DNA from: Halorubrum sp. Hd13
GTDB taxonomy: Archaea > Halobacteriota > Halobacteria > Halobacteriales > Haloferacaceae
Direction of reading: 5' to 3'
Length of the DNA stretch: 55,168 nucleotides
Assembly (NCBI RefSeq): GCF_002252755.1
Contig: NZ_NHOY01000051.1
Coordinates: forward strand, 1 to 55,168
Translations under genes and position numbers: made by a program
In this document: positions 1-55,168 of the stretch, one piece after another
Layout of the letters: every line of letters begins with the position of its first letter
How positions within the stretch are numbered: the first letter of the stretch is position 1
Notes under the pieces: generated by a model
What the model was told of the DNA's origin: nothing
The model's input: the letters and a program-made list of their open reading frames with translations, nothing else
Database searches by the model: none

Positions 1-200
1 ACCGCGCCGGCGACGACGCCGACGAAGAGGGCCGACGCGACCGCGGTCGCGACCGGGAAGGAGGCGACCGCGACGACCGCGACGGGCAGCGCCGCGAAGG
101 CGGCCATCACGCGCGGCGAGGGCAGGGGGGCTGACGGGTCGGGACCCGCGTACGGGTCGGGGTGTACGGTGCGTCTGGAGCGGGATCGGTCTCGTCTCAT
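1..200 (-). CDS. Putative membrane protein, N-terminal part, cut by the window edge
   Basis: A minus-strand frame opens at an ATG at 198-200 and stays open to the window edge (about 66 residues). A basic start (MRRDRSRSRR) is followed by a Pro/Asp-rich stretch and then a long Ala/Val/Phe-rich hydrophobic segment that looks like the first membrane helix. Codons are strongly GC at the third position, as in neighbouring genes. The family cannot be named from this fragment, and an internal start just before the hydrophobic segment (GTG-ATG near 107-112) is possible. Confidence 0.5.
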   Translation of the reverse strand, partial: MRRDRSRSRRTVHPDPYAGPDPSAPLPSPRVMAAFAALPVAVVAVASFPVATAVASALFVGVVAGA

Positions 201-307
201 GATTGGATGGGGGCGGGTGGCGCGAGGGCCTCGCGCCGCGGTCTGGTGCTGTGCGTCGGTCGGGGACCGTGTCGAGTGCGTCGCGGTCCGGTCGGCGTCC
301 GGGAGCG

Positions 308-356
308 GTCGTCGCCCGCGGGAGGTCGTCGCCCGCGGGAGGTCGTCGCCCGCGGG
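308..356. repeat. 17-bp tandem repeat, almost three copies
   Basis: The unit gtcgtcgcccgcgggag is repeated head to tail at 308, 325 and 342, the last copy losing its final two bases. It lies between the two minus-strand genes at this end, just beyond the stop codon of the 97-residue protein. Confidence 0.85.
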
Positions 357-360
357 CCGG

Positions 361-654
361 TCATCGGTCGCGGTCGGTCGCCGCTCGCTCTCGCGAGCGG
401 GCCTCCGAGACCCCGACGACGTCGGTGAGGTCGGCGACCCCGACGTCCGGCGCGAGCCGGACCGAGGCGTCGACGTCGACCGTGAGGTCGTTGAGGCGGG
501 GGCGGAGGTCGACCACGTCGACGCGTTCGACGTCGACGCCGTCGCGACCCTCGAGCTTCGATCGGACGCCGGCGTGGAGGTCGCCCGCGGCGTCGCGGGG
601 GACCGCCACCCGGAGCGCGACGTCGGTCGCGCGGTGGCAGGGTGGGGCTGCCAT
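361..654 (-). CDS. Small acidic protein of unknown function
   Basis: This 97-residue frame has strong GC3 bias and the acidic, Val/Asp/Arg-rich composition of real haloarchaeal genes, with alternating hydrophobic positions suggesting beta strands. No family is recognised. The ATG (652-654) lies only 3 nt after the end of a tRNA-like element on the same strand, so if both are expressed the element would sit in the 5' leader. A start further inside the frame cannot be excluded. Confidence 0.55.
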   Translation of the reverse strand: MAAPPCHRATDVALRVAVPRDAAGDLHAGVRSKLEGRDGVDVERVDVVDLRPRLNDLTVDVDASVRLAPDVGVADLTDVVGVSEARSRERAATDRDR

Positions 655-657
655 ACG

Positions 658-714
658 GACCCGGGAGGGAGTCGATTCCTCACCCCGAGGCTCTGCCGCT
701 TGAGCTACCGGGTC
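658..714 (-). other. tRNA-like element lacking an anticodon arm (possible tRNA remnant)
   Basis: Read on the minus strand, this 57-nt stretch has a perfect 7-bp acceptor stem (GACCCGG with CCGGGTC), TA at positions 8-9, a D-arm with stem GCTC/GAGC, and a T-arm-like hairpin whose loop keeps the T-C-G-A core. Only 8 nt separate the D and T arms where a normal tRNA has about 23, so the anticodon arm is absent. One T-stem pair is mismatched. It is most likely a deleted tRNA gene. A structured leader for the gene at 361-654 is the alternative. Confidence 0.45.
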
Positions 715-1090
715 TAACGGTCGAAACGACCAGAGCGTCGGGGGACGGGGAAAGAAGACGGCACGCGCCTCGACGGGCGGGGGCCGACCGTCCCCGCGTC
801 GGGGTCACGCGGCGACGGCGTCGAGACGAGCGACGACCGACCCGCGGACCCGCTTCCCGACGCTCCGAAGGGGGGCGAACGTCGGAATGGGGTCGCGGAC
901 GGTCATGGTGGGGGCGCCCGGCGGGAGATCCGCTCGGACGTGTACTCACGCAGAGGGGGAACCGAATTAATAGTTGCCCGAGTGTGGGGATCAATGGCGT
1001 GATTCGACGCCGGTGAAATATGACTATTGAGTATAATAAACGGGATGACATCGGCGGACGATTCCGCCTCGGATCACCAATACACTAAGG
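715..1090. other. Intergenic region upstream of the antiporter
   Basis: I see no convincing gene here. AT-rich patches at about 963-972 and 1029-1043 (gagtataataaacgg) are promoter candidates for the antiporter at 1091. A small hairpin (ggcgga/tccgcc, 1053-1068) falls in what would be its 5' leader. Confidence 0.5.
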
Positions 1091-2971
1091 ATGCCGGCGA
1101 CCGTACACGTGGTAGACGTGTCCAGCCTGTTGCCGGTCATCGCGGCGATTCTTGTGTCGGGGCTCGTCGTCCAACTGGTCGCCCACCGACTGAAGGTGCC
1201 GAGCGTCATTTTCTACCTCCTCATCGGGGTGGTGCTGGGGCCGGAGGTGTTGGGGCTCGTGACCCTCGAGACGTTCGGGAACGGGTTGGAGATCATCGTC
1301 GGGATCAGCGTCGCGATCATCGTCTTCGAGGGCGCGTTCGCCCTGCGGATCGAGCGTATCCGCGGCGCGTCCACGGTGTCGCTCCGGCTCGTGACGGTCA
1401 GCGCGCTCGTGATGTTCCTCGGAACGGCGGCCGCGGTTCGGTTCTTCGAAGGCGCCGACTGGGAGATCGCGCTGCTCATCGGGGCGCTGCTCGTGGCGAC
1501 GGGGCCGACCGTGATCACGCCGATACTCAACGTCGTCCGCGTCAGGGACCACGTCGCGACGGCGTTAGAGACCGAGGGGATCGTCAACGACGTGACGGCC
1601 GCGATCGTCGCCGTGGTGATCTTCGAGACGCTGCTGCTCGACGACCTCGGCGTTCCGGCGACCCTCTTCTCGTTCGTCGAGCGGCTCGGCGTCGGCGTGG
1701 CCGCCGGAGTGCTCGCGACGGCGATCATCTACTTGCTGCTGGACAGCGAGTTCGTCCCCGACCGCGACGTGCAGGCGTCGCAGTTCCTCGTGTTGGCGGC
1801 GGCGGTCGGGGCGTTCGCGGCCGCCGAGGCCGTCGCCGCCGAGGCGGGGATCGCGGCGGCGGCGACGAGCGGGATCCTCCTCGGCAACCTCGACATCGCT
1901 CACAGAGAGGAGATAGAGCGGTTCGCGGAGAACACGACGCTCGTCGTCCTCTCGTTCGTGTTCATCTCGCTGGCCGCGCTGATCGACGTCCAAGCGATCG
2001 CGGCGCTCGGCGTCGGAGCCGTCGGGCTCGTGCTCGTGATCATGCTCGTGCTCCGACCGCTCGGGGCGATCATCGCCACCGCCGGCGTCGAGCGGTTCAC
2101 GTGGCCGGAGCGGCTGTTCATCGCCGGTGTCGGTCCGCGCGGGATCATCCCGGCGAGCGTGGCCACCCTGTTCGCCATCGAGCTGGAGCTCGCGGGGAAC
2201 GTGGCGCAGGGCCAGCTGCTGGTCGGGACGGTGTTCGCCGTCATCTTCGCGACAGTCGCGATCGAGGCCGGGCTCGCGCGGCAGATCGGCGACTTCCTCG
2301 GAGTGTCACCAATGCGCACGATAATCATCGGCGGCGGTCGGGTCGGCCGGGCGCTCGCCACACGGCTGGAGCGGCGGGGAGAGTACGTCGTCATCGTCGA
2401 GATAGACGACGAAGAGGCCGAAGGAGCGCGCTCGGACGGGTTCACCGTGTACGAGGGCGACGGCAGCGACACGGAGACGCTGCGCGGCGCCGGGATCGAG
2501 GACGCCAAGCGGGTGATCACGGTGACCGGTGACGACGACATCAACCTCCTCGCGTGCCAGCTGGCGATCACGAAGTTCGACGTGGAATCGGTGTACTCGC
2601 GGGTGAACGAGCCGGACAACGTCGACGCCTTCGACAGTATCGGCGTGAAGGCGATCGACTCGCCGACGGCGACCGCGGTGGCCATCGACGACGAGATCGA
2701 GCGGCCGGCGATCACCCACTGGATGAGCGAGCTCGGAGACAGCCACGACGTGCAGGAGGTCGAGGTGACCTCGGAGGATCTCACCGGCAAGAGCATCCGC
2801 GACCTCAACGCGCAGATCCCCGACGGGACGTTCGTCGCCGTCGTCAGCCGCAACGGCGAGAACCACGTGCCGTCGGCGGACAGCGTGCTGGAGTACGGCG
2901 ACCACGTCACCTTTATCGGCGACACGGACGCCGTCAGGAAGGCGATGAACCGGTTCCACCCGCACGACTGA
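1091..2971 (+). CDS. NhaP/CPA1-type Na+(K+)/H+ antiporter with C-terminal RCK (TrkA-N/TrkA-C) module
   Basis: This 626-residue membrane protein probably exchanges cytoplasmic Na+ or K+ for protons. Residues 1-405 are a string of hydrophobic segments typical of CPA antiporters, with Asn166-Asp167 in the membrane part at the place of the family's ion-binding ND pair. From about residue 408 a Rossmann domain begins (IIIGGGRVGRALA), the NAD-binding TrkA-N fold, and the last 75 residues resemble TrkA-C. Fusion of antiporter and RCK domains implies gating by nucleotide or ligand. Whether Na+ or K+ is carried cannot be read from the sequence. Confidence 0.93.
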   Translation: MPATVHVVDVSSLLPVIAAILVSGLVVQLVAHRLKVPSVIFYLLIGVVLGPEVLGLVTLETFGNGLEIIVGISVAIIVFEGAFALRIERIRGASTVSLRLVTVSALVMFLGTAAAVRFFEGADWEIALLIGALLVATGPTVITPILNVVRVRDHVATALETEGIVNDVTAAIVAVVIFETLLLDDLGVPATLFSFVERLGVGVAAGVLATAIIYLLLDSEFVPDRDVQASQFLVLAAAVGAFAAAEAVAAEAGIAAAATSGILLGNLDIAHREEIERFAENTTLVVLSFVFISLAALIDVQAIAALGVGAVGLVLVIMLVLRPLGAIIATAGVERFTWPERLFIAGVGPRGIIPASVATLFAIELELAGNVAQGQLLVGTVFAVIFATVAIEAGLARQIGDFLGVSPMRTIIIGGGRVGRALATRLERRGEYVVIVEIDDEEAEGARSDGFTVYEGDGSDTETLRGAGIEDAKRVITVTGDDDINLLACQLAITKFDVESVYSRVNEPDNVDAFDSIGVKAIDSPTATAVAIDDEIERPAITHWMSELGDSHDVQEVEVTSEDLTGKSIRDLNAQIPDGTFVAVVSRNGENHVPSADSVLEYGDHVTFIGDTDAVRKAMNRFHPHD

Positions 2972-3019
2972 TCGGCGACGCGGGCCACGGTCGGCGTCGT
3001 CGCGAGCGCGGCTCCCGCC

Positions 3020-3454
3020 TCACTGACACCGGTTCTGTCGGAAGGTCACGTCGAAGACCGACTGCAGAGTGACGTAGAGCACCTCGCCGTAGGTGGCGCC
3101 CGGCGGACAGTCCGGGACGAACGTGTACTCACCGATGAGGCCGAGTCCCGAGACGTGCACGCGAATCAGCGCCCGTGCGGACTCGAAGGCGTCCTCGATC
3201 ACCGACAGGGCCTCCTCCGGACCGGACGGGCCGACGGAGATGGTCTGCTGGAACACTACGTTCTCCGAGAGTCCCGACTCCACCGCGGCCGGGAGCACTT
3301 CGAGTTCGATCGTTCGTTCGGCGTCGAAGTCGCCGCCGACCTCGATGGTCACCGTCTGTGGGTCTCCGAACCTCTCTCTGAGAGAACAGCCGCCGAGTGC
3401 CCCGAGCACACTCGTTCCGAGCGTCCCGAGAATCGCTCGCCGCGTGCGCTCCAT
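3020..3454 (-). CDS. Predicted lipoprotein, unknown function
   Basis: The 144-residue product starts MERTRRAILGTLG and has a twin-arginine-like N terminus, a short hydrophobic stretch and a lipobox (LGALGGC, Cys23), so it is probably exported and lipid-anchored. The mature part is beta-rich (VTIEVGGDFDAERTIELEVLP) and has two further cysteines near the C terminus. I chose the ATG at 3452-3454 because the signal begins there; the frame runs farther upstream into the tRNA-Arg repeat field. It converges with the antiporter gene across a 48-bp gap. No family is recognised. Confidence 0.8.
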   Translation of the reverse strand: MERTRRAILGTLGTSVLGALGGCSLRERFGDPQTVTIEVGGDFDAERTIELEVLPAAVESGLSENVVFQQTISVGPSGPEEALSVIEDAFESARALIRVHVSGLGLIGEYTFVPDCPPGATYGEVLYVTLQSVFDVTFRQNRCQ

Positions 3455-3523
3455 GTCGCGTTGCACCTCGTCCGGTTTCTTCAACGTTGGGGCTCGGCGA
3501 CCGAGCGGCGGAGCCCCGAACGG

Positions 3524-3614
3524 GCGAGCGTGAGGCACGTCAGGACCGAACGCCGCGGCTGCCGAACGAAGTGAGGCAGCCGCAAAGTGAGCGTCCTGAC
3601 GGAGATTTGAACTC
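3524..3614. repeat. 91-bp direct repeat, copy 1, carrying the tRNA-Arg 3' end
   Basis: This copy is identical to 3807-3897. Its right end (3592-3614) is the T-arm and 3' acceptor strand of the tRNA-Arg gene at 3875-3947. The other 68 bp copy the sequence just downstream of that tRNA. It includes a hairpin with 8-bp arms (cggctgcc/ggcagccg). Confidence 0.95.
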
Positions 3615-3720
3615 GGAAAGACCGTCGGCCTCGCTTCGTCGCCGGCGCTTCGCGCCGGCTGCCTGCGAGACCGAAGGTCTCGCTTCGCTCGGCCGCTGCG
3701 ACTTTCCTGCTCAAATCTCC
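3601..3720. repeat. Imperfect long inverted repeat built on the partial tRNA-Arg T-arm
   Basis: The bases ggagatttga (3601-3610) and tcaaatctcc (3711-3720) are perfect inverted copies. Inside them ggaaag (3615-3620) pairs with ctttcc (3702-3707). The partial tRNA end is thus the left arm of a large hairpin, whose interior is filled with smaller hairpins rich in gcttcg and ctcgcttcgctcg. Confidence 0.85.
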
Positions 3721-3724
3721 GCGG

Positions 3725-3780
3725 CGTTTTCGGACACACGCACGGCTCGCGGTGCTCGCCGTTTGGTGTGTCCGAAAACG
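3725..3780. repeat. Perfect 15-bp inverted repeat with a 26-nt loop
   Basis: The arms cgttttcggacacac (3725-3739) and gtgtgtccgaaaacg (3766-3780) are exact reverse complements. The element lies inside the tRNA-Arg repeat field, directly before a degraded third tRNA-Arg tail (3779-3797). Confidence 0.93.
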
Positions 3781-3806
3781 TTCTGACGGAGTCTCACGCG
3801 AGCGAA

Positions 3807-3897
3807 GCGAGCGTGAGGCACGTCAGGACCGAACGCCGCGGCTGCCGAACGAAGTGAGGCAGCCGCAAAGTGAGCGTCCTGACGGAGATTTGAACTC
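3807..3897. repeat. 91-bp direct repeat, copy 2, overlapping the complete tRNA-Arg
   Basis: This copy matches 3524-3614 exactly and enters the tRNA-Arg gene by 23 nt (3875-3897). The two copies are separated by 192 bp of hairpin-rich sequence. Confidence 0.95.
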
Positions 3898-3947
3898 CGG
3901 TCCCTGGCTCCGCAAGCCAAGAGGATAGTCCACTACCCTACCAGGAC
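3875..3947 (-). tRNA. tRNA-Arg (anticodon GCG)
   Basis: The minus strand folds as a full cloverleaf. The acceptor is GTCCTGG/TCAGGAC, the D-stem GGGT/ATCC, the anticodon arm TTGGC-TTGCGGA-GCCAG with anticodon GCG, the T-arm GGAGT-TCAAATC-type, and the discriminator G. No CCA is encoded, so the 3' end needs tRNase Z and CCA addition. There is no intron. Its 3' part is duplicated downstream. Confidence 0.93.
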
Positions 3948-4236
3948 TCAATCAAACGTACCGCGGTAGAACTTAAGACGGTTACGGTCCGTAGGCCGCG
4001 TGGCGGAGGGTCGCATGCGGCGCGGTCGGGAGAGACGGCCGTGGACGGATTGCACACCTTTTGTATCGAGGGGACCGATGAGCCCATATGACGGAACTCC
4101 GATCCGCGACGGCGACGCCGCGGACCCGACGGGCGACGACGCCCCGGCGCGGACCAGAAGCGGGCGTGGGTTCGGCCGTGAGACCCCGGCAAGGACAACG
4201 CTTATCCGCGGACTCGACAACCGAGGAGGTACGCGT
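3948..4236. promoter_or_regulatory. Region between tRNA-Arg and rpaC with ribosome-binding site
   Basis: No gene is convincing here. A TATA-like element (cgcttatcc, about 4199-4206) lies some 31-38 nt before the rpaC ATG. A clear Shine-Dalgarno run (gaggaggt, 4223-4230) ends 6 nt before ATG 4237, which fixes that start over in-frame alternatives farther upstream. Confidence 0.6.
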
Positions 4237-5715
4237 ATGGGAGTGATAGAGGACGTCTACGAGGACCTCGACACCGACGTCGAGTTCGAGGAGTTCGAGG
4301 CGGCCGTCGAGGACAAGGTCGAGCAGATGGGCGGGCTCGCCGACGAGGAGACGGCCGCGATGCTGATCGCCCACGAGCTCCGCGACGAGGAGGCCGACAC
4401 GATCGCCGACATCGAGCCGGGGATGAACGACGTGAAGTTCCTCGGGAAGGTGACCTCCATCGGCGAGGTCCGGACCTTCGAGCGCGACGAGGAGGACGCC
4501 GAGGAGGGGCGCGTCTGCAACGTCGACGTCGCGGACGCCTCCGGCTCCGTGCGGGTCGCCCTCTGGGACGAGATGGCCGCGGCGGCCGTCGAGCAGCTGG
4601 AGGTCGGTCAGGTGCTCCGCGTCATGGGCCGCCCGAAGGAGGGGTACAGCGGCCTCGAGGTGAGCGCCGACAAGGTCGAGCCGGACGAGGACGCCGAGGT
4701 CGACGTGCAGGTGCTCGACACCTACCGCGTCGAGGACCTCTCGCTCGGCGCCTCCGACGTCGACCTCGTCGGACAGGTGCTCGACACCGACTCGGTCCGG
4801 ACGTTCGACCGCGACGACGGCAGCGAGGGGCGCGTGGCCAACCTCACCGTCGGCGACGAGACGGGCCGCGTGCGCGTCACGCTGTGGGACGACAAGGCCG
4901 ACCTCGCGGACGAGTTCGAGGCCGGCGAGGTCGTCGAGGTCGGCGACGGCTACGTCCGCGAGCGCGACGGTGACTTGGAGCTCCACGTCGGCGACCGCGG
5001 AACCGTCGAGCGCGTCGACGAGGACGTCGAGTACGTCCCCGAGACGACCGACATCGCCGACCTGGAGATCGGCGAGACGGTCGACGTCGGCGGGGGCGTC
5101 ATCGAGACGGACCCGAAGCGCACGTTCGACCGCGACGACGGCAGCGAGGGGCAGGTGCGGAACGTCCGGATCAAAGACGAGACCGGCGAGATCCGCGTCG
5201 CGCTGTGGGGCGACAAGGCCGACCGCGAGATCGACCTGGCGGACCGCGTCGTCTTCACCGATGTGGAGATCCAAGACGGCTGGCAGGACGACTTGGAGGC
5301 GTCCGCGAACTGGCGCTCGACGGTCACCGTTCTCGACGAGGGGGCGGAGGCGGCGGGCAACGCGGAGACCGACGCGTCCGGGTCCGGCGACGGTTCCGGA
5401 AACAGCGACCGCGCCGCGAGCGACACCGGACTCGGCGCCTTCGCTGAGGACGGACAGAAGGCGGCGACCGAGGCCGTCTCCGGCGGGGCCGGCGGGGAGG
5501 AGAGCGCCGGATCCGGCGGCACGGCGACCGCGACTGCGACCACGGAGGAGGTCGAGTTCACGGGGACCGTCGTGCAGACCGGCGACCCCGTCGTGTTGGA
5601 CGACGGCCAGCGGACGAAGAGCGTCGAGACCGACGCGAGCCTCCGGCTCGGCGAGGAGATCACCGTACGGGGCGCGGAGCGCGACGGGACGATCCACGCG
5701 GACGACGTGTTCTGA
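4237..5715 (+). CDS. rpaC: Replication protein A-type single-stranded DNA-binding protein
   Basis: The 492-residue acidic protein has a short helical N-terminal module (about 10-45) and three related OB folds (about 58-150, 165-265, 275-365). Each OB fold carries the pattern VRTF(D/E)R ... G(R/Q)V ... VRVxLWDDKA. A Gly/Ser/Ala-rich linker (about 370-440) and a short C-terminal domain follow. It should coat single-stranded DNA in replication and repair. The architecture matches the haloarchaeal RPA usually called RpaC, which is linked to the histone gene elsewhere, as here. Repetition between OB2 and OB3 is visible at the DNA level. Confidence 0.9.
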   Translation: MGVIEDVYEDLDTDVEFEEFEAAVEDKVEQMGGLADEETAAMLIAHELRDEEADTIADIEPGMNDVKFLGKVTSIGEVRTFERDEEDAEEGRVCNVDVADASGSVRVALWDEMAAAAVEQLEVGQVLRVMGRPKEGYSGLEVSADKVEPDEDAEVDVQVLDTYRVEDLSLGASDVDLVGQVLDTDSVRTFDRDDGSEGRVANLTVGDETGRVRVTLWDDKADLADEFEAGEVVEVGDGYVRERDGDLELHVGDRGTVERVDEDVEYVPETTDIADLEIGETVDVGGGVIETDPKRTFDRDDGSEGQVRNVRIKDETGEIRVALWGDKADREIDLADRVVFTDVEIQDGWQDDLEASANWRSTVTVLDEGAEAAGNAETDASGSGDGSGNSDRAASDTGLGAFAEDGQKAATEAVSGGAGGEESAGSGGTATATATTEEVEFTGTVVQTGDPVVLDDGQRTKSVETDASLRLGEEITVRGAERDGTIHADDVF

Positions 5716-5828
5716 CCGTCGCGGGCCGCTCCGTCCCGACTGACTCCGGTTTCGAGGGCGCCGAACAGCGACGCGACGAGTAGCCGCGACGCCAGCGCTC
5801 GGGCGCGGAGACGCCGGTAACGGAAAGC

Positions 5829-5837
5829 GTTATACGG
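5829..5837 (+). promoter_or_regulatory. TATA-like element of the histone gene
   Basis: The sequence gttatacgg is centred about 26 nt before the histone ATG (5859), consistent with a leaderless transcript that continues into the deacetylase gene. Confidence 0.55.
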
Positions 5838-5858
5838 TACACGGACGCGACTGTGTGT

Positions 5859-6290
5859 ATGAGTGTCGAGTTGCCGTTCGCGCCGGTCGACGGGATCATC
5901 CGGCGGAACGCCGGGGAGCTCCGCGTCAGCGCCGACGCCGCCGAGGAGCTGGCGCGCCGCATCCAATCGCACGGTGCGGAGCTGGCGATCGACGCGGCCG
6001 AGCGGGCAACCGAGGACGGACGGAAGACGCTGATGGCGTCGGATTTCGGCGTCGAACAGGTGATCGCCCGAGAGGATCTCACCCTGCCCGTCGCCCCCAT
6101 CGACCGGATCGCGCGGCTCCGGATCGACGACCGATACCGGGTCGGCGTCGACGCGCGGATCGCGTTGGCCGACATCTTGGAGGACTACGCGGACAACGTC
6201 GCGAGCGCCGCCGCGACGCTCGCGCGACACGCCGACCGACGGACCGTACAGGCCGAGGACATCGAAACGTACTTCGCGCTGTTCGAGTAG
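5859..6290 (+). CDS. hstA: Archaeal histone, doublet (two fused histone folds)
   Basis: The 143-residue protein contains two tandem histone folds. The first begins LPFAPVDGIIRRN (about 4-66), the second LPVAPIDRIARL (about 73-143). The repeat confirms a head-to-tail dimer as in other halophilic and methanogen doublet histones. It binds DNA as a pseudo-tetramer or acts as a regulator. A GTG at 5853 is in frame, but ATG 5859 fits the promoter distance better. The stop codon directly touches the start of the next gene, so the pair is almost certainly co-transcribed. Confidence 0.95.
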   Translation: MSVELPFAPVDGIIRRNAGELRVSADAAEELARRIQSHGAELAIDAAERATEDGRKTLMASDFGVEQVIAREDLTLPVAPIDRIARLRIDDRYRVGVDARIALADILEDYADNVASAAATLARHADRRTVQAEDIETYFALFE

Positions 6291-7295
6291 ATGCGGTTTG
6301 GCTACAGCGAGCGGTGTCTCGCGCACGACACGGGGGAGCGGCATCCGGAGAATCCGGACCGACTGCGCGCGATCCGCCGCGGCCTCGCCAAGCGGCACGG
6401 CGTCGAGTACGCCGAGGCGGACCCGGCGACCCGCGAGGAGGTCGTCGCCGTCCACGACGCGGAGTATGTAGACGAGTTCGAGGCGTTCGTCGACGACGGG
6501 GGCGGAAGCTGGGACCCGGACACTGTCGCGAGCGAGGGGACGTGGGACGCCGCGCTCACCGCGGCCGGCCTCGCGCAGTGGGCCGCCCGATCGGCGCTCG
6601 ACGGGGCCGACGGCCGGGACACCCCGTTCGCACTCGGCCGCCCCCCGGGCCACCACGCGGTCCCCGACGACGCGATGGGGTTCTGCTTCTTCAACAACGC
6701 CGCCGTCGCGGCCCAGACGGTCCTCGACGAGGGCGCCGCAGACCGGGTCGCGATCTTCGACTGGGACGTCCATCACGGGAACGGCACCCAGGACGTGTTC
6801 TACGACCGTGGCGACGTGCTCTACTCGTCGATCCACGAAGACGGGCTCTACCCGGACACCGGCGACCTCGAGGAGACCGGCCGCGACGACGGGGAAGGGA
6901 CCACGGTGAACCTCCCGCTCGCGGCCGGCGCCGGCGACGCCGACTACCGCTACGCCATCGACGAGGCGATCGGGCCGGCGATCGACCGGTTCGACCCCGA
7001 TCTGCTGATCGTCTCCGCGGGGTTCGACGCGCACCGCCACGACCCGATCTCGCGGATGCGCGTCTCCTCGGAGGGGTACGCGATGATGACCGACCGAGTC
7101 CGGTCGGTCGCCGACAACGCCGACGCGGTCGAGGCCTACGTGCTGGAGGGCGGCTACGGGCTCGACACCCTCGCCGAAGGGGTCTCGATGGTTCACGAGA
7201 CGTACGACGGTCGAACGCCGGTCACCGACGACGAGGAGCCGGACGCGAAGACGGAGTCGTTAGTGGCGGACCTGCGGGAGTTGCTCGACCTATAG
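6291..7295 (+). CDS. hdaI: Histone deacetylase / acetoin-utilisation family zinc deacetylase
   Basis: This 334-residue class I/II-like deacetylase keeps the catalytic set. His121-His122 lie in RPPGHHAVPD, zinc ligands Asp159 and His161 in DWDVHHGNGT, the third ligand Asp246 in SAGFDAH, and the catalytic Tyr289 in LEGGYGL. It should remove acetyl groups from lysines or small amines. The ATG follows the histone stop with no gap, so translation is probably coupled. That linkage makes the histone or another chromatin protein a tempting substrate, but doublet histones have few lysines and the substrate is unproven. Confidence 0.93.
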   Translation: MRFGYSERCLAHDTGERHPENPDRLRAIRRGLAKRHGVEYAEADPATREEVVAVHDAEYVDEFEAFVDDGGGSWDPDTVASEGTWDAALTAAGLAQWAARSALDGADGRDTPFALGRPPGHHAVPDDAMGFCFFNNAAVAAQTVLDEGAADRVAIFDWDVHHGNGTQDVFYDRGDVLYSSIHEDGLYPDTGDLEETGRDDGEGTTVNLPLAAGAGDADYRYAIDEAIGPAIDRFDPDLLIVSAGFDAHRHDPISRMRVSSEGYAMMTDRVRSVADNADAVEAYVLEGGYGLDTLAEGVSMVHETYDGRTPVTDDEEPDAKTESLVADLRELLDL

Positions 7296-7631
7296 GCGGC
7301 ACCGACCGGCGATCCGGGACCCGACGGACGCGCCGATCAGGCGGCTTCGCTCGTCGGTTAGCGTCGACAGAAACGCCCGGAGCGGGGTTTGAACCACAAT
7401 CGTTCCGCTCGTTTCGCTCGCGTCACTCTCTGATTCACACCCGCAGCGATCGATTTCGACGAACGGCTCGCTACGCTCGCCGTATTGTTCGGAGAAAACG
7501 CCCGGAGCGGGAGTTGAACCCGGAGGACTTCGTTCACTCCGTTCGCTCGTCCTCAGATTCAACTCCCTGCGAAACGATTCGTCGCCGCCGGTATCGACTC
7601 GCTGCGCTCGTCGATTGGCGGCGACAGAATA
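7296..7631. repeat. tRNA-Asp trailer repeat field (two tail units)
   Basis: This stretch downstream of the tRNA-Asp pair holds no credible gene. Two partial tRNA-Asp 3' ends lie at 7374-7395 and 7499-7520, each one mismatch from 7632-7653. Each is followed by hairpins of the gttcgctcg/cgagcgaac type and by a complement of its T-arm: ttcacaccc (7435-7443) for the first and ttcaactccc (7558-7567) for the second. Confidence 0.85.
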
Positions 7632-7704
7632 CGCCCGGAGCGGGATTTGAACCCGCGTCACGACCGTGACAGGGTCGTATGATGGGCCACTACACCATCC
7701 GGGC
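7632..7704 (-). tRNA. tRNA-Asp (anticodon GTC), copy 1
   Basis: The minus strand gives a complete cloverleaf with acceptor GCCCGGA/TCCGGGC, anticodon arm CGACC-CTGTCAC-GGTCG (anticodon GTC), T-loop TTCAAAT and discriminator G. No intron and no encoded CCA are present. The sequence is identical to the copy 102 bp away. Its trailer runs into the partial-tail repeats at 7374-7631. Confidence 0.95.
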
Positions 7705-7733
7705 AAACAGCGACAAAGCCCCGAAACGGGGGA

Positions 7734-7806
7734 CGCCCGGAGCGGGATTTGAACCCGCGTCACGACCGTGACAGGGTCGTATGATGGGCCACTACACCAT
7801 CCGGGC
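7734..7806 (-). tRNA. tRNA-Asp (anticodon GTC), copy 2
   Basis: This gene is identical to tRNA-Asp copy 1 over all 73 nt and lies upstream of it in transcription. Only 29 nt separate the two, so they are probably processed from one precursor. A TATA-like sequence (aaataaggc read on the plus strand, about 7836-7844) lies about 30 nt upstream. Confidence 0.95.
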
Positions 7807-8068
7807 TTGTCGCAGTCATTCGTACCCCTGTCTGGCAAATAAGGCTTGTCATCGCCGGCGACGATGGGGACGGGTGACAGGGCGAGACGGCCGGCCGCGT
7901 CGCCGCTCGCGGCGGTAGCCTTTTGTATAATACCCGCATGAGTGTGAGTATCGCACGCCCCCGTCGTCGTGAGCCGCGCGCGGCGGAGCCGGTTGGCAAG
8001 TCTTATGTCGCTGGCGCATATAGCGATCTGTAGTATCTCGTGATAGCTTCTTTCAATAACCACCACCC
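7807..8068. promoter_or_regulatory. Divergent promoter region between tRNA-Asp and the RNA polymerase operon
   Basis: AT-rich candidates for the rpo operon are ttttgtataatac (7921-7933) and tcttatgtc (8001-8009), and there is a palindromic gcgcatatagcg (8014-8025). The larger AT-rich run near 8045-8060 abuts the rpoH start. A 31-codon frame at 7938 ending in TAG has no support as a gene. Confidence 0.5.
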
Positions 8069-8296
8069 ATGGTAGACGTAAGCCAACACGAACTCGTCCC
8101 GGACCACGTCCTCCTCGACGACGACGAGGTCGACGAAGTCCTGGCGGAGTACGACGTGAAACGGACGAACCTACCGAAGATCAAACGCACGGATCCCGCG
8201 ATCCCCGACGAGGCCGAGGTCGGCGACGTGGTGAAGATCGTTCGAAACTCCCGCACGACGGAGGAAGCGGTCGTGTACCGATTAGTCGTCTCATGA
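8069..8296 (+). CDS. rpoH: DNA-directed RNA polymerase subunit H
   Basis: The 75-residue protein matches archaeal RpoH (homologue of the C-terminal domain of eukaryotic Rpb5). It begins with ELVPDHVLL and includes the conserved [11 protein letters not shown] core and the C-terminal EAVVYRLVV. It binds near the jaw of the polymerase. It opens the operon and overlaps rpoB'' by ATGA, which indicates translational coupling. Confidence 0.97.
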
Positions 8297-9858
8297 ACAG
8301 GCAAGACCGACGCGTGGTTTCACGCGAGTACTTCTCCGACGAACGGCTGGCCGAACACCACTTCCGATCGTTCAACAACTTCCTCGACCGCGGCATGCAG
8401 GAAGTCGTCGACGAGAAGGAGACGATCGAGACCGACATCGGTGACAAGGAGGGCCAAGAGCCCGTCTACGTCGAACTCGGCGACGTGCGGATGGTCACCC
8501 CGCGCGTTCGCGAGGCCGACGGCTCGGAGGAGCTGCTGTACCCGCAGGAGGCCCGCCTGCGGAACATCACCTACTCGGCGCCCGTCTTCATGGAGATGTC
8601 CATCGTTCGCGGCGGCGAAGACGAGCCCGAACAGGTCGTCGACACCACCGAGACGAAGGTCGGCCGGATGCCGATCATGGTCGGCTCGGACAAGTGTAAC
8701 ATGGCCGGCTTCTCGGACGAGGAGCTCATCGACATCGGCGAGGACCCCGTCGACCCCGGCGGTTACTTCATCGTCAACGGCTCCGAGCGCGTGCTGATGA
8801 CCTCGGAGGACCTCGCGCCGAACAAGATCCTCGCGGAGTACGACTCGAAGTACGGCGACGAGATCCAGGTCGCGAAGACGTTCTCCCAGCGCCGCGGCTA
8901 CCGCGCGCTGGTGCTGTGCGAGCGCAACCGCGAGGGGCTGCTCGAAGTGTCGTTCCCGTCCGTCTCGGGCTCGATCGACTTCGTGACCCTCGTCCGCGCG
9001 CTCGGACTGGAGTCGGACGAGGAGATCGTCCACCGCGTCTCGGACGACCCCGAGATCGTGAAGTTCATGCTGGAGAACTTGGAGGAGGCGGAGGTGCAGA
9101 CGACCGAGGAGGCCATCGAGACCCTCGGCGAGCGCGTCGCCTCCGGCCAGGGGAAGAACTACCAGCTCAAGCGGGCGAACTACGTCATCGACCGCTACCT
9201 CCTGCCGCACCTCCACGAGGAGGGCGTCGAGGAGGAGGACGTCCGGATCAACAAGGCGTACTACCTCTGCCGGATGGCCGAGGCGTGTTTCGAGCTCGCC
9301 TTGAACCGCCGCGAGTCCGACGACAAGGACCACTACGCCAACAAGCGCCTGAAGGTCTCCGGCGACCTGATGCGCGACCTGTTCCGGACCGCCCTGAACA
9401 AGCTGGCGCGCGACGTGAAGTACCAGCTGGAGCGCGCGAACATGCGGAACCGGCAGCTCACGGTCAACACGGTCGTTCGCTCGGACGTGCTGACCGAGCG
9501 GCTCGAACACCCGATCGCGACCGGGAACTGGGTGGGCGGTCGCTCGGGCGTCTCCCAGCTCGTCGACCGGACGGACTACATGGGCGTGCTCTCGCACCTG
9601 CGGCGCCTGCGCTCGCCGCTGTCGCGGTCGCAGCCGCACTTCGAGGCGCGGGACCTCCACGCGACCCAGTGGGGTCGCATCTGTCCCTCCGAGACGCCGG
9701 AGGGGCCGAACTGCGGGCTCGTGAAGAACTTCGCGCAGTCGATGGAGCTGTCGCAGACGGTCGAGGACGAACAGGGGCTGAAACGAGAACTGGCGTCGAT
9801 GGGTGTCGAGGGGATCCCCGGCATCGAGGGCGTCGAACGACAGACGGCGGACGACTAA
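8293..9858 (+). CDS. rpoB2: RNA polymerase subunit B'' (N-terminal half of the beta-like subunit)
   Basis: This 521-residue protein is the N-terminal half of the second-largest subunit, which is split in haloarchaea. Visible signatures are [22 protein letters not shown], the lobe and fork regions, and near the end the fork motif [20 protein letters not shown] with [24 protein letters not shown]. The split from B' falls just after this, at the usual place. The stop is followed one base later by the B' ATG. Confidence 0.97.
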
Positions 9859-9859
9859 T

Positions 9860-11689
9860 ATGGCTCAGGCAGAACGCGAAGCGAAGGTGTACGTCAACGG
9901 GAGCCTCGTCGGGACCCATCCGGACCCCGAGGCCCTCGCCGAACAGATCCGCGAGGCGCGCCGCCGTGGCGATGTCTCCGACATGGTGAACGTCTCGGTC
10001 AGGGACCGGACCCAAGAAGTGATCGTCAACGCGGACGCGGGGCGGGCCCGCCGGCCGCTGATCGTCGTCGAGAACGGCGAGCCGCTGCTCGGCGACGAGG
10101 AGATCGAGGCGCTCGAGCGCGGCGACATCGAGTTCGAGGACCTCATCGACCGCGGCTACGTCGAGTTCATCGACGCCGAGGAGGAGGAGGACATCCTCGT
10201 CGCCGTCGACGAGGAGGACGTGACCGAGGACCACACGCACCTCGAGATCGACCCGCAGCTCGTGTTCGGTATCGGCGCGGGGATGATCCCGTACCCCGAG
10301 CACAACGCGAGCCCGCGCATCACGATGGGCGCGGGGATGATGAAGCAGTCGCTCGGGCTTCCCTCCGCCAACTACCGGATCCGGCCTGACACGCGTCAGC
10401 ACCTGCTGCACTACCCGCAGCTGGCGATGGTGAAGACGCAGACGTCCGACCAGATCAGCTTCGACAAGCGGCCGGCGGCGCAGAACTTCGTCGTCGCCGT
10501 GATGTCCTACGAGGGGTTCAACATCGAGGACGCGCTGGTGATGAACCAGGGCTCCGTCGACCGCGCGCTCACCCGCTCGCACTTCTTCCGGACCTACGAG
10601 GGCGAGGAGCGCCGGTACCCCGGCGGTCAAGAGGACCGCTTCGAGATCCCCGACCAGGACGTCCGCGGCGCGCGCGGCGAGGAGGCGTACACCCACCTCG
10701 ACGAGGACGGCCTGGTCAACCCCGAGACGAAGGTGGACGAGTCCTCGGTACTCCTGGGCAAGACCAGCCCGCCGCGCTTCCTGGAGGAGCCCGACGACAT
10801 GGGCGGGCTCTCCCCGCAGAAGCGCCGGGAGACCTCGGTCACGATGCGCTCGGGCGAGTCGGGCGTCGTCGACACCGTGACGCTGATGGAGGGCGAGGAC
10901 GGCTCCAAGCTCTCGAAGGTGAAGGTTCGCGACCAGCGCGTCCCCGAGCTGGGCGACAAGTTCGCGTCCCGCCACGGCCAGAAGGGCGTCGTCGGCCACC
11001 TCGCTCCGCAGGAGGACATGCCGTTCACCGAGGAGGGGGTCGTCCCCGACCTCGTGATGAACCCGCACGCCCTGCCGTCCCGGATGACGGTCGGCCACGT
11101 GCTGGAGATGCTCGGCGGCAAGGTCGGTTCGCTCCGCGGCTCGCGGGTCGACGGCACGCCGTTCCAGGGCGAAGACGAGGAGGAGCTCCGCGAGGGGCTC
11201 GAGGAACACGGATTCAAGTCCTCCGGCAAGGAGGTCATGTACTCCGGCGTCACCGGCGAGAAGATCGACGCGGAGATCTTCGTCGGGACGATCTTCTACC
11301 ACAAGCTGTACCACATGGTGTCGAACAAGCTCCACGCTCGCTCGCGCGGGCCGGTCCAGGTGCTCACGCGCCAGCCGACCGAGGGGCGCGCCCGCGAGGG
11401 CGGCCTGCGCGTCGGTGAGATGGAGCGCGACACGATCATCGGCCACGGCGCGTCGATGGTGCTCAACGAGCGGCTGTTAGAGTCGTCCGACGCCGAGACG
11501 GTCCACGTCTCCGCGGAGACGGGGCTCGTCGCCGTCGAGGACCGCGAACAGCGCCGGGTGTACGACCCGGTCACGGGCGACGAGGACGACATCCACGAGC
11601 TCGAAGTGAGCTACGCGTTCAAGCTCCTGCTCGACGAGATGATCGCCCTGGGAATCCGACCGAAGCTCGAACTGGAGGACGCTATTTAA
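9860..11689 (+). CDS. rpoB1: RNA polymerase subunit B' (C-terminal half of the beta-like subunit)
   Basis: The 609-residue protein carries the catalytic-side half of the beta-like subunit. It shows [15 protein letters not shown], the active-site region [34 protein letters not shown], and the clamp-associated C terminus with [14 protein letters not shown] start it at ATG 9860 ([10 protein letters not shown]) because it follows the B'' stop directly; longer frames upstream overlap B''. The A' ATG follows its TAA without a gap. Confidence 0.97.
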
Positions 11690-14617
11690 ATGTCAATGCA
11701 AACACCGAAAGTGCTCGGCGGCATCGACTTCGGCCTCATGGACCCGGAAACGTACCGGGACATGTCGGCGACGAAGGTGATCACGGCCGACACGTACGAC
11801 GACGACGGCTACCCGATCGACATGGGGCTGATGGACCCGCGGCTCGGCGTCATCGACCCCGGCCTGGAGTGCCGGACCTGCGGCTCCCACTCCGGCTCCT
11901 GTAACGGTCACTTCGGCCACATCGAGCTGGCCGCGCCCGTCATCCACGTGGGCTTCACGAAGCTCATCCGGCGCCTGCTCCGCTCGACGTGCCGCGAGTG
12001 CGGCCGACTCGCCCTGGACGAGGCGCAGCGCGACGAGTTCCGCGACCGCTACGAGCGGGCGAAGGAGCTCGGCGACGACGAGCACGACGTGCTGAAGGCC
12101 GCCGTCCGGCAGGCCCGGAAGGCGTCGACGTGCCCGTTCTGCGGCGAGCCGCAGGCGGACATCAAACACGAGAAGCCGACCACCTACTACGAGGTGCAGG
12201 ACGTGCTCTCGGGCGACTACTCCGAGCGGATCGCGGCCGCGATGCAGCCCGACGAGGAGGAGGACGACCCGGGGACCTCCCCGCAGGAGCTCGCCGAGAA
12301 GACCGACATCGCCTTAGACCGGATCAACGATATCATGGCCGGCGAGTTCCGCCCGCGCAAGGAGGACCGCCGGTCCATCGAGAAGGCGCTCGACGTCGAC
12401 CTCACCGAGGAGGACATGAACAAGCTGATGCCCTCGGACATCCGCGACTGGTTCGAGGACATCCCGAACGAGGACTTAGAGGTCCTCGGCATCGACGCGG
12501 AGGACTCCCGGCCGGAGTGGATGATCCTAACGGTCCTCCCCGTCCCGCCGGTGACCACGCGCCCGTCCATCACGCTCGACAACGGCCAGCGCTCCGAAGA
12601 CGACCTCACGCACAAGCTGGTCGACATCATCCGGATCAACCAGCGGTTCATGGAGAACCGCGAGGCGGGCGCCCCGCAGCTGATCATCGAGGACCTCTGG
12701 GAGCTGCTCCAGTACCACGTCACCACGTTCGTCGACAACGAGATCAGCGGGACCCCGCCGGCGAGACACCGCTCCGGCCGCCCCCTCAAGACGCTCAGCC
12801 AGCGGCTGAAGGGGAAGGAGGGCCGCTTCCGCGGCTCGCTGTCCGGGAAGCGCGTCAACTTCTCCGCTCGGACCGTCATCTCGCCGGACCCGACCCTCTC
12901 GCTGAACGAGGTCGGCGTGCCGGACCGCGTCGCCAAGGAGATGACGCAGACGCTCAACGTCACCGAGCGCAACGTCGAGGAGGCGCGCCAGTACGTCCGG
13001 AACGGCCCGGAGGCGCACCCCGGCGCGAACTACGTCCGACGACCTGACGGGCGTCGCCTGAAGGTGACCGAGAAGAACTGCGAGGAGCTCGCCGAGAAGG
13101 TGGAGGCCGACTGGGAGGTCAACCGGCACCTCGTCGACGGCGATATCGTGATCTTCAACCGGCAGCCCTCGCTGCACCGGATGTCCATCATGGCCCACGA
13201 GGTCGTGGTGATGCCGTACAAGACGTTCCGGCTCAACACCGTCGTCTGCCCGCCGTACAACGCCGACTTCGACGGCGACGAGATGAACATGCACGCGCTC
13301 CAGAACGAGGAGGCCCGCGCCGAGGCGCGCGTCCTCATGCGCGTGCAAGAACAGATCCTCTCGCCGCGGTTCGGCGGGAACATCATCGGCGCGATCCAGG
13401 ACCACATCTCCGGGACGTACCTGCTCACGCACTCGAACCCCGAGTTCACCGAGACGCAGGCGCTCGACCTGCTCCGGGCGACGCGAGTGGACGAGCTCCC
13501 CGAGGCCGACGGCGTCGACGACGACGGCCGCGACTACTGGACCGGCCGGACGCTGTTCTCCGAGCTGCTGCCCGACGACCTCACGCTGCACTTCTCGTCG
13601 TCGACCGGCGACGACGTCGTCATCGAGAACGGCCAGCTGGTCGAGGGGACGATCGACGAGGACGCGGTCGGCGCCTTCGGCGGCGAAGTCGTCGACACCC
13701 TCACCAAGGAGTACGGCGAGACGCGCTCGCGCGTGTTCATCAACGAGATCGCGTCGCTCGCGATGCGCGCGATCATGCACTTCGGCTTCTCGATCGGGAT
13801 CGACGACGAGTCGATCCCGCCGGAGGCCGAAGAGCAGGTCGACGACGCGATCGAGAGCGCGTACGACCGCGTCCAAGAGCTGATCGCGACGTACGAGGCC
13901 GGCGAGCTGGAGTCGCTGCCGGGCCGCGGCGTCGACGAGACCCTGGAGATGAAGATCATGCAGACGCTCGGAAAGGCCCGCGACTCGGCCGGGGAGATCG
14001 CCGACCAGCACTTCGGCGACGACAACCCGGCGGTCGTGATGGCCCGCTCCGGCGCGCGTGGCTCGATGCTGAACCTGACGCAGATGGCCGGCTCCGTCGG
14101 TCAGCAGGCGGTCCGCGGCGAGCGGATCAACCGCGGCTACGAGGACCGGACGCTCTCTCACTACAAGGAGAACGACCTCTCCGCGGAGGCGCACGGCTTC
14201 GTCGAGAACTCCTACCGCGGCGGGCTCACGCCCGAGGAGTTCTTCTTCCACGCGATGGGGGGCCGCGAGGGGCTGGTCGACACGGCGGTCCGGACCTCCA
14301 AGTCCGGCTACCTGCAGCGCCGCCTCATCAACGCGCTCTCCGAGCTGGAGGCGCAGTACGACGGCACGGTCCGAGACACCTCGGGCCGGATCGTCCAGTT
14401 CGAGTTCGGCGAGGACGGCACCTCGCCGGTGAAGGTGTCCTCCGGCGAGGGCGACGGCATCGACGTGGACGACATCGTCGACCGCGTCGTCGACTCCGAG
14501 TTCGACTCCGACGACGAGAAGGAGCGGTTCCTCGGCGAGCGCACGCCGCCGACGAACCTGTCGGAGCACGCCGGACCCGGCCTGAACAAGGCCTCGGGGG
14601 TGGAGTCGGATGACTGA
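11690..14617 (+). CDS. rpoA1: RNA polymerase subunit A' (N-terminal part of the beta'-like subunit)
   Basis: This 975-residue protein holds the catalytic centre. The Mg-binding motif NADFDGDEM is at about residues 524-532. The N-terminal zinc site [17 protein letters not shown] and the second site CRECG ... CPFCG are present, as are the bridge-helix region and the RKEDRRS and [14 protein letters not shown] signatures. As in all archaea the beta'-like chain is divided before the trigger loop. It overlaps A'' by 8 bp. Confidence 0.97.
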
Positions 14618-15824
14618 GTACGACCACGTCACCGACGACATGGAGGCGGTCGTGGAGGCGACCGAGCTGCCCAGCCGCCTCAAAGACGAGGTGTACGAGG
14701 CGCTCGAGAAGAAGGGCGAAGAGACCGGCGAGATCACGGTCGAGCAGGCCACCGAGGTCGCGACGGGCGTCGAGAACCGCTACGTCGAGACGCGCGTGGA
14801 CCCGCTCGACCCCGTCGGCACCGTCTCCGCGCAGTCGATCGGCGAGCCCGGAACGCAGATGACGATGAACACGTTCCACTACGCCGGCGTCGCGGAGATC
14901 GACGTCACGCAGGGGCTCCCCCGGCTCATCGAGCTGGTGGACGCCCGGAAGACGCCGGACACGCCGATGATGACCGTCCACCTCGAGGGCGAGTACGCGA
15001 CGGACCGCGAGAAGGCCCACGAGGTCGTCTGGTCCATCGAGGCGACGCGCATCCTCGCGCTCGGCGACGTGTCGACGAACGTCGCCGACATGCTGGTGCG
15101 GATCGACCTGAACGACGACACCCTGCTCGAGCGGTGGCCGACCCACTCCGATCCCTCGGAGGTCGCCGAGATCATCGCCGAGACGATCGAGGACTCGCTC
15201 GGCGTCGACACCCGGCAGTCGGGCACCGTCATCGAGTTCGGCCCCGGAGAGCCGAGCTACCGCGAGCTGCTCCAGCTCGTCGAGCGGCTCCGGGAGATAG
15301 TGTTCAAAGGGATCGAAGAGATCGAGCGCGTCGTCATCCGGAAAGAGGAGATCGACGGCGACGAGGAGTTCGTCCTCTACACCGAGGGATCGGCGTTCGG
15401 CGACACTCTCGACATCGAGGGCGTCGACGCCTCGCGCACGACGTGTAACAACATCCACGAGATCTACCGCAACCTCGGCGTCGAGGCGGCCCGCGAGACG
15501 ATCATCGACGAGACGAAGAACACGCTCGAAGAGCAGGGGCTCGACGACGTGAACGTCCGCCACCTGATGCTCGTGGCGGACATGATGACGACCAACGGCG
15601 AGATCGACTCGATCGGCCGCCACGGCATCTCGGGATCGAAGGACTCCGTGCTCGCGCGCGCGGCGTTCGAGGTGACGGTCAACCACCTGCTCGACGCCGC
15701 GATCCACGGCGAGTACGACGAGCTCGACGGCGTCATCGAGAACGTCATCGCCGGCAAGCCGATCTCGCTCGGCACCGGCGACGTCGACCTCCGGATGGGG
15801 TCACGCGTCGTGGGCGACGACTGA
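14610..15824 (+). CDS. rpoA2: RNA polymerase subunit A'' (C-terminal part of the beta'-like subunit)
   Basis: The 404-residue protein begins the C-terminal part of the beta'-like chain and includes the trigger-loop signature [19 protein letters not shown] (about residues 72-90). The jaw and clamp segments follow, ending in the [16 protein letters not shown] region. Its stop and the next start share bases (TGATG), continuing the tightly coupled operon. Confidence 0.97.
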
Positions 15825-16243
15825 TGTACGTCGAGCTCTCCGACGAGGCGCGGCGCTACATCGGTCGGTTCGACGAGCTGACCGGGGTCGCGCCGAAGGA
15901 CTGCCTCGTGGAGGGCGACCGGCTCGTGTTCCTCGTGCCGGCCGGCGAGATGGCCGCCGCGATCGGACAGGCGGGCGAGACCGTCGAGGAGGCGGAGCGG
16001 CGGCTGGGCAAGTCGGTCGAGCTGGTGGAGGACGCGGACACGCCGGAGGCGTTCGTCTCGAGCGCGCTCGCGCCCGCGGCGGTCAACGCCGTGACCATCT
16101 CCGAGCAGAACGACCGCGTCGCGTACGTCGAGGTGCCGGAGCCGGACCGCGGCGTCGCCATCGGCGCCGACGGGACCAACATCGAGACGGCACGGACGCT
16201 GGCGAAGCGCCACCACGACATCGACGACGTGCAGCTGACGTAG
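15824..16243 (+). CDS. nusA: NusA-like KH-domain transcription factor
   Basis: This is the short archaeal NusA (139 residues) made of two KH domains, without the S1 and NTD parts of bacterial NusA. The first KH core contains PAGEMAAAIGQAGETVEEAERRLGK and the second PDRGVAIGADGTNIETARTLAKRHH, with GxxG-type loops. It probably binds nascent RNA at the polymerase. The start overlaps the A'' stop. Confidence 0.93.
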   Translation: MYVELSDEARRYIGRFDELTGVAPKDCLVEGDRLVFLVPAGEMAAAIGQAGETVEEAERRLGKSVELVEDADTPEAFVSSALAPAAVNAVTISEQNDRVAYVEVPEPDRGVAIGADGTNIETARTLAKRHHDIDDVQLT

Positions 16244-16331
16244 GTCGCGATCCCGCGTCTAGCCGTCCGCGAACGTACGTTCCGTATCCGGGGATCCGCG
16301 CGCTTTTGACCGCGGCTCCGTTTTGTGACCC

Positions 16332-17174
16332 ATGAACCGCAGACGCCTCCTCGCGAGCCTCGGGACCGCAGTCGCGGTCGGGAGCGCCGGCTGTTCCGAC
16401 GACGACGGTGACGGGTCGGGCAACCCGACCGACGACGGGTCCGACCGCCCGTTCACCGACGCGAACTGGCGCGACGGCGACGCGCTCGCGCTCGACGCGC
16501 TCGCCGAGTCCCACGTCGACGCGTTCGTCGACGCGGGCGGCTTCACCCTGTTCTCGACGGCCGAGACGAGTCACGACGGCGACGCGGATCCGACGCCGTG
16601 GCTCCCGTCGCAGGTGTACGAATCGGGCTACGACCTCGAGAACGGTCGCCAGTACGTGAGACAGGAGCTGACGGAGACGGAAGAGCCGGACGTCACGGAG
16701 CTGTACATCGCCGGCGACGAACTGCTGTTCCGGCGGCAGACCGACGGCGAGACGCAGTACGACCGCCAGTCGGTGGACCGCTCGGAGGGCGACCTCGAAG
16801 AGGCGATGCGACAGGAGGCGCTGACGGGGATCCGCGTCGAGGGGGAGACGGAGACCGGCGAGACGCAGTACGAGGGACTGAACCGCTGGAACACGGCGAG
16901 CGACGGGGCGGGCGAAGTCCGCGGCGAGACGACCGCCCGGTTCACCGCCGACGGGTTCGACGGCGACCGGAACATCCCCGAGACCGTCGAGACCGCGTCC
17001 GCGACGGCGCACGTGTACGAAGCCGGCGTCGTCCCGCGGCTGGAACAGTCGTGGGCCGGCGGACACGACGGGGGAGAAGCGACCGTCGACATCGACATCG
17101 ACTACCGCGATCCCGGGGCGGAGATCCCCGAACCCGACTGGGTCGCCGACGCCCGCGAGGCGACGAGCGAGTGA
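16332..17174 (+). CDS. Secreted lipoprotein of unknown function inside the rpo-rps cluster
   Basis: The 280-residue product has an N-terminal RR motif (MNRRRLLASLG), a hydrophobic stretch and lipobox GSAGC (Cys21), then an Asp/Gly/Ser-rich spacer typical of Tat-exported haloarchaeal lipoproteins. The mature domain is acidic, with repeated beta-like segments and no recognised motif. It interrupts the conserved nusA-rpsL order. A T-rich element (cgcttttgac, about 16300-16310) is about 25 nt upstream and may give it its own promoter. Confidence 0.85.
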   Translation: MNRRRLLASLGTAVAVGSAGCSDDDGDGSGNPTDDGSDRPFTDANWRDGDALALDALAESHVDAFVDAGGFTLFSTAETSHDGDADPTPWLPSQVYESGYDLENGRQYVRQELTETEEPDVTELYIAGDELLFRRQTDGETQYDRQSVDRSEGDLEEAMRQEALTGIRVEGETETGETQYEGLNRWNTASDGAGEVRGETTARFTADGFDGDRNIPETVETASATAHVYEAGVVPRLEQSWAGGHDGGEATVDIDIDYRDPGAEIPEPDWVADAREATSE

Positions 17175-17357
17175 TGACGACCGGCGGCGACGGCGACTCG
17201 CGGTCGGCGGCGAACGACGGGCGCTCGCGACGGCTTACCGTCTCAGCGGAGACGAGCGGCGGTCGTTTCGAATGCGCTCGTGGAGAGAAACACTCTCAGA
17301 ACGGACGAGAGGTACCGCTCGGGCGATCTGAGGGCGTTTCGCCGCGTCGAAAGACGA

Positions 17358-17369
17358 CGCTTAAGTAGC
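17358..17369 (+). promoter_or_regulatory. TATA-like element of rpsL
   Basis: The sequence cgcttaagtagc lies 23-34 nt before the rpsL ATG (17392). It suggests that the ribosomal genes have their own leaderless promoter after the lipoprotein gene. Confidence 0.55.
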
Positions 17370-17391
17370 TCCGTTCGGAAGTAGACGTACG

Positions 17392-17820
17392 ATGGCGAAC
17401 GGCAAATACGCGGCCCGTAAGCTCAAACAGGACCGGCAGAAGCGCCGCTGGTCCGACTCCGAGTACGCTCGGCGAGAGCGCGGGCTCAAGAAGAAGTCCG
17501 ACCCCCTCGAGGGCGCCCCACAGGCTCGCGGGATCGTCCTGGAGAAGGTCGGAATCGAAGCAAAGCAGCCGAACTCGGCGATCCGAAAGTGCGTCCGCGT
17601 CCAGCTCATCAAGAACGGGAAGCAGGTCACCGCGTTCTGTCCCGGTGACGGCGCCATCTCGTTCATCGACGAGCACGACGAGGTCACGATCGCCGGGATC
17701 GGCGGGGCTAAGGGTCGCGCGATGGGCGACCTCTCCGGTGTCAACTACAAAGTCGAGAAGGTCAACGGCGTCTCCATGATCGAACTGGTTCGCGGAAACG
17801 CGGAGAAGCCCGTCAGATGA
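17392..17820 (+). CDS. rpsL: Ribosomal protein uS12
   Basis: This 142-residue archaeal/eukaryal-type S12 shows the decoding-site motif [15 protein letters not shown] and the C-terminal RGNAEKPVR. It lies in the 30S decoding centre and helps set accuracy. Its stop overlaps the start of the S7 gene by 4 bp (ATGA). Confidence 0.97.
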
Positions 17821-18470
17821 GCGGCGAGGAGACCGAGGCGCCGTCCGACGAGGACGTCGCCGCCGACGAACCGGATCCGGACGCGCCCGCGTCCAGCGAG
17901 GCCGCCAACGAGAACGCCAAGCTGTTCGGCGTCTGGGACGTCACCGAGATCGCCTACGAGGACCCCTCGACGAAACGCTACATGACCGTGACGCCCATCG
18001 CCCACACGATGGGGCGCCACGCGTCGAAGCAGTTCAAGAAGTCCGAGATCTCCCTGGTCGAGCGGCTGATCAACCGCCTGATGCAGACCGACGAGAACAC
18101 GGGCAAGAAGCAGCAGGCGACGCGGATCGTCCGCGACGCCTTCGACATCGTCCACGAACGGACCGAGGAGAACCCGGTGCAGGTCCTCGTTCGCGCGGTC
18201 GAGAACGCCGCGCCGCGGGAGGAGACCGTCCGCCTGAAGTACGGCGGCATCTCCGTCCCCAAGGCGGTCGACGTCGCGCCCCAGCGCCGCGTCGACCAAG
18301 CGCTGCTGTTCATCTCTGACGGCGTCGCCAGCGCGACGTACAAGTCGAGCACCGCCGCCGCCGAGGCGCTCGCCAACGAGCTTACGACCGCTGCCGACTA
18401 CGACGCCGACCGCTCCTACTCCATCTCGCAGAAAGAGGAGCGCGAGCGCGTCGCCGCCGCGGCCCGCTAA
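17817..18470 (+). CDS. rpsG: Ribosomal protein uS7
   Basis: The 217-residue S7 has an acidic N-terminal extension of about 40 residues, as is common in haloarchaea, followed by the S7 core ([39 protein letters not shown]). It assembles the 30S head. It ends the operon here: an EF-2 gene, which often follows rpsG in haloarchaea, is not present within the next 36 kb. Confidence 0.97.
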
Positions 18471-18654
18471 CGAGGCGGACCTCGGCGAGCCGACCGGCGC
18501 CGAGCGATTCTCTCTCCGCGCCCCCCGAGCGACGGCCTCGTCCGGACCGCGAAGGCTCTGACTCCTGACTCCCGCCGCCTCGTGTCACAGGTCCCGGCGA
18601 GCCTGCGGGTCTGGCAATATTTACTTGTGGGTCCTCCAGAAACACGCTCGCCGT

Positions 18655-19962
18655 ATGGCAAACGCGCTGATGCAGTCCTGGCGGCGGTACCGCGAGGTAC
18701 CGATCGTGTATCGCATCGGACTGGCGTTCGTGCTCGGTTCGGTGTTCGGGCTCGTCGTGGGGCAGCCGGCGACGGTGCTCCAGCCGCTCGGCGACCTGTT
18801 CGTGAACCTGCTGAGCATGCTGATCGTCCCGATCGTCGTGTTCACGCTGCTGATGGGGGCGCGGCGGCTCTCGCCGAGCAACCTCGGGAAGATCGGCGGG
18901 CAGGTGGTCGGGTTGTACGCGCTCACCTCGGCCGCGGCGGTCGGGTTCGGACTGCTAGTCGCGAACCTCATCGATCCGGGAGCCAACCTCGAACTGGGCG
19001 ACGCGGAAGCACAGACCGCAGAGGCGCCCGACATCGTCGAGGTGCTCCTCGGGATCGTTCCCGAGAACCCGATCGGCGCGATGGCGGCCGGGGACATTCT
19101 CCCGACGATCTTCTTCGTCATCGTGTTCGGACTCGCGCTGGCGCTCGTCGAGCAGTCCACCGACTCGGCCGACATCCGCGAGGGCGTCGAATCGTTCTAC
19201 AACTTGGCTGAGGCGGGCGCAGAGGCGATGTTCAAGGTTGTCTGGGGCGTGATGGAGTACGGCGTGATCGGCGTGTTCGCGTTGATGGCGGCGGTGTTCG
19301 GGGAAGCCGGCGTCGACGCGATCGTCCCGTTCGCCCTGCTTATCGCCACACTAGCGATCGCCGTCGCCGCGCACATCGCGGTCGTCCACCTCGGGGTCAT
19401 CGTGCGGCTGCTCGCCGGACAGTCGCCAACAGCCTTTCTCGCCGGGGGACGCGACGCGCTGATCACCGCGCTGTCGATCCGCTCGTCGAGTGGGACGCTT
19501 CCGGTGACGATGGCGAACGCCGAGGACAACTTCCACATCGACGAAGGGGTCTACAGCTTCTCGTTGCCGCTTGGCGCGACGATCAACATGGACGGCACCG
19601 CCCTCTACCAGGGCGTGGCCGCGGTCTTCGCCGCGAATCTCGTCGGCGTACAACTGTCCATCGCCGAACAGGTGACCGTCGTCCTCGTGGCGGTGCTGGC
19701 GAGCGTCGGGGCGGCGGGCGTGCCGGGGACCGGGCTCATCATGTTGACGCTCGTGTTGACGCAGCTCGGACTGCCGCTCGAAGTCGTCGGGTTCGTCGCC
19801 GGCGTCGACCCGATCCTGGATCGGCTGCGGACGATGACCAACATCAGCGGCGATCTGGCGGTCACCACGATCGTCGCGAAGTGGAACGACGCGGTCGACT
19901 TCACGCGGGGCGCGTGGGTCGGGAAGAGCGATGACCTCGGCGTCGCCGCCGGCGACGATTAA
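18655..19962 (+). CDS. Dicarboxylate/amino acid:cation symporter (DAACS family)
   Basis: The 435-residue membrane protein has the glutamate/dicarboxylate transporter signature. Hairpin HP1 region is SIRSSSGTLPVT, TM7 motif is NMDGTALYQ, and HP2 region is AAGVPGTGLIMLTLVL, with about eight hydrophobic helices. It couples uptake of glutamate, aspartate or C4-dicarboxylates to Na+ or H+. I chose ATG 18655; a TATA-like caatatttac (18615-18624) lies 30-40 nt before it. Substrate is not decided by the sequence. Confidence 0.92.
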   Translation: MANALMQSWRRYREVPIVYRIGLAFVLGSVFGLVVGQPATVLQPLGDLFVNLLSMLIVPIVVFTLLMGARRLSPSNLGKIGGQVVGLYALTSAAAVGFGLLVANLIDPGANLELGDAEAQTAEAPDIVEVLLGIVPENPIGAMAAGDILPTIFFVIVFGLALALVEQSTDSADIREGVESFYNLAEAGAEAMFKVVWGVMEYGVIGVFALMAAVFGEAGVDAIVPFALLIATLAIAVAAHIAVVHLGVIVRLLAGQSPTAFLAGGRDALITALSIRSSSGTLPVTMANAEDNFHIDEGVYSFSLPLGATINMDGTALYQGVAAVFAANLVGVQLSIAEQVTVVLVAVLASVGAAGVPGTGLIMLTLVLTQLGLPLEVVGFVAGVDPILDRLRTMTNISGDLAVTTIVAKWNDAVDFTRGAWVGKSDDLGVAAGDD

Positions 19963-20001
19963 AAACGGAGTAAGCTGGGACGATCGGCGTCGGCGGTCGC
20001 C

Positions 20002-21987
20002 TCAGTCGTCGGCCGGCGCCGCGCCGGAGCCGTCGTCGACGTGCTGCTGTTTGACCCACGAGAGCTTGCCGCCGGCGGCGAGGATGTCGCGCTCGCGCTC
20101 GGAGGCGTCGAGGTCGGCGGTGAACTCCCACTCGCCGTTGACGCTCACGGTGAACTCCTCCTGCCCGGAGGAGACGCCCGCGGGCACGTCGTCGACGATC
20201 TCGAGGTCGTCGCCCTGCTCGATCTCCTCGTACGTCTCCGCGTCGATCGCCAGCGGGACGATGCCGAAGTTGAACAGGTTCGCCTTGTGGATACGGGCGA
20301 AGCTCTGCGCGAAGACCGCCTCGATGCCGAGGTACATCGGACAGAGGGCGGCGTGCTCGCGGGAAGAGCCCTGCCCGTAGTTCTCGCCGGCGACGAGGAC
20401 GCCCCCGTCGGCGTCGAGCGCGCGCTGCGCGAACGTGTCGTCGACGCGCGAGAGCGTGAACTCGGAGAGCTTCTCGATGTTCGAGCGGAACTTCAGGATG
20501 TCCGCCGTCGCCGGGATGATGTGGTCGGTGGTGATGTTGTCCTCCATCTTGAGGAGCGCCTCACCGCCGTCCACGTCGATCCCGTCCTTGAGCGGCACGT
20601 CGCCGATGTTCGGGCCCTTGACGAGACCGTCGTCGATCGCCTCGTCGGGCGAGATGATGTCGGAGTCGGACTCACCCATGCCGGGGCCGTACTTCGTTCC
20701 CATTTCCAGGCCGGGCTCCTCGAGGTCGCCGAGGTCGTCCGCGAGGTCGCGCGGGTCGACGATCTCGCCGGTGATGGCCGCCGCGGTGGCGACCTCGGGC
20801 GAGCAGAGGAAGACGGAGTCGTCCTCGATGCCCGAGCGGCCCTCGAAGTTGCGGTTGAAGGTGCGCAGCGAGACGGAGTCGGAGGCGGGCACGTGACCGA
20901 TGCCGATACACGCGCCGCAGGTCGCCTCGGAGAAGTTGACGCCGGCCGCCATCATCTCCGCGGTCCAGCCCTCGCGGGCCAGCATCTCGGACGCCTGCTT
21001 GGAGCCGGGCGCGACGATCATCTCGGTGCTCTTGGACACCTCGCGTCCCTCCAGCATCTTCGCGCTGGGGAGGATGTCCTCGTAGGCGCCGTTGGTACAG
21101 GAGCCGATGATGACCTGCTCGACGTCGGTGCCCTCGTACTCGCTGACGGGGGCGACGTTGTCGGGCATCGACGGGGCGGCGACGAGCGGTTCGAGGTCGG
21201 AGAGGTCGACCTCGATCGTCTCCGCGTACTCCGCGTCGTCGTCGGGCTGGAGGTCGACGTACTCCTCTTCGCGGTCCTGACGGGAGAGCCAGTCTTTCGT
21301 CTTCTCGTCGGTCGCGAAAATGGAGGAGGTGGCGCCGAGCTCGGTGCCGAGGTTGGTGATCGTGGTCCGCTCGGGGATCGAGAGGTTCTCGGCGCCAGGG
21401 CCGGTGTACTCGAAGATCTTGCCGACGCCGCCCTTGACCGTCAGATCGCCGAGGAGGTGGAGCGCGATGTCCTTCGCGGTCGCCCACTCGGGGAGCTCGC
21501 CCTCGAGGTGGACGTTGACGACCTCGGGCATCTCGACGTAGTAGGGGCCGCCGCCCATCGCGACGGCGATGTCGAGCCCGCCGGCGCCGATCGCGAGCTG
21601 GCCGAGCCCGCCGGGGGTCGGCGTGTGCGAGTCGGAGCCGAGCAGCGTCTTGCCGGGCGCCGCGAAGTTCTCCTTGTGGACCTGGTGGCAGATGCCGTTG
21701 CCGGGCCGCGAGAAGTAGGCCCCGTACGTGCCGGCCGCGGAGCGGAGGAACCGGTGGTCGTCGGTGTTCTTGAAGTCGAACTGGTACGTCTGGTGATCGC
21801 AGTACTGCGCGGCGAGCTCCGTCTGGATCTCGTCCATCTCCAGCGCCTCGAACTGGAGCCACACCATCGTCCCCGTCGTGTCCTGCGTCAGCACTTGGTC
21901 GATCTCGATGCCGATCTCCTCGCCGGGCGTCAGCTCGCCCTCGACGAGGTGGTCACCGAGGATCTTCTCCGTAATCGTTTGTCCCAT
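20002..21987 (-). CDS. acnA: Aconitate hydratase (aconitase)
   Basis: The 661-residue enzyme converts citrate to isocitrate in the citric acid cycle using a [4Fe-4S] cluster. Cluster ligands are visible in GSCTNGAYEDI and ATCGACIGIG. The C-terminal swivel domain has NYGQGSSREHAALCP. The N-terminal LLGSDSHTPTPGGLGQLAIG is typical of aconitase X-type/AcnA-like archaeal enzymes. Start ATG 21985-21987 (MGQTITEKIL) is preceded by a TATA-like box at a leaderless distance. It converges with the symporter gene. Confidence 0.95.
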   Translation of the reverse strand: MGQTITEKILGDHLVEGELTPGEEIGIEIDQVLTQDTTGTMVWLQFEALEMDEIQTELAAQYCDHQTYQFDFKNTDDHRFLRSAAGTYGAYFSRPGNGICHQVHKENFAAPGKTLLGSDSHTPTPGGLGQLAIGAGGLDIAVAMGGGPYYVEMPEVVNVHLEGELPEWATAKDIALHLLGDLTVKGGVGKIFEYTGPGAENLSIPERTTITNLGTELGATSSIFATDEKTKDWLSRQDREEEYVDLQPDDDAEYAETIEVDLSDLEPLVAAPSMPDNVAPVSEYEGTDVEQVIIGSCTNGAYEDILPSAKMLEGREVSKSTEMIVAPGSKQASEMLAREGWTAEMMAAGVNFSEATCGACIGIGHVPASDSVSLRTFNRNFEGRSGIEDDSVFLCSPEVATAAAITGEIVDPRDLADDLGDLEEPGLEMGTKYGPGMGESDSDIISPDEAIDDGLVKGPNIGDVPLKDGIDVDGGEALLKMEDNITTDHIIPATADILKFRSNIEKLSEFTLSRVDDTFAQRALDADGGVLVAGENYGQGSSREHAALCPMYLGIEAVFAQSFARIHKANLFNFGIVPLAIDAETYEEIEQGDDLEIVDDVPAGVSSGQEEFTVSVNGEWEFTADLDASERERDILAAGGKLSWVKQQHVDDGSGAAPADD

Positions 21988-22011
21988 ATCATCCGCACGT
22001 CGCTCTCCCGT

Positions 22012-22021
22012 GGATATAAAA
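22012..22021 (-). promoter_or_regulatory. TATA-like element of the aconitase gene
   Basis: On the minus strand this reads ttttatatcc, about 25-34 nt before the aconitase ATG. It is the clearest promoter element in the divergent acn-dut region. Confidence 0.65.
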
Positions 22022-22098
22022 CCCGCGAGTTTCCCGAAAGATCGACCGTGTAGGATCCGTCTGACCGGCAATTCTTGGCGGGAGATCGGCGGGATACC

Positions 22099-22159
22099 GT
22101 TCCCCGTGAGAGCGGTATCCGTAACCAGTTTATAAGGCTCATAAAGGCCGTTATCGGCC
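22099..22159. promoter_or_regulatory. Two small inverted repeats between acn and dut
   Basis: The arms ggataccg/cggtatcc flank a 13-nt spacer (about 22092-22120), and ggccg-ttat-cggcc (22146-22159) is a compact palindrome next to a ttataag element. They could be operators for one of the divergent genes; nothing in the sequence identifies a regulator. Confidence 0.4.
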
Positions 22160-22253
22160 GAACTATCTGGATCCCACGTCGGCGGCGACTGGGCCGGGCC
22201 GCGTCGCGACCGGGTGCGACACCGTTTAGTCTCGCCCGCGGATTCGGTCGGGC

Positions 22254-22727
22254 ATGTTCGACTCGGGAGCGACGGTCGCGGCGGCGCTGGAAGCCGGCGA
22301 CGCCGACCTCGACGACGCGCAGCGACAGCCGAACGGCGTCGACCTCACGGTCGGAGAGGTCTTCCAGCAGACGGCGCCCGGACGGATCGGCCGCGACGGG
22401 AAACGCGTCGGCGAGCGTGAGCCGGTACCGCTCGAAGACGGCGTCTACCGGCTGGAGCCGGGAACGTACGTGGTCCGGTACGGGGAGCCGGTGCGGATAC
22501 CGAGCGAGCGGGTCGGGTTCGTGCTCCCGCGGTCGACGCTGCTGCGAAACTCCTGTACCCTCGACACCGCCGTCTGGGACGCCGGCTACGAGGGCGTCGG
22601 CGAGGGCCGCCTCGACGTGGGCCACGCTCTCGAGATCGAGCCCGGCGCGCGGATCGCCCAGTTGGTTCTCGCCGCCGCCGATCACGACGGAGCGTACGAG
22701 GGGTCGTATCAGGGGGAAAATCTCTGA
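22254..22727 (+). CDS. dut: Archaeal dUTPase / dCTP deaminase-family nucleotide hydrolase
   Basis: The 157-residue trimeric beta-barrel protein has the family motifs LPRSTLLRN (motif near the phosphate site), DAGYEGVGEGRLDV and ARIAQLVL. It probably hydrolyses dUTP to dUMP and keeps uracil out of DNA. Length and motifs fit the archaeal Dut/Dcd superfamily. A pure dUTPase versus a bifunctional deaminase cannot be separated by eye. A tttagtctc element lies 22-30 nt before the ATG. Confidence 0.88.
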   Translation: MFDSGATVAAALEAGDADLDDAQRQPNGVDLTVGEVFQQTAPGRIGRDGKRVGEREPVPLEDGVYRLEPGTYVVRYGEPVRIPSERVGFVLPRSTLLRNSCTLDTAVWDAGYEGVGEGRLDVGHALEIEPGARIAQLVLAAADHDGAYEGSYQGENL

Positions 22728-23090
22728 GAGCGTCGGGGGAGGACCGCTGAGAATATCAGGGGAGGACCGCTGAAAAACGGGCGCGGAGTCGGCGACGCTC
22801 GCACGCGCCGGGGGCGCGGCCGCGGAAGACGGTCTTCGCTCGCCGACATGAGGCCGTCGCTCGCCGACATGAGGCCGTCGCTCATCGATACGAAAGGACG
22901 AACGGCACGCCCGTGCCGGGAAAAGGTGGCACAGGCGTGCCGTTCAGTAGGTCCCCGCTGACGCTTCGGCCCTCCAAGCGAAGCGTCAACCGAGATAAGC
23001 AGTGGAACGCACTTAAGGGTAGCGGGGGCGGCAGGGCTATCGGATTCGGATCCAGTGAAGTCGACAGGAGAATCGGCCGACACGAGCGAC
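22728..23090. other. Gene-free convergent region with hairpins and short tandem repeats
   Basis: Between two convergent genes there is a 15-bp duplicate (ggggaggaccgctga at about 22736 and 22759) and a 21-bp near-tandem (cgtcgctcgccgacatgaggc, about 22848-22890). Two strong hairpins follow: gaacggcacgcc/ggcgtgccgttc (22900-22911 with 22934-22945) and tgacgcttcg/cgaagcgtca (22959-22968 with 22979-22988). No coding frame is credible. Bidirectional termination or a small structured RNA is possible. Confidence 0.6.
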
Positions 23091-24467
23091 CTACCGCCTC
23101 GCCGGATGGTCGTCGCGGAGCCGGGACTGCCCCTCGCCGAGCAGCCGCTCGCGGAGGGTGCCGTCGCCGCGGGGAGCGTCGCCGGCGTCGTCCGGGTCCG
23201 GAACGAGTCCGCGCTCGCGGAGCTCCGGGACGACGAGGTCAACGAAGTCCGTCAGCGAGTCGGGGCGGACGACCTCTTTGACGTTGAATCCGTGGACGCC
23301 GACCTCCTCGTGCCAGTACGCCAACTCGTCGGCGACCACCTCGGGGGTACCGACGATCGTCGGTGAAGTGGTGCCGAGCCCGCAGAACTCCGCGACCTCG
23401 CGGACCGTCCACTCGCGGTCCGGCTGCGCCTTCGTGAACGCGTTCATCGTCCCCTGTATCGCGTCCGTCTCGATGTGCTCGACCTTCTGGTCGGGGTCGA
23501 GCTCCGAAAGGTCCATGTCGAGGAAGCCGGAGAGGAGCGCGAGCGTCGCCTCGACGTCGACGTGGCGCGTGTACTCCTCGTGCTTCGCCTCCGCTATCGC
23601 CTGCGTCTCGCCGACGACAGGGACGACGCCGATGAAGAACTTCAGGCTCTCGGGGTCGCGGCCGTGGTCGGCCGCGCGCGATTTCACGTCGGCCATATAC
23701 TCGCGAACGCCCTCCTCGGTCGGCTGGCTGGCGAAGACGGCCTCGGCGTTCGCGGCCGCGAACTCCCGGCCACGGTCGGAGGAGCCGGCCTGATACACGA
23801 CCGGGGTCCGCTGCGGCGAGGGCTCGCAGCCGTGGGGGCCGGGCACGGAGAAGTGCTCCCCCTCGTGGGCGATCGCAGACACCTTCTCGGGGTCGGTGTA
23901 GCGCCCGGCCTCGCGGTCGACCTCGACCGCGTCGTCGTCCCACGACTCCTCCCACAGCTTGTAGCAGACGTCGAGGAACTCGTCGGCGCGGTCGTAACGC
24001 GTCTGCTTGTCCATCCGCTCCGAGAGCCCGAGGTTTTCGGCGGCCGACTGGAGGTAGGAGGTGACGACGTTGATCGCGATCCGCCCGTCGGTGAGGTGAT
24101 CGAGCGTGGAGAACTCCCGCGCGAGCTGGTAGGGATGGGTGTACGTCGTCGACCGCGTCACGGCGAACCCGAGGTCGTCGGTGACCTCCGCCATCGCGGG
24201 GACGACGAGCTGCGGGTCGCTCGCGGGCGTCTGGACCCCCTTCTCGACGGCCGTGTGCCGGTCGTCGCCGTACACGTCGTAGATCCCGCGCACGTCCGCG
24301 AAGAACACCGCGTCGAACCCGCCGCGCTCGGCGGTCCGGGCGACCTCGGTCCAGTACTCCCGGTCCGCGTACTCCGGCGACCGGTCGCCGGGGAAGGTCC
24401 ACGACCCCGGCGAGACGTGCTCGACGGAGGCCATGGTAAAGAGGTTGAGATGCAGGTGGTCGGGCAT
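23091..24467 (-). CDS. LLM-class flavin-dependent monooxygenase (NtaA/SnaA/DszA type)
   Basis: The 458-residue TIM-barrel protein belongs to the bacterial-luciferase-like family that uses reduced FMN from a partner reductase. Signatures include HVSPGSWTFPG, AERGGFDAVFFAD, STLDHLTDGRIAINVVTS (the family motif), the long insert with WEESWDDDA, and VYQAGSSDRGREFAA. Relatives oxidise nitrilotriacetate, EDTA or organosulfur compounds. The substrate here is unknown and no flavin reductase gene is adjacent. Confidence 0.9.
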   Translation of the reverse strand: MPDHLHLNLFTMASVEHVSPGSWTFPGDRSPEYADREYWTEVARTAERGGFDAVFFADVRGIYDVYGDDRHTAVEKGVQTPASDPQLVVPAMAEVTDDLGFAVTRSTTYTHPYQLAREFSTLDHLTDGRIAINVVTSYLQSAAENLGLSERMDKQTRYDRADEFLDVCYKLWEESWDDDAVEVDREAGRYTDPEKVSAIAHEGEHFSVPGPHGCEPSPQRTPVVYQAGSSDRGREFAAANAEAVFASQPTEEGVREYMADVKSRAADHGRDPESLKFFIGVVPVVGETQAIAEAKHEEYTRHVDVEATLALLSGFLDMDLSELDPDQKVEHIETDAIQGTMNAFTKAQPDREWTVREVAEFCGLGTTSPTIVGTPEVVADELAYWHEEVGVHGFNVKEVVRPDSLTDFVDLVVPELRERGLVPDPDDAGDAPRGDGTLRERLLGEGQSRLRDDHPARR

Positions 24468-24593
24468 GGACGCGGATACGGGAGGCCCCGGTAATACCCC
24501 ACAGAAAGGGGCGTCACTTGTCGGCGTCGCGGACGCGGGGAGCGGCGGCGGTGAGCCCGACGGGGCGGGACGACCGTGCGGAGGGGAAGCGGC

Positions 24594-25001
24594 CTACGGA
24601 GACGCCGTCTCCGGCGAGGAGACGTACGCGGCGAAGTCGGAGGTCGTGATGATCCCGATGGGCGTGTCGCCGTCGACGACGGGCACGTGGTGGAACCCGT
24701 GCTCGACCATGACCGCGGCGATCACGGAGACGGAGTCCTGCGCGCTCGCCGTGATGGGATCGCGCGTCATGTACCGCTCGACGGTCGTCTCCGCCTTCGG
24801 CTGGCTCTTCGCGACGATGTCGACGAAGTCGGTCGTGGTGAGGATGCCGACTAGGGCGCCGTCGTCGTCGACGACCAGCGCCGAGCTGATGTCGTTGTCG
24901 AGCAGCACGGCGGCCGCGTCCTCGACCAGCGTGTCCGGCGTTACCGTGTGGAGCTCGCTCGTCATCAACCGCGCGACGAACACGTCTTCGATGTCGTCCA
25001 T
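24594..25001 (-). CDS. Two-CBS-domain protein
   Basis: The 135-residue protein is a tandem pair of CBS domains (about 7-65 and 72-132), each with the expected pattern VxxDT...A...L...S.(A/H)(L/V)(V/P)VVD and (L/I)(V/I)GI(L/I)TT(T/S)DF. Such stand-alone modules bind adenosyl ligands and act as energy or redox sensors for partner proteins; the partner here is unknown. I chose ATG 24999-25001 because a TATA-like box lies 23-29 nt before it. Confidence 0.93.
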   Translation of the reverse strand: MDDIEDVFVARLMTSELHTVTPDTLVEDAAAVLLDNDISSALVVDDDGALVGILTTTDFVDIVAKSQPKAETTVERYMTRDPITASAQDSVSVIAAVMVEHGFHHVPVVDGDTPIGIITTSDFAAYVSSPETASP

Positions 25002-25023
25002 ACGTGTGAGTCCGTCGCTCGGG

Positions 25024-25030
25024 GTATAAG
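25024..25030 (-). promoter_or_regulatory. TATA-like element of the CBS gene
   Basis: On the minus strand cttatac lies at 23-29 nt before ATG 25001, the usual spacing for a leaderless haloarchaeal gene. It also decides the start against upstream in-frame codons. Confidence 0.6.
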
Positions 25031-25057
25031 GATTCCCACAACGATCGTCCGCGACGG

Positions 25058-26014
25058 CTACAGGAACCGCGAGAGCCCCGACTGTCTGCGCGGCCCGTCG
25101 CCCCCGGGGTCGGCCGCCCACGCGGTCCGTTCGTCGCGGAGCCCGTCGCGGTCGACCGCCGGCGGGTCGGCGGGGTCGTACGCGTCACAGCCCGCGCCGC
25201 AGTCGCGACCCGGGTCCACCACTCGGTCGAACCGCTCGCAGTACGGGCGGCCGTCGGCGGTCCCCGTCGCGTGCGCGCATCCCGGGGGCGCCGGACGCCA
25301 CCCCTTTCCGTACGCGCGCTCCGCGATCCGGCGCCGCTTGCGGGCCAACGCGTCCGGGCCGGCGAGCGCCACGTCGGTCCGGAGCGACCGCTCGTCGCGG
25401 ATCTCGACGCCGGGCGCATCGGGGTCGAGGGGGGACGGCTCGCGGACCACCTCGCGCTCGCCCGTCTCCGGGTCGAACCGCCAGACGCCGACCGGGTCGG
25501 GGATCCGGTTCAAGTGCGCGCGGGTGACGTACGAGGCGGTGGCGAGAATCGCCTCGTCGAACAGGCCGAGCGCGACGTCGTACCGCAGTTGGGCCGCCAG
25601 ATCGCCCGGCGTCCCGAGGTCGGGCTTGTTCTCGATCGCGGTCAGGGAGCCGATCCAGTCGTCGGGGTATCTGGCGGTCGCGCGCACGACCGGGCGCCCG
25701 TCGCGGCGCTCGCGTTCGAGGTAGCCGACCTCGGCCGCGCGTTCGACGACCGCCGCCGCCCGGTCCGGCGGGAGGTCGAACGCCTCGGTCACGGGGACCG
25801 CCTCCCCGGGCCCGACCGCCGCCTCGATCGCGGGGTCCGGGATCCGCTCGGGCGCGATCGCCGCCCGCCGATCGAACTCCGGTCCGGGTTCCAGCACGCA
25901 GACGTCGACGATCCGGCCGCCGGGGTTCGTGACCCCCGCGCCGAGCTGGCGGGCGACGACCTGGTCCGTCGATTCGAGCGCGGCGCACAGGGCCAGCTCG
26001 AACCGGAACTCCAT
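25058..26014 (-). CDS. Conserved haloarchaeal protein (probably DUF5787 family)
   Basis: The 318-residue protein begins MEFRFELALCAALE. It contains a segment VARQLGAGVTNPGGRIVDVCVLEPG that resembles a nuclease-like fold, a winged-helix-like region, and a C-terminal Cys cluster (PGCAHATG ... YCERF ... DCGAGCDAYD) that could bind zinc. From memory this fits the DUF5787 family, whose function I do not know. The ATG at 26012-26014 is chosen because homologue-like sequence begins there; longer upstream frames are low complexity. Confidence 0.8.
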   Translation of the reverse strand: MEFRFELALCAALESTDQVVARQLGAGVTNPGGRIVDVCVLEPGPEFDRRAAIAPERIPDPAIEAAVGPGEAVPVTEAFDLPPDRAAAVVERAAEVGYLERERRDGRPVVRATARYPDDWIGSLTAIENKPDLGTPGDLAAQLRYDVALGLFDEAILATASYVTRAHLNRIPDPVGVWRFDPETGEREVVREPSPLDPDAPGVEIRDERSLRTDVALAGPDALARKRRRIAERAYGKGWRPAPPGCAHATGTADGRPYCERFDRVVDPGRDCGAGCDAYDPADPPAVDRDGLRDERTAWAADPGGDGPRRQSGLSRFL

Positions 26015-26193
26015 GAAAGAGGTGAGGGGCGCCGGCGAGTAAAGCGCGTCGGCGCGGGCAGGGTTCGACCACGGCGAGCGGCAGGGGAGACGGGACCGCA
26101 ACGGGAAGGCGGGACCGCGACGGGAGCGGCGGGGAAACGGGACCGCGCCGCCGCGGTCGAAACCGGTATTCCCGGCCGGCGCCAACGTCGACC

Positions 26194-26577
26194 ATGCGCC
26201 GGGTCACCCGGAACCTCCTCGTCGCCATTGCGCTGGTCATCGTCGCCCTGCTCGCGTTGGGGGCCCTGCCGAGCTACCTCGGCAGCGGCGATCCCTACTA
26301 CCTGACCGCCGAGCCGATCGAGACCGACGGGCCGGCCGTGGACGCGAACAACGTCTCGGAGCGCCGGTGGCCGTTCCTGACGAGCGCGCTCGCGAGCGAC
26401 GACGGTCGCTCCGACCCGTACCGGGCCGACGCGTACGGGATCAAGAAGTGGTTCACCCACACGCCGTTCGACGAGGTGGACGCGCTCGCGCGACAGACCC
26501 CAGAGGCCGCGACCGGCGACGCGGTCCGCGTGCGGTACGAGGGGACGGTTTATCGCGTGGAGGTGGTTCGCCCGTGA
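26194..26577 (+). CDS. Small membrane-anchored protein of unknown function
   Basis: The 127-residue protein has one N-terminal transmembrane helix (about 8-28) after a basic MRRVTRN start, then an acidic extracytoplasmic-type domain ending in VRYEGTVYRVEVVRP. Its stop overlaps the GTG start of the Nudix gene by 4 bp, so the two are an operon. No family is recognised. Confidence 0.8.
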   Translation: MRRVTRNLLVAIALVIVALLALGALPSYLGSGDPYYLTAEPIETDGPAVDANNVSERRWPFLTSALASDDGRSDPYRADAYGIKKWFTHTPFDEVDALARQTPEAATGDAVRVRYEGTVYRVEVVRP

Positions 26578-27239
26578 GCGACGACGGTGAGCGCGCGAGC
26601 GACGAGGGCGACGCGCCCCGCCGCAACGACTCGGGCCGCGACGACGCGCCCGCCGCCGACCTCCGCGACCTCCCGGCCTTTTCCGACGGTCGCAACCACT
26701 CGCTGCCGGGCGAGCCGGAGTGGCCGGTACGGGAGGTCGCCGTCGAGTACGACCCCGGCTGGTTCGTCGGGGGGTACGACCGCGTCGAGCAGCCGGACGG
26801 CTCGGAGAAGAAGTACTACTGGGCGGAGCTGTCGCCGGCGACGGTCGTGATCGCGGTCGCCGACGGCGACGTGCTGTTCGTCGAGCAGTACCGCCCGACC
26901 GTGCGGAACACCCAGCTGGAGCTGCCCGCCGGGATCGTCGAGCGCGGCGAGTCGTACACCGCGGCCGGGGCGCGCGAGCTCGCCGAGGAGACCGGCTTCG
27001 AGCCCTCGTCGACGTCGCTGTTACAGGAGGTGTGGTGCTCGACGGGCGTGCTCCGGCACACGCGCGGGTACGTGTTCGCCGAGGGGCTGGAGCCGGTCGA
27101 CGTCGACCACGACAGCAACGAGTTCCTCTCGCCGCGCGCGGTCCCGATCGAGGAGGCGCTGGAGGTCGCACGCGACCCGCCGACGAACGACGCGACGCTG
27201 GAGGGGCTGCTGCTCGCCGAGCGGGAGGGACTGCTGTAG
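26574..27239 (+). CDS. Nudix hydrolase (ADP-ribose pyrophosphatase-like)
   Basis: The 221-residue protein has a full Nudix box at about residues 120-142 (GIVERGESYTAAGARELAEE followed by TGF), matching G-x5-E-x7-R-E-x2-E-E-x-G. The upstream ELPAGIVE and VEQYRPTV resemble ADP-sugar pyrophosphatases. An unstructured acidic N terminus (about 45 residues) precedes it. The start is a GTG that overlaps the previous stop. It probably clears ADP-ribose or related dinucleotides; with the NAD synthase gene next door, an NAD-turnover link is plausible. Confidence 0.9.
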   Translation: MSDDGERASDEGDAPRRNDSGRDDAPAADLRDLPAFSDGRNHSLPGEPEWPVREVAVEYDPGWFVGGYDRVEQPDGSEKKYYWAELSPATVVIAVADGDVLFVEQYRPTVRNTQLELPAGIVERGESYTAAGARELAEETGFEPSSTSLLQEVWCSTGVLRHTRGYVFAEGLEPVDVDHDSNEFLSPRAVPIEEALEVARDPPTNDATLEGLLLAEREGLL

Positions 27240-27367
27240 GGGGAGACCGAATTTCGACGACGACGAGGGAGCGTGCGGCCCCGGAGCGAAGGCGACGAAA
27301 CCCGACGAACGTCCAGTTCACGGGCGAGAAGCGGGGATATTAGTCGTCTCGGCCCCTGTCTATTACC

Positions 27368-28201
27368 ATGAGTCAGACCTCGAAGCAGTCGGTGTTGCTG
27401 TCGGACGACCCGCCGCTCGACCTCCGTCTCTCGGAGTCGGAGCTGGAGGCGACCCGCGAGCGCGTCGTCGCGTTCATCGGGGACGTCGTCGACGACGCGG
27501 GCGCGGAGGGCGCCGTCCTCGGCCTCTCGGGCGGAGTCGATTCGACGCTGACCGCCTACCTCGCCGTCGAGGCCCTCGGCGAGGACGGGCTCCACGGGAT
27601 CACGATGCCCTCGGCGGTGAACGACCCGGACGTGATGACCGACGCCGAGCGCGTCGCCCACGAGCTCGGGATCGAGTACGACGTGGTCGAGATCCAGCCG
27701 ATCGCGGAGTCTTTCTTCGACGCATTCCCGGAGGCCGCGGCCGATCAGACGGCGGCCGGGAACGTGTACGTCCGGACCCGCGCGGTCCTCAATTACCTCG
27801 TCGCCAACGCGGAGAACCGGGTCGTGCTCGGGACGGGGAACCGCGCGGAGGCGATGACCGGCTACTACACGAAGTACGGCGACCAGGCGGTCGACTGCAA
27901 CCCGATCGGGAACCTCTACAAACAGCAGGTCCGGCAGCTGGCGGCGCACGTCGGCGTCCCGCGCGAGCTCGTGATGCAGGAGCCGACCGCGGGGATGTGG
28001 GAGGGCCAGACCGACGCGGAGGAGATTGGCCTCGACTACGACACCGTCGACGCGATCCTCGCCGTCCACGTCGACGGCGGGCTCTCCCGGGCGGCGACGG
28101 TCCGCGAGCTCGACGTGCCCGCCGAGGCCGTCGACCGCGTCGTCGAGCTCCACGATCGCAGCGCTCACAAGCGGTCGATGCCGCCGGCTCCGGAGCGGTA
28201 A
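27368..28201 (+). CDS. nadE: NAD+ synthase (ammonia-dependent)
   Basis: The 277-residue enzyme amidates deamido-NAD to NAD+. The ATP pyrophosphatase P-loop GLSGGVDST is at residues 52-60. Further signatures are RAVLNYLVANAENRVVLGTGNRAEAM split around the active site, YYTKYGDQAVDCNPIGNLYK, and EPTAGMWEGQTDAEE. It has no glutaminase domain, so it uses ammonia directly. It lies 128 bp after the Nudix gene on the same strand. Confidence 0.95.
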   Translation: MSQTSKQSVLLSDDPPLDLRLSESELEATRERVVAFIGDVVDDAGAEGAVLGLSGGVDSTLTAYLAVEALGEDGLHGITMPSAVNDPDVMTDAERVAHELGIEYDVVEIQPIAESFFDAFPEAAADQTAAGNVYVRTRAVLNYLVANAENRVVLGTGNRAEAMTGYYTKYGDQAVDCNPIGNLYKQQVRQLAAHVGVPRELVMQEPTAGMWEGQTDAEEIGLDYDTVDAILAVHVDGGLSRAATVRELDVPAEAVDRVVELHDRSAHKRSMPPAPER

Positions 28202-28231
28202 GCGGCGTCAGCGGGGACGGCGAGGGCCGGA

Positions 28232-28290
28232 GCGGAGAGCGGGCCGAAGCGGAGAGTGGGCCGAAGCGGAGGGAGTCGGAACGGAGAGCG
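28232..28290. repeat. 17-bp tandem repeats
   Basis: The bases gcggagagcgggccgaa (28232-28248) recur at 28249-28265 with one change and, more degraded, at about 28266-28295. They lie just after nadE in the convergent gap. Confidence 0.7.
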
Positions 28291-28296
28291 GGCCGT

Positions 28297-28446
28297 TCAG
28301 GCGTCGTGCGCCCGTTGTTTCGTGACCTCCGCGATACCGGCGTTGGCCGAGCAGTTCGGGCACGCGTGGATCCGGCCGCGCGCGTCCGAGAACACGCGGG
28401 CGAACCGGTCGGAGACGTGCGCGTCGCAGTGTTCACACGTGGGCAT
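28297..28446 (-). CDS. Small zinc-ribbon protein
   Basis: This 49-residue protein is too short for most gene callers. It reads MPTCEHCDAHVSDRFARVF..., with CxxC at residues 4-7 and CPNC at about 29-32, a complete single zinc ribbon, and ends NAGIAEVTKQRAHDA. From memory it fits a widespread haloarchaeal small zinc-finger family (DUF7563). Such proteins are often regulatory, but this one is uncharacterised. AT-richer sequence at 28470-28530 upstream may hold its promoter. Confidence 0.85.
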   Translation of the reverse strand: MPTCEHCDAHVSDRFARVFSDARGRIHACPNCSANAGIAEVTKQRAHDA

Positions 28447-28593
28447 GGCAGGGGCTCCCCTCGTGTGAGGTGGCGTCGTGTATCATGGTGTTCTGTGCGT
28501 GTGAGAGTTGGTCACGAACACCTAAGTGGGCTTTCCGAACTCCGGCCCAAATTACGCCCAAAACTCCGGCCGGTCGCCGGGAGACGGGGGCGG

Positions 28594-29685
28594 TCAGAAC
28601 GCTCGCAGGTCTTCGAGCACGGCTAGCGCGGAGCCGTCGTCAATGGCCCCGCGGGCGGCGTCGAGTCCCTCCTCGATCGAGTCGGCGTCCTCGCGGGCGT
28701 AGATCCGGAGCGCGGCGTTGACCGCGACCGCGTCGGCGAAGGCGTCGTCGCGCTCGCCGGACAGTACCTCCTCCGTGATCCGCGCGGAGTCGACGGCGAC
28801 GTCGTCGACCGCGAGGTCCGCCTCTTCGAGGTCCATCCCGTACTCGGCGGTCTCGATCTCGAAGTCGTCGAACGACGCGCCCTCGCTGCCGGCCACGTCG
28901 CCGTCGGCCGCGTCCCACTCGGCGACCTTGGTGTAGCCGGGCCGCACGTCGTCGTACCCCTCCATGCCCTGGAACATCAGGACGCGGTCGAGGTCGTGGA
29001 ACTCGCTCTCGACGAACGTGTCGACCACCTTCTTCGCGAACGCGAGGTGGTAGAAGGAGCCGAGGTGGACGGACGCGCCGGCGGGGTTCGCCAGCGTCTC
29101 GATCGTGTTGACGAACGTGCGGACCCCCATCATGTCCCGGCGGTCAAACAGGTCGTCGATCGCGGGGTTGAACGCGGGCTGGTAGTAGAAGCCGAAGCCG
29201 GTCTCGTCGACCATGTCGGCCGAGTCCGCGGGGGTCAACTCGGTGTGGACGCCGAGATCTTCCAAGACGTGCTTGTAGGCGTCCTGCTTCTGCGTGGGGA
29301 CGCGGTCGCCCGAGTGGACGACGACGGGGGTGCCCGCGGCGGCCGCGACCGCCCCGGCCGCGACGCCGAGGATCGCGGAGCGCCCCTTGCCGTCGTAGTT
29401 GGCGCCGCAGTCGACGGGGTCGGCGTCGGGTTCGGCGTACTCGACGCGCTCGCACATCACGTCGACGTACGCGCCAAGTTCCTCGGGCGTGTTCCGCTTC
29501 CAGCGGTTCGCGAGCCAGAACGCCCCGAGCGTCGTCGGGTCGGGCTCGTCCGCGAGGATGCGTTCGAACGCCTCGGTCGCCTGTGCGCGCGTCAGGTCGT
29601 CGGCCGACTTGTGGCCGGAGCCGCAGACCTCGGTCATCAGCCGCTTGAGGGGCCAGTCGCCGAACTCCTGAGTCGCCTGAGCCAT
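28594..29685 (-). CDS. Anthranilate phosphoribosyltransferase paralogue (TrpD2-like)
   Basis: The 363-residue protein has the nucleoside phosphorylase/TrpD fold: helical N domain, then DCGANYDGKGRS (residues 92-103) where TrpD has its GTGGDG PRPP loop, and PVVVHSGDRVPTQK. FGFYYQPAFNP and VRTFVNTIETLANPA follow, where TrpD has catalytic histidine and RTxFN-like regions. The altered PRPP loop and lack of trp genes nearby suggest a TrpD2-type paralogue rather than the tryptophan enzyme. Substrate unknown. Confidence 0.82.
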   Translation of the reverse strand: MAQATQEFGDWPLKRLMTEVCGSGHKSADDLTRAQATEAFERILADEPDPTTLGAFWLANRWKRNTPEELGAYVDVMCERVEYAEPDADPVDCGANYDGKGRSAILGVAAGAVAAAAGTPVVVHSGDRVPTQKQDAYKHVLEDLGVHTELTPADSADMVDETGFGFYYQPAFNPAIDDLFDRRDMMGVRTFVNTIETLANPAGASVHLGSFYHLAFAKKVVDTFVESEFHDLDRVLMFQGMEGYDDVRPGYTKVAEWDAADGDVAGSEGASFDDFEIETAEYGMDLEEADLAVDDVAVDSARITEEVLSGERDDAFADAVAVNAALRIYAREDADSIEEGLDAARGAIDDGSALAVLEDLRAF

Positions 29686-29762
29686 ACGCGTCGTTCGGGT
29701 CCTCGGACGAAAAGTCCCTCGCTCGGCTCCCGTGCGGTGGGAACCGACCGGCCGAGATCGAA

Positions 29763-29838
29763 CCCGGCGAGAGCGGCCCCGTCAAGTGCAGGCCCGGCGA
29801 GAGCGGACCCGGCGGGTGCAGGCCCGGCGAGTGCGCGC
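29763..29838. repeat. 30-bp tandem repeat, about 2.5 copies
   Basis: A unit beginning cccggcgagagcgg recurs at 29763, 29793 and 29823. It lies upstream of the TrpD-like gene and shows no coding evidence. The rest of 29686-30032 is gene-free; 29885-30030 is strikingly AT-rich and contains likely promoter elements for the small gene at 30033. Confidence 0.75.
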
Positions 29839-30032
29839 GAGCGACGAGCCCGCCGACGCGACCGTCTCTCTCCGGTTCCGTGGTACTGAATCACACACAC
29901 TAAACCACCAATCGTTGTGTTTTCTCTTCTTACACTGTACATTCTAAGTACTCTATCGTCACTAGAGTTTGTAACACACCAAGGTAAGCGTTAGAGTTAT
30001 ATGTATGTCCATCCAGTAAAGAATTGTTCCCG

Positions 30033-30191
30033 ATGACGTCCAAATCCGTGGCCACCGCACTCACGCTGTATCGCGCCCGCACCCTGACGCTCGAACAGGC
30101 CGCCACCGTCGGCGGCTGCTCGGCGGCGGAGTTGGAGGAGAGCGCCCGGGCGTTCGCGCCGGCGCCCGGAGCGGCCCCCGCTGACGACTGA
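30033..30191 (+). CDS. Small HTH-like haloarchaeal protein
   Basis: The 52-residue frame starts MTSKSVATALTLYRARTL. Its first 40 residues resemble a short helix-turn-helix of the type TLEQAATVGGCSAAELEESAR. Codon use is haloarchaeal. It sits 82 bp before ahbAB on the same strand, after a long AT-rich promoter-like region (ttatatgtatg at about 29998-30008). No family name is assigned; short DNA-binding proteins of this shape are common in haloarchaea. Confidence 0.68.
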   Translation: MTSKSVATALTLYRARTLTLEQAATVGGCSAAELEESARAFAPAPGAAPADD

Positions 30192-30272
30192 CTCCTCCGC
30201 GACGACCGACGGTTCCCGGAACCGCTGACCACCTCCGAAACCGGTAGGTACGCGCGGTCCCAACGGAACGCA

Positions 30273-31334
30273 ATGAGTTTGGACGCCGATTGGCGGGCCG
30301 ACATCGACTCGGTCGACGCCGTGCTCATCGACGAGTTCCAGAGCGACTTCCCCGTCGAGTCGCGCCCGTTCGAACGGGTCGCCGGCGAGATCGCGGCCGA
30401 GACGAGCGTCGACGTCGACGCCGCGGCGGTGCTCGACCGCGTCCGCGACCTCCGCGAGCGGGGGGTGTTCCGGCGGTTCGGCGCGGTGCTCAATCCGCCC
30501 GTCATCGGCTCGTCGACGCTGGCGGCGGTGCGGGCGCCCGACGAGCGGTTCGACGAGATCGCCGACGTGATCAACGGCTACCGGCAGGTGAACCACAACT
30601 ATCGTCGCGACCACGAGTGGAACCAGTGGTTCGTCGTCACCGCGGGCTCCCGCGAGACGCGCGACGCGATCCTCGCGGAGATCGAGGATCGGACCGGCTG
30701 CGAGGTGCTGGCCCTCCCGATGCTGACAGACTACTACATCGACCTGGAGTTCCCCGTGGTGAACGGGGACCGGTTCGCGCGCGAGTCGCTCGACCACACG
30801 GCGGTCTCCGCCACCCGCATCTCGGAGGACGCCCGGGGCGACCTGACCGCGCTGGAGGCCGATCTCCTCCTGGCGATCCAAGACGGCTTCCCGCTGTCGG
30901 CGACCCCCTACGCCGACGTGGCGGCCGAGATCGACGCCCCCCTCGACGACGTCCTCGCGGCGGTCGATCGCCTCCTCGCGGACGGCTGTATCAAGCGGAT
31001 CGGCTGCGTCGTCAACCACGTCGTCACCGGGTTCACGAACAACTGCATGGTCGTCTGGGACGTGCCCGACGACGAGCTCGACGAGCGCGGCGAGGCGGTC
31101 GGCAGCCTCCCGTACGTCACGCTCTGTTACCACCGCCCGCGCCGGCCCGAACAGGAGTGGGAGTACAACCTGTTCACGATGATCCACGGGCGCGAGGCCG
31201 AGGCGGTCGACGCGAAGATCGACGAGCTGGCGGCCGAGCACCTCCCGTTCGACCACGAGCGGCTCTACTCCACGGAGACGCTGAAACAGACCGGCGCGCA
31301 GTACGAGGACCTCGTCGCCGACGAAGAGGAGTGA
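30273..31334 (+). CDS. ahbAB: Siroheme decarboxylase, AhbA-AhbB fusion
   Basis: The 353-residue protein is two Lrp/AsnC-like halves in tandem (about 10-165 and 185-345), each a winged-helix followed by a RAM-like domain. The first half has VNHNYRRDHEWNQWFVV and the second LCYHRPRRPEQEWEYNLF, the signature pair of siroheme decarboxylase subunits. Ahb removes two acetate carboxyls from siroheme to give didecarboxysiroheme in the alternative haem pathway. In many organisms AhbA and AhbB are separate; here they are one chain. Misannotation as a transcription regulator is likely. Confidence 0.86.
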   Translation: MSLDADWRADIDSVDAVLIDEFQSDFPVESRPFERVAGEIAAETSVDVDAAAVLDRVRDLRERGVFRRFGAVLNPPVIGSSTLAAVRAPDERFDEIADVINGYRQVNHNYRRDHEWNQWFVVTAGSRETRDAILAEIEDRTGCEVLALPMLTDYYIDLEFPVVNGDRFARESLDHTAVSATRISEDARGDLTALEADLLLAIQDGFPLSATPYADVAAEIDAPLDDVLAAVDRLLADGCIKRIGCVVNHVVTGFTNNCMVVWDVPDDELDERGEAVGSLPYVTLCYHRPRRPEQEWEYNLFTMIHGREAEAVDAKIDELAAEHLPFDHERLYSTETLKQTGAQYEDLVADEEE

Positions 31335-31362
31335 GGAAGGGGTCTATCGGGGTTCAGTCGGT

Positions 31363-32142
31363 TCAGTCGTCGCCGAGCGACGGCGACGAGCCGTCCGTGT
31401 CGGTGCCGGGCGCGTCGCGGCCGCGGCCGCGGACGCCGGCGTCGAGCCCGCTCCCCGCGCCGAGCCGATCGAGCGCGTCCGCGCCGGCGACCGCGACGAC
31501 GACGAAACCGACCTTCGAGACGACGTCGAGGTAGACGAACACGAGCATCTCCGTGGAGCCCGTCAGGAGCCCGAGCCCGGTGGGCGCGAGCACCCACACG
31601 ACTGGGTACAGCGTCCAGAGGACGACCGTGATGTTCCGGAGCGTCCCGAAGACGGCGCGGACGCGGTCCCCCTCGGCCGACGCCGAGCGCGGGAGCGCGG
31701 CGAGCAGGCCGTAAACGAGCGCGGCGTACGCCGCCGCGGCGACGCCGAACAGGGCCCACGAGAGCGTGCCGGCGGTGACGACCGCGGCGGTCCCGCCGGC
31801 GATGATCACCACGTCGACCGCGATCAGCCCGGCGAGCAGCCGGCGCGACGGCCGCGCGAGCAGCCCGAGGTACAGGATCAGCAGCGGCGTCGTTATCAGC
31901 CAGTCGACGTAGCGGGCGACCTCGAGGTCGCCGCCGGGCGTCGACAGCACGCCGAAGCCGAGCGCCATCGCGAGGTACGCGAGCGCCGCGACCCCGGTGA
32001 CGCCGGTGAGAGTGGCGTAGTACCGCGCGTGCGACTCGCCGGTCTCGGACGACCCCGTGAGCCACGCCCACAGCGGCGGGACCGTGCCCGCGCCCATCGC
32101 GAGGACGCCGAGCCACGCCCATATCGTCGTGTCGGCGATCAT
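31363..32142 (-). CDS. sopII: Sensory rhodopsin II (phoborhodopsin)
   Basis: The 259-residue seven-helix retinal protein has Schiff-base Lys210 (LDVVSKVGF) and counterion Asp80 ([10 protein letters not shown]). Tyr91 takes the place of the proton donor Asp of pumps, which marks a slow-photocycle sensor. Tyr179 corresponds to the signalling Tyr174 of the Natronomonas protein. A Ser (209) is at the position of its Thr204. The acidic tail from about 228 is disordered. Its ATG overlaps the stop of htrII, so receptor and transducer are made together for blue-light avoidance. Confidence 0.93.
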
Positions 32143-33830
32143 CTCGGGTCACCTCCCTCCCCGGCGGCGCCGTCGTCGGGCGCGCCGGACGAGAAGTCGA
32201 AGGCGGAGTCGTCTCCCCCGCCGTCGGTTCCGGGGTCGCCGCCGCCCGCCGTCCCGCCGTCGGAGACCGCCGTCGCCGTCGCGGGCTCCGGGCCCCCTCC
32301 GAGCGCGTCGTCGGCCGTGAACTCGAAGCCGCCGACGGCGTCGCGCAGGCTGCGGGCCCGGTCGGAGAGCGACTCGGCGGCGGTCTCGACCGCCCCGAGG
32401 GTCCGCTCCTGCTCGTCGACCGCGCCGGTGACGTCGCCGGCCGCGCCGGCGGTCTGCGCGCTGATCGCGGAGACGTCCTCGACGTGGCCGACGACCGCGT
32501 CCACGGAGTCGGCCTGCGTCTCCGTGGCGCGGGTGATCTCGGTCATGCTGGTGTCGGTGCGCTCGGAGGCCTCCGCGAGCCGTTCGAGCGCGTCGATCGA
32601 CGTCTCGACGGTCTCGACGCCGGCGGAGATCCGCTCTTCGGTGCGCTCCATCGCGTTCGCGCCCGTCTCCGCGCGCTCCTGTACGGAGTGGATCCGCGCT
32701 TCGATCTCGCTCGCGGACTCCTGCGTCTCCTCGGCGAGCGCCTTCACCTCCTCGGCGACGACCGCGAAGCCGGCGCCCTCCGCGCCGGACCGGGCCGCCT
32801 CGATCGACGCGTTGAGCGCGAGCAGGTTCGTCTGCTCGGCGATCTCCGAGATGGTGTCGACGACCTCGCCGATCTCCTCGACCTCCGCGGCGAGCGCCTC
32901 GACCTCGGCGGTCGTCTCCGCGGTCGTCTCCTCGACCGCGTCCATCTCCGCGAGCGCCTCCTCCGCGGCCTCCCGTCCCTCCTCGCCGACCGCCGCGGCG
33001 TGCTCCGCGGTCTCGGCCACGTCGGTGACGGTGGAGGCGACCTCCTCGGCCGACGACGCGAGGTTCTCCGCCTCGTCGGTCGCCGCCTGGAGGTCGTCGC
33101 GCTGGGTGCGCGCCCCCTCGGCGATCTCCTCGACCGCCTCGCTCACGGTCCCGGTCGTCGCCCGCAGGCTCTCCGTGCGGTCGTCGACGGTGCCGGCGAC
33201 GTCGGCGGTGTCCTCGGCGACCGTCGCGACCGACGCCACCGTCCCCTCCAGCTCGTCGGCCATCTCGTTGAAGGCGGCGCCGACCCGAGCCATCGCCTCG
33301 TTGTCGCTCTCGGTGTCGACGCGCTGGGTCAGGTCGCCGTCGGCGAGCGCCCGCATGGCCGACTCGTACTCGGTCGCCTTGCGCTCGACCGTCTCGGCTC
33401 GCTGCGTCGCCTCCCGGCGGGCCTCCTCGGCCTCCCGGCGGGCGGTCTCCGCGTCGTCGATCTCGGCGCGGAGCGAGCCGCGCATGGCGTCGAACGCCTC
33501 GAACAGCCGACCGATCTCGTCGGTCCGGCCGGTCTCGAGCGTCACGTCGAGGTCGCCCTCGGCCATCCGCTCCGCCTTCGTCGTGAGCTGGCGCAGCGAG
33601 ATGACCGTGTTCGACCCGACCGTGACGCCGATGAGCGCGAGCCCGATCACCGTCAGCAGCGTCATCCCGATGAGGCCGGAGCGGATCTCCGCGCCGACCG
33701 CGCCGATTCCCTCCGTCCGGAGGTAGACGACGGCCCCGTACGTGACTGAGATCCCCGTGACGCCGATCAGCGACAACGCGAGCTTCGCGCCGTAGCTCGA
33801 CCGGACGCCGGAGAACGGTCCCTCTTGCAT
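32139..33830 (-). CDS. htrII: Sensory rhodopsin II transducer HtrII (methyl-accepting)
   Basis: The 563-residue transducer has two membrane helices (about 12-32 and 47-67) joined by a very short extracellular loop, like the Natronomonas HtrII and unlike the serine-sensing Halobacterium form. HAMP domains follow (about 75-125 and 160-215), then a long coiled coil with the conserved tip [22 protein letters not shown] Gly/Asp-rich tail ends the protein. It signals to CheA/CheW. I use ATG 33830; a GTG at 33845 is in frame. An ataataactt element (33861-33870) is upstream. Confidence 0.93.
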
Positions 33831-33860
33831 GATGTATCGATCCACAGGGAAAGCATCAGG

Positions 33861-33870
33861 ATAATAACTT
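33861..33870 (-). promoter_or_regulatory. TATA-like element of the htrII-sopII operon
   Basis: On the minus strand aagttattat lies about 31-40 nt before ATG 33830. The 169-bp region to the aldo/keto reductase gene is a divergent promoter; a further gatatttttgc run is at about 33875-33885. Confidence 0.5.
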
Positions 33871-34014
33871 GGGCAAAAATATCAATCATGAGAACCCTGC
33901 GGCGCGAAGTCGGTCGGAGACCCCGTCGACCGACGGGCGGCCCGACGCCGACCCGAGATCGAGGGGAACGAGGTGGACCGGTACGTTCACAGGGATTGCG
34001 CCCCCCGGGCAGGT

Positions 34015-34821
34015 ATGTCCGACGCGTTCGATCGGCTCGGGTACGGGACGTACAAGCTGGCGGACGGCGAGGAGTGCGTCGCCGGGGTCGCCCACGCGGT
34101 CGAGACGGGGTACCGCCACGTCGACACCGCGCAGGGGTACGACAACGAGGCGTCGGTGTCGGCGGGGATCGACCGCACCGACGTCGATCGCGACGACCTG
34201 TTCGTCGCGACGAAGCTCTCGACGGACAACCTCTCGTACGACGACGCCACCGCGACCGCGCGGGTGAGCCGGGACCGGCTCGGCGTCGACTCGATCGACC
34301 TCCTGTACGTCCACTGGCCGATCAACACCTACGACCCCGACGAGACGCTGCCCGCCCTCGACGACCTCGTCGACGAGGGCGTCGCCGACCGGATCGGGCT
34401 CTCGAACTTCCGTCCCGACCAGCTCGAGGCGGCTATCGACCGGCTCGACCACGACGTGTTCGCCCACCAGGTCGAGTGCCACCCCCTGCTCCGCCAGCCG
34501 GAGCTTCGCGAGCTCGCGGTCGAGCACGGCCACTGGCTCGTCGCGTACTCGCCGATCGCGCGCAACCGAGTCGCCGACGTGGACGTCCTGCGAGATATCG
34601 CCGCGAAGCACGACGCGAGCCCGGCGCAGGTGAGCCTCGCCTGGCTGCTCTCGAAAGAGCGGGTCGCGCCGATCCCGAAGGCCGCGAGCGCCGATCACGT
34701 CGAGGCGAACTGGGCGGCGCGCGACCTCGACCTCGATCCCGTGGACGTCGAGCGGATCGACGCTCTCGACCGCGAGGATCGAGTCGTCGACTTCGACGAG
34801 GCGCCGTGGAATCACGGGTGA
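34015..34821 (+). CDS. Aldo/keto reductase
   Basis: The 268-residue NAD(P)H-dependent oxidoreductase has the AKR tetrad: Asp37 and Tyr42 (HVDTAQGYDNE), Lys67 (VATKLS) and His100 (LYVHWP). The cofactor-binding end is IPKAASADHVEAN. It reduces aldehydes or ketones; substrate unknown. ATG 34015 is preferred over an in-frame upstream start because conserved sequence begins there. Confidence 0.93.
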   Translation: MSDAFDRLGYGTYKLADGEECVAGVAHAVETGYRHVDTAQGYDNEASVSAGIDRTDVDRDDLFVATKLSTDNLSYDDATATARVSRDRLGVDSIDLLYVHWPINTYDPDETLPALDDLVDEGVADRIGLSNFRPDQLEAAIDRLDHDVFAHQVECHPLLRQPELRELAVEHGHWLVAYSPIARNRVADVDVLRDIAAKHDASPAQVSLAWLLSKERVAPIPKAASADHVEANWAARDLDLDPVDVERIDALDREDRVVDFDEAPWNHG

Positions 34822-34927
34822 CGGGAGGACCTCCCGGCCGGTTCGGTATATAGCCGTCCGGAGCCGATCCCACCGCTACGACCCTCTCATAGTCGGTTTT
34901 ACGTCGGTTCCGGCCGACGCCAACACC

Positions 34928-35089
34928 GTGACCGACCCCGAGACCGATCCCGCCGGTCGGCCGGCGCTGCTCGCCGCGACGCCGAGCGCGGAGTGGGTCG
35001 CCGGATGGCTCCGCGCGCTCGCCCTGCTCGCCGGCGCGACGGCGCTGTTGCTCGCGCTGATCGCGTTCGAGCTCCTCGTTCGGCTCTGA
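34928..35089 (+). CDS. Small single-helix membrane protein
   Basis: A GTG-started frame of 53 residues has a polar N terminus (MTDPETDPAGRP) and one C-terminal membrane helix (about 28-50, LALLAGATALLLALIAFELL). Codon bias is haloarchaeal. It is too short for many gene callers. No family is recognised and the start is uncertain. Confidence 0.5.
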   Translation: MTDPETDPAGRPALLAATPSAEWVAGWLRALALLAGATALLLALIAFELLVRL

Positions 35090-35234
35090 GCGGGGCGCGG
35101 CGGTCGCGGCGGAATCGCCGCGGCGACGTCGCCGAGCCCCCGCCGTCGCCCGAGGCGGAACTGAACGCCGCGTCGCACCGAACCGCGACCCTGACGTCCC
35201 GTCCGTCGCGATTTCACTTCCGCTTTCGGGCGCG

Positions 35235-35243
35235 TTTTTAAAA
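35235..35243 (+). promoter_or_regulatory. TATA-like element
   Basis: The sequence tttttaaaa lies 24-32 nt before ATG 35267 and supports that start. Confidence 0.6.
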
Positions 35244-35266
35244 GGCGTCGGGACGACGTGACGGGT

Positions 35267-35680
35267 ATGGCCCAGTCCACGTTCGACGACGACGACCTGT
35301 TCGGGGAGGCGGCCGCGGAGACGCGCGCGGAGGTCGAAGAGCACCTCGCGGCCGCTCGGGCGGAGCTCCCCGACGCGGACGACGTGTGGGAGACGGACGC
35401 GGACAACGTGCTCGGCACCCTCAACGGGCTCAAATCCGCCCTAGACGTCGGCGACGCGATCGGCTCCGTCCGGTCGGCGAAGAAGGCGTACGTGCTCGGG
35501 GAGCGCGCCGACGCCTTCGAGGACGCCGACGATCTGAAAGCCGAGATCGAGGAGCTGGAGTCGCTCGTCGGCGACATCGAGAGCGCCGCCGAGGAGGTCG
35601 CCTCGCTCACCGGCACCGTCCCCGCGATCCGCGGGGCCCTGCAGGACGCGGCGGAGGCCGCCGAGGAAGGCGACGAGTAG
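35267..35680 (+). CDS. Conserved acidic coiled-coil protein (probably DUF5790 family)
   Basis: The 137-residue, very acidic, largely helical protein begins MAQSTFDDDDLFGEAAAE and has heptad-like runs from about 60 to 130. From memory it fits the haloarchaeal family DUF5790, function unknown. Start ATG 35267 fits the TATA-like box; a GTG 9 bp upstream is in frame. Confidence 0.82.
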   Translation: MAQSTFDDDDLFGEAAAETRAEVEEHLAAARAELPDADDVWETDADNVLGTLNGLKSALDVGDAIGSVRSAKKAYVLGERADAFEDADDLKAEIEELESLVGDIESAAEEVASLTGTVPAIRGALQDAAEAAEEGDE

Positions 35681-35692
35681 GGTCCCCCGTTT

Positions 35693-36478
35693 TCACTCGG
35701 ACTCCCGCTCGACGACCGCCGCCGCGAGCGACGCGAGCGCGTCGCTCGCGAGGCTCAGGAGCTCCTCGCCGCGCTCGGCGTCGCCGGCGGTCGGGTCGCC
35801 GACGATGCCGTTCTCGGTGAATTCGTCGGAGTCGTGCGCGAGGTTCACGCCCGAGACCCACTCGCCCCAGCGGTCGGCGGCGCCCTCGCCCGCGGCCGCG
35901 ACGCGGTCCTCGCGGACGAGGTCGGGGTTCGTCGCGCGCAGCAGCGCCGTCTCCAGCGGGCCGGCGTGGCCCATGTCGGCCCCGTGCTCGCCGACCGCCT
36001 CGAACCACGTGAACGCGACGGCGTAGCCGTCGTGGGCGTCGTCCCGGGAGAATCGCCGGGCGACCTCCGCGAGCGCCGCCACGTTGCCGCCGTGGCCGTT
36101 GACGAACACGATCCGGTCGATCCCGTGGTGCGGCAGCGATTCGGCCGCCTCGCGGACGTACGCGCGAAAGGCGTCCGGCGAGACCCACATCGTCCCGTCG
36201 AAGGCGCGGTGCTCCTCGGCGACGCCGACGGGGATCGGCGGGGCGACCGCGACCTCGCCGGCGGTATCGCCGGGCCCCTCCGTCGCGTCTCCGTCCGCCG
36301 ATTCGCCTTCCGTCTCCTCGTACGCCGCCGCCCCGGCCTCCGCGACCGCGACGGCGTCGAGCGTGTCGGTCCCGAGGGGCGCGTGGGGGCCGTGCTGTTC
36401 GGTGCTGCCGACGGGGACGAACGCGACGTCGACGTCGGCGTCGCGCACGTCGGTCCAGGTGGCGTCCGTGAGTCGCAT
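35693..36478 (-). CDS. Creatininase-family amidohydrolase
   Basis: The 261-residue metal-dependent hydrolase has the family motif VPVGSTEQHGPHAPLGTD (residues 22-38) with putative ligands Glu27, His29 and Asp38, plus VNGHGGN and ADMGHAGPLETA. Members include creatininase, FAPy deformylase ArfB and mycofactocin MftE; which role applies here is open. A polar insert (about 56-72) is unusual. Confidence 0.88.
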   Translation of the reverse strand: MRLTDATWTDVRDADVDVAFVPVGSTEQHGPHAPLGTDTLDAVAVAEAGAAAYEETEGESADGDATEGPGDTAGEVAVAPPIPVGVAEEHRAFDGTMWVSPDAFRAYVREAAESLPHHGIDRIVFVNGHGGNVAALAEVARRFSRDDAHDGYAVAFTWFEAVGEHGADMGHAGPLETALLRATNPDLVREDRVAAAGEGAADRWGEWVSGVNLAHDSDEFTENGIVGDPTAGDAERGEELLSLASDALASLAAAVVERESE

Positions 36479-36591
36479 GCGGTCCCTTCGACGGGACGCG
36501 CCGTATAGCCGACGGTCGGACGAGGGGATCGACCGCGAACGGACCGCGAGTCGCCCCGGGAGTTATTCCGATCCGCGATGACAGTCACCTC

Positions 36592-36924
36592 ATGAGTAAT
36601 GAGAACGAAGACCGCGGTCGAACGGCGGGGGTGACGTTCGGACCGCTGAAGCGGGCGCTTCGCGAGCACGCCTATCCGGTGTCGGTCGCGGAGTTGATCG
36701 AGCAGTACGGCGGCTTCGAGCTGGAGACCGGGAGCGGAGGCGAGCGGCTCGAAACCACGCTGGAGCGGTGCGAGCGGACGCGGTTCCACGAGCCGCGCGA
36801 GGTGCGCGACGCGATCCTCGACGCGCTGGGCGAGGAGCCGAGAGGGGAGGCACCGACCGCGGGAGAGCGCGGGGAGGAGAGCGAGGCCGACGGCGCCGAC
36901 GACTGGAGTCAGCTGTCGACGTGA
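36592..36924 (+). CDS. Conserved small haloarchaeal protein (probably DUF5789 family)
   Basis: The 110-residue protein contains a compact helical core (TFGPLKRALREHAYPVSVAE, about residues 14-33), then LIEQYGGFEL, and an acidic disordered tail from about 80. From memory it resembles the DUF5789/DUF2795-like family; function unknown. It starts 113 bp from the divergent creatininase gene. Confidence 0.8.
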   Translation: MSNENEDRGRTAGVTFGPLKRALREHAYPVSVAELIEQYGGFELETGSGGERLETTLERCERTRFHEPREVRDAILDALGEEPRGEAPTAGERGEESEADGADDWSQLST

Positions 36925-36972
36925 GCGGCCCGAGGGGAGGCGTCGGGGCGCTTCGGCCCGTCCCGTCCCGCC

Positions 36973-38916
36973 TCAGTCGTCGTCGGTCTCCGCGTCCTCG
37001 ATCAGGCGCGCGGTGCGCTTCTGCGCGCGGTCGATGAACTCCTGCGGGAGCTCGTCGATCTCGCCGGCCTGCACGCCCCAGAGGTGGGCGTACAGCCCCC
37101 CGTTGTCGAGCAGCTCCCCGTGGGTCCCGCGCTCGACGACCTCGCCGCCCTCCAACACGAGGATGGTGTCGGCGTCCTTGATCGTGGAGAGCCGGTGCGC
37201 GATGGCGAACGTCGTCCGATCGGCCGTAAGCCGGTCGAGCGAGCGCTGGATCAGCATCTCCGTCTCGGTGTCGACGTCCGAGGTCGCCTCGTCGAGGACG
37301 AGGATGTCGGGGTCCTTGAGGACCGCCCGCGCGATGGTGACGCGCTGGCGCTGCCCGCCGGAGAGCTTCACGCCGCGCTCGCCGACCATCGTGTCGTAGC
37401 CGTCCGGGAGGTTCTCGATGAACTCGTGGGCCTCCGCGGCCTTCGCGGCCTCGCGGACCTCCTCGTCGGTCGCCTCGAACGTGCCGTACGTGATGTTCTC
37501 GCGGACGGTCCCGTAGAACAGGTACGACGACTGGCCGACGTAGCCGATCGACCGGCGGAGCGACTTGAGCGTCACGTCGCGGACGTTCTGCCCGTCGATC
37601 CGGATGGCGCCGTCGTCGACGTCGTACATCCGGAGCAGGAGCTTGAGCACCGTGGACTTGCCGGCGCCGGTCGGGCCCACCAAGGCGAGCGTCTCGCCGC
37701 CCTCGACTTCGAAGTCGACGTCGGAGACGATGGTCTCCTCGTCGTAGCCGAAGCTCACGTCGTCGTAGACCACGTCGCCGTCGTCGACGACCAGCTCCTC
37801 GGCGTCCGGGTCCTCGGCGAGCCGCGAGGGCTCGTCCATCAGACCGAAGATCCGCGCGGAGGAGGCGCGGGCGCGCTGGTACATGTTGATGATCTGCCCG
37901 AACTGCGCCATCGGCCAGATGAACCGCTGGGTGTAGAGGATGAAGACGACGAACATCCCCTCGGAGAGCTCGCCGGAGAACGGGCCGGGCGGACCCTGGA
38001 ACACCCACAGTCCGCCGATGATGAACGTGATCACGAAGCCGATCCCGGCGAGCACGCGGAGCGCCGGGAAGAACTTGATCCGGGTCGTGATCGCGTCCCA
38101 GTTGGCGCCGAAGTAGTCCATCGAGACATCGTCGACGCGGTCGGACTCGTACGGCTCGGTGTTCGACGACTTGATCACCTGAATACCGCCGAGGTTGTTC
38201 TCCAGCCGGGAGTTCATCTTGCCGACCGTCGACCGCACCTCGGCGTACTTCGGCTGGATGGTCTTGATGAACAGGTAGGTGAACCCGGCGATGATCGGGA
38301 CCGGAAGCAGCGCGACCAAGGCGAGCTGCCAGTTGATCCAGAACAGCAGGACACCGATCCCGACCACCATCACGGACAGGCGAAACACGGAGTTCATCCC
38401 GTCGTTGAGGAACCGCTCCAGCCGGTTCACGTCGTTCGAGAGGATGGACATCATCTCCCCGGTCTGCTTGTCAGAGAAGAACTCCATGTTGAGCCGCTGC
38501 ATCTTGTCGTAGGTGTCCGTCCGGACGTCGTGTTGGATGTTCTGCGCGAACGCGTTGAACCCCCAGTTCCGGATCCAGTGGAACCCCGCGCCGAAGAGGA
38601 ACGCCCCGGCCAGCACCGCGATCGTGAACCAGAACTGCTCGGTCTGCGCGGTCGGGAGCCACGCGTCCGGTAGCAACACGAGCGGGATCTGCTCGTTGAA
38701 CGGGGCCTCGCCGCGGAAGATCGCGTCGAGGGCGATACCGAGCATAAGCGGCGGGAGGAGGTCGAGGAGCCGCGCGAAGACGCTGGCGAGGACACCGACG
38801 GAGACCTGCGGGAGGTAGTCGCGACCGTACTCGAGGAACAGGCGTTTCATCGGGTTATCGATCTTGTCCCGTTGTTCCTCGAAGGGGTCGTCTTCTTCCC
38901 ATTCGACGCTACTCAT
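36973..38916 (-). CDS. ABC transporter, fused permease and ATPase (exporter type)
   Basis: The 647-residue half-transporter has six membrane helices in an exporter-type TMD (about 45-340) and an ATPase domain. Walker A GPTGAGKST is near residue 414, signature LSGGQRQR near 520, and Walker B with DEATSDVD near 540. It probably works as a homodimer exporting lipid or drug-like substrates. Start ATG 38914-38916 (MSSVEWEEDD) is chosen because a TATA-like acctatttgc lies 25-34 nt upstream. Confidence 0.93.
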   Translation of the reverse strand: MSSVEWEEDDPFEEQRDKIDNPMKRLFLEYGRDYLPQVSVGVLASVFARLLDLLPPLMLGIALDAIFRGEAPFNEQIPLVLLPDAWLPTAQTEQFWFTIAVLAGAFLFGAGFHWIRNWGFNAFAQNIQHDVRTDTYDKMQRLNMEFFSDKQTGEMMSILSNDVNRLERFLNDGMNSVFRLSVMVVGIGVLLFWINWQLALVALLPVPIIAGFTYLFIKTIQPKYAEVRSTVGKMNSRLENNLGGIQVIKSSNTEPYESDRVDDVSMDYFGANWDAITTRIKFFPALRVLAGIGFVITFIIGGLWVFQGPPGPFSGELSEGMFVVFILYTQRFIWPMAQFGQIINMYQRARASSARIFGLMDEPSRLAEDPDAEELVVDDGDVVYDDVSFGYDEETIVSDVDFEVEGGETLALVGPTGAGKSTVLKLLLRMYDVDDGAIRIDGQNVRDVTLKSLRRSIGYVGQSSYLFYGTVRENITYGTFEATDEEVREAAKAAEAHEFIENLPDGYDTMVGERGVKLSGGQRQRVTIARAVLKDPDILVLDEATSDVDTETEMLIQRSLDRLTADRTTFAIAHRLSTIKDADTILVLEGGEVVERGTHGELLDNGGLYAHLWGVQAGEIDELPQEFIDRAQKRTARLIEDAETDDD

Positions 38917-38940
38917 TACCGTTTCATATCGTATCGCGCC

Positions 38941-38950
38941 GCAAATAGGT
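38941..38950 (-). promoter_or_regulatory. TATA-like element of the ABC exporter gene
   Basis: On the minus strand acctatttgc sits 25-34 nt before ATG 38916, which argues against a start farther upstream. Confidence 0.55.
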
Positions 38951-39047
38951 TTCCTTCGAACCGAAATACATCGGCGGAAATCTCCGGTTTCGAAGGCCAA
39001 CGACCGCGTTTCTGTCGTCGGCTACCCCTGCGAGCACGAGCGGCCCC

Positions 39048-39359
39048 TCACACCTGCCGGCGTTCGACGGACGGGTCGACGTCGGCGGCGGCGAGGTCCT
39101 CGCGGATACGCCGTCGGAGGGGATCGGGGATATCGTCGCGGGGCACCGGGGAGGCCGTGGCGGTCGCCGTCGCGGCGTCGGTCGCCTCAGGGCCGTCGCC
39201 ATCGGCGACCGGCACCGTCCAGTAGATGACCCGCTCGGCGTCGGCGTAGAACTCCACCGCGAACCGGTCCCCGCCGCCACCGTCGTAGTGGACGCGGGCG
39301 GCGTCGCCCTCGGCGCGCCACCCCTCCCGTCCGACCAGCGCGGCGATCGAGTCGTGCAT
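39048..39359 (-). CDS. Conserved small protein of unknown function
   Basis: The 103-residue protein starts MHDSIAALVGREGWRAEGD. A compact alpha/beta N-terminal half contains DRFAVEFYADAERVIYWTVPV and a Thr/Ala-rich linker leads to a helical C terminus (DPLRRRIREDLAAAD). It is divergently arranged with tRNase Z, 100 bp apart. No family is recognised. Confidence 0.75.
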   Translation of the reverse strand: MHDSIAALVGREGWRAEGDAARVHYDGGGGDRFAVEFYADAERVIYWTVPVADGDGPEATDAATATATASPVPRDDIPDPLRRRIREDLAAADVDPSVERRQV

Positions 39360-39459
39360 GGGCGCGCTCGGGCCGGCGGACACATGTGGGTGTCGCCGTC
39401 GGGGCGCGCCTCCCGCCGTCATCGATACCGGTTTACAACCGCCGCTCCGACGTGCGGGC

Positions 39460-40392
39460 ATGTCCCTTCGCGTCACGTTCCTCGGCACGGGCGGCGCCGT
39501 CCCGACCACCGAGCGCGCGCCGAGCGCACTGTTCGTCAACCGCGAGGGCGACCGCCTCCTCTTCGACTGCGGCGAGGGGACCCAACGCGGGATGATGCGG
39601 TACGGCACCGGGTTCGGGATCGACCACGTGTTCGTCTCGCACCTCCACGGCGACCACGTCCTCGGGATCCCGGGCTTGGTCCAGACGCTCGGGTTCAACG
39701 ACCGATCGGCGCCGCTGACGGTCCACTGCCCGCCGGGGACGGGCGAGGACCTCCGCGACCTCGTCCACGCGGTCGGGCACGACCCCGCGTTCCGGGTGCG
39801 AATCGAGGAGGTCGCGCCCGGCGAGGTCGCGCTCGACGCCGACGGCTACGCGGTCCGCGCGTTCGAGACGGAGCACCGGACCGTCTCGCAGGGGTACGTC
39901 CTCGACGAGGACGACCGGCCCGGTCGGTTCGACCGCCCGAGGGCGGAGGAACTCGGCGTTCCCGTCGGCCCGAAGTTCGGCCGGCTCCACGACGGCGAGC
40001 CCGTCGAGGCCGAGGACGGGACGGTCGTCGAGCCGGATCAGGTCGTCGGCCCGCCGCGGCCCGGTCGGACGCTCGTCTACACCGCCGACACGCGCCCGCG
40101 AGAGCGGACGGTCGAGGCCGCCGCCGGCGCCGACCTCCTCGTCCACGACGCGACCTTCGGCGACGACATGGCCGACCGCGCCCGCGACACGGCCCACTCG
40201 ACCGGCCGCGAGGCCGGGGAGATCGCCGAGCGCGCGGACGCGGAGCGGCTGGCGCTCGTCCACATCTCCTCGCGGTACGCGGCCGACGCCTCGCCGATCC
40301 GTCGGGAGGCGATGGAGGCGTTCGACGGCGACGTGCTCCTCCCGGACGACGGCGACCTCGTCGAGGTGCCGTTCCCCGACGCGGAGGAGTAG
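39460..40392 (+). CDS. rnz: tRNase Z (ribonuclease Z, short form)
   Basis: The 310-residue metallo-beta-lactamase nuclease cuts tRNA precursors after the discriminator base. The zinc motif HLHGDH is at residues 61-66, the N-terminal strand FLGTGGAVPTTER is typical, and VYTADTRP, VHDATF and HISSRY complete the metal site. The three canonical tRNA genes of this window lack CCA and would be its substrates. ATG 39460 begins the conserved MSLRVTFLGTGG. Confidence 0.95.
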   Translation: MSLRVTFLGTGGAVPTTERAPSALFVNREGDRLLFDCGEGTQRGMMRYGTGFGIDHVFVSHLHGDHVLGIPGLVQTLGFNDRSAPLTVHCPPGTGEDLRDLVHAVGHDPAFRVRIEEVAPGEVALDADGYAVRAFETEHRTVSQGYVLDEDDRPGRFDRPRAEELGVPVGPKFGRLHDGEPVEAEDGTVVEPDQVVGPPRPGRTLVYTADTRPRERTVEAAAGADLLVHDATFGDDMADRARDTAHSTGREAGEIAERADAERLALVHISSRYAADASPIRREAMEAFDGDVLLPDDGDLVEVPFPDAEE

Positions 40393-40468
40393 GGTCGGCC
40401 GAATCGTGGCCCGGATCGACTCCCCCTTCCGGGAAAGCTTGATGAGTCGCGCCGCCGACCCCTCGCGT

Positions 40469-40888
40469 ATGTCAGACGACTGCATCTTCTGTTCGATCGT
40501 CGCCGGCGACATCCCGGCGCGGACCGTCCACGAGACCGACGACGTGCTTGCGTTCCTCGACGCCAACCCGCTCGCACGCGGGCACACGCTCGTGATCCCG
40601 AAGTCGCACGCGCAGCACGTCGGCGACCTCGACGAGGACCTCGCGAGCGAACTGTTCGCGACGGTGACCGAGCTCACCCCGCGGGTGCAGGCCGCGGTCG
40701 ACGCCGACGGCGCCAACGTCGGGATCAACGACGGCGAGGCGGCCGGGCAGGAGGTCCCGCACGTCCACGTCCACGTCATCCCGCGGTTCGAGGGCGACGG
40801 CGGCGCGCCCCTCCACGCGGTGGGCGGGACGCGACCCGACCTCTCCGACGACGAACTGGACGCGGTGGCCGAAGCGATCGCCGGGTGA
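40469..40888 (+). CDS. HIT-family nucleotide hydrolase or transferase
   Basis: The 139-residue protein has the histidine triad HVHVHVIPRF (His98, His100, His102) and the N-terminal CIFCSIVAGDIPA. Such proteins hydrolyse AMP-lysine, diadenosine polyphosphates or AMP-NH2. ATG 40469 is preferred; another in-frame ATG lies at 40442. Confidence 0.92.
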   Translation: MSDDCIFCSIVAGDIPARTVHETDDVLAFLDANPLARGHTLVIPKSHAQHVGDLDEDLASELFATVTELTPRVQAAVDADGANVGINDGEAAGQEVPHVHVHVIPRFEGDGGAPLHAVGGTRPDLSDDELDAVAEAIAG

Positions 40889-40890
40889 GG

Positions 40891-40952
40891 GCGGCCCTCG
40901 TCGACGGCCGAGTACCGCGCCCCTGATAAACGGCGGCCCTCGTCGACGGCCG
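40891..40952. repeat. 20-bp direct repeat before the MinD-like gene
   Basis: The sequence gcggccctcgtcgacggccg occurs at 40891-40910 and 40933-40952. The first copy begins just after the HIT stop. Each contains the palindrome cgtcgacg. A regulatory role is possible but unsupported. Confidence 0.7.
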
Positions 40953-40995
40953 GCGTACGACAGAGTTAACAGCGAAACTCCGAGTAGCCGACCGC

Positions 40996-41775
40996 ATGCA
41001 GGCGACGACGCTCGCGCTCGTCGGAGCGACCGGCGGCGCGGGGACGACACGGACCGCCGTCGAACTGGCCGCGCTGGGCGCGAGGGACGGCCGCGACGTG
41101 GCCGTGGTCGACGCGGCGTTCACGACGCAGGGGCTCTCCGAGTACGTCTCGGGGCGGATAGACCCGGACGTGACGGCGCTCGTCACCGACGAGACCGGCG
41201 CGTCGCTGTCGGCGGCGGCGTACGCGACCGACACCGGGTCGAGCGATCGTGACGGGGAACCCGATCTCTCGGGACGCGCCGATCTGCTCCCGGCCCGCGC
41301 GCCGTTCGAGCGCGCCGCCCGCGCGAAGACGGCCGAGGCCGCGCGGAAGTTGGAGCGACGGATCGACGAGGCGGCGACCGCGTACGACGCCGTGGTCGTC
41401 GACGCCGCCCCCGTGGGGTCGAACGAGGCGGTCGCGGCGGTCACGGCCGCCGACCGCGTCGAGGCGGTGACCCCGGCGACGGCGCACGGCCGCGACGCGC
41501 TCCAGCGGCTCCGCGGCCGCGTGGCCGACGTCGGCGGGAGCGTCGACGGGACGGTCGCGGTGGCTCGCGCGGAAGGGCCGGCCGAGAGCGACGTCGGGGA
41601 GAACGCCGACACCCGGCTTCCGGCCGTCGACCCCGCGGTCGAGAGCGCCCCCGCGGCGGCGACCGGGACCGGCGACTACGTCGCGGCGCTGGCCGAGACG
41701 TACGAGCGCGCCTTCGACGCGGCGCTCGGGATCGAGTTCGAGGAGCCGGGGCTGGTCGATCGGATTCGGTCCTGA
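40996..41775 (+). CDS. ParA/MinD-like protein with a degenerate P-loop
   Basis: The 259-residue protein has the fold pattern of the MinD/ParA superfamily: N-terminal GATGGAGTTRTAVELA (10-25), DVAVVDAAF, and YDAVVVDAAPVGS. However, both lysines of the deviant Walker A motif (KGGxGKT) are replaced, leaving TGGAGTT. ATP binding is therefore weakened or altered. It probably acts as a regulatory or structural relative. No partner MinD or ParB is adjacent. Confidence 0.8.
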   Translation: MQATTLALVGATGGAGTTRTAVELAALGARDGRDVAVVDAAFTTQGLSEYVSGRIDPDVTALVTDETGASLSAAAYATDTGSSDRDGEPDLSGRADLLPARAPFERAARAKTAEAARKLERRIDEAATAYDAVVVDAAPVGSNEAVAAVTAADRVEAVTPATAHGRDALQRLRGRVADVGGSVDGTVAVARAEGPAESDVGENADTRLPAVDPAVESAPAAATGTGDYVAALAETYERAFDAALGIEFEEPGLVDRIRS

Positions 41776-41823
41776 GGCGGTCGGAAGGACGGTGAGGAGC
41801 GGAATCGAAGGCGGTCGAGACGG

Positions 41824-42348
41824 TCAGCGCAGGCCGTCCGGCGACCCCAGCGCGCCGCCGAGAGCGTCGCCGTCGCCGCGGAGGCCGTCGCCGAGCGGCG
41901 CGGAGCCCGCGACGTGCGCGTCGACGGCCTCGGCGACCGCGGGGACCGGGTCGTGGGTCTCGACGTACGTCGCCAGCGCGAAGTCGGCCTCGTCGCCGCC
42001 GGCGAGCGCGACCGCTTCGCTCCGGGCGGTCCGTCCGTCGAGCCAGTCGCGGACGACGCTCCGGCGGCTCGGCGCGAGCGGGCAGACGCCCTCGACGCCG
42101 CAGCGGTGGAGCGCCTTCGCGCCCGTCATCGGCGTCACCCCGGCCTCGCGGGCGGCGTCGCCGACGCTCCGCCCGGCCGTGTACGCGTCCACCAGCGTCG
42201 CGGTCGCGGCCGGGGTACACGGGAGGTCGTCCGCGTGCGCCGCGAGCCGGTCGACGAGCGGCGTCTCCGTGTCGTCGGCGACGGCGACACCGCGGTCGCG
42301 CTGGCTCGCGGTCACCTCCACCCCGTCCGCGATCTCCGACAGCGTCAT
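41824..42348 (-). CDS. Conserved haloarchaeal HTH-like protein
   Basis: The 174-residue protein starts MTLSEIADGVEVTASQRDRG. The segment GDAAREAGVTPMTGAKALHRCG could be a helix-turn-helix, and the two cysteines in CGVEGVCPL might bind a metal or be structural. It is divergent from the TFB gene, 163 bp apart. No family is assigned. Confidence 0.72.
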   Translation of the reverse strand: MTLSEIADGVEVTASQRDRGVAVADDTETPLVDRLAAHADDLPCTPAATATLVDAYTAGRSVGDAAREAGVTPMTGAKALHRCGVEGVCPLAPSRRSVVRDWLDGRTARSEAVALAGGDEADFALATYVETHDPVPAVAEAVDAHVAGSAPLGDGLRGDGDALGGALGSPDGLR

Positions 42349-42475
42349 GCGAACCGATGGCTCGGTCAGCGGGTTAAAACCACCGTACTGCGGCGGTGCG
42401 AGACCGCCGATCACCGACCGGTAACCGGTCGGTTCGAACGCGTCGATCCGGCCGATCACCCCCGAATTCGCCCGG

Positions 42476-42484
42476 GTTTAAGTA
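42476..42484 (+). promoter_or_regulatory. TATA-like element of the TFB gene
   Basis: The sequence gtttaagta lies 28-36 nt before ATG 42512. Confidence 0.55.
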
Positions 42485-42511
42485 AGGCATCGGGCCCGAG
42501 TTCGACGTGTG

Positions 42512-43543
42512 ATGAGTCAGGCACGCTCGACCCGCGTCCGTTCGCACCGCACCGAGACCGCCGACCGCGCCGCCGAGACGACCGCCGACGGAGAGGCGAC
42601 CGCCGATCGCGAGGCGACCGCCGACAGCGAGACGACCGCTGCGGCGGGGGAGAGAGAGGCCGAAGGGACGCCGGCGACCGGACCGACCGCCGTCGACGAG
42701 TGTCCCGAGTGCGGCGGTCGGACCCGCGTCGACTCCGCCGAACGCGTCTGTACGGAGTGCGGACTCGTCGTCGAGGCCGATCGGATCGACCACGGCCCGG
42801 AGTGGCGGTCGTTCGACGACGACGACGCGAACCCCAAGCGCACCGGCGCGCCGCTGACGCGCTCGCGGCACGACCGCGGACTCTCGACGGAGATCGGTCG
42901 CTCGACACGCGTGAAGGGGCGCAAGCGCCGGCGGCTCGCCCGGATGCGGACCCAGCACAACCGCGCGCAGATCTCGACGAAGCGCGACCGCAACAAGGTG
43001 TACGCGTACACCGAGATCCGTCGGCTGACCGGCGTCTTGGAGCTCCCCGACAGCGTCCGCGACGCGGCCTGCGCGCTGTTCGACTCGGCGCAGGACGAGA
43101 GCCTGCTGCGGGGGCGGTCGCTGGAGGGCTTTTCCGCCGCCTGCGTCTACGTCGCCTGCCGAACCGCCGACGTGGCCCGCACGGTGGGCGAGGTGTGCGC
43201 CGAGGCGAAGGCGACCGAGGACGAGCACCAGGCCGCCTTCGACGCGATGAACCGAGAGCTCGGGCTCCCGATCGGCCCGACCGGACCCGCGGAGTACCTC
43301 CCGCGGTTCGCGAGCGACCTCGGCTGCGCGGCCGACGTGGAGCGGCGGGCGGGCGAGCTCGCGGAGCGCGCCGTGGAAGAGGGGATCGCGAACGGCCGCA
43401 ACCCGGTCGGCGTCGCCGCCGCCTGCCTGTACACCGCGGCCCGCGAGCTGGGCGCCGACTGCACGCAGCGGGAGGCGGCCGACGTCGCCGACGTGACGCC
43501 CGTGACGGTCCGGCGGACGTACGTGGACCTGACCGGGGAGTGA
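42512..43543 (+). CDS. tfb: Transcription initiation factor TFB
   Basis: The 343-residue archaeal TFIIB homologue has a zinc ribbon with Cys64, Cys67, Cys80 and Cys83, a B-reader region (HGPEWRSFDDDDANPKRTG), and two cyclin folds (about 165-250 and 258-340). It recruits RNA polymerase to TBP-bound promoters. An unusual Ala/Thr/Glu/Asp-rich extension of about 55 residues precedes the ribbon. Haloarchaea encode several TFBs; which paralogue this is cannot be told. A GTG codon directly upstream is also in frame. Confidence 0.95.
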   Translation: MSQARSTRVRSHRTETADRAAETTADGEATADREATADSETTAAAGEREAEGTPATGPTAVDECPECGGRTRVDSAERVCTECGLVVEADRIDHGPEWRSFDDDDANPKRTGAPLTRSRHDRGLSTEIGRSTRVKGRKRRRLARMRTQHNRAQISTKRDRNKVYAYTEIRRLTGVLELPDSVRDAACALFDSAQDESLLRGRSLEGFSAACVYVACRTADVARTVGEVCAEAKATEDEHQAAFDAMNRELGLPIGPTGPAEYLPRFASDLGCAADVERRAGELAERAVEEGIANGRNPVGVAAACLYTAARELGADCTQREAADVADVTPVTVRRTYVDLTGE

Positions 43544-43577
43544 GCCGGGCGCGACCGGGGCGCCGCGGGGGGAGCCG

Positions 43578-44456
43578 TCAGCCGATCAGGAGCCAGCCGA
43601 GGACGACGGCGGTCCCGCCGACGACGGAGCTGACGGCCGCGTGAGTGCGGAGTCGGTCGCGGAGGCGGTGTCCGTCGGCCGCGGCGTCCGCGGGGCAGGT
43701 CTCGCTTCCGGCCGTGCACTCGGGCAGCAGATCGACGGCGACGTGGAGGAACACGCCGGCCCCGACGCCGAACAGCAGACCGCGGACGGTGCTGGACGGG
43801 GTGACGCCGACCGCGGCGACCGGGAGGGCGATGAGGCCGACGGCGGCCGCCGGGAGCGCGAGCACGGCGACCGACCGGTCCCGCCCGGCGAGGCGGCGCG
43901 CCGCGGCGTACCCGGCCGGCGCCTTGTGCGAGACGAGCGCGATACCGAGCAGCGACGTGAGCGACGGCATCGCGCCGTAAATGGCGCCGATGATCGCGCC
44001 GGCCGCGAGCGCGTGGACCGTCAGCTCCGCGGCCGTGTGGTCGACCGGGAGATCGAGGTGCGTGAACCGGTGTCCGAGCGAGTGACCGGCGTACCCCGCC
44101 AGGAAGCCGACGGCGATGCCGAGGCTACCGAAGCGCCCGTGTTGGGCGAGCGCTTGCGGGATCAGAAACAACGCCGTGCTCGTCACCATCGCGCCGCTCG
44201 CCAGCCCGTACCCCCAGACCGGTTCGAGCGGGTGATCGGCCGCCGCCGCCCGGGCGCCCAGCGGCGCGCCGAGCGCCATCGCACCGAACGCCACCCACGA
44301 GATCGCGGGTAGCTTCCACGTGACGTCGGTCGCGAGCGCGAGCGCCGAGAGAGCGACGAGCGCGAGCACGCCGGCGCCGCCGATCGCCCGCTCGCGGGTC
44401 GACAGCGGGACCCGATCGCCGTTCGCCCGGTCGGCGATGTCTTCGAAAGACACCAT
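43578..44456 (-). CDS. ZIP-family divalent metal transporter
   Basis: The 292-residue membrane protein has eight hydrophobic segments. The ZIP core HSLGHRFTHLD and HKAPAGYAAARRL (family motif HK-x-P-E/A) is present, and FLHVAVDLLPE closes the metal path. It probably imports zinc, iron or manganese. A palindrome and AT-rich promoter sit directly upstream. Confidence 0.9.
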   Translation of the reverse strand: MVSFEDIADRANGDRVPLSTRERAIGGAGVLALVALSALALATDVTWKLPAISWVAFGAMALGAPLGARAAAADHPLEPVWGYGLASGAMVTSTALFLIPQALAQHGRFGSLGIAVGFLAGYAGHSLGHRFTHLDLPVDHTAAELTVHALAAGAIIGAIYGAMPSLTSLLGIALVSHKAPAGYAAARRLAGRDRSVAVLALPAAAVGLIALPVAAVGVTPSSTVRGLLFGVGAGVFLHVAVDLLPECTAGSETCPADAAADGHRLRDRLRTHAAVSSVVGGTAVVLGWLLIG

Positions 44457-44462
44457 TGTGCA

Positions 44463-44483
44463 TTAATAACTATATTGTATTAA
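44463..44483 (-). promoter_or_regulatory. Palindrome overlapping the ZIP promoter (candidate operator)
   Basis: The 21-bp element has the arms ttaata and tattaa around a near-symmetric AT-rich centre and lies 7-27 nt before the ZIP ATG, where the TATA box should be. A metal-responsive repressor of the DtxR/SirR kind could bind it; that is inference. Confidence 0.5.
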
Positions 44484-45076
44484 TTGATAATTGTTCCGCC
44501 GAGGACGCGATTCGCGGAGCGCTATCGGGGCGTCGAATCCGGGACGGACGGGCCGAGAGAGCCGCAGTCCGTGACGCCCCGTCGGGCGGGCGCGCGGCGT
44601 CAGCGGGGACGCCGCGAGCCGAGGCGCGCGGAGCGGCCGACGGTACGAGAGGAACGCGGTACGGCCGGCGGCGCGGTAGGCGCGTGGTGCACGCGGTGCG
44701 CTCTGGCGAGCGCACCAAAAATGTGAGGTCACAGAGGCCATTACCTGATATTTCTGTCATACCACTTATGATCCTATCTGCTGATATACGGATGTCGACC
44801 GGGAATATCGGTCGACGCGGTCCCCGGAACGGGGAACGCTGTCAGAGGCACGGCGCGTGACTCGGTGAGGACAGCGAGTCACGCAGGTCGCCGCTCGGAG
44901 GACGTCGGTGGGAGATCGGGCCGAGTGTGAGGCCGAGCAGACGACCTCGTCCGGTCGCGTGAGACGGAGAGCTGAACGGCCGTCGAGTCCCGCACACGCG
45001 TACATATTCGGTATCGCCCGCGAGAAGCGGATTATTCCGTGAAACGTGACATACTGATTCGGTGAAATTATTCGGC
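44484..45076. other. Gene-free region between ZIP and the signalling island
   Basis: No credible gene is visible. It contains hairpins ggtgcgctc/gagcgcacc (44695-44703 with 44708-44716, followed by AAAAA), gtcgaccg/cggtcgac (44794-44816) and gcgtgactcg/cgagtcacgc (44855-44884). A lower-GC stretch (about 44720-44800) and AT-rich sequence at 45000-45075 probably include promoters. Confidence 0.55.
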
Positions 45077-45622
45077 ATGAATTCGGACGTGTCAGTTACT
45101 CGGTTCGACGCGGCGAGTGCACCGTCCGCGCTCGACGCGATGTTCGATGCGGTCTCGGCGTTCAAAAACACGGAAGGCGACGAGCTCCGACGCCTCGATA
45201 GGTACGTCAGCCCCGATGGCATAAACCTCCTCTTCGGCGGGCCGGGCGGTTCAGCGACGCGTCTCGAAGAGGGAACGCTGTCGTTCCGGTACGACGACGT
45301 GTTCGTGACGATGACGCACGACGAGCTGATCGAGGTCATCGACGCCGACGCGTTCCGCTCACGGCCATTGCATTACGGACTCTCAGCGGACGCACGCGCA
45401 CGGGAGTCGACCGAAGCGGCTCTCGAAGTGGCGGCAACGGCACTCGCCGAGGCTGAAGAACACGTCTGGACCGCCGCTACCAACGCGTCGGACAGTGAAC
45501 TCGTCGACCCGCTCTGGGCAGTGGTGGAGCGGCTCTGGGCCATTCAGACATTGATCGATGACCTGACCGCTCGGCCGTGTTCGACTGAACCGCTGGCAAC
45601 ACGGGTCGATGACGAGCGGTGA
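45077..45622 (+). CDS. HalOD1-like output domain protein
   Basis: The 181-residue protein has, at about residues 20-90, the pattern of the haloarchaeal HalOD1 output domain (ALDAMFDAVSAFKNTEGDEL then RRLDRYVSPDGINLLF and LSFRYDDVFVTMTHD). A helical C-terminal part follows and is unassigned. It overlaps the histidine kinase gene by 14 bp, so both are made together and it may be the kinase's output or partner. ATG 45077 is preferred over GTG 45062. Confidence 0.72.
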   Translation: MNSDVSVTRFDAASAPSALDAMFDAVSAFKNTEGDELRRLDRYVSPDGINLLFGGPGGSATRLEEGTLSFRYDDVFVTMTHDELIEVIDADAFRSRPLHYGLSADARARESTEAALEVAATALAEAEEHVWTAATNASDSELVDPLWAVVERLWAIQTLIDDLTARPCSTEPLATRVDDER

Positions 45623-48600
45623 CGAGGTGACCGAGGACGCGCTGTTCAACCTCGGCGTCGACCTCAACCGGGAAGAGACAGTAGGCGGCGCTGTTGATCG
45701 GACACTGACCGCGATCCGTGCCACACTGGGAGACGCAGCGATTACCGTGTGGCGAAACCACAACGAGCGCGACAGCAGCGTTGAGAACGCCCAACCGCCG
45801 GAACAGCCGTCCCAACCGGCGTTTAGTTCCGAACGTCATATCGGTCGGCCGGGCCGAACACCCCCACCGGACGCAGCTCTTATCAAGCGATGTTTCACGA
45901 CTGATGCGCCGGCTCGAACCGACGGGGTGGCCGGACCAATCGCACCGGATGACAGCCGCTGGCTGCCGCGTGAGGAACTGTTCGTTCCGATCGGTCCCGA
46001 GCGTGTGCTGTCGGTTGGATGGGGTCACCGCGACGCTGCGACCGCGTTGGACGGGGCCGCCGTCCGCGATGTCCTAGAGCGAGCAGCGGAGTTACTGGCC
46101 GCGGCACTCGACCGCATTGGCTCCCAGACACGTGAGCCGACAGGCGAGATCGCCTCTGAGATTCGCCTCGGGGCGTTTCAACAAGCGATTGAGGACGCCG
46201 CCGATGGCGTCGCCATTCTTGACGACGAGTCGTACGTCTATATCGACCAGACGCACGTCGACATGTACGGATTCGACAGCAAACAGGAGTTGCTCGGTCG
46301 AAGTTGGCGAGAGCTATACGCTGCGGATGAAGCGGCACGGATCGAGAAGGAAGCTTTCGACGCGCTCGAACGCGATGGTCACTGGCAGGGGCGAGTAACG
46401 GGAAGTCGGCCAGATGGAACGACGTTCCCGGCGGAGCTGTCCCTGACGATGGTCACCCCATCCCGAATGGTCTGTACGGTGCGTGACGTGAGCGATCGTG
46501 AAGCGCGGGAACACGAACTCGCATTAAAAGAGCGGGCGCTGGACGAAGCAGGGACCAGCATCCAGATTACGGACCCGACCCAACCGGGGAACCCGTTGGT
46601 GTACGTCAACGAGGAGTTTGTACAGCTAACCGGATACGAGCGGTCAGAGGCTCTCGGCCGAAACCCGAGATTCCTCCAGGGCCCCGGATCAGATTCGGAG
46701 ACGACAAAGCGCATCCGTACGGCGATCGAAACCGAGCGACCGATAACGACTAAGCTGAGAAACTACACCGCGGAGGGTGAACCGTACTGGGCGAAGCTCT
46801 CCGTGACGCCGGTTCGAGACGCAAACGGAATCGTGACAAACTACATCGGGGTTCAACACGATATTACCGAGCAACGACGGCGGATCAGAGAGCTCAGAGA
46901 CCAGACTGAGCGGCTGGAACTCGTCCTCAGCGGGACGGAGACGGGCATCGGTGAGTGGGACTTCAGTACCAACACAGTCACGTTGGACGCCACTTTACGA
47001 GAGACGGTCGGAGCGAGCCCGACGACGATAGACGAATGGCAAGCAGTAGTTTATCCGGAGGACCGCGAACGTGCCGCTGACGCCCTGCGGCGCCCGATCG
47101 AGACCGGTGACCCGGCTGCTGAGACGATACGAATCGGGACGGATGACAGCGAAGTCACGTGGATAGATCTACACACCGTTGTGAGTGATGCGGGTGATGG
47201 CTCTGCCAGTGTGCTGGCGATGGGGCGGGACGCGACGAAGCGCTCCGAGCGTGTGAAATGGGCGTCGAAACTGTTTGATCAGGGCCCGCTGCTGTTCGTT
47301 CAAACTCGGGCCGTTGGCGGCGAAGCAGTCATTGAGGCCTGTGACCGGTCGTTTTCCGACGCGCTGGGGTGCGAGCGCGAAGCGGTGGTTGGACAGCCGC
47401 TCAGTGAGTTTTATGACGATAGCTCGACTGATTCACTCCAGTCAGACGGCTACGAACGCGCGCTTAGCGGTGATCTCACCGTCGCAGAACGCACGCTCGT
47501 GACGACGGACGGCGACACGGTCCCGTGTCTGTTACGGGCGATCCCACGCACCGTTGACGACGAAGTCGTCGGTACCGATGTGTTGTTTATTGATATCTCT
47601 GAACGCGAGAAGTACACTCGGCGACTGGAGGCTGTGTTTAACAGCCCACACCAGCTTACCGCGTTAGTCCGCCCCAATAAAACCGTGACTGACGTGAACG
47701 ATACGCTGGTCGCACGCATCGGTGTTGATCGGTCGGCAATTGTTGGTGAACCGATCGACAAATTCCCGTGGCTGAGCCTTGACCCGAACCACGAACTCAC
47801 GGTTTCTGAGGCGGTCAACCGCGCGGGTGACGGTGAACTCGTCCAGACCGAAGGAGAACTACAGGGTCCAGATGGTCTCGCACGCATCGACGTGTCGTTC
47901 AAGCCAATTCGTAACGCCGCTGGTGAAATCACGCTGATCGCCGTTGAGGGGAAGGATATTACCGTGAAGACGCGACAGCGACAGCATTTACAGGTGTTCC
48001 AGCGGGTCGTCCGACACAACGTCCGCAACGATTTAAACAAGCTCGTGGGATGGACAACGATGCTCGCCGAGGAACCGGACGCTGACTGTCGTCACGATCA
48101 CCTCCGCCGACTGACGCGTATATTCGACGGATGGGAACGGCTTACGAGCAAAATGCAGGTGATCGATCGCGCGATACGGGAGATACCACACGACGAGTCA
48201 ACCGTTAACATCGCTGAGGTCACTGAAAAGGCCGCGACGGCGGTACGGGATGACCACTCGGACGCAACGATCGCCGTCTCTGTCGACGCGACCGACGGGA
48301 CTGTCTCACGATGGCTTACACACCCGCTTACCGAGGTGATAAAGAACGCGGTGGCCGCAGGAGACAGAGAAGACCCGCACGTCAACGTATCGGTGAGACA
48401 GGCAGACGACGGCTGGCTCCAGATCGTCGTGACTGACGACGGGCCTGGCATGCCAGATATCGAGCGGGGGGTACTCGTCACCGGCGAAGAGACGCCGTTA
48501 CAGCACGGTTCCGCGCTCGGGATCTGGCTGATTCGTATGTTAGTTTCGATGCTTGGCGGGGAGGTCGACGTCGACGTGACCGACACAGGTACCGAGGTCG

Positions 48601-48668
48601 TGCTTCGCGTTCCGACGGCGCCAGCAAACCGCAACCCGGCTTCGGTCGAACCCAGCCGGATGGCCTAA
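45609..48668 (+). CDS. Multi-PAS sensor histidine kinase with a LOV-like domain
   Basis: The 1019-residue cytoplasmic kinase has an N-terminal GAF-like region (10-165) and about five PAS domains (180-300, LOV-like 305-420, 430-540, 545-665, 670-790). The phosphoacceptor region VVRHNVRND has His803, and the ATPase has VIKNAV and DDGPGMPD. The second PAS has the LOV motif with Pro353 where LOV proteins have the photoactive Cys (GRNPRFLQG). No membrane helices are seen. Codon use is less GC-biased than in neighbours, which suggests recent acquisition or fast evolution. Confidence 0.9.
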   Translation: MTSGDEVTEDALFNLGVDLNREETVGGAVDRTLTAIRATLGDAAITVWRNHNERDSSVENAQPPEQPSQPAFSSERHIGRPGRTPPPDAALIKRCFTTDAPARTDGVAGPIAPDDSRWLPREELFVPIGPERVLSVGWGHRDAATALDGAAVRDVLERAAELLAAALDRIGSQTREPTGEIASEIRLGAFQQAIEDAADGVAILDDESYVYIDQTHVDMYGFDSKQELLGRSWRELYAADEAARIEKEAFDALERDGHWQGRVTGSRPDGTTFPAELSLTMVTPSRMVCTVRDVSDREAREHELALKERALDEAGTSIQITDPTQPGNPLVYVNEEFVQLTGYERSEALGRNPRFLQGPGSDSETTKRIRTAIETERPITTKLRNYTAEGEPYWAKLSVTPVRDANGIVTNYIGVQHDITEQRRRIRELRDQTERLELVLSGTETGIGEWDFSTNTVTLDATLRETVGASPTTIDEWQAVVYPEDRERAADALRRPIETGDPAAETIRIGTDDSEVTWIDLHTVVSDAGDGSASVLAMGRDATKRSERVKWASKLFDQGPLLFVQTRAVGGEAVIEACDRSFSDALGCEREAVVGQPLSEFYDDSSTDSLQSDGYERALSGDLTVAERTLVTTDGDTVPCLLRAIPRTVDDEVVGTDVLFIDISEREKYTRRLEAVFNSPHQLTALVRPNKTVTDVNDTLVARIGVDRSAIVGEPIDKFPWLSLDPNHELTVSEAVNRAGDGELVQTEGELQGPDGLARIDVSFKPIRNAAGEITLIAVEGKDITVKTRQRQHLQVFQRVVRHNVRNDLNKLVGWTTMLAEEPDADCRHDHLRRLTRIFDGWERLTSKMQVIDRAIREIPHDESTVNIAEVTEKAATAVRDDHSDATIAVSVDATDGTVSRWLTHPLTEVIKNAVAAGDREDPHVNVSVRQADDGWLQIVVTDDGPGMPDIERGVLVTGEETPLQHGSALGIWLIRMLVSMLGGEVDVDVTDTGTEVVLRVPTAPANRNPASVEPSRMA

Positions 48669-48793
48669 AGAGCGTACTGTACAAACCGCGAGGAGTATGG
48701 GGTGGTCGACGAACAAAGCGCGGCCTCACGACGAAGATCAGCGAGCCGAAATCCAGCGATCGAGGCCGGCTCGTGGCCCGGATTCGCCGGGTG

Positions 48794-49720
48794 CTATTCC
48801 GAGGTAGACTCGCCGCCACCTTCGTCGGCTGTCCCGGAGAGCTGTCGGTCCACCAACCGGACCGACGCTTCGCTATCCGAGCACGGCGCCGAGCCAACCA
48901 CCTGCCATGTGGGAGCAACGTCCTGCTTCCCAGACACGCGCGCCTCGATCTGGCCGTCGCCGGTTCGCATCTCGATGACGTAATCGAGGTGCGCCGCCCC
49001 GAACCGGTCGGCGCCGTCGACGTCGGTTGTCGGCGGCAGGTGGACGAGTCCGCCGACGCCCTGATTGCGCCACTGGCCGACCAGCTCGTGGAGGAACTTG
49101 TCGAGCGTGCGGGCGTCGTGGTGCGCGAGCAGCTGCGTCATCGTCGCGATCGCGAAGGTCCCGGGTCGGTCGTCCGTCACGAGCCGCATCGTCGCGCGCT
49201 CGGCGGCGACCCCGAGCGACGTGAGGTCGCCGCACCGGACCGACCCCGCGTCGCTCGTCGCGATGTCGACGCCGCCGTCGGCCTCCGCGCCGGGCGTCGA
49301 GTCGATGACGAGCGGGTCCATCGCCGAGAGTCGGCCGTAGACCTCGTGACGCGGGTACTTCGTCGTCAACACCGCGCCCGTTTCCGCCATCGCCTCGTAC
49401 ACGGCGTAGAACAGGTCGTCGTACAGCTGGGAGCTCGGCGCCGCGAAGCCGACGACGTCGTCGTACTGAACGGCGGTGTCGGCGATAAAGGCCGGCGTGA
49501 CCGTCTCCGGAGAGGGGTTCAACACGGCTTCGAACACCTCTCCGGGGCGTCGCTCGGCGGCGAGCAGCCTCTCGACCAGGTCGTCCCCCCGTTCGTTGAC
49601 GGAGACAGAGGGGTGGACCCACGACGACCGGTCGTCGCCCGCCGCACTCGCGAGGGGGTCAGTAGAGCGGTTCAGGTACTCGTACACCAGCGTCGGCAGC
49701 TCGGATCCGTCGGCGCTCAC
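48794..49720 (-). CDS. Uncharacterised protein, possibly a degenerate KaiC/RecA-like signalling partner
   Basis: The 308-residue protein begins at a GTG directly after an in-frame stop, which fixes the start. It has alternating beta/alpha segments (PETVTPAFIADTAVQYDDVVGFAAPSS and RPGTFAIATMTQLLAHHDAR, with a pattern seen in KaiC-like folds) but no Walker A motif. Haloarchaeal proteins of this type often lie next to PAS and Bat regulators; a family (DUF7504-like) is suspected from memory. Function unknown. Confidence 0.68.
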   Translation of the reverse strand: MSADGSELPTLVYEYLNRSTDPLASAAGDDRSSWVHPSVSVNERGDDLVERLLAAERRPGEVFEAVLNPSPETVTPAFIADTAVQYDDVVGFAAPSSQLYDDLFYAVYEAMAETGAVLTTKYPRHEVYGRLSAMDPLVIDSTPGAEADGGVDIATSDAGSVRCGDLTSLGVAAERATMRLVTDDRPGTFAIATMTQLLAHHDARTLDKFLHELVGQWRNQGVGGLVHLPPTTDVDGADRFGAAHLDYVIEMRTGDGQIEARVSGKQDVAPTWQVVGSAPCSDSEASVRLVDRQLSGTADEGGGESTSE

Positions 49721-49908
49721 CGATCCTCACCCCCGGTCGACACTGCCCGTGTGAGGGGCGCCACAGGAGTTCGCACCGCGCCGTTTCGAGCGGGGTTCAT
49801 ACCTGTTATTGTCGTAGTATCGCCGATAGTTCTACGTCCGAAGATATGTGGCAGGCCGGTGTGATACCGAATATGTCCGTGTGAGTTGCCGCGGTCGGCT
49901 GGCGGCCG

Positions 49909-52900
49909 TCACTCGAAGAAGCCGCGCATGATCTTCGACTCCGCGGCGCGGAGGTGCTGGTGGAGCGTCGACGAGGACACGTCGAATCGGTCAGCGAGGT
50001 CGGTGCCGCTGATGCGGCGCGGATCGTCGTAGTACCCCTCTCGGAGCGCCGTCTCCGCGATCTCTCGCTGGCGGGTGGTCAGGTCCGGCTCCCCGGTCCA
50101 CCCGTCGGGGCCCCCGGACGGCTCGGAGACGTGCCGCTTCGAGACGAGCCGACACGAGTCGGAGACGGGAACCAGCGCCGCCCGGACCCGCCCGATCACC
50201 GTCGGGTCCGTCGTCCGAAACGCCAAGACGTCGGCGTCCGGGCGGGAACGGACGCCGCGCAGCCGCGTGTCCGTCCCGGCGAGCACGTCGCGGACGGCGG
50301 CCAGCGAGCGGTCCGGCGTGTCCCGCATCCGCACGGCGACCTCGTGGGTGTCGCGGTCGACGGAGTCGACGCCGTCGAGTTCGATGCCCGGCGTCGCCGC
50401 GACGTAGTCGCGGAACGCCGTTTCGGTGTAGCCGTCGACGCGGCCGGTCAGGTGAAAGCTCTCGCCGCCGGTCATCGCGACGTGCTCGACGGCGATCGAG
50501 CCGTCCGCCGGGAGGCCGGGGAAGAGCGGCGACGGCCGCCGGCACTCCAGGGCGAAGGCGATAGGCGCGTTCGACGCGGTGGCGGACTCGAGCGTCGACA
50601 GGCGCATCCCGGCGGCGTCCGCGACCGCGCCGAGCGCCCGCCGCTCCGGCTCGGCGAAGCGCTCGGCGTCCGTGCTGATGAACTCGGCGACGGCGTGGAC
50701 GGTCCCGTAGTGGCTCACCGGAACCGCGAACGACTCCCGGTAGCCGAAGTGGAGCAGCCGGTTGATCCACTCGCCGTGACCGGCCGCGGTCGCCTGCCCG
50801 TCCACGGCGTGCTGCCGCTCGTCGCGCGTGGCGGCGACGACCGCGGGGAACGACTGCTCGTCGGTCTCGTACAGCTTCGCGGGTCCGCCCGGCTCGGTCA
50901 CCTCGACCGGGTCGACCCGCTTTGCGGCCGGGTCGTACGTGCCGACGAACGCGTACTCCGCCACCCGACCGCCGACGTCGACGATCGCTTCGCGCACCGC
51001 AGCCGGCGTCTCCGCCGTCGCGATGGTCTCGACGGCGTCGACGACGCCCTCCCGCAGGTCCCTGTGCCGGTTCGCCTGTCGCCGGGTGCTGGCGACGTCG
51101 TTCGAGAGGCCCGCTATCGACGTCTCCTGGCGGAGCTGGGTGAGCGCGGCCGAGACCTGCTGGCTCACCGCTCGGATGAACGACTCCAGCGACTCGTTCC
51201 GCTCGTCGACGACCACGCTCAGCAGGCTCGTGTCACCGAGCTGCGTGGCGAGCGCCTGCTTCCCGGCCGCGTCGGCCGAGTCGACGACGGCGTCGGCCGG
51301 GAGCCAGCACGTCTCGGGCTCGCTGAACGCTCGCCAGAGGTCCGTCTCGCCCGGCTCGATGCGTCGGCGACTGGGCGGGGCGGCCTCGTCGCCCGCGGTC
51401 GCCAGCCGCACCAGCTCCCCCTCCGAGGTGTCGCGGTCGTATATCGCTAGCTCGTCCGCCGTCACCACGTCGGCGACCGCCTCGACGCAGGCGTCGAACG
51501 CGTCCTGCGGGTCCGTCGCCTGGAACACGCGGTTGCTCACGGCGTAGAGGTTCGTCAGCCGGCGCTGACGGTCGAGCTCGTCGCGCGCGTCGGTGAGGTC
51601 GGTGATGTCGTTGGCGACGCCGAGCACCGCGTCTCCCTCGCCGTCGACCGGAGAGAACGGGATCTTCCACGTCTCCAACACGCGTTCGTTGCCCGCGGCG
51701 TCGGTCAGGGCCTCCTCGGTGCGATGGAGCGGCTCGCCGGTCTCGATCACCCGCCTGTCGTCGGCGGCGAACGCGTCCGCCTCGTCCGGGTCGGTCGCGT
51801 AGTCGGCGTCGGTCGATCCGATCAGGTCCGAGACCGTGGTGCCGTACGCCTCGGCGACCGCCTCGTTCGCGAGTAGGAACTCGCCGTCGGTGTTCTTCGC
51901 GAATATCAGCTGCGGGACCGTGTTGATGACGCGTTCGAGCTGGTTGCGCTCGGCCTCGATGCGGTCGCGTGCGGCGCGCAGCTGTCGGCGCTGCGCGACG
52001 AGTTCGATCGCCGTCCGGAGGTACTGCGTGACGATCAGGATGAGCTCGCGCTCGTCCTCGTCGAGGGCGTCCGACTCCCGCGCCCCGACGATGAACACGC
52101 CGTCGTCGCCGACGGGGACGATGAACTCCGTGCTGATCGGCGTCGCCGGGTTGTGGACCCCGCGCTCCGCGGCGACGTCCGGATAGTACGCCGGCGTCCC
52201 GGCGTCGAACGCGTCCCACGCGAGCGACTCGCCCGGGCGGAATCGCGGCACGTCGTCGACGATCGACGCCCCCTCGTCGGAGACGGACACCGGGACGAGG
52301 GCGTCGTCGGGGGCGCTCGGCCCGGCGGAGTCCGTCTCGGCGGCGCCGTCCGCCCAGTAGCCGGAGAACGGTCGGTCGATGATCTCCGCGATCCCCTCGA
52401 TCGCGGTGTCGATCACGTCCTCATACTCGTCCGCGGTCATCAGCGTCTCGGCGAGCGACCGCGTCTCACCGAGGCGGCGGAGCCGGCGCTCCTGCTCGGT
52501 GAGGTCGAGGTTGACACAGGTGATCCCGCCGTCGGGGAGCTGCGCGAGCGACACGCGTTGCGTGATCGGCGTGCCGTCCCGCTTGACGCCGACCAGCTCC
52601 CCGTCCCACGATCCCGTCTCCGCGACGACCGGGAGGACCTCGCGTTCGATCCGCTCGATGACATCGTCCGCGTAGATCTGTCGCCACGTCCCGCCGAGCA
52701 GCTCGTCGGCGTCGTCGTAGCCGAACATCGTGACGTGGGCGTCGTTGAGGTACGTGTACGTGCCGTCCGCGTCCAGCAGCGCGATGCCGGATGTCGTGAG
52801 GTCCATCGCGGTCGCCTGCCGTTCGACCCGGGTGAGGTGCGCCACCCGCTCGCTCGCGTCCGTGAAGATGCCGAGCACGTACTCCGTGCCGGCGTGCGTG

Positions 52901-53241
52901 AACGGCGTCGACCGCACGTCGACGGGCACCGTCGACCCGTCCGCACGCAGGATCGTGACCGGCTCCGCCGCCTCGCCGGAAGCGCGTTCCCGTCCCGCGT
53001 CTCGGACCGCCTGAAACCCCTCGCGCACGTTCTGCTCGGCCTCCGGCGGGTGAAGCTCGGTCTGGTGCATGCCGACGAGCGACGAGCGGTCGCGACCGAA
53101 CAGCTCGGTCGCGGCCTCGTTGACCGCGACGACCGTGCCGCTGTCGGCCTCCGCCGCGAGGATCGGAGAGGGAGCTTTTATCGCCAGCCGCGCCAGGAAC
53201 GGGTCGGCCCCAGAGTCGGCCGAGATGCGATCCAAACTCAT
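49909..53241 (-). CDS. Large PAS/GAF sensor with Bat-type (HTH_10) DNA-binding domain
   Basis: The 1110-residue regulator has PAS domains at about 20-130, 140-250 and 425-550, GAF domains at about 265-405, 560-690 and 730-880, and a bacterioopsin-activator output (890-1110). The output ends in an HTH_10 with LTTRQREIAETALREGYYD and GTDLADRFDVSSSTLHQHLRAA. It probably senses redox, light or a small molecule and directly regulates genes. It is divergent from the GTPase gene, with an alternating palindrome between them. Confidence 0.9.
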   Translation of the reverse strand: MSLDRISADSGADPFLARLAIKAPSPILAAEADSGTVVAVNEAATELFGRDRSSLVGMHQTELHPPEAEQNVREGFQAVRDAGRERASGEAAEPVTILRADGSTVPVDVRSTPFTHAGTEYVLGIFTDASERVAHLTRVERQATAMDLTTSGIALLDADGTYTYLNDAHVTMFGYDDADELLGGTWRQIYADDVIERIEREVLPVVAETGSWDGELVGVKRDGTPITQRVSLAQLPDGGITCVNLDLTEQERRLRRLGETRSLAETLMTADEYEDVIDTAIEGIAEIIDRPFSGYWADGAAETDSAGPSAPDDALVPVSVSDEGASIVDDVPRFRPGESLAWDAFDAGTPAYYPDVAAERGVHNPATPISTEFIVPVGDDGVFIVGARESDALDEDERELILIVTQYLRTAIELVAQRRQLRAARDRIEAERNQLERVINTVPQLIFAKNTDGEFLLANEAVAEAYGTTVSDLIGSTDADYATDPDEADAFAADDRRVIETGEPLHRTEEALTDAAGNERVLETWKIPFSPVDGEGDAVLGVANDITDLTDARDELDRQRRLTNLYAVSNRVFQATDPQDAFDACVEAVADVVTADELAIYDRDTSEGELVRLATAGDEAAPPSRRRIEPGETDLWRAFSEPETCWLPADAVVDSADAAGKQALATQLGDTSLLSVVVDERNESLESFIRAVSQQVSAALTQLRQETSIAGLSNDVASTRRQANRHRDLREGVVDAVETIATAETPAAVREAIVDVGGRVAEYAFVGTYDPAAKRVDPVEVTEPGGPAKLYETDEQSFPAVVAATRDERQHAVDGQATAAGHGEWINRLLHFGYRESFAVPVSHYGTVHAVAEFISTDAERFAEPERRALGAVADAAGMRLSTLESATASNAPIAFALECRRPSPLFPGLPADGSIAVEHVAMTGGESFHLTGRVDGYTETAFRDYVAATPGIELDGVDSVDRDTHEVAVRMRDTPDRSLAAVRDVLAGTDTRLRGVRSRPDADVLAFRTTDPTVIGRVRAALVPVSDSCRLVSKRHVSEPSGGPDGWTGEPDLTTRQREIAETALREGYYDDPRRISGTDLADRFDVSSSTLHQHLRAAESKIMRGFFE

Positions 53242-53284
53242 CTTGTTACGTAAATCAGTATTCCGAACTGACCTGAGTGTATCG

Positions 53285-53314
53285 GCTCGGGAGCGCTCCC
53301 GAGCGCTCGGGAGC
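53285..53314. promoter_or_regulatory. Three alternating 10-bp palindromic units
   Basis: gctcgggagc (53285-53294), gctcccgagc (53295-53304) and gctcgggagc (53305-53314) are contiguous, the middle one being the reverse complement of the others. This gives a perfect 20-bp palindrome and an overlapping one in the 138-bp divergent promoter. It is a strong candidate operator, possibly for the adjacent Bat-type regulator. Confidence 0.6.
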
Positions 53315-53379
53315 GATCACGTGACGTGGGGACGGATCGCACGAAAACCGTTAAGCCCGGCTGTCGCCTACGAGCGTGT

Positions 53380-55011
53380 ATGAGCGCTGACCGGTCCGCG
53401 TTACGGCGGGCCATCGAGCGCGGCGAGCGCGACGGCGGCGCGATCGAGTTCAAAGAGCGGCTGACACGCGAGGTCCACTTGGCGGAGGGACGCATGGAGT
53501 CGCTCGTGGCCCAGCTCCGCCACCGAGTGCTCTCGGGCGACGGCGAGGCGACGTACGTCCTCGGCGTCACCGACGACGGCGGGCTGGCCGGGATCGCGCC
53601 CGAGACCTTCTCCGAGACGATGGACGTCCTCTCGCTGTTGGCCGACGAGGCGGACGCCCACATCGCCGACGTGGAGACGTGGAGCGCCGGCTCGGCCGGC
53701 AACGGCGGTTCGGAGGGACTCGTCGGTCTCGCGACCCTCCGCGACGGCGGGATGTTCGAGACGGACGACGACCACCTCGTGGTCGGCACGGCCGGCCACG
53801 TCGACCACGGGAAGTCGACGCTCGTCGGCACCCTCGTGACCGGGCGGGCCGACGACGGCCAGGGCGGGACGCGCGGCTTCCTCGACGTCCAGCCCCACGA
53901 GGTCGAGCGGGGGCTCTCCGCCGACCTGTCGTACGCCGTCTACGGCTTCGAGGAGGCGGGCGGCGAGCCGGTCCGGATGGATAACCCGCACCGCAAGTCC
54001 GACCGCGCGCGGATCGTCGAGGAGGCCGACCGACTCGTCTCCTTCGTCGACACGGTCGGCCACGAGCCGTGGCTGCGGACGACGATCCGCGGGCTCGTCG
54101 GCCAGAAGCTCGACTACGGGCTCCTCGTCGTCGCCGCCGACGACGGGCCGACGAAGACGACCCGCGAGCACCTCGGCATCCTGCTGGCGACCGAGCTGCC
54201 GACGATCGTCGCGATCACGAAGGCGGACGCCGTGAGCGACGACCGGGTCGCCGAGGTCGAGCGCGAGGCCGAGTCGATGCTACGGGACGCCGGGCAGACC
54301 CCCCTCCTCGTGGACCGCCACGGGATCGACGCGGCGGTCGCGGAGGTCGGCGACGGCGTCGTGCCGCTCCTCCGGACCAGCGCGGTGACGAAGGACGGGC
54401 TCGGGACGCTCGACCGACTGTTCGAGACGCTTCCGAAGCGGGCGACCCCGGAGCGCGCGGAGTTCCGGATGTACGTCGACCGGAGCTACAAGGTGACCGG
54501 CGTCGGCGCCGTCGCGTCCGGCACGGTCAACTCCGGCACCGTCGAGGCCGGCGACGAGCTCCTCCTCGGCCCGATGGCCGACGGCTCCTTCCGCGAGGTG
54601 GAGGCGCGCTCGATCGAGATGCACTACCACCGGGTCGACAAGGCGAGCGCCGGCCGGATCGTCGGCATCGCGCTGAAGGGGGTCGACGAGGCGGAGATCG
54701 AGCGCGGGATGGCCCTGGTGCCGCGCGAGAGCGACCCCGACCCCGTCCGCGAGTTCGAGGCCGAGGTGATGGTGCTGAACCACCCGACCAGAATCCAGGA
54801 GGGGTACGAGCCGGTCGTCCACGTGGAGACCGTCTCCGAGGCCGCCGTCTTCGCGCCCGAGGGCGGCCGGCTCCTGCCCGGCGACACCGGACAGACGCGG
54901 GTCCGGTTCAAGTTCCGGCCCTACCTCGTGGAGGAGGGCCAGCGGTTCGTCTTCCGCGAGGGGTCGAGCAAGGGCGTCGGGACGATTCGGGACGTGGATT
55001 CGGCGGAGTGA
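53380..55011 (+). CDS. GTPBP1-like translational GTPase
   Basis: The 543-residue protein has an N-terminal domain of about 130 residues (with EFKERLTREVHLAEGRMESL) and an EF-Tu-like GTPase. G1 is GHVDHGKST (139-147), G3 DTVGHE and G4 TKAD. Beta-barrel domains II and III follow (MYVDRSYKVTGVGAVASGT, ... ). It resembles the GTPBP1/2 group, which act on mRNA decay or stalled ribosomes in eukaryotes; the archaeal role is unproven. Confidence 0.9.
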   Translation: MSADRSALRRAIERGERDGGAIEFKERLTREVHLAEGRMESLVAQLRHRVLSGDGEATYVLGVTDDGGLAGIAPETFSETMDVLSLLADEADAHIADVETWSAGSAGNGGSEGLVGLATLRDGGMFETDDDHLVVGTAGHVDHGKSTLVGTLVTGRADDGQGGTRGFLDVQPHEVERGLSADLSYAVYGFEEAGGEPVRMDNPHRKSDRARIVEEADRLVSFVDTVGHEPWLRTTIRGLVGQKLDYGLLVVAADDGPTKTTREHLGILLATELPTIVAITKADAVSDDRVAEVEREAESMLRDAGQTPLLVDRHGIDAAVAEVGDGVVPLLRTSAVTKDGLGTLDRLFETLPKRATPERAEFRMYVDRSYKVTGVGAVASGTVNSGTVEAGDELLLGPMADGSFREVEARSIEMHYHRVDKASAGRIVGIALKGVDEAEIERGMALVPRESDPDPVREFEAEVMVLNHPTRIQEGYEPVVHVETVSEAAVFAPEGGRLLPGDTGQTRVRFKFRPYLVEEGQRFVFREGSSKGVGTIRDVDSAE

Positions 55012-55040
55012 ATCGACGGATTGGGCCTCAACGGGACAGT

Positions 55041-55105
55041 TCAGTCCCCCTCGACGAAACGGATCAGTCCCCCTCGACGAAACGGATCAGTCCCCCTCGA
55101 CGGAG
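55041..55105. repeat. 23-bp tandem repeat at a gene end
   Basis: Units tcagtccccctcgacgaaac + gga begin at 55041, 55064 and 55087. The third overlaps the 3' end of the minus-strand gene cut by the window edge, including its TGA, so the repeat appears to be duplications of that gene's last codons. Confidence 0.8.
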
Positions 55106-55168
55106 ACGAGTTCCATCAGCGGGTAGCCGTCGGCCATCGTCATCTGAGGGCGAACCGCCACCCCCCCC
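55087..55168 (-). CDS. Unidentified protein, C-terminal end only
   Basis: The minus strand is open from the window edge to a TGA at 55087-55089 and would end AVRPQMTMADGYPLMELVSV + EGD. Too little is visible to name it. It converges with the GTPase gene. Confidence 0.5.
   Translation of the reverse strand, partial: GGVAVRPQMTMADGYPLMELVSVEGD

Follow-up and report, generated by a model that had tools for sequence, protein, structure and literature searches.

In archaea the T-loop dyads and 3' ends of tRNA genes are well-known attachment (att) sites, the repeated part running either from the T-loop to the end of the gene or covering the acceptor end only (PMC8371274). Tyrosine recombinases of the SSV, pNOB8 and SNJ2 types leave an att duplication there, with a second copy of the gene's 3' part lying downstream of a tRNA that remains intact. 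Haloarchaea also carry REP, MITE, PATE and SMR repeats, which are short, non-coding, mobile palindromes present in many copies, whilst in integrons the attC arrays consist of tandem imperfect hairpins of similar length, which keep a common structure while their loops vary and some internal positions stay unpaired, and which recombine as folded single-stranded DNA. The attC sites share the core motif GTTRRRY / RYYYAAC. Here we describe small non-coding palindromic modules, termed A, B and X, that in Halobacteria occur strictly in association with the 3' ends of tRNA genes, with the repeat found behind a tRNA-Arg gene of Halorubrum sp. Hd13 being one case of a class-wide haloarchaeal family of tRNA-tail hairpin modules. 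The family is apparently new to description, since no earlier account of such modules was found in the openly available papers searched.

The window, i.e. the whole stretch of DNA analysed, comprises 55,168 nt, and the features of the Arg locus all lie on its minus strand in the order tRNA-X-A-B-tail-X' when read in tRNA sense. The tRNA-Arg(GCG) gene (3874-3947; ARAGORN, Rfam RF00005), the 3' tail of which (nt ~52 to 73) is at 3876-3897, is followed by a first copy of module X (3780-3873), supported by covariation over 20 congeneric X units and made up of a first hairpin (3838-3866), the inverted acceptor end GTCCTGACG (3821-3829), a second hairpin (3794-3816) and a short acceptor copy, CTCCGTCAGAAC, which closes the module (3780-3791). 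This 12-nt copy, given in tRNA sense, differs by one base from the end of tRNA-Arg. The earlier note had read it as a third, degraded tail at 3779; the tail is real but it is not degraded, being the normal acceptor copy that X has in nearly all congeners. Abutting it is module A (3726-3779), a 14-bp hairpin (GTTTTCGGACACAC...GTGTGTCCGAAAAC) supported by compensatory change among congeners. Module B then begins with an inverted T-loop, GGAGATTTGA (3711-3720), as its 5' arm, continues with a core hairpin, GGAAAGTCGCAGCGGCC ... GGCCGACGGTCTTTCC (3615-3707), of a family also found at other tRNAs and with an enlarged terminal loop (3641-3681), and ends in a full and exact copy of the tRNA-Arg tail, GAGTTCAAATCTCCGTCAGGAC (3593-3614), as its 3' arm, the T-loop of which pairs with the inverted T-loop (helix 3). 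When folded as single-stranded DNA the A-B unit reaches a z-score of -7.2 against shuffles, and X a weaker one of -3.6. The array closes with a second, truncated copy of X (3524-3592), in which homology ends at 3524 within the second hairpin, with unrelated DNA beyond. Just past this breakpoint begins a 145-aa lipoprotein-like ORF (3023-3457, minus strand) without a Pfam match, and at this point the window lacks the remainder of X as well as the truncated A module that is usual there.

The exact 91-bp duplication that drew attention to the locus was confirmed, with 3524-3614 and 3807-3897 matching at 91/91 bases and the identity breaking off exactly at both edges. Each copy holds 22 nt of the tRNA-Arg tail plus flanking bases, and the repeat is simply the tail together with the first two thirds of X, which occurs twice in the array, the second time as the tail copy and the truncated X. 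The 192 bp between the two copies, which had been taken for the last remnant of a decayed integrated element, are instead complete structured modules, namely the end of X, hairpin A, the inverted T-loop and the core hairpin.

The tRNA-Arg locus was retrieved from 57 of 59 genomes and the trailers of 30 loci (the window, 28 congeners and G045 from another family) were tokenised into modules. In tRNA sense, X reads as hairpin, inverted acceptor end, hairpin and acceptor copy, A is one hairpin, and B consists of an inverted T-loop, a core hairpin belonging to a shared family, and the complete tail of the host tRNA in copy, so that every module is delimited by tail copies, 22 nt long in B and 12 nt long in X. 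The arrays take the forms T-X-A, T-A-B-T-X-A, T-A-B-T-X-A-B-T-X-A (L003, from the congener G032, with two A-B-X rounds) or T-X-X-X (L015, with X in tandem), modules being present or absent precisely. About fifteen of the 30 loci are tRNA-X-A' and about twelve are tRNA-A-B-tail-X-A'. The repeats are separated by 60-250 bp of structured non-coding DNA only, with no element genes or integrase. The att-like form of the locus thus holds, in that the tRNA 3' end is repeated and its copies bound modules, but the syntenic loci of congeners show whole modules gained or lost, with the A-B-tail unit intact in about 12 of them, and the interpretation of the array as a single decayed element was rejected once these trailers had been tokenised. 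Since gain and loss of whole modules at tail repeats explains the state of the array, the 91 bp are not the ends of one element. The window array probably derives from an A-B-X-A-B-X ancestor, as in G032, that lost its first A-B from between two copies of the tail.

Segments of the arrays are also found in reverse. In the second X of L028 a 46-bp segment between inverted acceptor ends matches at 46/46 positions as the reverse complement and at 2/46 directly, and two B cores, one behind tRNA-Val (L192) and one behind tRNA-Phe (L234, in G037), are flipped between their T-loops. As such cores are rare (62 of the 64 classified B cores have the usual orientation and two are inverted) no dedicated invertase is demanded.

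The Arg locus is not alone in the window. The parallel drawn by the earlier note with a tRNA-Asp ladder was borne out: the tRNA-Asp(GTC) gene (7632-7705, minus strand) has B-type units on its 3' side, with an inverted T-loop at 7558-7567 and tail copies at 7499-7518 and 7374-7393, all on the same strand. This gene is one of two tandem tRNA-Asp genes (7631-7806) that are identical over 74 bp and lie 102 nt apart, a doublet that several congeners share and that recurs at loci of Haloarcula and Haloferax (L111, L141, L144, L147, L150, L166). All 45 tRNA loci of the genome were retrieved, 41 genes being testable, and a tail copy was counted when at least 18 of 22 nt of a gene's own tail recurred within 500 nt. 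By this measure 13 of the 41 tRNAs have their own tail repeated downstream (21 copies in total) and none of the 41 has it upstream, whilst a control in which tails were exchanged among genes gave about 1 downstream match. Downstream copies were found at 15/38 and 10/31 tRNAs in genomes of two other haloarchaeal families, as against 1/24 in three outgroups of the phylum. That one case (L308, tRNA-Ala(CGC)) was rejected as a B unit, its exact tail copy being part of a simple tandem duplication that takes in the 3' flank as well. The suggestion that one process acted on both tRNA-Arg and tRNA-Asp therefore gains in scope, extending to at least 13 of the 41 testable tRNAs of this genome and to 16 isotypes across Halobacteria.

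The taxonomic range was assessed using a B pattern (inverted T-loop, 28-58 nt, direct T-loop) across one genome per species for 84,980 prokaryotic species, and Halobacteria accounted for 76 of 80 loci among the matches listed. Every haloarchaeal match tested lay 33-262 nt 3' of a tRNA, or had a tail adjacent, or was at a contig end, and no B unit was found away from tRNAs among them. Among 148 genomes sampled evenly from the phylum, the pattern occurred in 16 of 24 genomes of this order and in 0 of 124 others, with the reversed-pattern control giving no match in the same 148 genomes. Outside this group, a Woesearchaeota MAG (L129) has a B-like unit, with inverted T-loop, hairpin and full tail copy, 37 nt behind tRNA-Ser(CGA).

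We gathered 184 distinct B units from 16 isotypes, with the conserved arms GGTTCRAATCC / GGATTYGAACC and a recurrent T.T mismatch and internal loops. Their cores sort into families that cross isotypes (B1, GTCGCAG..GACCGTC; B2, GTCGCGCGCAGCG..CGAGCACGTC; B3, CAGGGAG..CGACCG), B2 occurring behind Ala, Gly, Arg, Ser, Leu and Asp tRNAs, and conserve the internal loops GTCGCAG/GACCGTC and CGCGCAG/AGCACG. In G113 a 58-nt stretch (GGATTTGAACCCAGGAAACC...GGTTTGCGCTGGTTCAAATCC) is the same at tRNA-Pro as at tRNA-Ser, the two copies diverging beyond the T-loop so as to match their own tRNAs. The arms are fitted to the host gene: at the variable T-loop position 57 the inverted arms match their own tRNA at a frequency of 0.91, compared with 0.58 for other tails, and the match fades past nt 63. 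An inverted arm spanning the whole tail was considered and rejected, a gapped test beyond nt 63 giving a weak excess of complementarity only, and the arm is hence the T-loop. What the units have in common is therefore this loop plus two to three pairs of its stem, a length close to that of a tyrosine-recombinase core.

The B-core terminal loops also share hairpins with a separate, dispersed and strongly structured intergenic repeat of several hundred nt in Halorubrum (L080-L085, L068-L070, L074-L079), which is found as well downstream of tRNA-Arg in L004-L006, L010 and L011. It reads GGTGGCGCGTGCC..GAGGGAGTCG..GAGGCTGGGGAGGCGTGAGG..GGACTCAAAGGGGCAG..GGCTGGGGCTTTGG, often with TTTATAAA at its flanks, and had no Rfam match at the loci tested. 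Dispersed matches to query positions 124-192 were rejected as tail units, as they mostly represent the enlarged terminal loop, common to this different repeat.

The modules retain their structure whilst their sequence changes. Among congeners, 8 of the 14 stem pairs of the module A hairpin show two-sided compensatory change, and within the genus so do 12/37 pairs of A/B and 6/25 pairs of X, with covariation scores reached by no shuffle; one-sided changes are few and two-sided ones greatly in excess. Stem mismatches over the 184 B units comprise 70 G.T and 85 A.C, i.e. there is no excess of wobble on the sense strand. This lack of a G.T excess, together with the mostly two-sided changes, argues against selection on a transcript, and the pattern fits a structure of the DNA itself, which would serve as a recombination substrate or result from correction of palindromes in replication.

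Comparison of the arrays reveals signs that the modules move and flip. Our best explanation, held with moderate confidence, is that they are DNA-level recombination sites or mini-elements at tRNA T-loops and 3' ends, served by a putative trans-acting tyrosine recombinase. Crossing-over in the near-universal T-loop (GGTTCRAATCC) would transfer cores between different tRNAs, at inverted T-loop or acceptor copies it would flip segments, and at direct tail copies it would add or remove whole modules, the tRNA always remaining intact; the likely enzyme would be a tyrosine recombinase, acting in trans, of the type with att sites in the T-loops and 3' ends of tRNAs. The presence and absence of modules and the inversions are consistent with excision and integration dependent on such a recombinase, and site-specific recombination at the ends of tRNA genes, which we regard as the most likely machinery, is a known process. 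A more tentative possibility, in our estimate a rather doubtful one, is that the modules are integron-like or attP-like sites of folded single-stranded DNA that parasitise tRNA genes, minimal hairpin cassettes integrating at the T-loop and the host tail being rebuilt each time; because the T-loop is universal, one recombinase could then address nearly every tRNA of the cell.

Against the recombination-site explanation, no linked recombinase was seen in the window: in agreement with the earlier note, none of the genome's 14 Pfam tyrosine-integrase hits falls there, the nearest integrase-like hits being on other contigs or kilobases from tRNAs. The elements that the earlier note proposed to look for did not turn up either, as searches of phage, plasmid and viral collections yielded no excised circle and no autonomous element with the locus, the B2 core or the exact tail, except for a chromid copy. 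The sole viral core match (L310) was rejected as a chance match within a proteobacterial-type phage gene, and inspection of the attP region of halovirus HF2 revealed no clear palindrome.

A serious rival, to which we give perhaps one part of our belief in four, requires no dedicated enzyme and attributes the arrays to replication-coupled template switching and short-repeat recombination. Palindromic T-loops and hairpins would stall replication, the nascent strand would switch, copy tails and correct quasi-palindromes, and array length would change by deletion between short direct repeats. Such deletion is on record in haloarchaea, including at 22- and 43-bp partial tRNA duplications (PMC3119063), and nearly all compensatory changes being two-sided, with few intermediates, is what palindrome correction would be expected to leave; wobble pairs without strand bias and the lack of a linked recombinase point the same way. 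Identical cores at two tRNAs could likewise arise if the T-loop they share mediated homologous recombination or a switch of template. Against this, the copies begin in the T-arm and end precisely at tRNA nt 73 at many tRNAs, core families are common to unrelated isotypes across families, and T-loops are universal, yet the units are restricted to one archaeal order.

It is unlikely that the modules are functional RNA, that is, 3' trailers transcribed with the tRNA, the hairpins of which serve tRNA folding, 3' processing or as small RNAs. A strong conserved secondary structure with covariation, conserved internal loops in the cores and the constant position of the units on the transcribed side of tRNAs would suit such a role, but G-U pairs do not exceed A-C in the stems, module presence and number vary freely among congeners, many T-rich stretches directly after the tRNA would end transcription, and in Rfam 15 only the tRNAs reached the gathering score, no family matching the modules.

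We disfavour as very unlikely the interpretation of the modules as remnants of ordinary integrative elements, with the tail copy as attR of a provirus or plasmid that lost almost everything. The position at T-loops and 3' ends of tRNAs, which are standard att sites in archaea (PMC8371274), the presence of 14 integrase-like hits in the genome and the extra distant tails with genes between at Natrialbaceae tRNA-Phe (L161, +2761; L174, +778) all count in its favour. The fixed architecture and length of the units and the cores shared at many isotypes are unlike random decay, however, units are cleanly present or absent within arrays, and the distant tails of L161 and L174 lack the B hairpin. These two tRNA-Phe loci each have a near tail plus the distant one, the intervening genes being ordinary, one of them encoding a small ABM-like protein. 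Finally, REP- or PATE-like palindromes moved by a single-strand transposase of the IS200/IS605 type with tRNA ends as preferred targets are extremely improbable, for although haloarchaea have many palindrome-ended non-coding elements (PATEs; PMC3119063) and parts of the core loops recur in structured repeats dispersed over the rest of the genome, IS605-type elements insert without duplicating their target (PMC3119063) whereas every unit here closes with a tail copy specific to its host, and B units were not found away from tRNAs.

If the recombination-site explanation is correct, many tRNA genes of a whole archaeal order bear shared, structure-based mini-elements reported by no annotation pipeline, and a recombination system able to use many isotypes via the universal T-loop may have these modules as its substrate or have left them as its footprint. 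This would bear on tRNA genes as integration hot spots, on the evolution of tRNA 3' flanks and on the origin of attC-like hairpin sites. Repeats of a haloarchaeal tRNA tail are, by themselves, no evidence of a lost provirus, and as the tails translate to spurious PPGFEPGT-like peptides they are likely to mislead annotators.

Compared with described systems, the modules resemble the haloarchaeal REP, MITE, PATE and SMR repeats in being short non-coding palindromes in many copies, but those repeats carry no tRNA tail specific to a host gene and also occur outside the 3' flanks of tRNAs. With attC arrays they share the tandem order of imperfect, folded hairpins of similar length that have unpaired positions, but membership among integron attC sites was rejected: the integron integrase (TIGR02249) scored above cut-off in 0/20 relatives, GTTCRAA, the conserved T-loop, departs from the attC core motif, and unlike integrons the arrays hold no gene cassettes and are tied to tRNA tails. 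Palindromic att sites at tRNA-Met of Bifidobacterium prophages (L095-L099, L117, L118), seen in bacterial genomes and prophage contigs, are a separate instance of an att region that is palindromic and derived from a tRNA, and are likewise built from a 3' portion of the gene with its T-loop, located at the ends of a mobile element; known from the pattern search only, they differ in being single, apparent prophage ends at one tRNA, with a near-perfect palindrome and no shared cores. The att duplications of archaeal tyrosine recombinases share with the modules the repeated tRNA 3' part and the intact gene, but here the repeats flank 60-190 bp of palindromic non-coding DNA rather than an element with its integrase, and they occur in both orientations, serially and at many tRNAs per genome, with cores shared between them.

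Follow-up and report, generated by a model that had tools for sequence, protein, structure and literature searches.

Ten-base-pair phased units upstream of a GTPBP1-like GTPase gene in Halorubrum: a likely conserved control element beside a newly arrived Bat gene

The locus and its repeat array

The window, by which we mean the whole 55,168-bp stretch of DNA that was analysed, carries a gene for a GTPBP1-like GTPase, a divergently oriented gene for a Bat-type regulator and, between the two, three copies of the 10-bp unit GCTCGGGAGC (Table 1). These copies follow one another with no spacing and in alternating orientation, 44-73 bp from the bat start codon (ATG at 53241, minus strand) and 66-95 bp from that of the GTPase gene (ATG at 53380), just as the preliminary description had reported. 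It had also described two overlapping perfect palindromes of 20 bp; one of them indeed measures 20 bp (53285-53304), but the other extends to 22 bp (53294-53315). These are the longest perfect palindromes of the window, the next longest being of 18 bp. Because the unit on its own is close to a palindrome (GCTC-SS-GAGC), only the central GG or CC tells a forward from a reverse copy, and a direct repeat with a period of 10 bp is an equally valid reading of the array.

Table 1 Features of the GTPase-bat locus, with positions in the window
Feature	Position	Strand	Remarks
Accessory island, ~9.7 kb, ending at the array	43544..53284		Boundaries approximate
Bat-type regulator (PAS, GAF, HTH_10)	49909..53241	-	Domain matches; newcomer beside the element
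Array unit 1, GCTCGGGAGC	53285..53294	+	Units 1-2 exact in G000, G024 and G002
Array unit 2, GCTCCCGAGC on the plus strand	53295..53304	-	Register -10
Array unit 3	53305..53314	+	Register 0, 26 nt before ACGAAAA; common genus form GCTCGGTACC
Conserved core, GATCACGTGACGTGGGGACG	53315..53334	+	Just 5' of the BRE; most columns 0.5-2.0 bits (46 genus genomes), few free columns
BRE-like ACGAAAA of the GTPase promoter	53341..53347	+	Genus alignment; matches the proposed haloarchaeal BRE
TATA-like GTTAAG of the GTPase promoter	53350..53355	+	Near-invariant in the genus
TA at -11/-10, proposed WW element	53369..53370	+	Both columns 2.0 bits
GTPBP1-like GTPase, gene owning the element	53380..55011	+	Pfam GTP_EFTU, domains 2 and 3

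The expected number of GCTCGGGAGC copies in the window was 0.59 and the observed number three; because 3 of 100 shuffles also reached three copies anywhere, the unusual feature of the array is its contiguity. We searched 97 genomes (52 of the genus Halorubrum and 45 others) for the exact 20-mer pattern GCTCSSGAGCGCTCSSGAGC, which was found in only three, at one place in each, while its reversed control gave 0 matches. The three were the genome of the window (G000), H. kocurii JCM 14978 (G024) and Halorubrum sp. Boch-26 (G002); in each the pattern precedes the same GTPase gene, and the whole set of 52 genus genomes returned the same three. A looser pattern, CTCSSGAGNNCTCSSGAG, had two plus-strand placements in the genome of the window, both at the array, but proves nothing alone because the reversed control also matched twice. 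What stands at 53285-53314 is an exact array, and chance does not account for it.

By sequence, the closest solved relative of the GTPase is GTPBP1: the best match in the PDB was GTP-binding protein 1 (E 1.9e-68), followed by an EF-Tu (4.6e-35). Haloarchaeal basal promoters have been described as combining a proposed CGAAA BRE, a TTWT TATA element, a WW element at -10 and leaderless transcripts (PMC4983044). The GTPase promoter resembles this description in its ACGAAAA, its GTTAAG and its TA at -11/-10, and its start codon is likely to be the transcript start; the position of GTTAAG would fit a leaderless start at 53380. The phased units and the core differ from such basal elements in that they sit further upstream, are gene-specific and lie outside the basal promoter. 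Beyond the other end of the gene, just after the GTPase stop codon (about 55030-55105 of the window), a sequence of ~27 bp (cagtccccctcgacgaaacggat...) occurs in two to three tandem copies. In G030, G020 and G009 (loci L012, L016 and L017) the match to the GTPase contained one in-frame TGA, possibly at its very end.

Conservation of the element with the GTPase gene

Across the 52 genus genomes the upstream neighbour of the GTPase gene was a divergent gene of the 282-aa type in 35, a TFB gene in nine, bat in two and another gene in six, and the element was kept beside three kinds of neighbour. Most GTPase promoters, whatever the neighbour, present CGCTCssGAG units followed by CGATCACGTGnCGTGGGGAC, the BRE ACGAAAA, the TATA-like GTTAAG and a TA near -10. 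Column conservation was calculated from the 46 of 52 genus genomes that were aligned gap-free on the BRE (leaving out G001, G026, G035, G039, G045 and G046), and in these 46 the conservation of core and units dropped off further upstream. At the position of unit 2 (register -10), GCTCnnGAGC was matched at 6 or more of its 8 specified positions in 39 of the 52 genomes and perfectly in 13. A perfect unit at the register of unit 3 was present in one of the 52, the genome of the window.

Upstream sequences were tabulated for the 52 genus genomes and a chosen 18 of the 45 others. In other genera, a core tgTG..ATG stood at the same register and distance from the BRE. The set from outside Halorubrum comprised 50 named loci, of which the 27 with a BRE-like anchor were scored for GCTCnnGAGC at 91 registers. 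The three best registers were 0, +10 and -10 relative to unit 3 of the window; some examples at register 0 had been seen by eye before scoring, whereas +10 and -10 had not been sought beforehand in these loci. Registers 0 (3.56 of 8) and -10 (3.15 of 8) beat all 1000 shuffles, while register -20 was not significant in these 27 loci (145 of 1000 shuffles). At register 0, only 6 of the 27 scored 6 of 8 or better, among them loci of Halopenitus, Halogranum, Haloprofundus and Halegenticoccus. On these comparisons GTPase orthologues share the position of the element with respect to the BRE, and the element is kept when the neighbouring gene differs.

The 10-bp spacing was also apparent without a defined motif. 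Over the 60 bp that precede the core, the 52 Halorubrum genomes had a mean lag-10 identity of 0.403, compared with 0.293 in dinucleotide shuffles. The corresponding z of 12.7 is an upper limit to the evidence, since the genomes are related and their independence is overstated; lag 20 gave a z of 5.5 for the same segment and genomes. The lag-10 peak was restricted to this segment (further upstream, 0.26-0.33) and was individually significant (p<0.05) in 21 of the 52 genomes, the other 31 falling short. In the window, 95 of 55,109 segments reached the 60-bp lag-10 value of the array, so that the single genome is unconvincing; the comparative signal is convincing. A repeat spacing of one helical turn is thus above chance and localised in the compared sequences. 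Selection on the pairing of the palindromes, that is, on dyad symmetry itself, is not clearly revealed by covariation. For the 22-bp palindrome (10 pairs scored) the paired percentage was reached by 2 of 500 shuffles and the count of covarying pairs by 337 of 500. The covariation test showed nothing for the other two structures. One pair (columns 12-21) gave five compensated sequences and the rest little.

A sequence-only profile of the element was built from 33 promoters: 43 of the 52 had been taken, G008, G009 and G043 being left out as well, and 33 of these 43 aligned. It was then run against 59 genomes. Filtering was strict and about 100 candidates were scored in each genome, which means that weak sites may have escaped; most of the sequences matched had themselves contributed to the profile. 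The 29 matches at E<1e-6 each lay upstream of a GTPase gene, and a strong match was obtained in 29 of the 35 genus genomes scanned. No second strong site was found elsewhere below 6e-4 in the 59 genomes, nor in the genome of the window, where the next separate site had an E value of 0.017. With one strong site per genome, at the GTPase gene, the sequence appears, within the filter limits of the scan, to be a dedicated element rather than a regulon motif.

The bat island and apparent turnover of the units

Sequence comparison indicates that bat came later, on the island of ~9.7 kb, and did not bring the site. In G004, which lacks the island, the TFB stop codon, the palindrome and the GTPase gene are contiguous. 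In H. kocurii (G024) the island is ~99% identical to that of the window (74 substitutions in about 9,500 columns, 43750-53249), whereas the flanks have diverged (104 substitutions in 1,500 columns towards the GTPase gene, 377 in about 2,550 at the opposite end). On the right, divergence changes somewhere from 53113 to 53311, either at the last unit of the array or shortly before it. Inspection of the left end revealed no copy of the array beside the TFB stop codon, and we therefore claim no target-site duplication. Besides Bat, the island (43544-53284) encodes a 292-aa protein with no Pfam or NCBIfam match that looks by eye like a metal transporter, a HalOD1 protein, a multi-PAS histidine kinase, one segment of which resembles blue-light LOV proteins, and a DUF7504 protein.

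The number of units appears to change by whole 10-bp steps, units being gained or lost. The start of the divergent gene lay 118 bp away in G027, G044 and G047, and 128 bp away in G017, G023, G028, G029, G037 and G050. For each of the three promoter-proximal pairs, adjacent units resembled one another more within a genome than between genomes (13, 52 and 135 of 5000 permutations); the fourth pair (920 of 5000) did not show this. The GTPase promoters of G005, G010 and G018 (L004, L044 and L009) carry lineage-private 10-bp arrays that are almost perfectly homogenised, which suggests recurrent whole-turn duplication.

The perfect form of unit 3 is peculiar to the genome of the window. In most relatives that keep the unit it reads GCTCGGTACC or a near variant, and GCTCGGTACC is also its form in G024, which shares the bat island; GCTCGGGAGC is found there in G000 only, which differs from G024 at 53311 and 53313. 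These two changes perfect the palindrome. Template switching at quasipalindromes is described as producing nearby changes that turn an imperfect inverted repeat into a perfect one (PMC7202029), and unit 3 may have been perfected in this manner by its two nearby substitutions. Such hotspots resemble unit 3 in that two nearby changes complete an inverted repeat; they would account for its becoming perfect, but not for the conserved register. Alternatively, unit 3 could derive from a different donor at the recombination boundary.

Rival readings and a proposed operator

The preliminary description had read the array as a site for cooperative binding by a dimeric regulator, with autoregulation of bat as one possibility. 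The first part is plausible, and the site is conserved in orthologous promoters, but these are the promoters of the GTPase gene and not of bat. Cooperative binding of a Bat dimer to the array, with control by Bat of its own gene, would be in keeping with the C-terminal HTH_10 domain of the protein and with a bat start 44 bp from the array. Yet the motif CTCSSGAG occurred in 0 of 8 promoters of Bat relatives (G029, G027, G023, G035, G009, G045, G046 and the distant G078) over the last 400 bp (260 bp for G045). A Bat orthologue (at least 1200 bits) was listed in 9 of the 52 genus genomes, the element being far more widespread, and in four genomes with an orthologue (G009, G035, G045 and G046) the GTPase element was degenerate or none was recognisable. 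No Bat-like gene was present in up to 1.5 kb upstream of the 50 non-Halorubrum loci. Bat is thus a newcomer that adjoins the GTPase gene in two genus genomes and whose relatives lack the motif, which makes autoregulation unlikely. The array is not conserved with bat, and we dropped the reading of a Bat operator as very improbable; Bat is probably not the cognate binder of the array.

The strongest competitor, though in our judgement still an unlikely one, is a functionless repeat generated by 10-bp tandem duplication and palindrome-making template switching. The likeness of adjacent units within a genome (the three promoter-proximal pairs, not the fourth), the private homogenised arrays of three lineages and the two nearby changes that perfect unit 3 of G000 relative to G024, as in quasipalindromes (PMC7202029), all speak for it. 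Neutral turnover is harder to reconcile with a register to the BRE that is fixed across genera, with the strong conservation of unit 2 and core and with the persistence of the element beside different neighbours; turnover and function are in any case compatible. Units spaced by one helical turn and partly tolerant in sequence might instead curve the promoter DNA or position a nucleoid protein, with no specific regulator bound. We regard such a DNA-shape or chromatin signal as improbable: specific bases and not just composition are conserved, and profile matches above the strong threshold lie only at this one gene. Lowest of all we rank a hairpin terminator or RNA element of the upstream gene. 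The palindrome does lie directly 3' of the TFB stop codon in several genomes, such as G004, and its single-strand DNA fold is favourable (-13.2 kcal/mol, z -2.9), but a TFB gene adjoins the GTPase gene in no more than 9 of 52 genomes and no T-run follows the array. In the window the array is upstream of each of the two predicted promoters and should be absent from both transcripts; with the neighbour not constant either, this explanation was rejected.

We therefore favour, as somewhat better than an even prospect on comparative grounds, that the array is the 5' part of an old and conserved element, phased to the DNA helix, that controls the divergent GTPBP1-like GTPase gene, a turn-phased operator for a putative oligomeric regulator. 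From the alignments, successive near-palindromic GCTCnnGAGC units are spaced by exactly one helical turn, the last one ending at a constant 26 nt from the BRE, and a conserved core adjoins them, CGTGnCGTGGGG in Halorubrum and tgTGnnATG elsewhere. A dimeric or oligomeric factor that binds one face of the DNA would be in keeping with units that lie just upstream of BRE and TATA, recur once per turn, are nearly palindromic and keep a constant register; an operator function is likely. A homodimeric or oligomeric regulator would contact one unit per turn and meet TFB/TBP at the adjacent BRE and TATA; it would most likely be an activator, because the element sits upstream of the BRE. No candidate regulator emerged from the present analysis. 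With the end of the island at the array, Bat may now be exposed to the control element of the GTPase gene. More tentatively, and with less than even probability, the element could be a single-target, turn-by-turn operator of the GTPBP1-like GTPase across Haloferacales, bound by an oligomerising regulator and tuned by whole-turn duplication of its units, which was captured here and in H. kocurii by an incoming sensory island so that Bat falls under it.

In Halobacterium salinarum, the bop gene has an upstream activating sequence (UAS) under Bat control. The present element can be likened to it in position and neighbourhood: both lie upstream of BRE and TATA, and a Bat-family protein is encoded nearby. 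The element described here differs in that it tracks the GTPase gene and not bat. The activator role of Bat at bop in Halobacterium salinarum is described in PMC3184054. Our comparison corrects the assignment of a conspicuous palindrome from bat to the GTPase gene, and points to a cis-element that is conserved and specific to one gene, that of an archaeal GTPBP1-like GTPase; our literature search found no such control element of a GTPBP1-like GTPase gene. Its apparent change by full helical turns, combined with an unvarying register to the BRE, makes the array a naturally occurring test case for phasing in the control of archaeal transcription.

Two further arrangements were noted upstream of the GTPase gene: longer tandem repeats containing GGTGCTCGGGAGCGGTCCG in G038 (L007) and, at the place of the array in G040 (L011), a long inverted repeat with arms of roughly 20 bp.
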